A DNA stretch of 64,000 nt from NCBI GenBank assembly GCA_963575645.1, contig OY754468.1, positions 13,640,001 to 13,704,000 on the forward strand, given 5' to 3'. The position numbers and the translations under genes are program-made. The stretch is from Xanthostigma xanthostigma. Its lineage: Eukaryota > Arthropoda > Insecta > Raphidioptera > Raphidiidae. Under the pieces are notes generated by a model. That model worked only from the letters and a program-made list of their open reading frames with translations. It had not been told where the DNA came from and made no database searches. Below, piece after piece: positions 1 through 64,000 of this stretch; the first letter of the stretch is position 1, and each line of letters begins with the position of its first letter.

Positions 1-1034
1 GCTTTGGTTGAACTAAAATAAAATCGTGAGGGCGTTTAGTAGAAAACTTTCATTTGTTTGAGATTGGAAATCATATTTAACTTTTGACTGTCCTCTTCGA
101 CCATAATAAATGCCCCCACTATTTTGTTTTAGTTTAATCAACGCCCCTTCATATTTATTTGCTAGTTTTTAGTACATTATCGATTCTACAATATAAACGT
201 TTACCTTTTTACCTCTTTTTTTATAATCGACAAATGCGTTTTCCCAAATCGTTTTGTGTGGACCCGGAAAACTATTCCGAATCACTATTGTGCAGTCAGT
301 ATAATAGGTAATTTAGATAAACAATGTTTAATACATTTTTTTGCCACTTGTGACAGTCTGTATATGACAAATGTACACCGTGTAATAACCGTGACATGAG
401 AGAAACGTTTATGATAGTGTCACCGGCGGACGCGCTTGCTGACTCCCCGAGGAGCTCAAGGGTTCAGCGACACACGGCAAAGAGCTCTATATACTATTAT
501 ATTATGTATGTGTGCATTAGTTTTCTAGATGCACACGATTCGTTCCAAAAAAAAGTGGGTGGGTGAATATATATTCCCTGTTAATGTTCAAAAATACCTT
601 TTAAAACAAACTTCTAGAAATGCCTTCTTTTTACCCGACTACGACGAAGCCAAAAGGAAGGGTTATGAGTTTAGCAGTCGTATGTATGTTTGTATTTACG
701 GATGTTACTCCGTAGCGCCTAAACTATTCATCCGATTTTGATAAATAAGGTGTCAATCGACTCGTTATTATGGCCCGGGTAACATAGGCTACATTTATTT
801 TTGAATTTTGGTTCCAGAGAGGAGAAAATTGAAAACAAATAAAAAATAAGTTCAAAAAAAAAATTTAAATAAAAAATAAGTTCAAACACTAAAACCCGAC
901 TATTGAAAAAAATGAAACAAGAAAATATTCTCATCTGAGGATAGCCGTGGTCGTATGTCATCTCATATATATGAGGCCCCTCTAGATGTATATAGCCTGA
1001 TGCCTGATGCACGTTATATTTTCTATATTTCAGA
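1..1034. other. AT-rich DNA, no gene recognised
   Basis: No supported coding sequence. A short GC-richer patch at about 420-480 is followed by a TATATA run near 488 and could be promoter-like, but no convincing gene follows. The open frames here are short and show no recognisable domain. Confidence 0.5.
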
Positions 1035-1690
1035 GTATAAAAGTTTGGGGAGAGCTGTATTTTTGCATGAACCTTCATCTCATGGTTCTAAATAACCAAA
1101 AGTACCCAGCGATAAATGTGATACTAAAAATATTACACGGGATGAAAGATCACAAAAAACGGATTTTTCCGAAAATATCGTTAACGGTGACTTTTATGAA
1201 AAAATAGTGTGCATCAAATTTGTAGCTTAGAAAATTACCTACAAAAATCACAGTATTACTTTTTTTCGTAAGACTAACGATTTTAGATAAAGTTTAATTT
1301 AAAAAGTTGTAACGTTTATGTTCCTTATGTCAGTTCGATTCATTTGATGCGGTTGTACGAACGAATACAATGCATCATACGACATACATATGCGGAAGCG
1401 TGAACTAGAATGGTTCACTAAGTGATTTAATGAATGCGTCGTACGTAATTGATAATTTTAGTCTTACGGAAAAAATTAACACTCTTTTGTGTAGGCAATT
1501 TTCTAAACTACAAATTTGATAATCACTGTTTTTTCTATAAAAGTTACCGTTAAGGAGATTTTCACGAAAAACCGTTTTTTGTGACCCGAGTAACTTTTTA
1601 GCGGCAGATGTTTTGGTGGGGACTTTTGGGATATTGATTAAAATTCCAAAAGGAAGGTTCATACGAAAATTTAGCTTTCCCCTAATTTTT
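1035..1690. mobile_element. Foldback MITE (long inverted repeat, ~650 bp)
   Basis: Two arms of roughly 250 bp (about 1035-1290 and 1440-1690) are imperfect reverse complements. Matching landmarks are ATGAACCTTC at 1066 and its complement near 1655, and the block around CACAAAAAACGG at 1151 and its complement near 1575. There is no transposase. It is best described as a non-autonomous foldback element; family and target duplication were not identified. Confidence 0.65.
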
Positions 1691-2469
1691 CCGAAGTTTG
1701 ACTTATTTTTTGTCTTTATTTCCCTGGACTAATTGGTCATACTGGGAAGTTGAATGTATGAGCCTCAACTGCCGCACTATAAAATCCTATACACCAACTC
1801 ACCTCACGGCTTGTTGTCTATCTGTTTGTATCGACGGCAGACGTGGTTTTGACGAAACTTTATACATTATCAATTTCTACCAAAACAAACTAAATGATAC
1901 TCTTTACATGGCCAGGCTTGAGTTAATACAGAATGCTTGACTAAATTACCAAAGCAATCGAGGTTTATGCGAACTAAGTCATAATATTGAAACGTTTATT
2001 GTCACGATCAAACTTTTGTGATGTCAATGTTTCGACTCAATTCTGCATCGTTGTCTTTCTTCCTTCGTTGTGTTGCTAAACAACATTTATTCAACTGAAG
2101 AAACAGATAGAAGCCATTTTATGTCAAATGTATTTTTGGGATTTTGTTTAGTAATAAATCATTACACTGCCACTTACAATGAAGCCCCTTGGACTGTCTT
2201 CTACAAAATTAATTTCATTGTAGTCTTTGTGTTCTACTAGCTGTGAGAAGGTTATGCTGAGACTAACATAGACCGTAGATTGCCATGTTTGTTTTCTTAT
2301 TCTCACAGCACCCGCTCATAGTGTTGCTGGGATATTTTCCATATGGGACTACATTTGATCTAGCATCGTTTACGGTACTATATTTCATATGAATTCCGAG
2401 GCCGCTTTTTAGGCGCGAATAGCCTAAGCTAAAGTGCCTGTATGCACTCGATTGTCTGTAAATCTGTAT

Positions 2470-3190
2470 GGGAAAAGTTGGCGCGTGTGCAGAAGAGATA
2501 TATGCAATATGGTTTTTTATATAATAATGGTGTACTTTTAATAATGGTTTATTATTCTATGTTACAAGAAAGTTTTAAAAATGTTTTTTAAGGAAATTCA
2601 GTGCATGCGCAAAAGGGTATAAGTTATAAAGTTGTGTTTATATAATAATGATATACTTTTCACAACGGTTTATTGTTCTATCTATTTTTACATGAGTTTT
2701 ATAATTTTTTTGTAAAAATCAGCGAATGCGCAAAAGAGTTATATGCCATTGTTGACTTTTTATATAATAATGGTGTATTTTTTATAATGGTTCATTATCC
2801 TATTTGACAAAAAAGTTTTGTAAAATGCTTTTTGAGGGAAAGTCGGCGCATGCGCAGAAGAGGTACAAATTAGAAAGTTATTTTTATATAATAATGATAT
2901 AATTTTCATAATGGTTTATTATTCTATCTATTTTTACAAGAATTTTATAATTTTTGTGTAAAAATCGGTCCATGCGCAAAAGAGACATATGCCACCGTTG
3001 TATTTTTTATATAATATTGGTCTATTTTTTATAATGGTTTATTATTCTATAGAAAGTTTAGTTGAAGTTTTTGGGGGAAGGTCGGCACATGCACATAAGA
3101 GATATATGTTATAAAGTTGTTTTATATAATAATAATATACTTTTCATAACGGTTTGTTATTCTATCTGTTTTTACAAGAAAGTTATGAAT
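2470..3190. repeat. Tandem array of ~122 bp units, alternating subtypes
   Basis: A motif close to GCATGCGCAAAAGAG recurs at about 2480, 2601, 2724, 2847, 2969 and 3087, giving a period near 122 bp and about six units. Odd and even units differ: one type reads ATAATGGTGTA after the TATATAATA block, the other ATGATATA. This suggests a dimeric, ~245 bp, higher-order unit. Single diverged relatives on the opposite strand occur near 22500-22560 and 57410-57535, where they sit in or next to dispersed repeats. Confidence 0.8.
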
Positions 3191-3631
3191 TTATTTTCTA
3201 AACTTATAATTTCGGGAATATTTTGAAAATAAAAAAAATCTGTCGTTCTTTTGTTCTGAAGATGTTAGGTAGTTGACAAGCATTCTTTGTTTCATTTTTA
3301 CATGACGTGATAACATAATATTATATGTATAGAGAACCATGAAATACTTAAAATGAATTTTTCCTTTCTGTACTTCAATATTTTCAACTATCATTTTTTT
3401 CTCGGATTAAGTTAAGTAAATTATATAATTAAGCTCCAAGCGTCGTTAAAAAAATACACCGATTTTCAAACATAACGCCGGGGTATATTATGTAAAATTT
3501 CGCGCCTTGTAATTCGTGAATTACTTGCGCATATACTCCCACTGGTTTTAATTTGGTAGAGTCATAGAAAGCACTCGTAAATGTAAATGTACGCTTGACA
3601 TGTTTTAATCTTGTTATTTTATAAAATTGAC

Positions 3632-3660
3632 ACTAATTGAATGCTTTGTTTCAGGTAAGT
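3632..3660 (+). promoter_or_regulatory. Candidate zero-length-exon (recursive) splice site
   Basis: A branch-point-like CTAAT at 3633-3637, a T-rich stretch and TTTCAG ending at 3654 are followed immediately by a strong donor GTAAGT at 3655-3660. The joined arrangement CAG|GTAAGT is the form known for ratchet points in long Drosophila introns. A second donor-like AAG|GTAAAT at 3705-3711 would bound a 53-nt cryptic exon. No host exon on this strand is visible nearby and a 9-mer match can arise by chance, so this is a hypothesis. Confidence 0.3.
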
Positions 3661-4273
3661 CGACACTTATTATTTTGGATCGATTGAATTATATAGTACC
3701 AACCAAGGTAAATAAATGATTTTCTATTATAAAATAATGTTTGCTCTAATTAAAAATTGGGTTAGCAAGAAATAGTATATTTTTAGTTTTGTACATTTAC
3801 ACAAGAGAACTGGCGTAGTTTTCTAGTCCTGCATATCTTTAGTTTTCTAAATAAGACGCAATTATTAATTAAAATATTATATTTTTTCATTTACTGCATT
3901 TACGAAAAATAATCCAATTTATCTTTAAATGAATAAATGTTTAACGAAACGATTAAGGGGGTCTGTACTGCCTGATAAAATATGTGTCTGATGAAAAGAT
4001 TAATTGGTTTTATAATATCGGTGATGTCAAATTTTTATATAAGTGTATAAGATTAACGACGAAAACAATTTATCATAGAGTTCACTCAACAGTTTTTGTT
4101 GTACTGAAAAGAGACAACGAATGCCTCCAGGAACATTGTTACTTCTTGTGAAAAATTAATTGATAAAAATTGATTCAGCTATGCACATTTTATCAATTCG
4201 TAAAAACGGCGATACTCCTTCAGGCTGTTGCATTATTTCTGTCACACAGCATTATATTGTATATTATGTATAT
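3661..4273. other. AT-rich DNA, nothing recognised
   Basis: No open frame, RNA gene or repeat relationship was recognised here apart from the donor-like site at 3708. Confidence 0.4.
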
Positions 4274-4592
4274 TAGGTCCCATCAAAAACATAAGTGTGA
4301 AAAAGGAAGCCAAGTTCAATATTAAGAATATTATTTTCATACTGTGAAAAATAGGGCCATACCTCTATACAAAAAGAATTGAGATCTAAAAGGGTGCCAA
4401 GTTTTCACTTGGGAAATTTTCGTGTTTTATATTATAATTTATACCTAAACGTCATGTTTATATGTGTTAAAACTTGCCAAGTGAAAACTTGGCACCTTTA
4501 TAGATCTCAATTTTTTTTTGTATTCAGGTATGGCCTCATTTTTCACAGTTTGAAAATAATATTCTTTTTCACATTTATGTTTTTGTAGGGAT
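4274..4592. mobile_element. Foldback MITE (~320 bp)
   Basis: Arms at about 4274-4415 and 4466-4592 are reverse complements. The inner part of each holds GTGCCAAGTTTTCACTTGG (or its complement) and a flanking AGATCTCAA/TTGAGATCT. The left arm has about 20 extra bases near 4308-4328 that the right arm lacks. No coding capacity. Confidence 0.75.
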
Positions 4593-4725
4593 ATCGTCAT
4601 TTTTTGTAAAGAAGTTATTATTATTTATCATTCAAAAGTGATTTGTAAAATTAGTCTTTTTTCTGTATAGTTTTCTTTTTCGAAAGACGTTAGGTATTAC
4701 TTAATATCGATTGCTTGGAAAATAT

Positions 4726-5195
4726 TTCAAACCACAACCGTGACCGCAACTGTAACCGTGGCCGTGACTTTAAGCATAACCATAACCATAACAATAACCA
4801 TTACATTACCATTTTTATTACCATTACCATAGACATCGACATTAACATCGATATCGACATCGACGTTGACGTAAATGACAACGTCAACATCAATATCAAA
4901 GTCAACATCAACGTCATCATAATCGTCAACGTCAACAAAATCGTAAACGTAATCGTAAATGTAAACGAAATCGTAAACGTAATCGTAATCACTAATCGTA
5001 AACTTAAACGCAAACAAAAGGTAAACGTATACGCGTAATCGTAATCGTAATCGTAATCGTAATCGTAATCGTAAACGTAATTGTTAACATAAACGTAATC
5101 GTAAACGTATCGTAAACGTCTACGTATATGTATCCGTATATTATGTATCCGTATTCGTATCGCTATACGTATACCTATTCGTAAACGTAAACGTA
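4726..5195. repeat. Degenerate hexanucleotide array
   Basis: About 470 bp of six-base repeats drift from AACCGT-like through ATCGAC-like to AATCGT/AAACGT units. All long frames through it on both strands are low-complexity read-through (Asn/Val/Ile or Asp/Val) and are not treated as genes. It is not the TTAGG or TCAGG insect telomere repeat. Confidence 0.85.
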
Positions 5196-8135
5196 AGCCC
5201 CCATTTTTGCAGTATTTCTATTTTTAACCTATAGAACACTTCTAAGGAGTGAGATCAACAAAAGCAAAAAGTCGCAAAATGTGGGCCAAAACTGCAAAAA
5301 ACATGCCGCACACGGAACCTGCACTAAAAGTTGCTGGTCCTTGTTGGTATAATAGTGTATTTTAGAAACATCACTTCTTAAGTTGATCAAGTACTTTAGA
5401 CAAGTCGAATTCATAACTAATGTACATTAACTACAAGGTTTCACGTTTTTCGGAATCTTTCGAAAACTAATGAAAATGGAACCCCCACAATTGTGAAAAA
5501 AAGGTTAAACAGTGCATTGGTCTCTAGAGTCGTAACGTTAAAATGATTGTGTTGAAATTTTATTTTGCTTCGAAACTTTTATAGGTACGTGATGAAATTA
5601 CAAAATATAAATCGTAAAAGTAAATTTATACAATCATATAAGTTAGTGCGGTAATAAAGTCACTTCTATGAAATGAAAACTATGTTGGTAATAAAATAAA
5701 ACAACTACCTAAATTAACTATTCACAGACGTGTGAGTAATACTCAAAACGCACTACTTTTGCAATGTTATTGTGAAATCTATATTCAACATAACTACGAA
5801 GATCAGGTTTTCAGATTCGAAATATTTGCATGTAATTTCTCTGGAATGTCAAATTTTAGCGTATTATTGCTTCGAACCCCGACAGTGACTTTTTCTCGAC
5901 AGTTTAAGTGACTTGAACTCAAAAGTGACTTTTAAGGAGAAATACGAAGTTAAAACAAAGAATTTGACTGATAATTGTCGAAAGTAGTTCCCTTACTAAC
6001 AAATCACATGAAACATCCATTGTTTACTGTACTATTAATAAAAGCAGCCAGCAACTTTTTTATACTATGTATTGATAACGTAAGATCGCGAAGTGTTTTT
6101 TGGTGTTTAATATATTTAATCACAAAACTACTTTTTACGGCAATTTGACGCTGATTAGTTAAGAATTTTCATTCTTAAAGGCGATCGCCGAAAAGAAGCC
6201 GAAACGTTGAATTAAAAATGTATGTAATAACTTATTAAGCTAAATAAACCGTAAGTTTTAGTTAAGAATAATAAAAATACGTTTTCAAAAGGTATCTTAT
6301 CTAAAAAAATATTTAGAAGATATGTATTTTGTATCTGGTATTTCAAATACCTTTTCCAAAAGTATCTTGTATCTGATATCTCAAATACTTCACTTAAAAG
6401 TATCTTGTAACTTGTATTTCAAATAGGTACTTTTAATGAGGAATCTTGTACATCTCTGTTGATTTGGATATTTTATTATTTTCCTTTTATTTGTGCCGCA
6501 GTTTTATAAAACAAGTTATTCTTTAATATTGAATTCGTTAAGACACACTTCTTTTTACTACGCATTTGGAGAATATTTCAAAAGAATATAAGGGAGTAAT
6601 TATTGAACTTATTGGAGCTTAAAACTGCTAATCAGTGAAAGCTTTCAGTTTCATGTGTAGGTAGTATAGCATCTTTCTTTGCGAAGACGAAACCTTTTTT
6701 ACATTTACATGCTAATATATAGTCTGTATCCATAAATTCATTCCTGTTAATGTCAGTTTTGAAAAAATAAAAAGTAGTCGATGTAGTTCAGTAAAATGGT
6801 TAAAAAATATAGCTTCGTAATGCATGAATCGCATAAGTTTTTTTTTTATTGTGTCCTGAGTTGGCTCGGTCTAAAAGCTGCCATCTGCGTAATGTTCAAA
6901 ATGAAATATATATCACAAACTGTTATGCTACGGCAAAAATGGTACTTATGTTTTTTTTTTGTTGAACATTTCATTTCCAACAACCAGTGCTCTACAAAAA
7001 AAAGATCTTTACCATTTTTTATCGACTTTAAAAAAGGGGTTACCAATTTTTTTTGTTTGTTCACCCAAACCTTTTTATGACAGGTTGACCTATTTGAAAC
7101 AATTAGACAGCTTTTTTTATTCAGAATGTATACGGAATGGTACTATATATATTTTTTTAATCGATTCAGTGGGCTTCAAAAAATATTTTTTTTAATATGT
7201 GACCTTATATCTCCAGCATTTGTGAATCGATTTTGATTTAGTATTGAACTTTTCGTAAAGATGGCGGCTCTCACATAATCTTTTACGCCAGAAAACATCT
7301 CTCAATAATTAAAAAAGAAGGGTCAAGGGCAAGTTTCACTTGCACCATTAGAGTTACGTTCCGTTAACCCCCCCACATTCTACTACTCCTTCCTGCGTAC
7401 TGTTGAGTTTTAAAATTAAGTTCGTTATTATGACATGTTAATTTAATAATTTCAAACGAATATTACTTAACGGGGGTGGCAGTAACAAAAAAAAATGTCC
7501 TACAAAGCTTGATTATTTTTTAAAGATCTTTTCAACAATACCACTTTCGACCTATCGTGCCATTTAAAATTCCGGAGTTCTGAACATTCTGGAGTAAACT
7601 AATAGGGAAGCCGACCTTTCCGTGGGAAAAAAATATCACCATTCCATTGTTCATTAGGGCTTTTATAACACAGATTTGTGACACAACTATCTGCGACTAA
7701 CCATTTTCGAATAAAACGACCGGTCCGGGTGGCCTGATTCACCCTGTATATCAATACCAATTACGATCGAAAGTTTCGCGACATTTCTAACTCTTAATTA
7801 ATCAATATTGTATTTCTCGTGCTTTGTTTTAATGCAAACGTTCATTAAAAAGTTGACGTGTCCAGACATCTGTAAATGAAATATAACAGCAATTCCTGTA
7901 GAAACAGTAGGAAATAAATAGCATAAAAGTTAACCGAAATAAAAAAAAACTAGTTGACAAGAAATAAACGATTTGCGTTATAGCACACTTGCCAGCACTT
8001 CTATAGCCAACTCGGTCAATGTCCTATAGAAGAGTTTTATCGTGGCGCGAATTCAATACTTCTTTTCCAATATCTTTTCCAAGTCCCGTGTCTGTACTTA
8101 CGTCATACAGTTTGAAAATGCTTGAAGAGTTTTTA
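5196..8135. other. AT-rich DNA without a recognised gene
   Basis: Contains scattered repeat-like words, such as GCCGAAACGTTGAA at 6197-6210 (similar to the GAAACGT motif of repeats at 43 and 61 kb) and a CACCCTGTATA-type end at 7740-7751. No open frame matches a known domain. Confidence 0.4.
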
Positions 8136-8863
8136 TCTTATAAAGCTGAAGAGTGTGTTTGTTTGGTTGAACGCGCTAATCTCAGAAACTACTGATTCGA
8201 ATTGAAAAAAGTTTTTTTTGTTGGATAGCCCATTTATCGAGGAAGGCTATAGGCTATATAATATTACGCTACGACCAACTGGAGCGGAACATCAATAAAA
8301 AATGTTGCAAGACGTATCTCAAAATTAGTCCGTCAGACTAATATTGTCAGGTGAAATTTCTTAAATAAATATTGCAGTATTAGCGCGCAAAGTTTACAAG
8401 CCGGGATAGCTCAGTCGGTAGAGCATAAGACTCTTAATGCCAGGGTCTAGGGTTTAAGCCCTACTTCGGAGAATATATTTTTATTTTTTTTTTATTTTCT
8501 ACATTGCTTTCTTCTTAGGCTTACATTTCAATTTTTTAAAATTTTATTACGACTAAATAAAATTAAATAAATCTAATTAATAGCTCATTTGAAAACTGTT
8601 ACAACTATAGGAACCTATATAAAAATAATTTTCCTACAGTGTTTTCAATTAAATATTTATTATTATTATTAAAAGAAATTTATTACTTAAAAAAAGTATA
8701 AATACTGCTTTTTAACGACAAAAACTTTTGAACGGTAACGCTGATCATTATGAAGTTTGGACACAACATTCATCTCGGTAAACTAAGATGAATGTGCGTA
8801 CTCATGTCCCTTCCTTCCCCATTCCTTCTTTTGCACCCGGGTGAAATCGGGCGGGACCGCTAG
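8136..8863 (+). mobile_element. Non-autonomous Helitron
   Basis: The 5' end begins TCTTATAAAGCTGAAGAG and continues into a segment (GAACGCGCTAATCTCAG and GGATAGCCCATTTA...) shared with copies at 44183 and, inverted, at 45248. The 3' end has a short palindrome CACCCGGGTG, then GGGACCGCTAG followed by T. A CTAG end before a T, a nearby hairpin and no target duplication are Helitron hallmarks. No Rep/helicase is encoded. A tRNA-like sequence lies inside. Confidence 0.8.
8400..8472 (+). pseudogene. tRNA-Lys(CUU)-like pseudogene inside Helitron
   Basis: The D-arm block ATAGCTCAGTCGGTAGAGCA and the anticodon loop CTCTTAA match eukaryotic tRNA-Lys(CUU). The B-box region GGGTTTAAGCCC is close to consensus. 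The acceptor stem does not pair, the 3' half of the anticodon stem is mismatched, and the T loop appears one base short, so a working tRNA is unlikely. T runs follow at 8475-8500 and could terminate Pol III transcription. It may be a SINE head or a captured tRNA gene. Confidence 0.7.
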
Positions 8864-10269
8864 TGTATTATAAATTGGAGCAGTTTTGATTTTTACAACT
8901 TCAAATTGGATTTTTGGACTTATTTTTGGAGCTGTATGGTTCTAGTTTTCGTTTGCGGATAGGGTATTTTTTCGTGTATCCCGTATTAAAGGAATTTTGA
9001 ATCCCAAATTCCTGGTTTCCGAATTATCGATTTATTCCCGTTTTCCAATTGTTAAACCGCCGCTTAACGTTTTACTATCGGCTATTTAACGCCAATAATT
9101 ATGTCGAATTAAATCATTTGGATGAAATGTTTGTTTTAAACCTGCGATCTGAAGCAAACACTTTATGAATTTGAAATTATTTACAGGTTCCGTGAATTAC
9201 GGCGGTGCTTCGGCCTTGCTTAGATTGACGGGATTATGATTTTAAGTTGAGTGTAAACCCGTGTTAATGTTCAGTATTTGGGACACCTTGTGAATGTCGA
9301 TTACCTTTTTTATTAGTACAGAGTAATATGGATTTTATCCTAGATGTTATTTTGCAACTTATGTTGGTATCGACCTACAGTTTGAAGTGTAAAAGTTGTG
9401 TATCGAATTTATTTTAGAATTTTTTTGTGAATTAGTATTACGGATCTGTGTCGTAATCATTGGCGGATTTTAGTTAGGATACTTATTGGACAGTTTCGTT
9501 TACATTGGTCGGTGGTCGTATTTTAAAGCCCCATAGTGGGCCTGTTTTAAACTTTAGGCTTTTAGCTAACTTTCAGTGTGTTTTATTTTAGTTTCGAAAA
9601 TATTTCCCGTGTTGCAATCGCTGATACTTTCGTACGTGTTTTTCTGGTAGCTCTGCTGACTAGAAGTTGTTGCTAAATTTGGAGTAGATTAGCAGAGTGG
9701 CGCCCATTCTTCTCTACCTCTACAGTTTTTTAATAAGACCTGATTAGCTGGCTGCTTCTAATTTTAATTTTAAGAAAAGAAACCGTCTGCGATTTGATTT
9801 GATTTGATTTTTTTGTGTTTACTGTCCTTCTCCTCGTATTCGCGAACCCACCCCCAACGCCGCTGATAAAAGCTAGCCCGGATCAAATGTTTTTTTTTTT
9901 TTATTATTGAATAAATGCTTCGGCAAACGCCATTAGCATAACAAAAAAACAATATACATGTGTAATTACAAATTGTATGTAGATACATTAGGAAAAAAAA
10001 TAATAATAAAATTTAAGTTAGTTAATTTTGTAAAATGTAAGTGAAGTGCTGGTTTGATCAAATGTTTTGCCCCGCATTAAGGGTAAACGTTATAATATAT
10101 ATAAGTGAATTTTCCTGAAAATATACTTTGCAAGTAAGTTACTCACGAAAAACCGAAAAAAAATTTCTAAGTTTTTATATACTTACAGTAGAAAATTGGT
10201 GCAAGCTTAATAAAAATTCTTTTGACACTAGATTGAAGTTATATAGTGTTGTGATTTCATGTTAATAAG
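8864..10269. other. AT-rich DNA, no gene; GATTT microsatellite
   Basis: Nothing recognised except a short GATTT run at about 9792-9812, which on the minus strand would resemble the simple tail of a non-LTR element, and a poly-T run near 9890-9902. Confidence 0.4.
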
Positions 10270-10440
10270 TGTTCCTTTTAATCGCGTACAATTATATTGA
10301 AGATGCTCAGTTATCTTTTTAGAAAAATTTTAAATATACAACTGGTTGTAGGGCCTGATGGTTACCTGTTGTATATTTAAATTTTTTTCAAAAAGATAAC
10401 TGAGCATCTTCAATATAATTGTACGTGATTAAAAGGAACA
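10270..10440. repeat. Near-perfect 171 bp hairpin
   Basis: Arms of about 72 bp start TGTTCCTTTTAATC on the left and end GATTAAAAGGAACA on the right. They differ by only a few bases around a loop of about 25 bp containing AGGGCCTGATGG. The loop resembles that of the larger hairpin at 28895-29106. Probably a very short foldback element. Confidence 0.8.
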
Positions 10441-10995
10441 GATAGTAATTCTTTTGAGATGTAATTAAAGAGGTTAAAACATTTTTCTGCTTTCCACGAG
10501 TTAGTTGACATAGCCTTTTTTTAACTTAAGTTAATAGTACAATATTATTTACTTCTGGTAGATGACTTCTGTAGATGATAGGCTAATGTGTCAAATTATT
10601 AACACTAGACTGGTGTGGTAAAAATTTACCACATTATTTTTCTCTTTAATCATTTTCCTTGGCTAGAGAAATTGAAGATTGCTATGATAGGATTTTGGAA
10701 ACAAATCTATCGTATAATTACATTATTCACATATTAATTAATTATTATTTACAAATATGTCATGGATAAATTTAAAAGCGTTTTATTTGTTTAATTGCGC
10801 CAGAAATATTAACTATATTAAGTACTTTTAGTGTAAATAAATAAAATGCCTTAAAATGTCACCATAATAATCTATAAATAATAAATAATAAATAATTTGT
10901 AAATAGTGTAATCTGTAAATTAACTTTCTCAGAATGTTATCATAACAACCTTCAATTTTCCAGCATAACAAATGGATAGTAGTATACGTACTTCG

Positions 10996-11235
10996 TTTGT
11001 AATGAAAGGTATAGTTCACGAAGTCAGTAACCAGGAGACCTAGCTTCCTATGTTCGCCGTGTTTCGAGACGGAGCGTTTTCTGGCGCACGCGAGATGGCG
11101 CTGTTATCACTGTCTAGGAAAGTGTTGGTTCTTTCCACCTGTTTTCGCTATAGTTACCAAAGTTGTTTAACTTCACAGACACATGGCTTACACATCATGA
11201 ACGTATGTGCGTTACCCAGTAGCTGATGCCATATT
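10996..11235. repeat. Fragment of the MITE family seen at 23908-24206
   Basis: The segment CACGAAGTCAGTAACCAGGAGACCTAGC, GGCGCACGCGAGATGGCGCTGTTA and GTGCGTTACCCAGTA reads as the reverse complement of the element at 23908-24206. The far terminal repeat is not evident, so this copy is probably truncated near 11235. Confidence 0.7.
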
Positions 11236-11324
11236 GGTTCATATTTTTCTTTAAAATATTTAAAACTGCTGGAAATAAATGAAAAGATCTAAAACCGACT
11301 AAATTGGTTCTAATGACTTGTACC

Positions 11325-11462
11325 TACAGGTGAAAAAGTTCCTATAATTTTGAAAGGGACAACTTTCACAGCCATCTGGCTTTGTTGTGCCCTAAATAAA
11401 TTATATTATTATTATTATTATATTATTATGATTATTATTATTATCATTATTATTATTAAATG
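11325..11462 (+). repeat. Probable LINE 3' end with (TTA)n tail
   Basis: A short unique stretch ends in CCCTAAATAAATTATA, which contains an AATAAA signal, and then a TTA/ATT run to about 11460. This is the usual look of a truncated non-LTR retrotransposon 3' end. No coding part remains. Confidence 0.4.
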
Positions 11463-11621
11463 TTTTATAAAAAGTAACAAAACATGAAATTGAATACTAT
11501 AATATAATAATTAATAATTCTTCTCCGATATTAGGTAGAAAGGATTGCAATCGATTAAATGTAGTAAAATTCGTAAACATATATAGTAGAAAATAAAAAT
11601 AATCTTTATAACAATTACAAA

Positions 11622-12330
11622 GATGTCTTCACAGGAAAGTATAGTATAGAAATAAAAGATGATGTAAAAGCCGTAATTCAACCTCCTAGAAAAGTACCCT
11701 TCGCGGTATTAAACCAATTAAAAATGCACTTTAAATATTTAGAAAGACAAATTTCAGACGTGGCTAATTACAATATCGTAGAATCCAAAAATAAATATAT
11801 TAAAAAAAAAGACAAAAAATAATATGCAAAATGCAGTCGCCATCCGAGTGGGTAAACTCAATGGTAGTTGTAAAAAAAGTACAGGTCAATTGAGAATTTG
11901 TTTAGATCCGCGTAATTTAAATAATTGAATCAAAAGAGAACACTACCCTTTACCAACAGTAGACGAAATTTTGAATAATTTTAATGGATGTCAGTAATGT
12001 ATTTTGGCAAGTTGAATTAGATCACAAAAGTTATCTACTAACAACTTTTAACACCCCCTTTAGACGATATCGTTAAGAATGCCATGCAGTATCTCATCTG
12101 CTTCAGAAATATTCCATAAAAAACTGAAACAATAATTTGATGACTTACCTGGAGTAGATTTGTATATTGACGACATAATAATTTCAAATTAGGGCATCAA
12201 CTCAAGAATGACAAGTGACTGCATTCAGCATTAAGAAGATGTCGTGAAATGAATTTAAAATTAAAATTTTCGAAATGTAAATTTGGCATATCAGAATTTG
12301 TGCAATGTTATAAATATATGTAATTATTAT
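11622..12330 (+). pseudogene. Decayed Ty3/gypsy reverse transcriptase
   Basis: Conceptual translation across several stops and frame changes gives consecutive landmarks of a Ty3/gypsy polymerase. These are a PPRKVPFA entry motif, an SEWVNSMVVVKK strand, LRICLDPRNLN, an EHYPLPTVDEIL segment and a catalytic LYIDDIII box near 12160-12180. The order and wording resemble the insect gypsy-type RT often annotated as K02A2.6-like, and differ from the CsRn1-type element at 29-34 kb. Only the N-terminal and palm parts remain, with no LTR or integrase. It is an old fragment with no function expected. It ends about 490 bp upstream of the antifreeze start codon on the same strand. Confidence 0.8.
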
Positions 12331-12728
12331 GCATGAAGTAAATGCATATTGCTTGTTTTGCCATAATAATATTTCAATAATCAAAACACAGAACAATTAA
12401 CACTTTCTTTTTGACGAAGGTTTCGATGGTAAAGGTGGTAATTACCTCCCCCCCCACCAGGATCATAATAACAAAAAAATAAAACTGAAAATATTACGAA
12501 TACCTGGCACAAAAATAAAATTTAGAAATACTTTTTTACAAAGAATTTCTAAAATTATTTTAGAAAATTATATATTGCTTGACACCTTCCATCGTGCGTA
12601 TTCTTGTGTGATAGGTATCAATAAAACTTAAAAAAAATATTGTTCTTTTTTGCTTTTTGTCTGTGAATTTGAAATACATCCCTGTATGTAAAATTTTTAA
12701 ATTTCATTGAATAGCCAACGGCTAGGGC
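12331..12728. other. Upstream region of the antifreeze gene
   Basis: AT-rich DNA between the RT pseudogene and the core promoter, with a C8 run near 12450. No conserved element was recognised by eye. Any tissue or cold-response control sites of the antifreeze gene would be expected here. Confidence 0.35.
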
Positions 12729-12765
12729 TATATATAGTCTAGGGAGCTCAGTCGATCTCAGCAGT
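12729..12765 (+). promoter_or_regulatory. Core promoter of the antifreeze gene
   Basis: TATATATAG at 12729-12737 is followed by initiator-like TCTCAGCAGTC at 12756-12766. An A at 12760 lies 31 bp from the first T of the TATA box, a normal spacing, giving a predicted 5' leader of about 58 nt. A second initiator-like TCAGTC at 12748-12753 is too close to the TATA box. Inferred by position only. Confidence 0.6.
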
Positions 12766-12818
12766 CGAGCGAATTACCCAGCGAAATAATTACCATAATA
12801 ATATACCTACTTTTCGAA

Positions 12819-13184
12819 ATGTTTGGTGTGAATTCTTTTTCAAAAAAATGGCTGATAATAGCAGTCATAGTGATGTGTTTGTGCACCCAGTTTTATTGTC
12901 AATGCACTGGAGGTTCTGATTGCACCAGTTGTACAGCAGCATGCACTGGATGTACAAACTGTCCAAATGCGATTACATGTACCAATTCTGAAAATTGTCT
13001 CAAGGCAACGACATGCACCGACTCAAAAGACTGTCGAAATGCAGTAACCTGTACCGATTCAACCAACTGTCTAAATGCAGTAAACTGTACCGATTCAACC
13101 AACTGTCAAAATGCTAGAACCTGTACTCATTCAACCAACTGTTACCGGGCTATAGCCTGCACTGACTCAACAGGATGCCCCTAA
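12819..13184 (+). CDS. Secreted beta-helical antifreeze protein, Tenebrio type
   Basis: A 121-residue single-exon protein. Residues 1-27 form a signal peptide with a KKW start and a hydrophobic core ([11 protein letters not shown]); the mature chain probably begins at Gln28 in [11 protein letters not shown]. The rest is 12-residue repeats of the form TCT-x-S-x-(N/D)-C-x-x-A with 18 mature Cys, expected to pair inside each coil. In the known Tenebrio molitor family these coils stack into a flat beta-helix whose Thr-Cys-Thr face binds ice, lowering the freezing point of haemolymph. Coil faces here read TCT (four times), NCT once, and ACT in the last. The mature length of 94 is about one coil more than the usual 84-residue isoforms, and the usual short C-terminal extension after CP is missing. 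The start is supported by the TATA box 90 bp upstream. Family identity is strong; activity is inferred. Confidence 0.95.
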
Positions 13185-13634
13185 GTATTTTACTTTTATG
13201 TGATGATTTTAATATTATAAATTTTTTATTTAATACTTTGCGAGGCAACCTCTTATTAGCTACTTTTTACCACAATATAATATTGATGGTTGAAAAAACA
13301 AGTGGATGTTATTATTTTGCGCAAGTCGTCCATACAAATTCGCATTTTTATAGTTTTGTAGGCAATTACCATACCGAGAATGAATCTATATGCATAAAAT
13401 ACCTAGAAGAATAGAAAGATACGGTGATGGTGAAATTTCAGATTTTGCTCAGTTTTTTGTAGAAACGGTTGGTCTAATGTTTACATGATTGAGGATGTGG
13501 ATATAATGTTTGTTTTATGCATTTTGTCTTTCTTTTTTATGCCGTTTGGATCGTTTTTGCCCAAATTTATATGAAACTGAAATAAGTTTGTATCGTATAG
13601 GTATTTGCTTTTGTTTATTCACATTTTAGCTTTC

Positions 13635-13640
13635 AATAAA
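13635..13640 (+). terminator. Candidate poly(A) signal for the antifreeze gene
   Basis: AATAAA in TTTCAATAAATC is the first canonical signal downstream of the stop codon and would give a 3' UTR of about 450-475 nt. A T-rich stretch and several polyadenylation-like words surround it. A nearer non-canonical signal cannot be excluded. Confidence 0.45.
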
Positions 13641-14286
13641 TCTTTTATAGAATGAATACTCTAATTCTACAAAAAAATGAATGTTTGGATTGACTGACAA
13701 ATATTTATATATAATCAAAAAATGTTATTAGTTCACTGAACCTTTCTCTACAAACTTGTTGCAAGTGTTAAAGAAAATAGAAATATTTTTTATATAATAG
13801 TTATACACCAAATAACTAAAATTCATATTGAGAAATATAAAACTCAAAATAACAAAAGTCCCATTGTGCTGGGTCGTACCTTTTTAATAACCTGCATATC
13901 AAATTGCAACAAATTACGACCACCAAAAAGAAATTACAAATATTTTTACCACAATACTGTTTTTATTCGATGGTCAAATTCTTAAGTTGTAAATTTTAAT
14001 TATATATTTAAAATAAATCGTTCAATTTTTTAATGTTCACAATGTTATGTGTGGAGCGGCAGCAATATAATGTAAATATTACATTATGTATATTATAGTA
14101 ACATTATAATTCATTATTATTATTATGTATTGTCAAAAACCATGAAATGTATAAAAAATCCGTAATATGTATTCACGTAACATGTACTTTATCTGTCGGA
14201 CAATAATAAAGATTAATTAATTATTATTAATGTTGAACATGTATTCTTTGATATATTGCAATCAACAAAATTTTTATGCGCAGTGG
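13641..14286. other. AT-rich spacer, possible LINE tail
   Basis: No gene. The segment TCGGACAATAATAAAGATTAATT at about 14195-14220 followed by ATTATTA resembles the 3' end of a non-LTR retrotransposon on the plus strand. Confidence 0.35.
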
Positions 14287-14720
14287 GTTCAAGTAAAAAA
14301 CTCCGGGTCGCAGTGCCAAACCCTGTCGATAATATAGTGTATTTTTAGGTTTGATTTTAGACAAAATATAAAAAAATTACTCCTTAATACAGCCCTTGAA
14401 ATAATATTTTTTTACTTAATTTCAATACTAATATCAATCCAACATCCGTACCAAATTAAATACACCTTTCAGTATGTAAATCCATACCTACAAACTAGCG
14501 TTTTTATAAAATTTGTAAGTCCGGTCCTGTCAGGCCGATTTTATGAAAATTTTAGCAGCACATTTTAAAGGGTTAAATTTCAAATAATATACATAGAGAT
14601 TTTCCAAAGATATGTTGTTTGGATTTGGGGGACCTAAAAACGAAAAGATATTGTAAAATTTTGAAACTTTGGAATATTCGTAAATTCCATTCAAATCGGC
14701 GGTTTCTGGTTCCACCTCCT
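14287..14720 (+). repeat. Dispersed repeat family R1, copy 1
   Basis: Begins near GCAGTGCCAAACCCTGTCG and runs through ATAGTGTATTT, TTACTTAATTTCAATACTA and TTTTAGCAGCACATTTTAA. The same order is found at 25828-26440, around 29438-29474 plus 34280-34445, and partly at 57650-58100. The more complete copies end near a short complement of the start (AAATACACTA), which suggests a MITE with short terminal inverted repeats. Confidence 0.7.
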
Positions 14721-15177
14721 TGTAAAGTGGCTGAACGTTAGTTAGCTTTTATACAAAATGAGAATAAAACGACATAATTTATAGTTGATCTGCGAAGTGG
14801 TTTAAAAAAAAAGTGTCTGCAGTCGTTATGCAGAAGGCGAACACAATTGTACTTATTATTTGCTTTTATATCGTGGTTTATTTTATTTTGTTATTTGCAG
14901 CTGACGTTTTACTGTCTGAACTTTATTTTTGTTCACTATTTTCAATTTGCTGTACAACTTAATGGACTATGTGTGTATCTAACTAGCCAAGTGATTTTCA
15001 AGTGTTTTTTTGTAAACGGAAATACAACTTAGTGTATTGAAAATTTGTGCCCAAGTGAAAAATCTTGCAAATATTCAGCTAATGGATTCTGAAGAGTTAT
15101 ATTTAACGGACATCTGTTGTATATTTTTCATAGAATCTAAAAGCTTAAAAAAACACTTTTTTATGTGTGCAAAGTAC

Positions 15178-15300
15178 AGGGTGTTTAAAAATGATACCGA
15201 CAGACTTCGAAGGGAGATTCCTTAGTTGGCTTGTAGAAGAAAAGTTTCTTTGGATGGTGATTCGAAAACGTTTGATGGCGTTGTCAAAATAGTTTAAAAA
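15178..15300 (+). repeat. CAGGGTGTTT-type element end
   Basis: ACAGGGTGTTTAAAAATGATACCGACAGACTTCGAAGGG is of a type seen at the ends of many arthropod dispersed repeats. A related end lies on the minus strand at 37930-37996. Only this end is recognisable here. Confidence 0.45.
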
Positions 15301-15306
15301 ATGTCA

Positions 15307-15745
15307 GCCAATTGGGCGACGGGACCATTCCAACTTCAAAAATATTGACATTTGATATTGTATAATACAGAAAATAAAATTTCTGATATCCCGTGAGTTG
15401 ACGCGGGTAATGGCTAGTATTCAGTGTGATATTTGCTATTCTTTGCCTTGCTTACATATGTTCCACGTCATGTAAAAATTAATCACTGCACGCTTAAGGA
15501 ATAAGTTACAATAATATTTAGTTGCTGACTGTCTATTAAATTTTTCTTTTGTGGGCTAATAAAAAATAATATTGTGACTTCAGAAAACAGACTATGTTTT
15601 ATTTCTAACATTTCTACAAAGCAAGAGAACAGCATTTTTTTTATTTTCAAAATATTTCCGAAACTATAAAGTTTAGAAAAATAACGAAACTTTCTTGAAA
15701 AAATAAATAGAATAATATGCCTACATTAAAAGTATACCATCTATA
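15307..15745 (+). repeat. Dispersed repeat family R2, copy 1
   Basis: Shares CCAATTGGGCGACGGGACC, TTGACATTTGATAT, GACGCGGGTAATGGCTAGTATTCA and ATGTTCCACGTCATGTAAAAATTAATCA with copies near 39850/40900, 55901 and 57190. The later part (ATTTTCAAAATATTTCCG to AATAGAATAATATGCC) also matches 57370-57450. The word GCGGGTAATGGCTAGT resembles a Helitron 3' end. Confidence 0.65.
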
Positions 15746-16135
15746 TATTATATAAAATAATTCTGTGTCACAATAATTTTGGCCGCGCTAATCTCCGAAA
15801 CCACTGAACCGATTTTAATGAAATTTTGTAATTGTGTCTTGCTTGGTGCAACTTACGCTATAAGATGGTTTTTATTAAATATTTTGTACAAACCTACGGT
15901 ATTTTCTCAAAAGATCTGTTTTAGTAACATGTAACAACATCTGATTGAATTAGCTGTTAGTTCAGAAGCAAACAAAAGCTATGTTTTAGTGCCAAGTAGC
16001 GACATTGATTAGAATTCACTCAAAGCTATTAGTTCAGAAGCAAATCTGGTATAGAATTTGCTCAAAGCTATTAGTTCAGATACCGGGCCGCAAGCGAAAT
16101 ACATTTTGCAGAATTATATCTATCGCACCCGGGTT
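15746..16135. repeat. Helitron-like repeat fragment
   Basis: The start resembles a Helitron 5' end (TCTATATATTATATAAAATAATTC at about 15740). It is followed by CGCGCTAATCTCCGAAACCACTGAACC, a wording typical of arthropod Helitrons. CTCAAAGCTATTAGTTCAGA occurs twice (about 16018 and 16062), showing a ~44 bp internal duplication. A GGGCCGCAAGCGAAAT word near 16086 may be the 3' end. Confidence 0.5.
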
Positions 16136-16270
16136 AGTTGGCCGTGTAAACTTAGCACAGCAAAGTTGTAAAATTAAACAAAAAAATTAGTGTACTTGTA
16201 GCACGCCAAATTGTTACAGCGTACTTACTAAGTTTTAAAAAATGTACCGTAAATTTAAGCCATAAAAAAA

Positions 16271-16483
16271 TTGGTTTTCTGTAAAGTCGGTTTACGGACG
16301 ATAGTTTTACGTGATAACGTATTCCGTAATATATAACCTAAAGTTTAGTAGCTGTCAAACTTGGGCCGAAGCATACTGCGCTCTGGCTTGTACGCACAGG
16401 GTCAGGCGGAACGTTAGGAACGTTACAGTTTTTCGTGCGTGCAGCTGGTGTTTCATCAATTTATAAGACGTTATCACGCCAAA
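16271..16483. mobile_element. ~213 bp insertion in the left arm
   Basis: The opposite arm reads straight from CATAAAAAA-like to TCCAAAATAAAA, while this arm has about 213 extra bases between these words. The insert is less AT-rich than its surroundings and carries a perfect 10 bp inverted pair, GTGATAACGT at 16311 and ACGTTATCAC at 16468. Probably a small independent element. Confidence 0.65.
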
Positions 16484-16699
16484 ATCCAAAATAAAAAAAA
16501 ACTGTGCTAAGTTCAAAATTTCAATTTTTCAAAACCTCGTACAAGCCAAGCACTAACTTCAATTAAGAAAATGTATTAAGAAAAAGTGCAGTACATTTGT
16601 GCGTGCCAACGGCACAACAAAAAATAAAATTAACAAAAAAAAAAATCAAAATTCACAGTTTTCGGAAAAAGTTAATTTATTTTAAGTGTTTCGTTAGCA

Positions 16700-17983
16700 T
16701 GCGGCCTAGATAAAAAAACTTTTGTTTATAAAGTTACATTGTAAAATTATTTTTACAGTAGAAAAAATTTCAAGAAAAGTCTAACTTTGCTTGTTGTACC
16801 GTTGGCACGCGGTCTAGATAAAGAACTTTTACTATTATTTTGTAAAATGATTTTTTACTTATAAAGTTATTTTATAAAATATTTTGCTAATAAAATTATT
16901 TTGTAAAATCATTTTTAAAAATAGTACGACCACTTAAATTTTTAAAATTCTAAAATTTTGTAATGGTCAAAATTTTGTTGTTGTACTGTTGGAAAGCGGT
17001 CTAGACTTTAGATAAAGAACTTTTGCTATAAAAATTTTTTTGTAAATTCATTTTTTAAAGTAGTACGGCGACTTAAAGAAAATGTTGAAACTTCAAAAAT
17101 TTCGTAAAAGTCAAAATTTTGTTGTTGTTCTGTTGGCATGGGGTCGAGATAAAGAAATTTTGCTTATAAAAATATTTTGTAAAAGCATTTTTTAAAGTAA
17201 TACAAGAAAATTTTGACTTTTCACGAAATTTTTGAATTTGAAAACTTATGTTGTGCCCTAAATTAAATTTTCGAAGTTCAAAAATCTCGTGAAAAGTCAA
17301 AATTTTCTTGTTGTAGTGTTGGCACATAAAGAACTCTTATTTATAAAATTATTTTGTAAAATCATTTTTTAAAGTAGGACGGGCACTTAATGAAAATTTT
17401 CAAAATTCTAAAATTTCGTAAATATCAAAATTTTCTTGTTATACTGTTGACACGCGGTCTAGATAAAGAACTTTTGCTTTTAAAATTTTTTTGTAAAATG
17501 ATTTTTTAATGTAGTACAAGCACTTAATAGTTAAAATTTTCTTGTATTGTTAAAATAAAATTATTTTAGATAGTCATTTTTTAAAGTAGTACGGGCTTTT
17601 AATATAAATTTTCAAAATTTATATTAATTGCCCGTACAACTTTAAAAAATGATTTAAAAAATAAATTTTATAAGCAAAAGTTCTTTTTCTACACCGCGTG
17701 CCAAAGGTACAACATAAAAATTTTGATATTTACGACATTTTTGAATTTTCAAAATTTACATTTAGTGCCCGTACTACATAAAAAAATCATTTCACAAAAT
17801 AATTTTATAAATAAAAGTTCTTTATCTAGACCGCCTTCCAACAGAACAACAAGAAAATTTTGACTTTTTACAAAAGTTTTGAATTTTGAAAATTTTCTTT
17901 AAGTGCCCGTACAACTTTAAAAAATGATTTTACGAAATAATTTTATAAGCAAAAGTTCTTTATCTAGACCGCGTTCAAACAGT
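16700..17983. repeat. Tandem ~140-180 bp units within foldback arms
   Basis: Units marked by GGCACGCGGTCTAGATAAAG recur near 16700, 16806, 16990, 17135, 17320 and 17450. After an inversion point near 17600 they appear in reverse orientation (TCTAGACCGCGTGCC-like) near 17695, 17825 and 17965, and again near 20780 and 20915. This internal tandem array is typical of Foldback-type elements. Confidence 0.75.
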
Positions 17984-18010
17984 GATGATGATGATGACGT
18001 GCCGTATCCT

Positions 18011-18436
18011 TTACAGGATGTTGGCGACCACATTTTTCCAATGATCTCTGATCACAATTGCGTTCTTCATTGAAGCAAACGTATTAAAACCCGTCCATTT
18101 TTTTATGTTGGATATCCAAGTTGTTCTTTTCCTGCCTCTTGAGACCCATCCTTCCAATTTACCACATATAATAAGTTTTAACAGTTCGTATTTATCGCCT
18201 CGCATTATGTGTCCAAAATATCCGACGCATCGCTTTTTTATATTATTTATCAACTGAGTTTGATAATTCACTCGCCGAAACACTTCGTTGTTAGTCAGAC
18301 GATCAGTCCATTTTATCTTTTGCATCCTTCTTACACACCACGATTCGAATGCTAATAGTTTCGTGATGCTCGCACTTTTTAAAACCCACGTTTCGCACGA
18401 ATACAGTAACGTAGACCAAACATACGATTTTAACAT
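18011..18436 (-). pseudogene. LINE C-terminal domain (after RT), frame-broken
   Basis: The third segment of the LINE polyprotein. It starts around LKSYVWSTLLYSCETWVL and includes the W-C-RRM-KI-WTDR-TN-EV-RR pattern and the GHIMRGDKYELL segment typical of insect endonuclease/RT proteins. It is separated from the upstream segment by an apparent one-base insertion in a T run near 18446, since the family reading continues directly in the shifted frame. The ORF ends just upstream of the 3' simple repeat, as expected for a complete 3' end. Confidence 0.85.
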
Positions 18437-18449
18437 TCTCAGCCGGCTA

Positions 18450-18848
18450 TTAAAATTTAAATTGCGATTTGTTAAATATTTTTTTTAATTTATGAAAATT
18501 ATTTTTTGCGATTGCAATGCGCTTATTAATTTCGATTAATTGGTCATTATTGGGTGTAAATATTTTCCCGAGATACTTTACTTTGTCCACCTGGTTTAAT
18601 ATTTGATTTTTACATTTTATATTAATTGTTGGCTGAATGGGCTCTTTACTAAAGACCATACATACAGTTTTCCGAGAATTAATTTTTAAGCCATATTGCT
18701 CACTCACGGATACAACTTTGTCAATTAAATATTGGAGGTCTTGTTCACTTGAAGCTATTAAAATTGTATCATCGGCATATTTTAAACAATTGATTAGCAC
18801 TCCATTAACTTTCATTCCAACATTCGTATTCTCTAGAGCTTCTTGCAT
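18450..18848 (-). pseudogene. LINE reverse transcriptase, catalytic palm part
   Basis: Carries the YADD catalytic box at residues 24-27 of this segment, followed by LINE-like GLKINSRKTVCMVFSK and a KVKYLGKIFTPN motif. It continues the upstream 577-residue segment, but the join lacks about a dozen residues normally found between the KGVRQG block and the next helix. A small deletion has therefore also shifted the frame at about 18850. The enzyme would be inactive. Confidence 0.85.
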
Positions 18849-18855
18849 AATATTT

Positions 18856-20609
18856 TCAGCCTTGCCTGACGCCTTTTTGTATATTAATGCTCCTAGTACT
18901 TCCGTAACTAGTAGTCACTTTCACTGTTTGATTCCAGTATAAGTCTTTCAAAATATTGATTATTTTTTTATCGACATCTAAACGCTCAATAATTTTGAAA
19001 AGCTTGTCATGGAGTACATTATCGAAAGCCTTTTCATAGTCAATAAAACAGGTGTACATTCTTAAATTATTTTCAATTGATCTCTCCACAAGTATGTTTA
19101 AGCAAAAGATAGCTTCTCTTGTACCAACTCCTTTTTTAAAACCCATTTGTGTTGTTCCTATTTCAGCTAGCATTGGTTTTTCTATTCTTTTTAGTATAAT
19201 TCTGAGGAAAACTTTGATAACATGGCTCATCAAGCTGATTGTGCGGTAATCAGAGCACTCACTGGCGTTAACTTTTTTTGGTAGTAATATAAAATTCGAT
19301 CTACATAATATACTTGGAATTTTTTCTTTGACGTACATTTCATTGAATATATCACAAAGTCTATGTACGCTTTTTGTGTCAAGGTTCTTCAAATATTCAG
19401 CAAATATCATATCTTCACCAGTTGCTTTTCGATTTGCAGTTTCCTCTATAGCCCGTTCAACCTTACTTAATAAAATATCGTTACTATACAATTGACTCCC
19501 GTCTAACTCAGCCGGTTTACGTTTGGTGTCACTGAATAATTCTTCGATGTAATTCTGCCACCTTTCTAGGATTTCTGGATTCTCCACCAACACCGTACCG
19601 TCTTTGTCTTTTATGTTTCCTTTGCTCCTTTTCCTATAAATACCGCACATATTTTTTATTTCCTGATGCAGCCTCTGTGGGTTATTTAGCCTTTCATATT
19701 TTTCGACGTTTTTACATTTTTGGTCCATCCATTTTTGTTTCGCTAGCTTAATTTCTTGTTTTATTTGTCTATCTATTCCTTTGTACCTGTCATGATCGTT
19801 CTTAACCAATTTTCTTTCTTTCATTAATGATAATATTTTTTCCGTCATCCACTCTTTACTATCCCGATTTAAATTGTCACCTTTTAGTGTCTCAAGTGCT
19901 GCCGTTCTAACATTATTTATAAATATTTCTGTTTTCTTTTCCAGACTTTCTGTCATTACTTCCCCCACCGTTTGAAAGGTTTCTTCAATTTTTTCCTGGA
20001 ATTCTTTCTTTATTGAATCATTATTCAGCTTTTCTATATCGAGATTATCAGCTTTATTATACTTTTTTTCAATCTTTTTAAGTTTAAGTTGTATATTTGC
20101 AATTAATACAACATGATCCGAGTTTATATCAGCTCCGGGATATGTTTTGACACTTTTGATAGAATTTTTAAAACGTTCATTAATAAGTATGTAGTCTATT
20201 TGATTTCTTACTCTGTTAGTATGCGTATCCCCGGGTGCTTTCCATGTATACAATCTTCTTGGGTGCTGATTATACCAAGTATTAGCTACAATTAATTCTT
20301 TGCTTATAGCAAATTCTGCTAGTACATCGCCTCTTGCATTCCTACATCCTAAACCGAAAGGTCCAATTGCAGGCTTATCTTCCTTTTTACCCAACTTGTC
20401 ATTAAAATCTCCTATCAGAATTGTGCATTCATGATTTTTTGTAATCAAGAGGATATTTTCTAATCGGCTGTAAAAATCGTTACATTCTTCCTCTGTGCTA
20501 TTGGATGTAGGGGCGTATACTTGAATTACGTTTGTGCGTACTGGATAAGTGTCTAATTTTATCATTATTATCCTCTCCGACTCGTACACCGTGCCTATAA
20601 TTTTTGATT
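18856..20609 (-). pseudogene. LINE endonuclease C-terminus plus RT fingers
   Basis: The frame is open from the 5' truncation point at 20610; a GTG near 20589 is not a real start. Counted from that GTG, GDFN lies at residues 60-63 and SDH at 157-159, both catalytic motifs of apurinic-type endonucleases. The RT begins after a linker rich in Lys and Glu, with ATGEDMI, ILLPKK and FIDYEKAFD (about 515-523), and stops at KGVRQG. The N-terminal part of the endonuclease is missing. Confidence 0.9.
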
Positions 20610-20968
20610 TAAACAGTACAACAACAGTACAACAACAACATTTTGACTTTTTACAACATTTTAGAATTTTAAAAATTTAAGTGGGCGTACTATTTTAAAA
20701 AATAATTTTATCAGCAAAAAATTTTATAAAATAACTTTATAAGTAAAAAACCATTTTACAAAATAATGTTCTTTTTCTAGACCGCGTGCCAAGGGTACAA
20801 CAAGCAAATTGAGACTTTTCTAGAAATTTTTGAATTTTAATATCTTACGAAATGCCCCTTCTATTGTAAAAAATAATTCTATAATGTAACTTTATACAAA
20901 AGTTTTTTATCTAGGCCGCATGCTAACGAAACACTTAATAGTTTGGTCAATGAGTGCTCATAAGGGGA

Positions 20969-22134
20969 ATCTAGATGGAAAAGTCGAAAGCAGAACATTT
21001 GACTTAGGAACTTTGTTTGGACTAGTTAGGAGATAAACATACTAAAAGTCCTTGCCACTCTGAGGTACGCCCGAAGGGGGGGGAGCACAAAGAAGGTCCC
21101 GTTTTTTGGTTTTTTTTGCTTTCATCTCGAAAACGGTCCGTCGTACGAAATTTTGTTGTAATACATAATGAAAGCTGATAAAATTCTCTACAACTTTAGC
21201 TTTTACACTTTTTATCTATCTCCAATCTTTGCCTAGCTATGAGCTCCGAAAAATGGTCGATTTTCAAAAATGTATTAAATTCTCTGTAGCACATTGTAAC
21301 AATACGAATTTGTCGAAATCATTTCGTATCGCTCATCCACACTATTAAAAACACCCACACACTATTAAAAAATAACATAAGCTTTAACCTATTGGAGGCC
21401 CTGGGCACATTAGGATAATAGGGCCCCTATGACCTTAACAGAGCACTATTTTGTTAGAATAGACAAAGAAAATAGATAAACAAGGTTCTAGATTCTAAGT
21501 CGAGGAATGTGATATAAAATGCATATATTTAAAAGGATCACGTTCCTAATTTTAACATGGACACAAAAAAATAAGTATATGAAAAACTAGTTCACTGATG
21601 ATTTTTGTTTTAAACAGTTTAGGTACTTAGTATACCATTAAACTAGGGGGTCCCTATCGATCGCGGAGCCCTGGGCACGTGCCAGAGTGCCCAGTGGGAA
21701 AGAGGGCCCTGCGTGGAGGTACTCTCAGCTTGTTATTTTTTAATAGTGTGTGGGTGTTTTTAATAGTGTGGATGAGTAATACGAAATGATTTTGACAAAT
21801 TCGTATTGTTACAATGTGCTACAGAGAATTTAACACATTTTTGAAAATCGACCATTTTTCGGAGCTCATAGCTAGGCAAAGATTGAAGATAGATAAAAAG
21901 TGTGAAAGCTAAAGTCGTAGAGAATTTTATCAGCTTTCATTATATATTACAACAAAATTTCGTACGACGTACCGTTTTCGAGATGAAAGCAAAAAACCAA
22001 AAAACGGGACCTTCTTTGTGCTCCCCCCCTTCGGGCGTACCTCGGAGGGGTAAGGACTTTTAGTATGTTTATCTCCTAACTAGTCCAAACAAAGTTCCTA
22101 AGTCAAATGTTCTGCTTTCGACTTTTCCATCTAG
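20969..22134. mobile_element. Nested foldback element (~1.17 kb)
   Basis: Arms of about 400 bp (20969-21377 and 21734-22134) are nearly perfect reverse complements, starting CTAGATGGAAAAGTCG and ending with its complement. The ~355 bp loop holds different DNA with GGCCCTGGGCAC words. Comparison with the opposite arm of the large foldback shows that the inserted segment is slightly longer than the inverted repeats, about 20939-22160. No coding sequence. Confidence 0.85.
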
Positions 22135-22609
22135 AATTATTCGTTGCTTAAGCTATAAAGAAATTAACCTTTTTCGAAAATTGTGAATTTTAATTTTTTT
22201 TTTTTGTTAATTTTATTTTTTGTTGTTGTACCGTTGGCACGCGCAAATGTAAGTACTACATTAATTGTTTTTAATACATTTTCTTAATTGAAGTTAGTGC
22301 TTGGCTTGTACGAGGTTTTGAAAAATTGAAATTGTGAACTTAGCACAGCATTTTTTATTTTGGATTTTTTATAGCTTAAATTTACTGTACATTTTTTTAA
22401 ACTTAGTAAGTACGCTAATACAATTTGGCGTGCTACAAGTACACTTATTTTTTTTGAATTTTCCAACTTTGCTGTGCTAAGTTCACACGGCCCTGTTAGT
22501 TATTATATAAAAAACACCGTTATAGCATATATCTCATCTGCGCATGCCCAAAATAAAGGTTTTTACAAATATTCAGCTTATTCTGTTTCATTCCGAGGTT
22601 GTCCCTTTT

Positions 22610-22835
22610 TTTAGCTTATTTGACTGCACTAGTATAGACTAATCGACAACTGCTGTTCTAAATTTTCAGTTAAAATCTTAGGACTTCTTAAGAACATTAA
22701 TCAACCTTGAAATGGTTTCACTTTATGAATCTCCTACTTTTTTAACTTGAGTAAATTTCGAGCGTAATTAACCGAGATATAACTTCTTATATGAATGAAA
22801 CTGACGTGCAAATCTATAACAGAGTACACCCGCTA
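22610..22835 (-). repeat. Diverged copy of the 50.5/54.3 kb repeat family
   Basis: CGACAACTGCTGTT, TATAACTTCTTATATGAATGAAA and a terminal ACCCGCTAG near 22830 occur in the same order as at 51090-51300. That family ends in a perfect palindrome containing ACCGCTAGT. The CGCTAG end resembles Helitron 3' ends. Confidence 0.6.
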
Positions 22836-22837
22836 GC

Positions 22838-22926
22838 ATTGTGGATACGGATACGGGTACGGATCTTTCTTCTCCCTAGGATATCCGCGGATACGGATAC
22901 GGATACGGATATCCGGCACATCACTA
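22838..22926. repeat. GGATAC hexanucleotide repeat with possible hAT-like end
   Basis: GGATACGGATACGG on the left and GGATATCCGCGGATACGGATACGG on the right surround a short spacer. The right border GCACATCACTA reads TAGTGATGTGC in complement, similar to the TAGTG ends of the hAT MITE at 59802. No target duplication was found. Confidence 0.4.
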
Positions 22927-23907
22927 ATTGTGTGTAATAATTATTTTGTGACAGTATTATTGTCAAAAATTGTATTGTACAATACACACTCTTTATCTTA
23001 ATGTAAAAACCCAATCCTATATACACTGATTTAACGACCTACGAAACACGACACATAACACTATAGAATGACATGTAACATATTATTCCGCCACCACTTT
23101 ATGACTCTTATGTAATAAACTGGTGATAAGTGATTAAGTGTCAGATATAAAAACCTACCCTTCGCTAAAAGATATCTTAATTCACCTACACTTGGAATTA
23201 GGTTTGTTTCGCAGTAACTGTTTGAATGATTTATAACCAGTGTAATATGGGTCATATTAAACAAGAATTTTATTTACTTATTTTTGTGATTTTGCGGTAT
23301 ATTCGATAAATCCGGTTGGGGTTAATAATTACAGGCAAATATTAACAATCACCTTAACATTTGGTAAAAGTGCTTAATAAGCATGCATTTATATTATCTT
23401 TACCTCTTTACCGGTATTTATTAATATTTCCAACAAAGTTTGGCTGTTTTAATAAAAATTAGTTTGGAGTTTGAGCTATCATTTTCTTAGGAATAATCAC
23501 ATTTTGAAGAATAAATAATAATTATACAATAAGACATTTTATTAACAGAATAGTTTTTTTATTCTTAACGAATTAAATAATACGAGTTTCTTAGAAAATT
23601 GAAATCTAATCTCCCTTGTGTTATTTGTCACATATCACTGTTAATAAAATAATCTGCATTTCCACCATTCTTACAAATTACTTAAATGTTGTATTATGAA
23701 GTAGCAACATAAAATAAAACTTTTTTTAAGTAGTCACTATCGGGTAAATATAAAGGTTTTAATAAAACATTTGTTTCTTAAATAGTTATGTTTCGTTCAA
23801 TATTTTTTTTTGGACTTCATCAGGCTCTAAAAATAATATACAATATACTCTTTGTAATATAATAATAAAACTTGTAGTACCTACAATGATTGAATAATAA
23901 AGTTATA
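22927..23907. other. AT-rich DNA, nothing recognised
   Basis: No domain-bearing frame, RNA gene or shared repeat was recognised. Confidence 0.4.
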
Positions 23908-24206
23908 ACCCACGAAGTCATAACCAGGAGAACCAGCTTAAGTTTAGAGGTGGACCGATAACTGTCACATAAACTAAAATACATCAGTTACTGGGTAACG
24001 CACACACGTTCATGGATTACATGGGTGTAGTGTCTGTGAAGTTAAACAAGTTTGGTAACTATGGTAAAAACAGGTGGAAAAAACTGAAGTTTTCCCAGTT
24101 AGTAATAACAGCACCATCTCGCGTGCGCCAGAAAACGGTTCATCTCGAAACACAGCAAGCATAGGAAGCTAGGTCTCCTGATTAAAGACTTCGTGGTTAT
24201 ACCATT
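23908..24206. mobile_element. MITE with ~30 bp terminal inverted repeats
   Basis: Starts TTATAACCCACGAAGTC and ends GACTTCGTGGTTATA, continuing inward as AACCAGGAGA and its complement. The body is shared, inverted, with the fragment at 10996-11235. No coding sequence and no clear target duplication. Confidence 0.75.
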
Positions 24207-25340
24207 AATTTCCAAATGTTTATGGTTATGTTAACAATACGCATGATCCTTGAATTATGTGTATTGATGGTTCTAAAATATATTAAAATTATTCTATTTT
24301 TTCGCTATGTAGAGACTGCGAAAAACAAGTCTCATCAAGACTTTCTTTATTGTGAAAAATAACTAATAATTCAGAGTGATGATGATCCTGTTTAAATATT
24401 GGAAGATTAAAGAATGAAACCTTTCTTTATTCCTATGGTATCTCGAAAATAAAAAACAAGTTTGTACATAAATTAACTTTAAAATTAATGGGTGACGTAG
24501 CGCGTAGGGCGGGTGTATACACCTCATGTTTACATCACGAGCCATTTTGCTGAAGTTAATTACATCTACTAACAAACAATGGGAATTATTATTAACAACT
24601 GGGTTAGTTTGATGAATTCTCCTAAATTTATCATTGCAACCGGATGATTTGGTTATTATTGATAATGACCGGTAATTATCAATAATTATCAAATGATCAC
24701 ACTGACCGCAAAAAATACACTACACACTACAGAAGTGAAACTTCTAGTGGCATCGACTGTAGACACACTGATTCTGCCTCAACGACGTATAGCAGTGGAG
24801 GTGCAGCGAAAAAACACACATTCTTAAGTCACCGGCGCGGAAGAGAATGGCAGTTCAGCGTTTCTTAGTCTTTTTCGTTCAACGGAATCCAATTCACCTT
24901 ACCGTGCATAAAGAAGTTTCATTTTAAAAAACTTCACAATACCAAATTGTGTCGACAATACTGGGCGGTCACGATGGTGAAATTACAATATTGTTTTTTG
25001 AAAATTTGAATTTTCTTTAATATGCACTAATTAATTTCATTAGTATAGGTCTGTATGAAAATATGAAAAATGAGTTCATGTTTTGAAGCGATCGCTAATT
25101 TGTTTCAGTCGCAATGAAAAATCGTTAGATTCGTACTGGGCTGTACCTACGCTAGTTCATTATGAGCTTCAGTATATAATAGAGCTTACTGTTTTACGAT
25201 TATGACCAGAGACTGAAACATAATTTGTCTTCATGAAATTACCCATTTCACACGTAAATATTTTTGTATGTTATAGACTATGTTAATAATAGTCCATTAT
25301 TATAGCTTTGATAATATTACTGCTTTTGAATAAATAAGAT
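24207..25340. other. AT-rich DNA with a GC-richer patch
   Basis: The patch at 24725-24915 has higher GC than its surroundings. It is bounded by TGAAACTTCT at 24737 and its complement AGAAGTTTCA at 24912, so it may be a small TIR element of about 185 bp. No coding frame was recognised. Confidence 0.35.
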
Positions 25341-25480
25341 CATTGACCGAATTTTTCAGACAATTATATTCAAAAAAATATATAATTATAACTCAATAAT
25401 TTACGTTTTGGTCCGGATGTGGAGTTTCTTCAAAATTGAGCTAAAAAATATAAAAATGAAATGAAATGAAATTTATTTCT
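25341..25480 (-). repeat. Diverged copy of the GAAACGT repeat family, AATGA run
   Basis: In complement it carries GAAGAAACTCCACATCCGGACC followed by AAAACGTAAATTA, then TGTCTGAAAAATTCGGTC. This is the same order as at 43256-43350 and 61318-61410. It is followed by an AATGA pentanucleotide run at 25457-25471. Confidence 0.6.
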
Positions 25481-25827
25481 TTCAAAATTACAATAACTAC
25501 ATTTTTTAACAAAAAAGAAAATATATTTGAAAGATATAGGCTCCTTCTAAGGTAGCACCTGTGGTGAAGAAGCCATTATCAACTTGTAGACAGTATTATA
25601 CATAAAAAATAAAAATTAAATAAACCATTTTGGACAGCAATCAAACAAGAAAAAAGAAATACACATCATGTAAAACAAAGAAAACCAAAGTATTGTGCAA
25701 CAATCATTGTGTTATGTCAAATAAATCTTTCCGCATTTTGTTGCGTCATTAGCCATTGTCTTAACATAGACAAGAAAGTACGTTTTATTCTGCACTCCTG
25801 TATGTGCACAGGTAACAAATTACAAAA

Positions 25828-26440
25828 AAGTGCCAAACCCTGTCGACAATATAGTGTATTTGCATTTATAGGCAGTGTGGCTCTATTGTATGAACTTAAC
25901 TTTGTTTTTGGACAAAATAAAAAAAAAATTACCCATTAATACACACCTTAAAACAACATTGTTTTACTTAATTTCAATACTACATATCAATTCAACATCA
26001 GTACCAAATTATATACACCCTTCAGTATGCAAATCTATATCAGTAAACTTGTGTTTTCATAAAAGTAAGTCGGGTCTTGTCGGGCCGATTTTTTTAAAAA
26101 TTTAGCAGCACATTTTAATGATTTCTAAAGGGTTAAATTTCAAATTTGAAACGATTCCGTGAATTTTTTCGGTATTTTCGGGCCCGAAAAATTTTTTCAA
26201 CCTCTAAATACCATCCTTAACATGACCCGATTGGGCCCATTTTAAATAGGCTTCGTGCGGTGATGGATTCCAACATGTGGACCAAATTTCGTTTAAATCG
26301 AAAAAGTCTGTCGAGAGTTATTGTGCCAAACTTCTTAGGAGGCTATGAAACGTCGAGAAATTTTGGTCCGACCCCTAGGTCCCGCCATCCCACCAACGCC
26401 AATAGTGTAAGTGCCTTATGGCAAATACACTAAAAATAGG
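25828..26440 (+). repeat. Dispersed repeat family R1, most complete copy
   Basis: Runs from GTGCCAAACCCTGTCGACAA to GCCTTATGGCAAATACACTA. It preserves the GTGTATTTGCATTTATAGGCAG junction that is split by the LTR retrotransposon in the 29/34 kb copy, so it serves as the empty-site reference. Contains no coding sequence. Confidence 0.75.
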
Positions 26441-26599
26441 GAGCTAAAAAAAGAAAATATCTTCTAAAAAGTGATATATTAGATCTTGGCACATACACAT
26501 TAGTGCGTCTAAGCATGTGACCATTTTCATTAGACTGAGCGGTTCCACTTCTTGTATAAAACATTTTTAGCACTTTATAAATGTACAAATGCCTGACTG

Positions 26600-27127
26600 T
26601 ATTCAAAGCAATGGCACGTCAATCCGGTGTCGGAGAGGCAACCGGATGGCGAGTGGTAATCTGGGCGTTTGAGTGGTACAGAGCCCCCTGGTAGCGGCCA
26701 AAGTGACCCCAAATGGACAGGGGCGGCGATATGGGGGTGGGGCAAAATCGAAAAATGTTTGAAAAGGCAACCGGATAAAAATGCGGTTGCATTGAAGGAA
26801 ATACCCTAATTATATAATAAAATTTTTTTGCCAGCCGAAACACGCGGGCCGTTTTTGCACTAGCGAATAAAAAAAATTAAAAAAAACTGAAAAGGCAACC
26901 GCTTCAAAATTAGTGAGCATACTTATTGACACCACCAAACGTTGGAAAAAAATTGCCATCCGATCCTGATGGGCAGTTTCGGAGAAACAACCCCTCAAAG
27001 TCGCCGAAAACCCCTTTTTTTCGATTTTTTCAACAATAAGTAAAAAAAACACACTAAAAATTGTTCAAATCGGATGGCATTCGAAATTTATACTGTCCTA
27101 AGTACAAGTAATAGTGTGTATCAATTC
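26600..27127. repeat. Region with repeated AGGCAACCG words
   Basis: AGGCAACCGGAT or AGGCAACCGC occurs at about 26637, 26765 and 26894 in a GC-richer context. Related CCATCCGAT/ATCGGATGG words occur at 26957, 27071 and 27128. No frame shows a known domain; probably a diverged repeat. Confidence 0.35.
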
Positions 27128-27280
27128 CATCCGATTTCGATTAAATTTACCCTTATTTAGCCACCCCCCACAACTCATGAAAATAACAATTTTATGCAGC
27201 GTTTGGCATTATTGTTATTGTTATTGAGTTTTGGGGGGTGACCAAATATGGGTAAATTTAATCGAAATCGGAAGTCCAAA
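27128..27280. repeat. Short foldback (~150 bp)
   Basis: CCGATTTCGATTAAATTTACCC on the left is matched by its complement at 27250-27272, and GCCACCCCCCACAACTCA by TGAGTTTTGGGGGGTGAC. The loop holds ATTGTTATTGTTATTG. Confidence 0.75.
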
Positions 27281-27283
27281 TTC

Positions 27284-27412
27284 GGATTGAAACGTAAATT
27301 TATTGAATTATAATTATATGTTTTTGTCAATATAATTGTCTGAAAAATTGGTCGATAGTTTTATTCATTGAAGAGTTCTAATCAGACGTTAATCAAAGAT
27401 TTTGATTATTGC
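27284..27412 (+). repeat. 3' part of the GAAACGT repeat family
   Basis: GATTGAAACGTAAATT, then TGTCTGAAAAATTGGTCGATAG and GAAGAGTTCTAATCAGACGTTAATCAAAGA. This tail is shared with 43330-43400 and 61385-61455. Confidence 0.7.
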
Positions 27413-28894
27413 TTTTGAATAGAATTGTTTGTCTCATAAAATTTCAATATAACTACCTACGTAGCTTGAAAATGGTAACGACCTCTGAATAGAGGGCAAA
27501 GCAATCTCTGATCTTAACTAATTTGTGCTGTGAACTTTTCCCTATGTACGGTTTCCTGTGAAACATCCTGTATATATATTTAAAAGCGCTGTACAATTCT
27601 AACAGATAGGTTATAGAATTGTACCATACGTTTCTTTCACTTTACGCATCTTAATGGAATTAGTGCAGAAGGGGTTATTTTACTACCGTTATACAGGCAT
27701 TACCAGCAGCTATTTTATAGGGAGGGGGGCAAAAACACACGTTGTCAATATTAACATTAAAAATTATTCTCAAAAAGTGTTTAACTGAAGAAAATTGTAT
27801 TTTGACTTAAGAGTATATTTTAAATACAATCAAATATTAACGCGTTTCAAATAGAACGTTAATAGAAGGTAAATTCGTGAAAGATAAAAAATAATTGTGT
27901 ACGAGTGTTGAATATTTTTCTGAATGCTATTTGTAACTGTCGAGACCTCGTTTATTGGGCAAATGAGTCAATTCACGCAACAAAATAGACATGTAAATCT
28001 TGTGACATGGCAAGTTAAATAAAAACTTGTAAAAAACAGATTCATAGATTCACAGACAAAGCGAGTACATATTATAGGCGCTTTAGCTTACGCTAGTTGC
28101 GAACAAATGATTTGACAAACCTGTTTGGTAAATTGTTAAGTTAGTGAATTTAGTTTAAGAATAAAATCTGTCAGATATCATTTCGATAGAGCCGACCTAG
28201 TCAGCAGTCGGTAAAAAATCAGACAGAATATTTTCAATCAAAATTCACTCAGCTCTCTATTGTTAGTACATAATATTTTGCTACAAAATATCGTAATGTA
28301 AATAAAGAAAACTTTTTCTTCTACAATATTAGTGGGTAAGTTGTGAATGTCTAATTTCGAGCTTAGCATTTAAAAGATATTCGATTTTTCATAAGATATA
28401 GATTTACCGGAACAGCGTCGCCTAAACTGTAAACTTTCTTAATAAATTGACTAATTGGATGACGGAAGGTATTTGTATTCTTTTATTTATGTAGAAATCT
28501 ATCGTTCAAATTGTTCCATCAATCGATTCAATTTTTTATTCAAATAGCACAGGGCAAAACACTTGACCTTTTCTTCATTTTACAATCTCTTCCTTCGTTA
28601 ATTGACATTATTGTTTATTTCGGCCTATCTACTAATTTTATTCTTAAAGACAATTAAAACGTTGTTCCATTATTTCACATTTGATTCGCATTTTTTGTAG
28701 TATTTTTTGTTCTCGACTAGATGAAGAGTATACTACTTGACGAGTATATTCACATTCTTATTTTATAGATCATATGTATGTATTTTTTATATTTTTAATA
28801 CATTATTTATTTAACCATAATACGGAAAAAATTGATATTCATTTAAAAATGTAATTGTTAGTAGAAGTTTTGTTCCAAAAATATGTATTGAAGG
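27413..28894. other. AT-rich DNA, nothing recognised
   Basis: No supported gene or RNA. A G-run patch (GGGAGGGGGGC) lies at 27719-27730. Confidence 0.4.
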
Positions 28895-29106
28895 AGATTT
28901 ATTTGGTTGAGGAACAATTGAGAAATAAGCTTAACCGGAATATCGCTTGTGGCCAATGTTTCGAAAAATATATTTTCATCTTCAGGGCCTCAATGCAAGT
29001 TGAGATGGTAAATTAATGAAAATATATTTTTCGAAACGTTGGCCACAAGCGATACTCTGGTAAAGCTTATTTTTCAATTGTTCCTCAACCAAATAAATCG
29101 CATTCA
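28895..29106. repeat. Near-perfect ~210 bp hairpin with CGAAACGTTGGCC arm
   Basis: Left arm 28895-28978 and right arm 29018-29106 are almost exact reverse complements around a 36 bp loop containing CAGGGCCTCAATG. The right arm reads TTTCGAAACGTTGGCCACAAGCG. It resembles in design the hairpins at 10270 and 43041. Confidence 0.8.
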
Positions 29107-29437
29107 ATTAAAAACGTAAGTAATATTATCTAAAGAAAAAAAAAATTAATTCCATATTCAAAACTATCGACAGTTTAAACGATCGGCCATATTTGCAGGT
29201 TTATGTGACGGGATGATATACAATGCATGTCAACCTTGATGTCAAATTGTCAATGTTCTAAGCTTTTCCATGAAATTTATTTATTGTTTTCTCTAATTTA
29301 ATACTGATATAATCTTACTGTTAGACGACACATCGTGTTGCGTTTTGATAATTCGAAAATACCGTGTATTTTCTACATTTCTTTTTTTATCATTTGTATT
29401 TTTTCAGTGATTAGATTAACAAAAAAAAACTGGGGTG

Positions 29438-29474
29438 CAGTGCCAAACCCTGCCGACAATATTATAGTGTATTT
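29438..29474 (+). repeat. R1 repeat, left part, split by the LTR element
   Basis: TGCAGTGCCAAACCCTG to GTGTATTT matches the start of R1. The rest of this copy continues at 34280. Confidence 0.75.
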
Positions 29475-29737
29475 TTAGGATCGTTTATTTAGGGATAGCC
29501 AGGATCACAAATGAAACGCGTCGTAATACAATTAATAAAACACTGACAAATTTATTTCAATTTTGTATCGATTGAAAAAGATATAAAAAGTACAAATTAT
29601 TACGTGAGCTATTTCATAACCGGTCAGCGCTTCTTAGTTGCATGTTATGATAACGCTGGCCGGTTCGACGGTCGCTATGATATTGCTGGCCGGTACGACG
29701 GTCGCTTCTGTTTTTGGCGTGGATTTGAGGCGCCACA
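29475..29737 (-). repeat. 3' LTR
   Basis: 263 bp, beginning TGTGGCGCC and ending CCTAA in element orientation. No difference from the other LTR was seen by eye. It contains a ~30 bp tandem duplication (GGCCGGTTCGACGGTCGCTA and a near copy), which is translated as the end of the pol frame. Confidence 0.9.
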
Positions 29738-30807
29738 ACCACTCCCCCTCTAGTGCTGTCCGCGGGGAGCGGGCAGAACGAGACCTTCTTCCTGGGACGT
29801 CCTCTCTTCAGGGGTTGTCTTGGCATGGTCGGAGTTTGCGTCAGGGTGGAGGGTGCGTGGACAGAGCTGTCGGCGGGCGTTATAGCTGGTCCGGCCCCTG
29901 AAGCTGGATTCTCTTGGGGTGGTGCTAATGCATCTGCTGTCTCGAGATAAGCTGGCTTGAGGGCGTCTGTGGAGACGGTCCGGTGTCGACCGTTAAAGTC
30001 CACGACGTAAGTCTTGTCGTCCACGCGCCGGATGACTCGATGGGGGCCTGTGTATGGAGGTTGCAGAGGTTTTCTGATGGAGTCGACCCTCTTGAAGACG
30101 TGGGAGCATGAACGCAAATCCCTGAAGAAAAAGGGAGTGCTCTCCGGGATGTGTCTGGACGCTGGCGCGGGCTTGATGGTTTGGGCGAGACGGCGAAGGC
30201 CTTCCACGAAGGTGACCGGAGAGGCATCCGGATGGCTCTGCGTGGTGAAGAAGTCGCCGGGAACTCTGAGCGTCGTTCCATAGAGCATTTCTGCCGGAGA
30301 GGCCTGGAGGTCCTCTTTGAAGGTGGTACGCAGGCCTAGCAAGACCAATGGTAATCGGTGAGGCCACGGGGTCTCGGGATCGCACATAAGAGCGGTTTTT
30401 AGGGTGCGATGTGTGCGTTCTACCATGCCGTTGGATTGTGGATGGTAGCTTGTTGTGCGAATCCTGGTGATCCCGAGGAGCCGGGCCAGGTCTGCGAAGA
30501 GAGTGGACTCGAATTGGGCGCCCTGGTCCGTCGTGATTGTTAGCGGAGTGCCATACTGGCTTATCCATCGGTCGATTAGGGCTCTGGCCACTGTGTTTGC
30601 CTGCTGGTCTGGCAGGGGGATAGCCTCGAGCCATCTGGAGAACCGGTCCACGATTGTGAGGCAGTACTGGAGACCTTGGCAGAGTGGCATCTTGATGAGA
30701 TCAAGGTAGAGGTGTTCGAAGCGACCCTCCGGTGTGCGGAAATCACCCAAGGCTGAGCGGTTGTGCCGGTGAATTTTGGCGCGCTGACACGGCTGGCACG
30801 ATCGGGC
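29614..30807 (-). pseudogene. Integrase part of pol, separated by an in-frame TGA
   Basis: Same frame as the upstream pol segment, with only a stop codon between. Counted from the Met at 30750, the catalytic triad is Asp17, Asp75 and Glu111, with the required 35 residues between the last two. A C-terminal GPF/GPY-like module (LQPPYTGPHRVI) follows. The two Cys of the zinc-binding domain (CQPC) lie just after the stop, while its two His lie before it. The stop stands where related proteins usually have Trp. The last ~40 residues are read from inside the LTR and contain two copies of a ten-residue SDRRTGQ-type repeat. Integrase joins the DNA copy to the host genome; from this copy alone it would be split. 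Confidence 0.9.
29738..29753 (-). promoter_or_regulatory. Polypurine tract
   Basis: In element orientation AGAGGGGGAGTGGT lies directly before the 3' LTR. This is the expected position of the plus-strand primer for reverse transcription. Confidence 0.8.
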
Positions 30808-33030
30808 TCAGCGGTTGACTTCTTTGCGCATGCCTGGCCAGACGAACTTAGACGAGACGAGGCGGGTGGTGGCTCTGACACTTGGGTGTGCCAGGTTGTG
30901 CAGTACTTCGAAGGCCGTGCGGCGCAGAGGTGGTGGCAAGTAGGGTCTGAGTACCCCCGAAGAAACGTCGCAGAAGATGGAGTGACCGTCGACGATTACG
31001 GCCTGTAGGTTCAAGCTTGAGTTGATAGCGATATGCTGGAGCTCACGGTCCTCGGCTTGGTGGTGGTTGATGATATCTGGGCTGAGCCTCGAGGGCATCG
31101 AGACGGTAGCTACTCGAGAGAGGGCGTCGGCGATCACGTTCTCTTCACCCTTAACATGAACCAGCCTGGTGTTGAACTGTAGAATGTAGTCGAGCTGTCG
31201 AGCCTGTCGGGGGGAGGCTTTATCTGACCGTTGCGAGTCTGCGAAGGTGAGAGGTTTGTGATCTGTGTAGATCGTGAAACTCCTGCCCTCGAGGATCCTT
31301 TGCAGGTTCTTCACAGCCGCATAAATGGCTAGGAGCTCGCGGTCGTAGGTGTGGTAGCGCTTCTCCGTGTCCGTGAGCTTCCTTGAGAAGAAGGCTAAAG
31401 GTCTCCATCGGTTTTGCTCATCCAACTGCTCGAGCGCGGCGCCGATGGCCGTATCCGAGGCGTCTGTCCTTAAGGCCAGATGAGCGTCCGGTCTTAGGAA
31501 GGTGGAGGTGGTAGCCTTCGAGACGGCGAGCTTGCTATGCTGGAAGGCCGCGTCTGCTTCAGCAGTCCAGGTGATGTCGGCCTTCTTTTTCTTAGGCGGT
31601 AGGCCTTTTAAGAGTTCATTGAGTGGTGCCAAGACGTCGGCTGCCTTTGGTATGCACCGGCGGTAGTAGTTGAGTAGGCCCATGTATCTACGCAGCTCGG
31701 TGGAGGTCGTCGGGCGAGGAAAGTCTGTGATGGCCTGCACTTTGTGCGGTGGTGGTTTGAAGCCGTCGGCTGAGACGGAGTAGCCTAGGTAGGTAACTTG
31801 ATCTTTCGCCAAGTCACATTTCTCCGGATTTATGCGCAGCTTTGCCTTGCGTAGGGCCTCAAAGAGCTGCCGAAGGTGCCTGACGTGTTGGTTAGGGTCT
31901 TCGGAGGCGATGATTATGTCATCCATGTAGGCTCTGGCGAAGGGCAGGTCTCGAAGCAGGTGGTCGATCATTCGCTGAAGGGATTGGGCCGCGTTGCGCT
32001 GGCCTAGCGAAGACCGGGTGAACTCAAAAAGTCCGAACGGGGTCGTCACTGCCGTCTTCGGGATGTCCTCTTCGGCGACGGGGATTTGGTAAAAAGCCTT
32101 TTCTAAGTCGATGACGGAGAACACCCTGCCGCTGAGCCCCTGGAGGAGGTCCTCGACGATCGGCAGAGGGTAGCGGTCTGGAATTGTGCAAGCGTTGAGA
32201 CGCCTGTAGTCGCCTGTGACGCGCCAGGTCCCGTTAGGCTTTGGGACGAGGTGTAGGGGGCTTGCCCATTGGCTTGAGGATGGTCGTACGATGCCTCGAT
32301 CGAGCAGGCGCTTGAACTCGTCCTTGGCGGCGGCGAGACGGGGGCCGATGAGTCTTCTAGGTCGTTCGAAGACGGGTGGGCCCGAGGTCTGTATGTGATG
32401 GTGAACTGTCAGATTAGGCGTCTCGGCTGTTGAGCCGTCTACCAGGGTGATGTCCACGTACTCTTGCATGAGGTCGCGGAAGGGCTGACCGGAGTCCCCG
32501 TAGGGGGTGCTGACCTGGCTGACGACGGCAATGCTGTGTACTGGTGCGAGGGCTGTGAAGCCCTTCGAAGAGAGACCTGTTTTCGCGTCGATTAGCTGTT
32601 GGCCCCGGAGGTCGATAAGGAGGTTGAAGTGGGACAGAAAGTCCGCTCCTAGGATGGCTGTCTCCACGTCGGCGACGGTAAAGGCCCATTTAAAGGCCCC
32701 ACGAAGACGTAGATTGAGTTCCACGTGGTGAGTGCCGTACGTGGCAATTGCGGAAGAGTTGGCTGCCGTTAGTGTGAGAGGCTGGCGTTGCAGTCTCTTT
32801 TTGACGGCTGCCCTTGGAAGAAGCGAGATAACGGAGCCGGAGTCGACGAGGATTTTTGTGTTCGTTGTCTTGTCGAAAACGTGAAGGCGGTTTTCCGTTG
32901 GGATGGTAGCGCCGGCCTCCGCCGCCTGGATCGGGGGCGGCACTAGTAGTTTCCCTGGTTGGGAGAAGAGAAGGTGCACGGTGGTTTGCAGTTGCGAGCC
33001 TGGTTCCCGTAGGTTCGGTGGTACCAGCAA
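30808..33030 (-). CDS. Pol: protease, reverse transcriptase, RNase H
   Basis: 740 residues up to the TGA at 30808-30810. The aspartic protease has VDSGS at about 62-66, with DSG rather than the more usual DTG. The RT runs from about 215 to 435 with SVIDLEKAFYQI and the catalytic YMDD at 368-371. The usual FxRMPFGLRNA strand reads FTRSSLGQRNA here, an unusual set of changes close to the active site. RNase H follows with TDAS (Asp523), Glu565 and Asp590. The C-terminal end holds the two His of the integrase zinc domain. The frame is -1 relative to gag and overlaps it by 88 nt, so pol is probably made by -1 frameshifting; the Met at 33030 need not be a real start. Very GC-rich compared with host DNA. 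Confidence 0.9.
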   Translation of the reverse strand: MLVPPNLREPGSQLQTTVHLLFSQPGKLLVPPPIQAAEAGATIPTENRLHVFDKTTNTKILVDSGSVISLLPRAAVKKRLQRQPLTLTAANSSAIATYGTHHVELNLRLRGAFKWAFTVADVETAILGADFLSHFNLLIDLRGQQLIDAKTGLSSKGFTALAPVHSIAVVSQVSTPYGDSGQPFRDLMQEYVDITLVDGSTAETPNLTVHHHIQTSGPPVFERPRRLIGPRLAAAKDEFKRLLDRGIVRPSSSQWASPLHLVPKPNGTWRVTGDYRRLNACTIPDRYPLPIVEDLLQGLSGRVFSVIDLEKAFYQIPVAEEDIPKTAVTTPFGLFEFTRSSLGQRNAAQSLQRMIDHLLRDLPFARAYMDDIIIASEDPNQHVRHLRQLFEALRKAKLRINPEKCDLAKDQVTYLGYSVSADGFKPPPHKVQAITDFPRPTTSTELRRYMGLLNYYRRCIPKAADVLAPLNELLKGLPPKKKKADITWTAEADAAFQHSKLAVSKATTSTFLRPDAHLALRTDASDTAIGAALEQLDEQNRWRPLAFFSRKLTDTEKRYHTYDRELLAIYAAVKNLQRILEGRSFTIYTDHKPLTFADSQRSDKASPRQARQLDYILQFNTRLVHVKGEENVIADALSRVATVSMPSRLSPDIINHHQAEDRELQHIAINSSLNLQAVIVDGHSIFCDVSSGVLRPYLPPPLRRTAFEVLHNLAHPSVRATTRLVSSKFVWPGMRKEVNR

Positions 33031-33854
33031 AAACCGCTGCCTTCGCCGTTCGGGGTGGACGAACCGCCTCGTGTCTGGCTCTGCGACCTTGATCTTGAGC
33101 GGCTTCGGCGCTGGTTGTCTGCCTGGGTCTTGGAGAAAAAAAGCAGTTGGTCCATGGAAAGGCGTAAAGCGGCTAGGTCCTTGGCCAAGGATTGCACCGT
33201 GGGAGGGTGGACTGCCGCGGTGTCAGCGACGGTTGATGCCGTATTGACGTTCTGCGCTGAATTGACAGCTGCTGTGGATGGATAGTCGCTGATGAGTTCA
33301 TCCGCGAGCGATGCTAATTCGTTGAGGGGAGATGACTTGACGACTTTCAAAGAGCGGGCGACCGCAGGTGGCAGGAGGTCGAACCATTTGACCCTGAAAG
33401 CGTCGTCCGTGATGGCCGACCCAGCGAGTGACTTCATGTGCCGGAGGAGCTGGGAAGGTTTCCTGTCGCCGAGTTCTAACTCTGTGAAGAGCTTGTGAAG
33501 CTGGCGGTCAGCGGAGTCGGTCAGCCGTTTAAGCATCTCCGTCTTCAGGTACTCGTATTTGTCTGTATCCGGAGGGTTGAGAAGAATATCGGAAATCTCG
33601 TTGACTGTGGTGTCGTCTAGAGCCGCGACAACTCCGTCGAACTTGCTTGTGTCGGAGCGTATTTTATGGTTGTTGAAGGCGGCTTCCACTCTGACGAACC
33701 ATACCCTGGGATTGCCCCTCCAGAAGGTCGGCAGGTTTACAGACGAGACGGTCGTGACTTGAGCGTGCTGTGCGTCTGTGTTTACGGCTGTGTTTAGGCC
33801 CGGTGTCGTTGCGATGGCCGTGTTCGGTGTCGTGTTGTCTATGTCGTTTGGCAT
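32943..33854 (-). CDS. Gag capsid/nucleocapsid
   Basis: 303 residues starting with a plausible Met after a leader of about 160 nt. The capsid core includes PTFWRGNPRVWFVRVEAAF and LLNPPDTDKYEYLK, followed by LGDRKPSQLLRHM, all characteristic of Gag from this gypsy lineage. A basic Ser-Arg stretch precedes one zinc finger, C-x2-H-x9-C-x3-C, the CHCC variant instead of CCHC. Gag packages the element RNA in virus-like particles. No frameshift or stop is visible, so this part looks intact. Confidence 0.92.
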   Translation of the reverse strand: MPNDIDNTTPNTAIATTPGLNTAVNTDAQHAQVTTVSSVNLPTFWRGNPRVWFVRVEAAFNNHKIRSDTSKFDGVVAALDDTTVNEISDILLNPPDTDKYEYLKTEMLKRLTDSADRQLHKLFTELELGDRKPSQLLRHMKSLAGSAITDDAFRVKWFDLLPPAVARSLKVVKSSPLNELASLADELISDYPSTAAVNSAQNVNTASTVADTAAVHPPTVQSLAKDLAALRLSMDQLLFFSKTQADNQRRSRSRSRSQSQTRGGSSTPNGEGSGFCWYHRTYGNQARNCKPPCTFSSPNQGNY

Positions 33855-34000
33855 GTTTGACGGAAAGCGTACGTTGGGTAGGATATGACGGCGTTGCTGC
33901 CACGTGCGCGAATGTACTTGATCTCCGCACGACTATCGTCAAATTTTCACTGTACGCGCACTGAACTATCCCTATGTGAAGTAGGATTCACGAATGTAAC

Positions 34001-34016
34001 TGTCGGGGTCACCACT
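34001..34016 (-). promoter_or_regulatory. Primer binding site, tRNA-Trp type
   Basis: In element orientation, two bases after the 5' LTR comes TGGTGACCCCGACA. The first 13 bases are complementary to the 3' end of insect tRNA-Trp as known from its conserved sequence. CsRn1-type elements are reported to use this tRNA. Confidence 0.75.
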
Positions 34017-34279
34017 TTAGGATCGTTTATTTAGGGATAGCCAGGATCACAAATGAAACGCGTCGTAATACAATTAATAAAACACTGACAAATTTATTTC
34101 AATTTTGTATCGATTGAAAAAGATATAAAAAGTACAAATTATTACGTGAGCTATTTCATAACCGGTCAGCGCTTCTTAGTTGCATGTTATGATAACGCTG
34201 GCCGGTTCGACGGTCGCTATGATATTGCTGGCCGGTACGACGGTCGCTTCTGTTTTTGGCGTGGATTTGAGGCGCCACA
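34017..34279 (-). repeat. 5' LTR
   Basis: 263 bp, reads identically to the LTR at 29475-29737 over its whole length by eye, including the ~30 bp internal duplication. TATTT at 34280-34284 is the target duplication matching 29470-29474. Confidence 0.9.
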
Positions 34280-34445
34280 TATTTGCTTTTATAGGCAGTG
34301 TGGCTCTATTATAGGAACTTAACTTTGTGTGCCAAATTTCTTAGGAGGTTATAAAACGTCGAGAAATTTTGATTCCCTAGGTCCCGCCATCCGACTGACG
34401 CCAATAGTGTCAGTGCCTTATGGCAATAATACACTAATAACCATT
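34280..34445 (+). repeat. R1 repeat, right part, split by the LTR element
   Basis: Resumes at TATTTGCTTTTATAGGCAGTGTGGC and ends near GCCTTATGGCAATAATACACTA. An internal section present in the 25.8 kb copy is missing here. Confidence 0.75.
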
Positions 34446-35031
34446 ACGATATGATCAGGAACTAAAATATATTTCGAAATAAAAATTTCAACCAATTTGG
34501 AGTCTCATGCATATGACCTATTAGTGGAGCAAAATTATATCACAAAATATTTCTGAAAATAATTATTTATGCTGTTTGTCCATAAATGTGTGGATTCGTA
34601 TTTCAAATTATTGAGTACCAAGTTCTTACGGAATAAAGAATTTGTTAAATGAAATGAGAAACTGATTACATTTATAGCCATCTATACTGTTATATTTTAA
34701 GGTAAGTCTTTATATGTATGTATAGTAACGGCGTTTATTAAATAAGATAAATTGTTATCAGTATTATGTATCCAGAGATGGGGCAACAATGGCTATCACG
34801 TTACCTCCCTATATACAGCGGATTTTGAAACATCAAACAAAAAGATACCAAAAATAAAATCGTAGAAAATCAAATCAAGCAAAGCAATTTTCAAAGGTTT
34901 CCACTAATAATGCTACAGAAGAGAATTAATTCCTTGTATGTGGTATTTGATATAGATGGGATGTCGCAGAGTTGCGATGATTTAATGCAAGGTTCCTGCA
35001 TCCTTCCATCAATACTACTGTTCTATTTTCT
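34446..35031. other. AT-rich DNA, nothing recognised
   Basis: No gene or repeat relationship seen. A donor-like AAGGTAAGTC occurs at 34700 without an acceptor. Confidence 0.4.
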
Positions 35032-35815
35032 ATATTAGAAATGCTAAAGTAACTCTGTCTGTCTGTTACGCTTTCACAGCCAAACCGATGGGCTGATTAT
35101 GATGAAATTTAATACGGAGATAGTTTGAAATCCGAGGGAGAACATAGACTTTCTTTTTTAAAAATTCAACTCCAATGGGAATGAAGTGGGAGTTGTAATA
35201 TTGTATGAAGTTACACTTTCACGGCCAGACCGCTGGGCCGATTGTGGTGAAATGTAATTGGGGATAGTTCAAACTCTGGGAAAGGGCGCAAACTACTTTT
35301 TTTTCAAAAATTAATCCCTAAGAGAGTTAAATATCATACATTATGGTTAAAAGTGGGAGTTTTGGTACTTTTAATGCAAAATATTGATGCGTTCAAATTG
35401 TGTAATGGTACACGTTTACATATTTCTCAATTGGGTGGAAATATTATTAAGGCTTTTATAATTAGTGGAAAATCTAAAGGAGACAGTGTTTTAATACCAC
35501 GAATAGCAATTATACCAATGGATTTGCCTTTTCAAATTAAAAGATTACAATTTACATTAAAAACTACTTTCAAAATAATTACAAACAAAGTCCAGAAGCA
35601 AACAATTAATTTCGCACGGCCGGCTATATGTGGATTGCTCGCGTGTAGCAATCCACAAAATCTTTATGTTTGTGAAAAAAGATGGTAAACAAAAGACAAT
35701 GTCTATAGGGTCGTCTTCAATTAGAGTCTAGCTTGAATTTATGAATTTTGTAAACAATTAATAATTATATACACACTGATTTCACGCGAACGAAGTTGCG
35801 GGTAAAATACAGTAT
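35032..35815 (+). mobile_element. Truncated Helitron with helicase remnant
   Basis: The 5' end TCTATATTAGAAATGCTAAAGTAACTCTGTC is typical of arthropod Helitrons. A ~145 bp segment with CTTTCACAGCCAAACCG / CTTTCACGGCCAGACCG occurs twice (about 35069 and 35213). A helicase C-terminus follows, then a 3' hairpin region CACGCGAACGAAGTTGCGGGTAAAA near 35782-35806. Most of the Rep/helicase gene is missing. Confidence 0.8.
35347..35688 (+). pseudogene. Helitron Pif1-like helicase, C-terminal remnant
   Basis: About 110 residues with LCNGTRL, a KGDSVLIPRI strand, PMDLPFQIKRLQF and the start of the final helicase motif (ITNKVQ-QT where NKSQGQ(T/S) is usual). These are the last conserved blocks of the Pif1-family helicase domain of Helitron transposases. 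The ATP-binding Walker motifs and the Rep nuclease are absent. The end diverges from the family after the NFARPA segment, so the reading frame is probably also damaged there. Confidence 0.8.
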
Positions 35816-36385
35816 TCTATATTATTTAAAAGTTGACTATAAAATATCTACATTTTTTATTTAATACCAAACTTAAAGGACACCTTCTTCTTTTAAATAA
35901 ATGCGCAAGTGCAAATGTGTTGCTTACCCTTATATATATGTTTATACACCTCCATATAATATAAAATAAAATGCTCCCAACACTTTGTGCGCCGTTACAC
36001 AGGCGAAAGTGTTTTATCTGCAAAAGTGATCTGTCTATCACGTCGCAAATATATACGCGAATGGGTCGCAAGGCGCAAGTAATGTTTAATTCATGCGTAT
36101 AGATACAGTAAACTGTGCTTGAAGAGGGAATGTTCTTGAGAAAATGAACCGGAAATATACATATATTTATTTTCAACTGTCTGCCTGCAATAGAAATCGA
36201 TTGTCAAAAGAGATTAAAACGCAATTGTGAGGTCTGAATTCATTAGAATTACTTGGCATCTATATAGGGTAAGCCAAAAATAACGTCGATCTTTTGAAAG
36301 AAGTATCCCTTGCGATATTGAAAATCTCATATTCTTCTACCATTTTTGTTTCCGAAATACAAATAATAATAATAATAATAATAAA
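35816..36385. other. AT-rich DNA, nothing recognised
   Basis: Includes a TAGGGTAAGCCAAAAATAACGTCGATC word at 36265-36291, similar in style to the GGGTG-type repeat ends at 15178 and 37990. No gene. Confidence 0.35.
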
Positions 36386-36760
36386 ACAAACACAACATCG
36401 ACAACCGCAACCTGAACCGCAACCGCAACGCATCGCATCCGCAACCTCATCGCAACCGCAACCGCACCCGCACCGCAATCGCATTCGCATTCGCAACCGC
36501 CTTCGCACCGCAACCGCACGGAGCGCAACCGCCATCGTTATCGCAATCGCAACCGCAACCGTTACCGCAACCGTTACCGCAACCGCAACGCATCGCATCC
36601 ACAAACGTACCGCAACGCAACTGCAACCGCAACCATACACTCAATCGCAACCGCAACTACAACCACAATAATAATAATAAAACAACAACAACAGCAGCAG
36701 CAAACGCAAGCGCAACCGCAACCGCAACCGCAACCACAGCCACAGCCACACCACAATCAC
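36386..36760. repeat. CAACCG hexanucleotide array
   Basis: About 370 bp of CAACCG/CAACGC/CACCGC units, preceded by an ATA run (36361-36384) and broken by a second ATA run near 36665. The open frames on both strands are artefacts of the repeat. An ATAATAATC run and TTTATTAC at 36755-36790 follow, resembling the tail of a minus-strand LINE. Confidence 0.85.
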
Positions 36761-37493
36761 AATAATAATCATAATAATAATCTTTATTACTACAGATTAC
36801 TGCACTTAAAGACGAGGTTCAGCCACAGGCATAATCAAAGTATAATATACAGCAACAATCACTTGGCTATTGACCATTATTTATCATCGATTCGTCCATA
36901 TAGCTGATTCTCTCTTTACGGTTTGGTTGTCATTTAGCCTTTTCGAATAGCATTTTTTTTTTTTTGCTAATTGGCCTAAACTGAAGTTTGTAGCGCTCGA
37001 GCTCCGTGCGTCCCCCGTTCAATATCTTCACGTATTGATACTTTACCGATTACAAAATAGACGCGCGCTTATATGTGCAAGTTAAAAGTGAGCAATGAAA
37101 TAAGGTAGACTTTTTATTGAGCAATCACGAAATTACAATTTTTTTATCAGCAAATTTTTTGTCGAATGTTGTTTTAAAAACAGAAAAAAAACAGTTTCTA
37201 TGATAATAAATTACAAAAAACATAAAAATCACCGAACTAAATTAAACAACATTTTTATTTCAAAGTAAGAAGCAGGAGAGCTTCTTGAACTCACATAGTA
37301 TAGAAAATCTTGCATTAGATCATTTTCTATCACTTATTTCGATTCTTCAGAGGTAATATTGGTTTCCCTATCACTATTCTGGCTATTCATAAATTTGTAT
37401 TATCATCATATGCTTCTACAAAAATTCTCACAATTCTCTTCTGTTACTTCAAGTCATTTTGATAAAAAAACTCACTCTCTTGATTATTCGCGT

Positions 37494-37858
37494 TTTCATC
37501 CTCCGGCAAAATATCCCCGACATAATATCCTACGGACAAAATGTTCCTCGACAAAATATCCTATCACCAAAACTGGTGTAGAATTATTGTATTACTATCT
37601 CATTTTGAATACACGACCCCGTAATTGTTTTTTAAAGAACTCCCTCCAAACACCCTCCCCTTTTCACTTCGCAAAATACAAAAAAACACCATCGCATCGA
37701 CACAACCCTGTAATTGTTTTTTAAAGAACTCCCCCCAAACGGGGGTTATTATGTCGGGAGATATTTTGCCCGTACGATATTTAGTCAAGATGATATTTTG
37801 TTGAGGGATATTATATCGGAGGATATTTTGTCGGGGATATTTTATCGGGGGATCAGGA
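37494..37858. mobile_element. MITE with iterated subterminal motifs
   Basis: The left end repeats AAAATATCCCCGAC-like words (37507-37562) and the right end repeats the complement, GGATATTTTGTCGGGG-like (37770-37852). Inside, a 35 bp word starting CCCCGTAATTGTTTTTTAAAG at 37617 is repeated at 37705. No coding sequence. Confidence 0.75.
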
Positions 37859-37929
37859 TGCGCATTGCCCATTCTCTTGCAGTACCTATTTAGATATTAT
37901 ATTTAAGTATATGTTTAATGTTTATACGG

Positions 37930-37996
37930 AAGATTCCTCTTAATTTTCGATGAAACATTGCCTCCTAAAGTTTTCCGTACTTATTTAGAAACACCC
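37930..37996 (-). repeat. CAGGGTGTTTC-type element end
   Basis: In complement CAGGGTGTTTCTAAATAAGTACGGAAAACTTTAGGAGG, a close relative of the end at 15178. The rest of the element is not visible. Confidence 0.5.
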
Positions 37997-38160
37997 TGTA
38001 TATCACGAAGAAAGAAAAAAAAATGTTCTTCAACTACAAAAGATGTTAAGTATATTTGTAACGAATACAGATCACATCTCGTGTGAAAATTGTCTTAATT
38101 GATACGACTTCCGATGTCGATAATTTCTAGTATTCATTTGGATGTCCCTATTGTACCTAC

Positions 38161-38395
38161 CTATAAATATTTTGATTTTATCATTTATATTTACGAAACA
38201 TTCAGTGTCAAATAAAATATACACACTTTGATCTAACTCATTATATTCCCGACGAATTTCAATGGAACATTGTAGAATTTATAAAATGTTCCATTGAAAT
38301 TCGTCGGGAATGTATTGAATTAGATCAAAGTGTGTATATTTTATTTGACACTGAATGTTTCGTAAATATAAATGATAAAATCAAAATATTTATAG
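38161..38395. repeat. Near-perfect 235 bp palindrome
   Basis: Arms of about 107 bp with very few differences, starting CTATAAATATTTTGATTTTA and ending with its complement. The loop is about 20 bp. No coding sequence. Confidence 0.85.
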
Positions 38396-38408
38396 ATAGT
38401 GTAATCCA

Positions 38409-38664
38409 TATACACGGTGTCCCATCGAAAATACAGATGTGTAAGTAATGAAAAATCCTTCCAAATTAGGGATTATTTGACACCCCGTCCTATTAAAAAT
38501 TTGGAGGGGTTGCTACCCTCCGCACAGGGCTTGAGTTCCAGGAATGATTTTTTCATAAAAATTGGTCCCTTTTGATACAAAAATCGACGTGTTTTTGGAT
38601 TTTTGTCAAAACGTTTATTTTGCCGAGTTTTATGGGGATATAAGTTCTCGTTGGGATACCGTGT
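38409..38664. mobile_element. Small MITE (~255 bp)
   Basis: Starts ATACACGGTGTCCCAT and ends GTTGGGATACCGTGTAT; the ends are inverted repeats of about 16 bp with one or two mismatches. It lies 13 bp after the palindrome. A TA on either side could be the target duplication. Confidence 0.7.
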
Positions 38665-39854
38665 ATTTAAAATATAATCCCAATTTCTTTAGACAATCGG
38701 TCAGCGGTCCCTACTCAACCGATTGACTTAATGTTTATTAATTAAAGCCTCTAGTCTATAGATGTGTCATCACTATATTTTTTTTTTATCCGAAATGTCT
38801 TTTAAAGCGGCGATTTCAAACGAAAATGATAAAAATTCCGATAAAGAAATGGGGGGAAGAAAGTAAATAGACAAAATACATTTGTTAATTACTACCCGTT
38901 TTAATAAAACCTACTTTAAAGTCCAGCGTACTGTTTAAGTTAGACTTCCTGCCAAACGGACATTTATGCAAGCGAATCTGCAGATGAAATTTGGCGTTCA
39001 CGGGAGCGAAGTCATAAGCAAAAGTTATAATATTATATAATAGGTATAACGCAAAAGAGCCGCGGTTTCGGGCACTTACTAGAAATATGATAAAATCAGC
39101 GAGAAAATTTAATACAGGAAGTTCAACTACATCCTGCAATAAAATGATTTAAATATAAATTGCACGTGTTTATAATAAGCCTCACAGCCAGCAGGGCTTT
39201 GGTTAAAGCGTCGCATCGGCTCTTTTACATAGGGTTAAAAGTATAATTAGAGATTTCCAATTTAATATGTATAAAATACATTTCAGCGAGAACGAATAAA
39301 ATTTTCACTAATTCTAACAAATTGTAATACTGTTAGTTCAGTAAGTAATCCTAGAAATGAACTTTGAAAACATTACACATTTAAATTCGCTATTTCAAGA
39401 ATTAACACTTTTTTCAGAACTTTTGAACTGGACTCTAAGTAAAATAATACAATTTTTAATTCAACGACGTTGATATTTGTTATAAAGACAAAACAAAATT
39501 GGCATCATTTTTAATAAATTAACCTTGAATGAAATTTGTTCCAATCATTTTGAAAACGACTCTGACAAATTTTTCAGAGCATCATAAATAAAAAAAATAA
39601 ATAAAAAAAATAAATAAAAAAAATTTAATATACGTTCCTATCACGTTTTAAAACGAACTAAAAAATATAAAACAATTTTTTTAATTTGTAGGATTTAAAA
39701 CGAAAAACGTACAAGTTAAAAAAAATATTTTACACCCGTTAGTTTGTTTTAAAACGTAGTATATTAAATTTTTTAAATTTTTTTTTATAATTTTCTTCTT
39801 TTTAGTACTGTGAGTGTGAAATGTTGCAAATTATTTTAAATACTTTCGTATGAT
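38665..39854. other. AT-rich DNA, nothing recognised
   Basis: Contains an A-rich (AAATAAAA)n stretch near 39585-39625. No gene. Confidence 0.4.
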
Positions 39855-39930
39855 AAACAGGACCAGTCCAATTTCAAAAATATTAACATTTGATATAGTA
39901 TAAATCAAGAAATCACGTGTATCGGTTATA
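39855..39930 (+). repeat. R2 repeat, left part
   Basis: GACCAGTCCAATTTCAAAAATATTAACATTTGATATAG matches R2 at 15320 and 55920. This copy is interrupted by the foldback at 39931 and resumes at 40894. Confidence 0.65.
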
Positions 39931-40893
39931 GTCCAAGAGACGGCTGCAGAAAATGTGTCGTCATAAGGTGGACGAACGAAAAAAATAGAGATGATAGTTT
40001 ATCAGTTAATAGACCAGTGAAGTTAGCTTTTGACAAGGACAAAACTAATAACAGAAAACGAATGATGAGGAAGGGAAGAAACTGCCGTCAGAAATACAGA
40101 AACCAAAAATTCAAATGCGTAAAAGGCCGGAGGGCTGTGGGGGGTGCATTTTAGGGGTCAAACGCGGTTTTTCGTTATTTCCGGCGAAAGTTGGCCTCCA
40201 ATCGAAAAATGTTGTATAGCAATGTTGTAGGTATTAAAAGGACCTACAACTTTTATGAATATAACTTTTTCACATAACCTTAAAGATTCAAAGAAATATT
40301 GAAAAAACCGTGTTTTTCGTTTTTAATTTTTTTCTCCTGCAAAAATGATTCTTTTTTTCATGACATTTTCAGGAGACTTACCTTTCTATGTCCTAAATAA
40401 GCTGTAATTTGCAGAAGAAAAAAATTAAAAACGAAAAACACGGTTTTTTTAATATTTTTTTGAATCTTTAAGGTTATGTGAAAAAGTTATATTCATAAGA
40501 GTTGTAGATCCTTTTAATACCTACAACATTGCCATACAACATTTTTCGATTAGAGGTCAAATTTCGCCGGAAATAACAAAAAACCGCGTTTGACCCCTAA
40601 AATGCACCCCCCACAGCCCTCCGGCCTTTTGCGCATTTGAATTTTTGGTTTCTGTATTTCTGACGGCAGTTTCTTCCCTTCTTCATCATTCGTTTTCTGT
40701 TATTAATTTTTTCCTTGTCAAAAACTAAGTTCACTGGTCTATTAAGTGATAAACAAATTAAAAAAACATTGTTTCGGCAGGATTTTCGCAGGCAACCTTA
40801 GCGATCTTTCTTAATTATGGTCTTAACTATCATCTCTAATTTTTTCGTTCGTCCACCTTATGACGACACATTTTCTGGAGCCGTCTCTTGGAC
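39931..40893. mobile_element. Foldback element (963 bp) inserted at TA
   Basis: Starts GTCCAAGAGACGGCT and ends with its complement. Arms of over 400 bp are nearly perfect complements around a central part at about 40335-40415. The right arm has about 75 extra bases (near 40748-40825) lacking in the left. TA on both sides suggests TA-target insertion as in Tc1/mariner-type elements. It splits an R2 copy. Confidence 0.85.
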
Positions 40894-40985
40894 TATTAGT
40901 ATTAAATTATTGACATTTGCTATTCGTTGGCATATAATATGTTCCACGTCATGTAAAAATTAATCAAATCATGCTTAGCAAATTT
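40894..40985 (+). repeat. R2 repeat, right part
   Basis: GACATTTGCTATTCGTTGG and ATGTTCCACGTCATGTAAAAATTAATCA match the R2 order. Confidence 0.65.
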
Positions 40986-43040
40986 ATTTCTGACTACAAA
41001 ATAAAGAAAATCAATTACAAACGACATATACGAAAAGCAAGTTGATATAAATGTGGTAAAATAGGATCAAATTTAAAAATGGTGGCCAAATATTGACTTT
41101 TTTGTACTGGCTTCGTAGGACACAGTTGAGAAAAATTGCTTCCATGAAATTAGTATTCGGTATATAGGCTCAAAAATGCTGTCCAAGTGTGAAAATTGAT
41201 AAAAATCCGATCTCTTTAAAATTTGAATAGTAAAGTAAATTTATTTATTAAAGTGACCTTCGATAGTTAATATTATGAAAAATATTAGTGACTTTGTAAC
41301 ATTTGCATATTATTTTTACAATTATGTGTTATTTTTATTCAAAGCAATTAACAAAAATACTATCCTTAACCGCATTTGAGCTCCAAAGATGACAAAAATA
41401 ACTGTCGAAACGTCAGCATAATAGATGCTTTAGTATTGCTTTTTTTGATCCTATGCTATGAAGGATTTCTTCACCGAACATCATAATCAACCAAGGATCA
41501 TATTTATTTCTTCGTTGAAATAAGTTTTCTTTACTAAAGTTAATGAAACGGATATAAAAAAATGAAAATTTGAGAATATCGGGACAGAAGGCCCGAAATT
41601 TGTATCTGAATAAACACTTCGAGGCTCGAAGAGCCGAAAACCTCCCGAGCCAGACTAGTTTAAAGACACATCGATCTTGGAAAACTATTGTAAAAACACT
41701 TTCAAAAAAGTTTTGCCTTCGCCAGTAATGGTAATTATTATAATTGGGCAGGCGGGTATCAAAACACATAAATCTTTGAAAACTTTGAAAAAAACAAGTG
41801 TAATAAAGTTTCGTGTTTGCAAAAAAATTTTTTTTGGCTAATTCTTCTCCAAAAACATTGATTTTTGAAAACAGTGTTAAGTCGCCAGCAAAAAAGTTTT
41901 GCAACAGGTCCAAGTATTGTAGGTTAAAAATATAATTAATTCTAGATGATAATTTTTGTTGGTTTTTAGTGGATCAATAAGCAAATAAGATAACCATGCC
42001 GAATAAAAATGCTTTTATTGAAAATTTTCACTTACAAACGATTGTTTACTAGTCAAATTTTTGTTGCAAAATCGAAGCGTATTAACGTCAATATGACCAA
42101 ACATGTTTTCATTAATATTGGTCCAGCCGCAAAAATACTGCAAAAAGATGGATTTTACACGAATTTGGCGAATAAAAAACGATATTTTCTTTGTTCGGGT
42201 GCCAGTGGAAGTGTAACAACATCAATATGATCTGAAAGAAATTTTACCAAAATTGATCGAGCCGTTTTTTTTTGTGTTTAAACAAAAGACTGCAAAATAA
42301 TTGTATTTTTTGATTTTTGAAAAATATTTCTCGGGTCTAATTTGTTAAATATGTATTACATATTTAATAGTGATCATACTGGGATGAACCCCAAGAGTCA
42401 AGCGTTGCAATTGTTCAATCCTAATACACGACGCATCTCACGACTTGCTCTATTTTTTAGGTACAAGTCTAATATATAAAACTGTTTAGGACCTATGCGT
42501 TCCTATATCATTCATCTGATTACGATAAAACTTTGGTCATTCTGCGCGCTTGCAAAGGTTTCTGACTAAAATAATTCAAAATGTAAATCATTGTGTTTTG
42601 AAATGGCACTGCAATACGGTTGCTGACGAGCGGGGCTCAGCCCTACGTGGCAAAACTGTAATTTACGTTGGAGCCAAAGCTGTTGTCGCTGCCGCGTTTT
42701 ATATCACTCAAATGACGACTGGTTATTAATAAAATAAGGAACAAATTATTGATTTTTTTTCTTGGTATATAAAAAAGTACAATTCTCAGTTTTATTTTGC
42801 TGCACCCGTGAAAAATATATATAAGTATAAGAATATAATTTTTATATATTATAGCTACCTATATGTCCAATAAATATTTTATTGGAACATTAAAATATAA
42901 TTGAAAATTATACGTACTGCTGCGCTACATGGCTATACCGCCTTAAGTAATCGCTCACTTGGGGTGTATCGCCGCAACAACAAAAAATAAAATAAAAGGT
43001 AAATACTGATGTCCCACCCAGTTTGGAACATATTATGGTT
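40986..43040. other. AT-rich DNA; longest unassigned frame
   Basis: A 166-residue open frame lies on the minus strand (41413-41913). It is rich in Phe, Lys and Arg and has no recognised motif, signal peptide or neighbour, so it is not called as a gene. CTGTCGAAACGTCAGC at 41402 is another GAAACGT-type repeat word, and TCTAATATATAAAACTG at 42470 resembles a Helitron 5' end. Confidence 0.35.
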
Positions 43041-43400
43041 TTCAATAAATAAAATTATCGACCAATTTTTCAGACAATATATTAACAAAAAATATCAATA
43101 ATACATAACGTTTCGATCCGGATTTGGATCTTCTTCAGAACGGATCTAAAAATATAAAAAAATAATTAATAATTAGTTTCTATTTATTTTTAAATCTTTC
43201 ACGAATTACATTAAAAATAAATAGAAACTAATTATTAATTATTTTTTTATATTTTTAGATCCGTTCTGAAGAAGATCCAAATCCGGATCGAAACGTTATG
43301 TATTATTGATATTTTTTGTTAATATATTGTCTGAAAAATTGGTCGATAATTTTATTTATTGAAGAGTTCTAATCAGACGTTAATCAAAGATTTGAATATT
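43041..43400. repeat. Perfect 322 bp palindrome plus tail, GAAACGT family
   Basis: Arms 43041-43187 and about 43212-43362 read as exact or nearly exact complements. The right arm has TTCTGAAGAAGATCC-AAATCC-GGATCGAAACGTTATG, in which GATCC and GGATC can pair. The tail GAAGAGTTCTAATCAGACGTTAATCAAAGA continues only on the right. Copies of the right arm occur at 61220-61460, 56380-56560 and, more diverged, at 25341 and 27284. Confidence 0.85.
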
Positions 43401-44182
43401 ATGGTTTTAATTACATCGGGCTATGATATTTTGTTAGTATTTGTTTCCCATTAAAAATTTATATATATTTTAACGGTATTCTTATTTTTTGGTACGGATT
43501 TTGTAAATTTATTCACAAAAATTCGTTAAAAAATAAAAAAAAAATTAAATTTTTAGAATATAACTGATATATAAACATCAAGAGCCAAATTACAATATGC
43601 AACATTCAAAGAAAAAAAAATGTAACTCGAATAAGTGTAAAATATATTAAGGCCGCAAATTTAATTATAAACTGAATCCATGCAATATTTCTATTATTCC
43701 ATAATCTTGCAAATTTTATTTTAGTTTTCGTTGACTTTTAAAAATTCGGATTAGGTAAACATTTCGCTTTGTACATAAGCTTGACTGGAAACAGTGTCTT
43801 TCTGTCACGACGTACAGAACGCGACGAGCATAAAATGAAAACATTAATATTCGTCACAACTTATTACGAAGTTTTGACGTAAAGTCAACAAGGACGACAT
43901 GCTATGCTATTCTAGCAACGTTAATTGTAAACAATAAAACCCATTCTATACGGTTTCTATATAGGTGCTTCCAATGTAGGTTATGTGGAAATAAATCAAA
44001 AGGGGTTTAACAGAACAACAACTAATAACATCAACAAACGAAAACCGCTGTTTAACGCGGACTAACAAAAACTTCACTCAGCTTGACAGTCTATCGTACA
44101 ATGACTTGCTTTAAACTATAATAATACAACAATGTACATAAACTATTAACCGAGCCCTTATATAATACAGAGGTGATATCTA
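43401..44182. other. AT-rich DNA, nothing recognised
   Basis: No gene, RNA or repeat recognised. Confidence 0.4.
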
Positions 44183-44390
44183 TCTATACTAATATATAAA
44201 GCTGAAGAGTTTGTTTGTTTGTTTGTTTGAACGCGCTAATCTCAGGAACTACTGGTTCAAATTGAATAATTTTTTTTTTGTTGGATAGCCCATTTACCGA
44301 GGAAGGCTATAGGCTATATAATATTACGCTACGACCATTAGGAGCGGAGCTTTAATGAAAAATGTTGCAAAAAGTATCTCAAAAATAAGC
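44183..44390 (+). mobile_element. Helitron 5' end
   Basis: TCTATACTAATATATAAAGCTGAAGAG and the following ~190 bp match the Helitron at 8136 closely; similarity stops after AATGTTGCAAAAAGTATCTCAAAA. The matching 3' end is not on this strand nearby. Confidence 0.75.
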
Positions 44391-44989
44391 TTCTATTCAT
44401 GTGAAATGCACTAACAAGATATACTCATATAGATACAATCTTTTTATTTTAAGACAGAACATACGCAATCTTTAAATGTCCATAACACACCGTGTAAGAG
44501 AAAAGGATAACCGATCCACGTAAGCAAGATCGCATTTATTTCTGATTTTTTATGTAAAAAAAACTATTTGCGCAAATTCTGTTATACGAAATCTATGTAA
44601 AATGTTCTCCTCTTTCGTTCAAGACAGGTTTCCAACCGATCTGATTTAAATTGAGCGAATTATAAGCGAAAAACTTTTTTGTTTTAAATTTTTCTTCCCT
44701 CTAGGACCAAAATTCTAAAAAAAAAACGCTCCGTTAGGATCTGTCCCATGTCCTATTTTATAAGTGTGCCAAATTTCAACTTTCTATGTCTACGGACAGA
44801 CATACAATAGGTAATTAAAGTAGATTTTCGTTACAGATTTTCTTTACAACCTTTTCTTTACGTTTTTGTTTTTAGCCCTCTCCATTCATATCTATAACGT
44901 TCATAAAGGTATGTTTTTCGAGTGCTTCTAAGAGAGTACCTAAGCTTTTAATGTTTGTTAAATTATCGAAGTTGTTATTTTATGACACA
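44391..44989. other. Spacer between inverted Helitron ends
   Basis: AT-rich DNA with no recognised gene; could be the inside of a composite Helitron. Confidence 0.35.
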
Positions 44990-45248
44990 ATAGCGGTCCC
45001 GTCCGGTTTCACCCGGGTGCAAAGGAACGAATGGGGGGGGGGTACGAGTTATATTTTGCAACATTTTTCACTGATGCTCCGTTCCTATTGGTCGTAGCGT
45101 GATATTATATAGCTTATAGCCTTCTTCTATAAATGGGCTATCCAAGAAAAAAAAATTGTTTTCAATTCGAACCAGTAGTTCCTGAGATCAGCGCGTTCAG
45201 CCAATCAAACAAACAAACGAACTATTCAGCTTTATATATTAGTACAGA
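44990..45248 (-). mobile_element. Short Helitron copy, opposite strand
   Basis: On the minus strand it runs from TCTGTACTAATATATAAAGCTG through the conserved 5' segment and directly to CACCCGGGTGAAACCGGACGGGACCGCTA. About 470 bp present in the 8.1 kb copy are missing. Its 5' end faces outward, opposite to the copy at 44183. Confidence 0.75.
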
Positions 45249-47300
45249 TTATTTTGTGTACTGTATAACATGTATAACACTATATATAAATCTATTTTTA
45301 AATTCATATTTTAGGATAAAAAGTCTCTGGTGCCGGTTGGTTCGCCTAAAATTTTCTTGTTTAAACAGTAACCGACTGAGGTACCGATCGAAACTTTACA
45401 CTTTTTTACTTAGAACAACCTCACTGATAAGAACTAAACAAAAAACTGTACCTATTGAAATAGTTTTGCAAACGACTGCACTACAAGTGGCATCACAAAG
45501 AGTATGTGCTTCCCACCCGCAGATTTCTGCAAGCGCTCAACTATTTTGCACCCGTTTTGATCCTTCAAAACAATGCCTCGAAGCAAAAACGCATTCAAAC
45601 ACGATTTTTCACCACCTGTCAAACCACTAATTTTCGCGGATCGCCACCCAAAAATATAAATTTTTAATGCGTTCATTTAAACATGGAAACAGCTGATACT
45701 AATGTAGATATTGCAGTATTAAAACAAATCAATAGTGTAAGTTAAAGTTAAGTATGTGGGCAGGGCCGAATTTACTCTAAATGCCGCTTTGGGGCAACGT
45801 GAAAAATGCCGGCCCATTACCCAAATCCTACATAAAATAGGGTAAAGGTTCGGTATACACTTTTCAAATAAATAAAATGATTCATTTATGTCAAAAATCT
45901 TTTTTTTACTAATGGAATAATTAGACAAAAAACATTCTTTTTTGTTTTACAAAATCATAAATTGACAAACAAAACCAAATTGAAGAATTTTCTGTAACGC
46001 GTAAAAACTTTTTTCCACGTTCCAATTTTTGCCACCCTGGAAATTTCTAACTCTGGGCACTAACCCCTACTGCCCCTAGTGTAAATCTAGCGCTGTATGT
46101 GGGTTCCATTTTATCTCGGCACTGCATGTTTAATTCCTTTTCATTTATTGTTGTTAATTTTTTAATAATAATAATATGCGATTGTAACAAATATTTTATT
46201 TCCATTTCATTTATCATTTTCATCGAGACCTGAGGGCGCTCCTGATTTTGGAGCCCCCCCTCTGCAACGCGGAGCTTACGAGATCGTTATTTACGTCATT
46301 GAGTACTGTTATACCCTGTTAAAATTTGAACACTAAATTCCCTTGTTTCCTTCGTTATTGTTGCGCTCACAAGAAGTTGGAAAAAGTCGATATATGAAAA
46401 CAAGATTTATTTATTTGATGACTAACAATTTTCGTGAAAAACAAATCTCATTCTGATGGGGAGGAAGTCGATAGTATCATAGTAATTGTGATGTCATGAT
46501 GATACACGAGATGGCTCATATTGTAGAAGATGGCTCATGTGGAAAACCCACACTTTTAGATGCTGAATAAATGGGGTGAAAGTAATGAGCTGTATCTGAT
46601 TGACTTTGGCACAGTTAAACACTTTATTTAATAAAATATTGCTTATAGTATATATTAAAAATATTATTACGAAAGGAGAACATATTGTAAATTACAGCAA
46701 CAAAATATTTTTTCTTCTTAAAAACAGTGCTGCATTAAGACTCCTTGATGCCCTAAACATTTCTTGCCTGTGGGCCGTCATCTCTAAAAGTCAAGATTAA
46801 AATTGGCAGAAAAAAGTTAAAAAGCCTAGAATTTTAGGGAAAAATTAGAATTTTTCAAGTCAATGTTCTCATTGAAAATTTGATTGTCTATAAAATCGGT
46901 TTTTATACAGTTCAATTGAAAAAAAGTTGCAAAACTGAGGTTATAAAAAAGTCGTTTTCATTTTAAAAAATATTTTTTTTTTTAACTAGGTACTATACTT
47001 CTAAAGACACAGTAGATCAAATGCCAAAAAAAATGTTTTTTTGTTGACACGGTCTGGTGAGGTACTTTTCATTTCTGAGTTTTGATTTTTGGTGCCCCCT
47101 GAGACGTGATGCCGTAAGCAGTTGGCAGTTGCTTACTTAGCTTATAGGTTAATCCGGCACTGCTTAAAAATAAAGTACCTACGTTTTTTTTAAAAAAGAA
47201 CAAGCTTTTATTAAATTGTATTAAATAGAAAAAAATGGTCAAGTGCAAATTGTACTTGCTTTCAAAGTTTTGAAATTAAAAAAAAAGGTATTTAATACAA
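45249..47300. other. AT-rich DNA, nothing recognised
   Basis: Several A- and T-rich stretches and a few GC-richer words (GAGCCCCCCCTCTGC at 46251). No supported gene. Confidence 0.4.
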
Positions 47301-47304
47301 TAAC

Positions 47305-47378
47305 GAATACATTTAAAAAAATGCATCTTCACCCCACATAGGGCTCGAAACCAGCACCCCGAAACTATGAGTCTAGAG
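47305..47378 (-). repeat. tRNA-derived SINE head, 3' part, split by a hAT element
   Basis: In complement it reads GCTGGTTTCGAGCCC, a B box, preceded by an anticodon-arm-like region that is cut at 47378. The upstream part lies at 47943-47965. Confidence 0.6.
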
Positions 47379-47934
47379 CAGTGGTTCCTAAAGTGGTCCC
47401 TACGGACCTCAAGGGGTCCCTGGGATCATTCAGGGGGCCCTTGGAAAATTAAAATCGATTTTGGGGTTTCTGAACAACGTCAGAACCCCCTGACGTTGTT
47501 CAGAGACCCCAAAATCGATTTTAAAATAAAATAAAAAAATTGTGACACATTTTTATTAATACAAAATAAAGAAACCGACTAGAAATTAGTACTCGTGGGA
47601 ATTTGCGGTTGCTACTCACAAACATTGAGCCGGACATAAATACAGTCATAACTTCCCATCAGATTCATCTAAGTCATTAATTTATTTTGTATTTTAAAAC
47701 AAAATTTATAATTTCAATAAATACTTCTTCAACAAAATGTTTTATTAATATTTTATTTTTACGTCACCATTAATCATTCAAGACATCAAAGTTCAATTTT
47801 TTGATTTTCTATTTTGCATTTATGTAGTTTTTTACCCAGGGTTCGTGGAAAAGTTATGACTATGAAAAGGGGTCCGTGGGCATGTTTTGACTATGAAAAG
47901 GGGTCCGTAGACCAAAGGCGTTTGGGAACCACTG
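47379..47934. mobile_element. hAT-type MITE (556 bp)
   Basis: Ends are CAGTGGTTCCTAAAGTGG and GTTTGGGAACCACTG, a common hAT terminal repeat, flanked by a perfect 8 bp duplication GTCTAGAG (47371-47378 and 47935-47942). Inside, a short foldback around GTTCTGACG-type words (47450-47515) and AT-rich DNA are found. GGGGTCCGT is repeated near the right end. No transposase. Confidence 0.92.
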
Positions 47935-47942
47935 GTCTAGAG

Positions 47943-47965
47943 CGATACCACACAGCTACGCTTCG
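47943..47965 (-). repeat. tRNA-derived SINE head, 5' part
   Basis: In complement TAGCTGTGTGGTATCGC, an A-box-like word. Joined across the hAT insertion it continues to the B box at 47342-47355. Confidence 0.55.
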
Positions 47966-50456
47966 ATATAATATATGGCTTGATAGTACGCTGTATCAAT
48001 TTGAATTTGTTAATTTTGAAATTAGTGTCAATTTTACAACAGTTAAACGCGTTAGAATATTTGAATTCTGATAATTGACAGTTACTTTTAAACGTTTGTG
48101 CCCCAAATTATAATTATTTCACGTTTTTGTCGCGTAACTTATGATTTGTTTGTTTGTACGGCGATTTGTTAACATTTTTAAAAATTTTTTTTAAATTTTT
48201 TAAATGAATGTATAATGTCTCAAGAATATTGTGTAAAAAAGTCGATCGGAGCAAAATTATCACAGCTATTACTTCAGGCCGGTTTTCTATACCTGTAAAA
48301 CTTTAAAGCGTTTTTCTGAAACTTATCATCTTTGAAGCCTGTGCCCACTGTAGCTCAAAATCTACTGCACTGAACCTTTTGAAATTTTGCACACTCTTTC
48401 TTTATATAAATGACAAGGTAATGACGTAGAGTTTTTTTTAATTTTAACGTATTACAAAATAACAAAATTTTGATTTTTTTGATGAAAAATCGGCTTTTTG
48501 ATTTCTAAGTGCTGTAAAAATTGAAATATCGATTAAAAAAACTCGACTTTGTTATCTGCAGAAACTTATCAAGTAATAAAATCATATTCGTTTTTTTTAT
48601 TTCGATTTTATTTATTTCAATTGCGAGTTATGAGGAGCACCGCAATAATTTTTTTTAAGACGTTCGCGGAGATTCGCTGTCAATGGCTCATTTCTTCATA
48701 AAAATTAATGAAAGTTTCACACAATATTCTACAAATGCTGCTTTATTATGTAATAATTATAGATATAAATATATAAAAACTGAGTTCTCAAAAAAAATTA
48801 TCGAAAATATGATTTTTTTTTTGGTATCGAATTAACCTTACTACCCACTTTAGGAGATTGATTCGTTACAGTCCCAATCAAAAGTAAATCGAATTCTAAA
48901 TCGGAACTTTTCCGTAATAAATTTTTACAAAAGGTTATAAGTCGATGATACCAAATTATTGTCATAAAGGCAAAAATATATATTTTTTTTAATTATAATA
49001 AATTACTTCAGTATTTTACTTAATGGACTAACTTTTGAATTTTATGTACAAGTTAGGTTAAAAAAATAAATTTATGTAAATATCTGTATTTTACATATTT
49101 TTTGCAGTAAGTAATTAAAAAAAGAAATAGATCTAATAAAAATTAAAATTAAATCATAAAAAAGTTGAAAATTCAGTTAAAATTGTTAAAACTGTCAAGA
49201 ATAAAAGTCCATAATCGAAAAGTGCTAAGGTTTAAAAATTTTTTTTATTGATTAAAAGTTTCCTAATTAAATTGGAAAAAATATTAAAATATGCGTAAGA
49301 CATCGAAGCTTTTACATAGCTAGTTTTCGGAACTGCTGACATTATTTGGTTATTTGCAAAAAAATAAAATGAACAGTTTGCATGCTAGGTTGACATATTT
49401 TCCATAAGACTACATGTAAAAGTTTTTTTTTAATTTTTAACTTTATAAATCTCTTGATGATTTTGGATTTTTTACAGAAAATTTTGTCTTAAAAAAATAT
49501 ATTAAAAAAACTTTATTTCAGATTTTTTTCATTATCTTCGTAAAACGGCTCACCCTCCTTAAGACAAAGATATTTCATTTTTTTTATTTTCTTATGATTC
49601 CAAAAAAAGTTCTTATAATTGTTATAAACACAACAGTATCAATTTATTGTAACATATTTAACTCATTGCGGGAACCAGTCCTCATATTTTTTTTGTTTTC
49701 TGTTTCAAAAATACAATACAACAAGAACTTCTTTGTCATTCATCACACATGGTCGTCTGTTTCAAAAATGAGGTCGGAGCTGGATTTTATCGTGTAGTGT
49801 GAACGAGAGACATCCGGCACTTGATATAAAATCGTTCCGGGAATCCGGTTAGTGTGAACGACCTCTAAGAAACGAACATGTACTCTAAGAGAAAACAAAC
49901 TTTTGTGGGGTGTGAACAGACCAGCATTGAGATTTAGAGGTTTGGAAGCAAACAAACTTTTCGCAAAACACCAAAAGTACATACGTTATGGCTGAATTTG
50001 CAAACTAGTGCAGTATTTCCCACAGTTTCAAAGTGTCTATAGTCAAAACCATGTTTAATTTTTTCCCTAAATATTCTCTAAAACCATTTTTCAGATTTGT
50101 GCTACCATTCAGCTTCTAATTAATACGAACAGCTTAGATTTGGAGTGTCAATAATGTTTCAAAAGTATGTACGATTTAGATTTAAATATTTCGGCTTCCC
50201 TATACTATTTTCATACTCGGCATACCAAAATACCGCCTTTAAGATGTAAAACATCGGTAAAAATGTGTGCTTTTATTTTAATTTGTATGAAAGCATAGCA
50301 TATTATCAACAATTTTGTAGAGTATAACATTTACTAAATAAATGTACGTGGCGGCATACTATGACTAAAGTCACTAGTTAAGATATGTGGAACTACATAC
50401 GGCTCCAATGTTTCAGGTCAATATATTCCTTTCTATACAAGTGAAAGTAAATAAAA
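47966..50456. other. Very AT-rich DNA, nothing recognised
   Basis: No supported gene, RNA or shared repeat. Long A and T runs throughout. Confidence 0.4.
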
Positions 50457-51310
50457 GGATAGTTGGCAAAACCAAAAGTGCACATCCCGCAAGTTTTCCA
50501 CTGTATGATAAAAAAATAACAATTAAAAAATATTTTTAATAAATTTAACAAGATTTAAAAATTTAAAGAAATAAATAATTAAAAATTGAAAAAATATTTT
50601 TTTTTAAGTTTGCAAAAATAAAAAAAATTAAGAACCATACATAATATAATATATAATTAATATCAAGTGGAATAAAATAAAACAAAATAAAAAGAAAAAA
50701 ATCAATGATATCGTAAGGATTCGAACCCAGGACCTTGCCATTGGGGATCCAACGGCATAACCATTGCGCCACGGCTGCCTAATACTTGTAGTGGTGTTAT
50801 CACGGTATACAAGTGTAGCACTTGTTTTATGGATTACACTATATTTGCACAGCAATTATATATTGTTTTTAAACTAATAGCTGTCAAAAATAATAAAAAA
50901 TAAAACTGTTTATAAAAATTAAACTACTGAACACATTTTAGTGAATTTAAATAGGGTTCTGGTCTGATAGTAAACAAAGTGAATAAAATATAACCCAAGG
51001 CAATCCGACCAAAATTGCGATCTGTAGAGTCGTGACGTACGTACATACGTACGTACGTACGTGCATACGTACAGACCAACCGACAACTGCTGTTTGTGAT
51101 TTTCAATTACAATTTTAATAGTATTTATAAACTCGAATTGATCTGAAAATGGTTCTATTTTATAGATTAGAATCTCCTCTTTTCAAAAAGCTTCAATTTG
51201 AATGGATTTCGTGTGAAATTAACTTAGATATAACTTCTTATATGAACGAAAGTCAACTCTGACGCACAAAGCGATAATAAAGCACATACCGCTAGTTTAG
51301 CGGTATGTGC
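50457..51310 (-). mobile_element. tRNA-carrying repeat, left copy
   Basis: Reads on the minus strand from a perfect palindrome at 51282-51310 (GCACATACCGCTA with its complement) to GTGGAAAACTTGCGGGATGTGC near 50480. It is an inverted copy of 54301-55042 over nearly all its length, but the tRNA-like module differs. The stretch 51035-51072 has an expanded ACGT microsatellite that the other copy lacks. Confidence 0.8.
50709..50779 (-). pseudogene. tRNA-like module A
   Basis: In complement it starts GGCAGCCGTGGCGCAATGG (A box) and includes GGTTCGAATCC (B box). The arms pair imperfectly and the loop ATCCCCA does not give a normal anticodon arm. A T run follows at about 50700-50690. Probably a tRNA-derived Pol III head rather than a working tRNA. 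Confidence 0.65.
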
Positions 51311-52420
51311 AATATAAAAACGATCGGAGACAGGCTCTCCCACCACCAACACCGGCACCTCCACCATATACTATTTTACTCATTAATTAAACAGTTTATT
51401 TAAGTGTTATCTTTTCCAAAATATCAGAACATTATTTTGTTCTCAAAACTACATACAACTGCAAATCTTCAAATTATTTGGATAAAAGAAAATGCTTTGA
51501 AAACTTACAAAAACAACTTGAAACACGCACTCCCTCCATCAACACCGGGACCTCCACCACATATTATTTTAAGTGGCTATTTAAATATTTAAATTGCCAG
51601 AATGATGAATTTTGTACTGTCATCGGAACAACATACGACTGAAAAGTTTCATGTCAATTGAACACATGGAAGTGGATCAAAAATGCTTTGCCAGATTTCA
51701 CCCTTACCTACTGATATTCAACAAGTGAAACTAAGCAAAGATGAACTTTTATTGAAAAAGTAATTTTTAATAATTTAAATTCATAGTTATAGAAGCGTGG
51801 GTAGTATTATCATAGAGTTTTCACTTCACGCTTTTATAATTGTAAGTTCAAATTATAAAGTAGGTATGTTAGTACATCTGAATAAAAGCTTATCTTTAAA
51901 ACGATTTTTTTTTACTTATATTTTCTCTTCTTTTTAGTAAATTAATTTTTTTATTACAACGATTCCAAAAATATACCTAAATCATGCAAGACAACCGGTT
52001 TCAACCCCTTAAACTTTTAGACCTTGAATTTCTAAAATTTAAATATTTTAAATTGGTTAACCGAAAGTGCGTCTTAATCGACTTGCAACATTTGGAACAG
52101 ACAGGAAAGCAAGATAAAAACTTGTAAAATTGACTGGAGACACGCTCTTCCACCACCACCACCACTTCCACCATATGTAATGTTTCCAATATTTTTATCA
52201 GAATATTGTACAGACATCGGACCTACAAAGTTTCATGTTTTTTGTTTCTATATAAAACGCGCTCAGCTACAAAGGTTATATGCGCGGATGGGAGTGCGAG
52301 TGCAAGAGTGGGAGTTGAAAGTTTCATGTGAATTAAACAAATAGAATCGAAACAAAAATGCGTTACAAGATTTCACCTTCGCAGACAAGTAAAACTAAAA
52401 AAAAAGTCGTAAAATATATT
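51311..52420. repeat. Diverged repeats with GGAGACA..CTCTCCCACCACCA
   Basis: Similar segments start near 51325, 51515 and 52130 (variants of GGAGACACGCTCTTCCACCACC followed by ACCTCCACCATAT). AAGTTTCATGT words recur downstream of two of them (about 51639 and 52317). Looks like old, diverged copies of one repeat. No gene. Confidence 0.5.
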
Positions 52421-52583
52421 ATAGCATTTTTAGTTCGTGAAATTTAATCAAAGCTGTCCTTTGCAATAAAACGAAAGGTATTCAGTTTTATGCATTCACT
52501 TTTTCGGATATGGAAATTCCTATCTGCTGACAAGTAACCAGGACTGAATGCTGGAATGATAATAATAGCACCATCGCGTAAAT

Positions 52584-52690
52584 TGTGTGTTGGTGTGTGT
52601 GTGTGTGTGTGTTGTTCGAGGGCGATGTACGCAGCGCAGGTGAATTGTATAAAAGCAGTGACAACGCAAGCGATCTTCTCTCTGCACTCA
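52584..52690 (+). promoter_or_regulatory. Promoter-like site: GT run and TATAAAAG
   Basis: A GT dinucleotide run (52584-52613) is followed by TATAAAAG at 52648-52655 and a pyrimidine-rich start-like region around 52675-52690. The first ATG, at 52701, opens a frame of only 33 codons with no known domain. The surrounding 52.5-53.05 kb is less repetitive than most of the window. It could be an unannotated promoter with a short first exon or a non-coding transcript. Confidence 0.3.
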
Positions 52691-53090
52691 CGCAAACACA
52701 ATGAATGTGTCATTTACCATCAACTTGTCATTTGGTCGCATAGAGGTATATCTGTGCAATATGCCGTTGGCACGACATGAATACATTCTCTCTCTAAACT
52801 GACGTCCCGTCAACCTCTTTATCTCTTCGACTGCATGTGTGTTTGTGAATTAAACTGTCACTATTCTGGTCTTGCCTTGGCTTTGTTTCTGTCAGCAAAA
52901 CCAAACCGGCTAATGCCGCAGAATCAATAAGTGAACAAATACTAACCGCGTATTTAGTGTGCATTGCGTCACATTTTCGTTGTATTTTGCAGTCTGAAAA
53001 TCGAGATATTTGAAATGAAAAATACCAAAGCATACCAAGAGAATAAATGTGTCAGACTGGGATGCACGTAGTGTCTATACGTAAATTAAC

Positions 53091-53788
53091 TTAAGGGATT
53101 ACGCCACCTTGAGATTTTTAAAATATCGTTTTTTAAGGTATAAATGATTCGTTTAAATACTTTTGAGAATATTTTAAGCGTTTAACTGTTCCAAAATTAA
53201 AAAGTTATGGCAATAACTAGTTCATATTAGTCACAGAGCATTCAATCAGTTAACTTTTTCTTTTGCGTTTTTCTCGAAACTACATTTTTCAAAACGGTGT
53301 ACACGATATCTCAAGATCCACTTAACCCATTTTATTAAAATTTACAACACTTATTTTTTATAATTCTGTCTACAATGTGACGTAGGATTTTTTTTTGATT
53401 GGGTGCCGTGTTCAAAAGTTATACATTTTTCAAACCCAAAATTAAGTTGAATGTACGAGTTTTTTTTTAAAACAGTTATCATTTCTACAAAAAAGAAATT
53501 TATCCTTCGTCACATTGTAGCTATTTTCTTTTTAAATAAGGAAAAAATATGTTTATGAAAATGCCTAATAGAAAAATCGTGTATACCATCAGCAATGATT
53601 TTCAAAAGAGGGTCCTATTTATAGGCTCATATCTCCGCCATTTAAAAATTTTTTTTTAATAGTCAATATTGCAAATGGTTCATAAAACTACTATATTTAT
53701 ATGTGTAAAATAAGGACCACTTTATATACTTAACGGCTGCGCCAAAAAAAGTTTCTTTCCGAGCGCCAAGGTGACCTAAACCCTTAAG
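53091..53788. mobile_element. TIR element (~700 bp)
   Basis: CTTAAGGGATTACGCCACCTTG at the left is matched by CAAGGTGACCTAAACCCTTAAG at the right. The inside is AT-rich and has no coding frame. The target duplication is unclear because the ends are themselves palindromic. Confidence 0.65.
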
Positions 53789-54300
53789 ACCTATTTACCA
53801 TCCCCAGAACTTCTCTTCCCATTAAGCTAGTAGCAAGAATTGTATACGTTGTTAAGATCCATTACACATCAAGGCCTTGTAAAAATCTCATAGTGACTAG
53901 GACTGTAGAAGATACAAACCCCCGAAAAAATCATAACGTTTAGTACTAGCCGTTATCCGCGTCACCGCACGCGTTAACAGAAATTTTATTTTTTTTTGCG
54001 ATTATATATGTCAAATGGCAATATTATTATTTATTAGTTGGAATGGCCCCGTCGTCCAATTGACTGGATTTTTTTTTTTAGTTTAGTATTAATATATAAA
54101 GTAAGAAGGTGATTAAAACGTGCAAACTACGTATTGCAAGGCCACTAAAAAGTGATAAATAATAAAATATAATCTCAAAAAAAGTCACTAAATGGCGTAA
54201 AATAATAAAATTTGCCAGTCGGCGTTAAATTAACGAAAATACCTACGTAGGCACATAAAAAAAAAGTAATTAAACTGGCACCGACCTCAACCATTTTGTA
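53789..54300. other. AT-rich spacer, nothing recognised
   Basis: No gene or RNA recognised. Confidence 0.4.
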
Positions 54301-55042
54301 TTGCACATACCGCTAAACTAGCGGTATGTGCTTTATTATCGCTTTGTGCGTCAGAACTGACTTTCGTTCATATAAGAAGTTATATCTAAGTTAATTTCAC
54401 ACGAAATCCATTCAAATTGAAGCTTTTTGAAAAGATGAGATTCTGATCTATAAAACAGAACCATTTTTAAATCAATTCGAGTTCATAAATACTATTAAAA
54501 TTGTAATTGAAAATTACAAACAGCAGTTGTCGGTTGGTCTGTACGTATGTACGTCATGACTCTACAGATCGCAATTTTGGTCGGATGACCTTGGGTTATA
54601 TTTTATTCACTTTGTTTAGTATCAGACCAGAGCCCTATTAAAATTCACAAAAATGTGTTCAGTAGTTTAGTTTTTATAAACAGTTTTATTTTATTATTTA
54701 TGGTAGCTAATAGTAAAATAAAAAAAAATGCCTATTACTGTTATTGTAAATATAGTTATATTACGTAGAATAACTGCTACACTTCTATACCACAATAACA
54801 ACGCAAGCTGCGATATCGGTATGGCCGAGCGGTTAACGCGTTAGTCCAGTAATAACCAGGTGCCGGGTTCGATTCCCGCTGACACAAGTTATATATTTTT
54901 TTTCTATTCCATTTTATTTTTAATTTTTTTTCTATTTTTTTTTTTTTGTTTTTTTTAAATCTATATTCTCAATTTTTTTTCATTATAATATGTACAGTGG
55001 AAAACTTGCGGGATGTGCGCTTTTGGTTTTGCCAACTATTTT
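54301..55042 (+). mobile_element. tRNA-carrying repeat, right copy
   Basis: Starts with palindrome GCACATACCGCTA-AAC-TAGCGGTATGTGC (54303-54331) and runs to GTGGAAAACTTGCGGGATGTGC near 55000. It is inverted relative to 50457-51310, with the palindromic ends facing each other across ~3 kb. Flanks of the tRNA-like part match the other copy (for example TGCTACACTT-TATACC upstream). Confidence 0.8.
54812..54886 (+). pseudogene. tRNA-like module B
   Basis: Contains TATGGCCGAGCGGTTAACGCG (A box, like tRNA-Ser or -Leu) and GGGTTCGATTCCC (B box) with a matching T stem. The anticodon arm is irregular and no clear isotype can be read. A T8 run follows at about 54895. It differs from module A in the other copy although the flanks are shared. 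Confidence 0.65.
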
Positions 55043-55900
55043 ATGCTTTTTAGTGTCTTTTGCAACTCCAAGTTTTTTTTTTATCAAGAGAAAGTAAAAA
55101 AATTCAGCAATTGACACGAACTTCAGAAATACAAGTATAAATCATTTGTTCGTACTTCGTATTGTTAGTGACGATTCGTTATGTTCTAAAACAAAGCTTT
55201 TCAAATACATGAAGCTTTCATTCGTTTGCGATGACAGAACATGCATCTCGTTTGAAGCATTAATATTTGAATAGGCACAATTGTTTGAAAAAATATTCCC
55301 CAGTGAAAGTTAAAGTAAATGGGCGTTTGTTCTTCGACGACACGGCGTGCAGGGTTTCGGAGTTCGTATATGCGTACTGATTTTTTTAAATCGGCTTACA
55401 AATGAAATCAAAAAAATCTATTAACGAAGAAAAATATTTATTTATTTCGTTTAATAACATACAATTTTCCTTTTTAGATGTCGCGGTCGTATAAATTCTA
55501 GAAGTTTTTTAAATAAAATTCCGGTGTGGCCGTGTGTTCGCAATTCTTCTCCTTCTAAACAGCAAGTAATGAAAATTTTGTGTACTTGTTGGGTGACCCG
55601 GATCGTTCTTAGCTATAGTTGGACTTGGTAGGTGGCGCTGTTCTCGAGATCCAGAATCATTTCTTTTAATTTTCCGATCAAATTTTTTTTTATATTTTTT
55701 TTCGCGATTTCTCACATAAAACATAATATATAATCTCAAATTTTCAGACTCTCAGTACCTATCAATATCTTTATATATAAAATTCCGGTGTCCCGATGTT
55801 TGTAATACTTCCGTCATAAATGACTCAAGCGATTTTTATAAATACACATGTATTGTGATTTTATTATCTGAAATTTGTTTTTGCACAAAATAAAAAAAAA
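55043..55900. other. AT-rich DNA with ATTCCGGTGT words
   Basis: AAAATTCCGGTGT appears at 55516 and 55780, the second after TCTTTATATATA, which is a common start of arthropod Helitron-like repeats. No gene recognised. Confidence 0.35.
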
Positions 55901-56095
55901 TCCAGCCAATTGGGCGACAGGACCATTCCAACTTCAAAATGTTGACATTTGATATAGTTTAATATAGAAAATAAAATTCTGATATCGCGTGAAGTGACTC
56001 AGGTAATGGCTAATATTCAATATTAGATTTGCTATTTGTTGCCATGGTTACCTACATAATATGTTCCACGTCATGTAAAAATTAATCAACAATGC
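55901..56095 (+). repeat. R2 repeat, copy 3
   Basis: CCAATTGGGCGACAGGACC to ATGTTCCACGTCATGTAAAAATTAATCA, matching 15307-15480. Confidence 0.7.
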
Positions 56096-56379
56096 TTAAT
56101 AGTCCGGAGGCCAGCGACCTATTTAGGTCGTCCATTTCCTCGCGGCTGAAAGACTCGTAAAATGCTCAGACAGTAGCACCATATAGCATAGTGGCCGTCA
56201 GGTGCGCCAGTATAGGTGGAATAGCCTCCCACGCACGGTTAAAAAGATAATATTTTTTATATCCAAATCTTTGACAAACGTCTGTTAGGTACATAGGTAT
56301 CCATGACTACTTATTTAAAAATTGTTCGTTATTAATTTTTCATTAAAATTCGATAATTCAAACTCCATTCTATTAGAAA

Positions 56380-56560
56380 TACATAAAAGTATATATTATA
56401 CTAATTAATTTATATATTTTTTAGATTATTTCTAAAGAACATCCAAATCCGGATCGAAACGTCATCTAGTGAAATATTGACTTATAATTTATTATTTTTT
56501 GTCAATATAGGTGTAGTCTGAAAAAAATTGGTCGATAATTTTATTTATTTGAATAATATT
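56380..56560 (+). repeat. GAAACGT repeat family, diverged copy
   Basis: CTAAAGAACATCCAAATCCGGATCGAAACGTC followed by GTCTGAAAAAAATTGGTCGATAA. Same order as at 43256-43350. The palindromic left arm is absent. Confidence 0.7.
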
Positions 56561-57189
56561 TTTTATCATTACCTATCGATTGAAAACTTGTCAAAAGATA
56601 GTTATTAATGATCTTTCATAAACAGAAAACGTCAGCTGGCTGTACGATGTTGGATGTTACGTCAGCTGATCATACGAACTTGACGAAATTAAATATGAAT
56701 TCAGTCATTCCCTATCACATGAAACTTTGTCAAAAGGTAGTTTTTATGATATTTAAAATAAATAAAATCGTCAGCTGCTTGTATATTGGAGGAAAGATTG
56801 TCAGCTGATACAAAAAAGGGTGTGGTAGAAGAGACAGTTGGGAATGTCGATCGCGCTTTTAAATAGCCTGGCTGACGTGTTTTTCCCCAGAAAATTGCCA
56901 GCTGATTTTTTTTAATATTTACTTGACGATTTAAATAATGACTTGACACATTTTCAAACGTAAAGAAATAACGTATTTGAATTTATTTGATACCATGTTC
57001 TTTGCGCGTTCAGCATATAAATGTGCGTTCTTGAGTTCCATTTAAAATACGTTGAAATTTGTATAGATATTAAGTTTTAAATAAATGAAAACAGACGTAA
57101 ACGAATGAATAAATTATTATTTCTAATTAAAAATTGTATGGATTTGATACAAATTAACTGTAAATTAATAATGTTTGTTTTTTATATTA

Positions 57190-57535
57190 AAGAATTTCTT
57201 ATATCGCGTGAGGTGACGCGGGTAATGGATCGTATTCAATATGATATTTGCTATTCGTTGCCGTGGTTAGCTGCATAATATTATGTTGCACGTGATGTAA
57301 AAATTAATCAAACCATGCCGAACTAGTTTATTTCTGACAGATTTATAAAACAAAAGAACAGCTGATTTTTTTTATTTTCAAAATATTTCCGGAATTATGA
57401 AAATTTTAACGAAACTTTCTTGAAATAATAAATAGAATAATACGCCGTTATGAAAAGTGTACCATTATTTTATAAAAAAACACTGTTATAGCGTATATCT
57501 CTTCGGCGCATGCGTCGATTTTCCCCAAAAAACAA
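57190..57535 (+). repeat. R2 repeat, copy 4, with satellite-like monomer
   Basis: Matches R2 (TGACGCGGGTAATGG, ATTTGCTATTCGTTGCC) and continues into AACTTTCTTGAAATAATAAATAG and CCGTTATGAAAAGTGTACC to GGCGCATGCG. The last ~115 bp is the complement of one unit of the array at 2470-3190. Confidence 0.7.
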
Positions 57536-57649
57536 TAGACCACTTCTTATTTGCATATCAAATATCATCCCAAAATTTGGTTTCAATCTGCTCATCCGTT
57601 TGACTTGTATCGTGTTCACAGACTAACAGACGCACAGAGTTTTTCCACA

Positions 57650-58100
57650 AATATGTTTTTGGATTCGGGGGACCTAAAACGAAAAGATACTGAAACAATT
57701 TTGTAGAGTGATTTTTTACCTAAACCAGTACCATTCACCACTTATGGGTTGGACTGGTAATTATCCCATGATATAATATACTCCTTAAAATGATATTTGG
57801 TTTTTAATTGAAATATTGTCGTCCAACATCGGCACCAAATAAAATAAGTACACCCTTCTGTAAGTAAATACATAACCTCAAACTAGATTTTTTATATAAT
57901 TTATCAGTCCTCTCCCGTCGGACCGACTTTATTAAAATTTTAGCAGCACATTTTAATCTTTATCAAAGGGTTAAGCGATTTCAAAAATTGTATCTTTATT
58001 TTTGGATCTAAAAATTTTTTCAACCCCTAAAAATCACTTTTAAAATGGTCCGATGGTAACCATTTCAAATAGGCTTTATGCGGTGATGGAATATTTTTTG
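57650..58100 (+). repeat. R1 repeat, diverged copy
   Basis: Includes TTTGGATTCGGGGGACCTAAAACGAAAAGATA, TCAGTCCTCTCCCGTCGG and TTTTAGCAGCACATTTTAATC, as in R1 at 14287 and 25828, partly rearranged. Confidence 0.6.
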
Positions 58101-58864
58101 CACAACGTTAAAGATAGAGGGAGTATAACAGGTTACTTGTGTGGCAGAGGACAATTGAACAGCATGTCATTGCCTTCGTGAAAAGTGAAGTGTATATTAT
58201 GCGCCGCAAAGTGCACTTGATTGCTCATACAACATGAAAACATCCCTTATATTCATTATTTTTTCTATTCTCTTGCAGAGAAGGATTAAGCAAAGTTTTT
58301 GCGAGAGAAGTTATTAAATAAGTTTTGTTTTATTCGGCTAAAACGGATTATACCTAGAGTTGTTTTAGTATATCTACAGAAAAAGTACCCTGTATAAATA
58401 TTTTTAAGTACATATTGTAATGTAACTATAGTAATTGTAATTCCATGAAAATATATGTTTAAACGACTAATGGTGGAAGATAATGAATAAAATCTGAAAT
58501 AAAGTTTTTTTAATAGATTTTTTTATGACAAAATTTTCTATACCAATTTGAGCGCTTGACGTCACGGAACTCTAATGTCATTTTCAAAGAAATGTCTCTC
58601 TCGTTTTGGAAAGCCTCTTTTTTAAAAACAAGGATTATTGTTCAGTGGAACTTAGAAACGTCAAATTGTCTTTGTAAGTATAGTCTTTACTTATCTAATA
58701 CCAAAGTAATTGTTTTTCTGGTGAGCTTTTGCATGTGGATTTAAACGTCATGGACACTGCGCAGTGTTTATAAAACTTTGTATATTAGAAGATATTTTCC
58801 ATGGCTACAATATTTAATGTTGACAACATATACAAGAAAAAACTTGATGAAACACATGGCGTTT
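58101..58864. other. AT-rich DNA, nothing recognised
   Basis: A 3' splice-site-like TTCTATTCTCTTGCAG at 58263-58278 is the only gene-like signal. No exon follows that can be supported. Confidence 0.3.
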
Positions 58865-58968
58865 TCGGCATCGAGAACTGCCCCGGGGCAGGGCAGGCCG
58901 AATGGGAAATTTCTTTAGTCAAGTTGCCCATTTGATCTGCCCTGCCCCGGAGCTGTTCTCAATGTCTA
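58865..58968. repeat. GC-rich ~105 bp hairpin
   Basis: GAGAACTGCCCCGGGGCAGGGCAG (58873-58896) pairs with CTGCCCTGCCCCGGAGCTGTTCTC (58937-58960), with further pairing of CCGAATGGG-like and CCCATTTG-like words. The loop is ~20 bp. Could be a very short MITE or an RNA hairpin. Confidence 0.7.
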
Positions 58969-59793
58969 AAACCCAACAGTTCTTTAACTGACTGATAGAG
59001 GGTCGTGACGTAGTCGGACTCAATGACAGATTTGAGTGTTTCAGCGGGAAATTTGAATTTGTTTAAATTTTTTAAATTTTTTCTTCAAAATTAGACATTT
59101 TTTATTATTAAAATATTGTTTTCGTGTTTATTAAGAGTCTATCTACAAAATAAAAACAATTCCAAAAATTAGTCAACATTCCTATACGCTAGGAAAGTAT
59201 CTTTGACTCGCGACTTTCGCACTATCTCGTGTTTGATTTTTTCAAAAGTAGTTCACCCAAAACTTACAAACACATGGAAGCCAGCTATATTCTGAACTCT
59301 AAAAAATATTTACGCACAATATCAGTAAAAATAAATAATTTACTCTGAATACGAAAACTACATAAATGATAAACATTTGTTATATCAAAATAAAAATTAT
59401 AATATTTTTCATGTATTTAATAATGATTACAGACGTAAAATAAAGTTAAATTACCCTTGACGACGTACTGCTGCTAGCCATTTTTTTCCTCTCTAATTCA
59501 TGAGAGAATCCAGGAAAATGGTGGAATTGTAATTTTGGATTTTTAGTTTGTGTATTTTTACAATCAACAACACAGCACTTCCGATTGGATAGCTTTTTCC
59601 CCATTTTATTAGACAGTTAATCCTTATTAAAATGCACGTATACCATATGCCACTAAGGTTTTGACTGAACCAGATTTAAAAAAAAAATACGAAAGGGCGC
59701 AAAAGTCGCCTGTCAAAAAATAAATGGTGATAAATAAATACACTTAGATATATTCATTTATGATTTACGCTGCGATCGATTCAGTTGTCCCTA
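58969..59793. other. AT-rich DNA, nothing recognised
   Basis: No gene or RNA recognised. Confidence 0.4.
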
Positions 59794-59801
59794 CTTTATA
59801 C

Positions 59802-60345
59802 TAGTGATAGGGTACTCGAGTACAAGAATCGATTCAGTACTCGATTCTTCAAAGTACTCGCTGTACTCGAGTACTTGTAACTGGTATTCGAATACTGTAG
59901 ACCGAGTACACATAGCATACAGGAATCGAATTCTTCCTACAGTTGATGCGTTTTTGGCTTTTGCACGTACTGCGCGAATACACACTTGTACTCGAATACA
60001 CACTGCAGTCAGCAGTGCACTGTGCAGGGATTGAATTCTTTTACAGTATACGATTCTGTGCCTACACGGCGTATACTCGAATACCGAATACAACCTTATT
60101 ATAATACCTATTTATAGCTGATATTAGGATCATTCAGTATTCAGTGTTTCCAGCACGAGCCAACGGTATTCGTTTAGCAATGTTAGCATCGATTCTAAGC
60201 AGCTGACTATCAACTGCATGCAATGAGGTCATTTTAGAGTTTAGACAGTACTCGAGTACTCGGTACTCGGATAAGTATTCGATTCTTAAAAGTATTCGAG
60301 TACCGAGTACTCGATTCTCAAAAAAGACGATTCTCCCCAACACTA
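59802..60345. mobile_element. hAT-type MITE rich in TACTCGAGTA
   Basis: Ends TAGTGATAGGG and CCCCAACACTA are flanked by a perfect 8 bp duplication CTTTATAC (59794-59801 and 60346-60353). Many copies of GTACTCGAGTAC or ATTCGAATAC-like palindromes lie inside, clustered near both ends. No transposase. Confidence 0.9.
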
Positions 60346-60353
60346 CTTTATAC

Positions 60354-61219
60354 TCTGCACTAGACCAATAGTATGTTCATTTGATTAACATTGCAATCAA
60401 GTCATATCAAACATGCTGTTTGATATGACTTGATTCTCATGCTGTGTTGCAGAAAGCAAAGTCAGACAATCTAATTTGACAATGACGCTAGATTATGAGC
60501 ACACATATTTCTCTGTAAGAAAGGCATCGATTTTAACAATATTTTCTTTTATACATAATATTTCACTTCGAAACAACATTCTTCTACGCATTTCGAGAAA
60601 ACATGTAGCTTAAAGGGCTACTTATGTTGCCAAAAATCTGACACGCCTGTTATAAAACGACATGAATTGGATTCAGACGTGTTCAGCTAATATTTGACAG
60701 GTATAAAACTTTTTCCGACATGTTACTAATATAAAAACGCCTTGTTTATGTATTGTTTTCCGTGCAGTGCGACCGGCAAAATATATGAGGCTGAGGTTTT
60801 CACTCCTTGATATATTGTCCCTCGTATATAAAACAACTTCTATAAAGAGCTATATTAAGACACATGAAGTGGTGAGCACAGTAGCTCTTGTACGGAGCTA
60901 CTTTGAGCCACTTGGGTTTCAATGAAGTAATGTGTGTTGTTGTTTACACATTGGCGGTGATTAGTGCGTTTTAAAAAAGGTTTTATAGACTATGTGCATT
61001 GGGGAAGAAATGTAGGGGTAGCTAACAGATCTCGTTCATGGCGGAAGAAATGAGAACTTATCGACTATAATTTCTTCAGTAATAATAAATATTGCGCAAT
61101 AATATATTACTATACATATATAATATTATTTTGAAATAATTTGTTTTTAATAATTTTTCTTTCTTTATAGGTGCTCAAATTATTTCCATGACTACATAAT
61201 AAAACATTGTTTGTTATTA
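60354..61219. other. AT-rich DNA, nothing recognised
   Basis: A short inverted pair CATGCTGTTTGATATGACTTGA near 60410-60445 and a few GC-richer words. No gene. Confidence 0.4.
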
Positions 61220-61460
61220 TTTTTTCAATATTTATATTTTAAAAATATCTATCACGAATTCCATTCAAAGTAAATAGAAACTAATTATTAATTATTTTTT
61301 TTATATTTTTAGATCCGTTCTGAAGAAGATCCAAATCCGGATCGAAACGTTAATGTATTAATTTTTTTATATTGTTTGTTAATATATTGTCTGAAAAATT
61401 GGTCGATAATTTTATTTATTGAAGAGTTCTAATCAGACGTTAATCAAAGATTTGAATATA
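61220..61460 (+). repeat. GAAACGT repeat family, well conserved copy
   Basis: TCCGTTCTGAAGAAGATCCAAATCCGGATCGAAACGTTAATG and the tail GAAGAGTTCTAATCAGACG match 43256-43400. The left palindrome arm is absent. Confidence 0.8.
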
Positions 61461-61689
61461 TTATTATAGTTGATATTAAAGTCGAAGCGAATTGTTCAAT
61501 TTAATAGATAATAATTATGCGTTTAACGTCCGTTTCTCGACTTTATGTCATATAACAGACCATTACTATTTTCCATGTATCAACACTTCGCGTTATTTTC
61601 TACAATTTTAAACTGCCACTTAAATTATTAATAGCACTGGGCGAATGAAAGAATTTTAGGACATTAGGACAAGGTAGGCAAATTTTGAG

Positions 61690-61930
61690 CATAGGAGTTT
61701 GATAGGTAATCGGCCATGGCCTTAAATAAGTAACCATCTCGATATTTATCCGGAATTATTGAGGGAAACCATGGAAATCCTCAACAAGATGGCCGGTACA
61801 GATATTGCCGTTTCTCGGCGAGAGGCAGCAGGAACAAGTCCCAGCCGCATCTGCCTCCGCCCGGATTCGAACCCGGTACCTCCAGAATGCGAGTCTAGTG
61901 CTCTCACCGCCACGCTACTTCGCTCGGTGA
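61690..61930 (-). repeat. tRNA-derived insect SINE
   Basis: In complement the head has TAGCGTGGCGGTGAGAGC, ACTCGCATTCTGGAGG and GGTTCGAATCCGGGC, tRNA-like with boxes A and B. The body has CATGGTTTCCCTCAATAATTCCGG and ATCGAGATGG, ending in a TTAAGGCCATGGCCG word near 61710. These words recur in SINEs of several insect orders. About 240 bp, fairly complete. The plus-strand open frame across it is not a gene. Confidence 0.75.
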
Positions 61931-62788
61931 ATTGGACAATTTAAGAAAACATTTAATGGAAAATTAAGTAGGACATTTCTTCGTTACTACTACCTCAACA
62001 TCTATATATTATGTGATTAACAAACATTAAAATTAACAATGATAATAATTGTTAATTAATTACTGGGTGTTTTTTTTAAAAAAAACTTTGAACTTTTTCT
62101 GTAAAAAATAACGGGTTGCATAAAAAAAGTTCTAGTTTAGTTGTTGGGTTTCGAGAGGGAAATCGTTTGGACACAATACCCACCTCCCGTCTTAGCAGGG
62201 GGAGGAGGTGACCTTAGTTTTCTAAATAGGAACCCTCATTTTTTGGTCGGATACTGTTTTTTGTGAAAAAAAAAACATTTCTTGTCTGAACTTTTCTTCA
62301 ATTCGGCTCGTAGGTTTTTACCAAAACGCTCATTAAAATAAGTCATGCATGTGTATATTTACCCAAACCATTTCGAGCTATTTTCGACCCCTCCTTCTCA
62401 AATCGATTTGATCTGCACACTGGTAATTTCATTTATCTATAGAGACTCCGCCAATTACCAAAAGTTCCAAATTTTATTTTAAAAAATTTATTAGTTCCTC
62501 AGATAATGATGTCCAAATGTCGCTATATTTAACAATCACTGACTCATTTACCAAAAACCCAACCAAACCCCCTTTTACTGCATATTATTTGTATTGGGTT
62601 GACAATAGTTACTCTGTTTTTCAAGATGATGGCACCATTTTGGTTTTTTATTTGTCTTATGAGCAGAACAAATCTTAGTAGACGATTTTTGCAAGCTGGC
62701 ATTAATTCTTTCTATACTTTTGCTGCACTATTATTAGTATTTTCAATATTATGAAGTTATTTTGAGAAATAGAAAAAAGTCCTAATAC
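61931..62788. repeat. AT-rich DNA with a CTGGGTGTTTTTT-type repeat
   Basis: CTGGGTGTTTTTTTTAAA at 62063 followed by CCCACCTCCCGTCTTAGCAGGGGGAGGAGGTGACC at 62180-62215 looks like an end of a dispersed arthropod repeat. No gene. Confidence 0.4.
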
Positions 62789-63080
62789 AGTAGAACCTCG
62801 ATAAGTTAAAAACCCTTGTAGCTTAAAAATTGTTTGAATTCCCTTCTTCTCAAAGCCTAAAACCTCCATTACTTAAAGCACAAAACCTCGGTAACTTCAA
62901 CAAATATTTTGAGCGTTGGACCTCGATAAATTAAAATTTATATTTTGGTGACCTCCATAATTTAAAGTACTATCAGTGAGTCATCGTAAATAACAAAAAA
63001 AAGGTTTTGTCAACAGTTGAACCTCGTTGAGTTAAAAATTGAACTTCCAAAACCTCTCTGATTTCAACTCTCGATAAGTA
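62789..63080. mobile_element. Pogo/Tigger-like TIR with repeated subterminal words
   Basis: ACAGTAGAACCTCGATAAGTTAAAA is typical of pogo-type terminal repeats. Variants of AACCTCGATAA(G)TTAAAA recur about seven times to 63080, both orientations not clearly separated. The far end and any transposase are missing. Confidence 0.6.
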
Positions 63081-64000
63081 AAAACGTGCTCCTTGAACTT
63101 TATTATGAAAGAAACGGTCGTCACTTCAAATTTATTTCATATTTAAAGTTTCCAAATATTGTACATTATTATCTACAAAAGTAATTAGAAAAAAAATGCT
63201 CATATATAGTACGAAATAATGTTAATAGAAATTATTATAAGGCAACTTTTATTTGTACAAATTTAATTCTCATTAGTCGACTTCTCCTATATAACTGTGA
63301 AAGGTATAAAATTACTAACAATACTAACAATTACTCACAATACGTACCTAATTATTAACTGGAATGTCCAAGCGTCAGTAGGTACTATTAAAAATTGTTG
63401 TTGAAACTGAAGAACGCTGTACTATAAATGAAGCGATGAAATTATCTACTTCCAGTTTGAAACTTTCAAAGTACATCCAGAAGCCATTAAGTATTCACTA
63501 CATAAATCAAATAAAATATTCCCATAATCTGAATCAAATTAAGTTTAAGTGTGCGTAGTTTGTAATTGAAATACTTCAGTGTATGTGTTATAGATTTTCC
63601 TCTTTTGTTAGCAACTTCAAGTATGCTTTACGGTGAAGTTCCATTGTGCCACATATAAATCGTTTCGAACAATGCGTTGGATTACAAGAACCTGCTGTTT
63701 GAGGGAAAGTTGTATCAAACTAAAATAATTAATCAAAATATTTCAATAGGAATTTTTCAGTTATGTGAAAAACTTTTACTCAGTTCTGAGTAAATATTAC
63801 GGTGTTTCCATGGCGGAAATATTACATTCCAAGCTTATTAGGCTGGTTTCTTTGTCTAAAAATCGTTTCTCTCTTGCCCATTTCTGTAAAATAATACTGA
63901 GGTGCGCCAACTCATAAAAATTTCTAGACTATGACTGTCAGGCTGAAAATCCAAGCTTTTCCATGTTCTGAGACGCGTTGCTTAGTAAATCATGCAAAAT
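63081..64000. other. AT-rich DNA, nothing recognised
   Basis: No supported gene, RNA or repeat relationship. Confidence 0.4.

Follow-up and report, generated by a model that had tools for sequence, protein, structure and literature searches.

An antifreeze protein gene with an asparagine in its putative ice-binding row, and its family of 19 or more genes

The gene at positions 12819-13184 (plus strand) of the window, the 64-kb stretch of DNA analysed here in full, is an ordinary member of a known antifreeze protein family, with a length, a cysteine number and an ending that are all unexceptional. Judged from the translation and its paralogues, it probably encodes a working or recently working secreted antifreeze isoform of unremarkable type. 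By itself the gene adds one more isoform to a well-studied family. It also constitutes a natural test of what a single interruption of the short ice-binding row costs after the gain of a coil, and of N-C-T glycosylation on an ice-binding face.

The open reading frame is complete, running from ATG to TAA over 121 codons plus stop. The precursor of 121 residues is composed of a presumed signal peptide of 27 residues and a mature part of 94 residues containing 18 Cys, with a computed mass of ~9.64 kDa in the oxidised form. The start of the mature protein was set at Q28, corresponding to the first residue of the 1EZG chain, and cleavage before Q28 is presumed. The coil motifs read TCT, TCT, TCT, NCT and TCT, followed by ACT in the last coil and the C-terminus STGCP. 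A complete TCT-repeat frame with 94 mature residues, 18 Cys, one NCT coil and a CP end had been described in an earlier sequence-only reading, and all of these were seen in the translation (Table 1). The frame is unbroken by an intron from the signal through the stop codon; TmAFP is reported as intronless in the accessible part of the relevant paper (PMC8038014). Within the 64-kb window, tblastn at E values up to 1 found the window gene alone and no second copy. In a blastn analysis of the window, the internal repeat of the gene was recovered together with an inverted self-match of 51 bases (82% identical) at 12512-12561, upstream of the gene.

Table 1 Features of the window gene and its presumed promoter, in window coordinates.
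Feature	Position	Strand	Basis	Remark
TATA box (TATATAT)	12729..12735	+	pattern match	
Initiator-like TCAGTCG, possible transcription start	12748..12754	+	pattern match	~20 bases past the start of the TATA box; start inferred
Inferred 5' untranslated region	12755..12818	+		
Presumed signal peptide	12819..12899	+	translation	27 residues
Mature N-terminal cap QCTGGSDC...NCPNAI	12900..12974	+	1EZG alignment	25 residues
Coil 1	12975..13010	+		12 residues
Coil 2	13011..13046	+		12 residues
Coil 3	13047..13082	+		12 residues; 31/36 bases same as coil 4
Coil 4	13083..13118	+		residues 89-100; codon 13083-13085 = Asn in ice row and sole N-glycosylation sequon
Coil 5	13119..13154	+		12 residues
Last coil ACTDSTGCP and stop TAA	13155..13184	+		

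Transcription would start downstream of a TATA-like stretch that is also present in the aligned paralogue promoters, shortened to ATATAG in L019, L020, L021 and L023. A promoter block, GGAGCTCAG, is found in 16 of the 19 promoters of the family, with GGAGCTGAG or GAGAGCTGAG taking its place in L025-L027. Flanks were compared over window positions 12719-12818 and 13185-13584. The upstream 100 bases of the window gene agree with those of L014 at 97 of 100 positions and with those of L010 at 89 of 96. Against L010, 7/96, 10/144, 12/150 and 32/246 bases differ in the non-coding flanks (7 to 13%). In its 5' flank the window gene resembles L014 most, whereas the 3' flank is close to L020, L013 and L024 among others, but not to L014 (91/150). 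This mismatch of affinity points to a mosaic history, perhaps through gene conversion.

The assignment to the Tenebrio-type antifreeze proteins, already proposed in the sequence-only reading, was borne out by both profile and sequence searches. The Pfam AFP profile (PF02420) matched the window protein with an E value of 1.2e-18 and a score of 65.3 bits, the cut-off being 36.5, and phmmer against 1EZG gave an E value of 2.2e-25. The alignment comprises 57 identical residues out of 81, with one gap of 12 residues, and the 1EZG/1L1I chain is the sole PDB sequence matched at E values up to 0.001. All 18 Cys are in register, with two per coil at fixed places and the remainder in the Cys-rich cap. 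AlphaFold2 was run on the single sequence without alignment and returned two confident models (mean pLDDT 87.2 for the best and 83.0), the other three scoring 46.6, 45.1 and 43.9. Its predicted strands include mature residues 26-28, 38-40, 50-52, 62-64, 74-76 and 86-88, which are the places of the TCT, NCT and ACT motifs. The NCT strand (62-64) lines up with the TCT strands, and the Asn is therefore predicted to sit in the ladder of ice-binding strands. Foldseek matched the predicted fold best to 1ezg_A (E 3.2e-6, 60% identity, rmsd 3.6, TM-scores 0.58 and 0.65), and beyond the two TmAFP entries all its matches had E values above 1. Phage records gave one match of 24% to an Aeromonas phage (E 3e-4), and the window protein was without a match among viral contigs. 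Fragments of the window protein were not found in paper text, where sequences are rarely printed, so this is no sign of novelty.

The primary paper on the isoforms is reportedly that of Liou and others from 1999. TmAFP isoform 2-14/YL-1 of Tenebrio molitor (PDB 1EZG, 1L1I) has the cap, the 12-residue coils of the form TCTxSxNCxxAx, the Cys pattern and ACT in the last coil in common with the window protein, which differs by one extra coil, one first-place Asn and the CP end. The unbroken TCT row ascribed earlier to the Tenebrio proteins is therefore overstated, as the 1EZG chain itself carries ACT in its last coil. Native isoforms of T. molitor are described, in the available part of the source, as including 8-coil forms and glycoforms (PMC6572240); compared by description only, these also have 8 coils and lie in the range of 9+ kDa. 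Repeat numbers of 7-11 for TmAFP and 6-8 for DhbAFP are given in the accessible text of PMC8038014. Isoforms 1-6 of DhbAFP, from Dorcus hopei binodulosus, span 6 to 8 repeats and include sequons and natural replacements in the TCT row, such as TCI in DhbAFP3; their signal of 28 residues begins with MAFKTCA (read from the primer), in contrast to 27 residues and MFGVNS in the window protein (PMC8038014, in part). Isoforms of Microdera are described as differing by one repeat between seasons (PMC4204002, in part).

We searched the whole assembly (623,323,696 bases, 28 contigs; window at G000:C5:13640001-13704000) and obtained 22 tblastn matches, none with an internal stop, which correspond to 19 genes including the window gene. 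Repeating the whole-genome search with the divergent paralogue L026 as query led to the same 19 genes; as both searches score the best candidates only, the family comprises at least 19 genes. Nine of them, the window gene included, lie within C5:13527511-13902100, and the remaining genes are distributed over C5:3.45-3.50 Mb (four), C5:6.28 Mb (two), C4 (three) and C2 (one). For T. molitor, the accessible part of PMC10445852 reports a 287.9 Mb assembly whose 42 antifreeze genes form a single large cluster.

Among the 19 genes found, mature lengths range from 69 to 123 residues, and 94 is the most frequent single length (L009-L012, all four with 18 Cys). Six coils after the cap is likewise the most frequent number, present in 8/19 genes (L009-L013, L015-L017) within a range of 4 to 8, and in 9/19 when the tail of L025 is removed. 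As these eight genes include the three most similar full-length paralogues, coil number does not mark a distinct isoform, contrary to what had been suggested from the extra coil. An unusual coil number was accordingly rejected as a feature of the window gene, and so was an unusual absence of a C-terminal extension: 13 genes end at CP (GCP), four at CPP and two have a tail. The three paralogues L010, L011 and L012, 82 to 86% identical to the window protein, have the same precursor of 121 residues with 94 mature residues, 18 Cys and the STGCP end. They differ in having Thr at the place of the Asn and Cys at position -3 of the signal, and L010 and L012 carry Ser at several third places of the coils. 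The order of the coils is identical in the window gene and these three paralogues, from which it follows that the 8-coil form probably predates the window gene, barring spread by gene conversion.

Two further pairs of paralogues are nearly or fully identical. L019 (G000:C4:24186991-24187389) and L021 (G000:C5:13857052-13857450) show 2 synonymous and 1 non-synonymous differences in 133 codons, reflecting either a recent inter-contig duplication or an assembly duplicate. The coding sequences of L016 and L017 (G000:C5:3.469 and 3.483 Mb), 14 kb apart, are identical, owing either to a very recent duplication or to gene conversion.

The first-place (short) row of the window protein reads T T T N T A, and its third-place row is unbroken. 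Codon 13083-13085 is AAC (Asn, T89N), and one C-to-A change from ACC accounts for it. At the same alignment column, the 18 paralogues have Thr from ACC (11) or ACT (1, L027), Ser (1, L025), His (1, L026) or a gap (4); this assignment could shift with a different alignment of the repeats. Of the altered ice row claimed earlier, the Asn itself is thus real and private at its column, but departures from TCT as such are frequent across the family. They amount to 29 of the 97 internal coil motifs, with 16 in the divergent L025-L027 and 13/80 in the other 16 genes. L020 also has NCT, but in the last coil, where Ala is usual (11/19 last coils). No report of Asn at this place of the ice row was found among the matches listed in the literature searched, a weak negative given that subscription papers were mostly outside its scope.

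The product would be a secreted hyperactive-type antifreeze protein, folded as a right-handed solenoid of 12-residue coils with putative Cys2-Cys8 disulfides and presenting its Thr on one flat ice-binding face. The accessible part of a simulation study of TmAFP names six long-side and four short-side Thr, places the first-place Thr on the short side, where their methyls hold the channel waters ordered, and states that replacing all short-side Thr by Ser abolished this order (PMC11803617). The row interrupted by the Asn would hence be the one whose methyls order the channel waters. By analogy, any effect of the single mid-row Asn would arise from fewer changes than in the all-Ser TmAFP, but from a bulkier residue. 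Relative to TmAFP 2-14, the extra coil would add to the long row, giving seven Thr (mature T16, 28, 40, 52, 64, 76 and 88) instead of six. The Asn would leave the short row with four Thr, equal to the TmAFP count but split 3+1. On balance, thermal hysteresis would probably be close to, or lower than, what an uninterrupted 8-coil isoform gives.

The pattern of substitution points to a fold that would still be under constraint. Among the five full coils within the window gene, all 18 pairwise differences at the columns Cys2, Thr3, Ser5, Cys8 and Ala11 are synonymous. When compared with L010, L011, L012 and L014, respectively, the core columns (Cys2, Ser5, Cys8 and Ala11) have 0 non-synonymous differences throughout and 2, 3, 3 and 1 synonymous ones, which argues that the fold is still constrained. 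The exposed columns have 11, 10, 11 and 9 non-synonymous against 1, 1, 1 and 0 synonymous differences, suggesting a surface that is either free or diversifying. For the ice columns the counts are 3, 2, 7 and 0 non-synonymous and 0 synonymous, the Asn coil being gapped against L014, and for the signal 3, 4, 3 and 4 non-synonymous and 2, 2, 2 and 0 synonymous.

A high rate of non-synonymous change, which in combination with a missing transcript was earlier held to speak against a distinct isoform, is seen in part over the whole gene, with dN/dS values of 1.03, 0.84 and 0.94 against the three nearest full-length paralogues L010, L011 and L012, but the changes avoid the core. Against L014, which has 82 mature residues, dN/dS reaches 4.92, with 15 non-synonymous differences against a single synonymous one over 109 codons. 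These values would also suit a copy in decay, with the Asn and a Phe at the signal cleavage site as early lesions in a redundant member of the 19-gene family, a possibility we consider rather unlikely. The values drop against more distant members (0.28 for L018 and 0.22 for L022, the lowest of the other 14 genes, the highest being 1.58 for L016 and L017). The frame is full, the Cys are retained (18/18), the TATA and initiator motifs are present, and non-synonymous differences are absent from the aligned core columns.

The Phe in question is F25 (codon 12891-12893). The signal of the window protein aligns with those of the 18 paralogues, all of which (18/18) have Cys at this position, -3 of the presumed cleavage site. 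A small residue is usual at -3 of signal cleavage sites, from which Phe departs, and cleavage may be slower or shifted. Of 65 columns at which all 15 other TCT-row genes agree, the window gene departs at two, through C25F and T89N. Those genes, however, each depart at 0 to 3 such invariant columns themselves (L012 at 3), so that the two changes lie within the range of the family. Private codons give a similarly mixed picture. Fourteen codons of the window gene are shared with none of L010, L011, L012 and L014 (12 non-synonymous, 2 synonymous), and 10 of them are absent from seven further paralogues too, all 10 being non-synonymous and 0 synonymous; this comparison left out L016-L018, L022 and L025-L027. 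The chance of 0 synonymous changes in 10 private codons is ~0.07, a value compatible with weakened constraint.

If instead the N-C-T were glycosylated before folding, a glycan on the ice face could silence or restrict binding. N-C-T is the sole N-glycosylation sequon predicted in the window protein and is placed in the ice row; glycosylation is also described for some of the native isoforms of TmAFP (PMC6572240, in part). A precedent comes from the N-C-S site of hemopexin, with its middle Cys in a short-range disulfide, which according to the accessible part of PMC8645230 is glycosylated but underused owing to this disulfide, inefficiently so under some redox conditions; the same source notes that sites near cysteine are frequently skipped. 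As far as the available text of PMC8038014 goes, every Dorcus isoform has a sequon in its last repeat, with extra ones in two isoforms, and a recombinant Dorcus isoform without glycan was hyperactive. In the present family N-C-T occurs in the mature protein of 10/19 genes, and in the eight besides the window gene and L020 it is located in the cap or at coil place 7. Altogether, a glycan-restricted isoform appears quite improbable.

That the Asn and the exposed changes were selected, tuning the ice planes bound or the cooperation with other isoforms, is highly improbable: non-synonymous differences per site at exposed columns against L010, L011, L012 and L014 (0.13-0.14) exceed synonymous ones (0-0.05), albeit on small numbers, and native isoform mixtures are described in part of PMC6572240 as outperforming one recombinant isoform, but at exposed columns the non-synonymous rate lies close to, or just slightly over, the flanking rate (against L010) and Asn at the same column is found in 0/14 other genes with a residue there.

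A more surprising gene than the window gene is L026 (G000:C5:13901690-13902100, minus), a candidate non-ice-binding relative according to its predicted protein. It scores 24.4 with the Pfam AFP profile, below the cut-off of 36.5, and its coil motifs KCN ACY LCN DCR HCI TCI SCN contain a single Thr over 14 ice-row places. L026 retains the signal, the cap and 20 Cys, and three N-x-S sequons occupy former third-Thr places. Compared with the window gene, the core shows 0 non-synonymous and 8 synonymous differences, and the ice columns 13.5 and 4.5; this contrast gives a Fisher p of 0.0003 on rounded counts, with one L026 coil in a gap. Two non-synonymous core differences were found against L023 and L027, probably stemming from the one Gly of L026 at a Ser place. 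In the tree, L026 groups with L025 and L027 at a weak bootstrap of 64. Given this placement and the unrooted tree, the ice row of L026 was either lost or never gained. L026 would offer a case of scaffold function without ice binding, by which the origin or fate of beetle antifreeze proteins could be asked.

L025 and L027 (G000:C5:6280416-6284672, minus) have Ile, Val, Ala or Arg at most of their third coil places and a C-terminal tail of 18 residues, and L027 scores below the Pfam AFP cut-off. One could arrange the T-to-N change with its sequon in the window gene, the repeated Thr-to-Ser changes of L012, the third-place changes and tail of L025 and L027, and finally L026 into a graded series in which the ice row changes while the disulfide solenoid is conserved. 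In such a series the scaffold would be turning to a second, non-ice role with the window gene as an early step, which strikes us as rather doubtful.

The window also contains several repetitive elements. An LTR retrotransposon at 29474-34279 (minus strand) has reverse transcriptase, RNase H and integrase domains, and its insertion is probably young, given the identity of the 264-base stretches at either end. A LINE-like element at 18450-20589 (minus strand) has endonuclease and reverse transcriptase domains and is adjoined by an open reading frame at 18011-18436; to its left, tandem repeats of 138-144 bases occupy 16874-17203 and 17607-17982. A further tandem array at 2514-3202 has a period of 246 and 2.8 copies, or alternatively consists of halves of ~121 bases.
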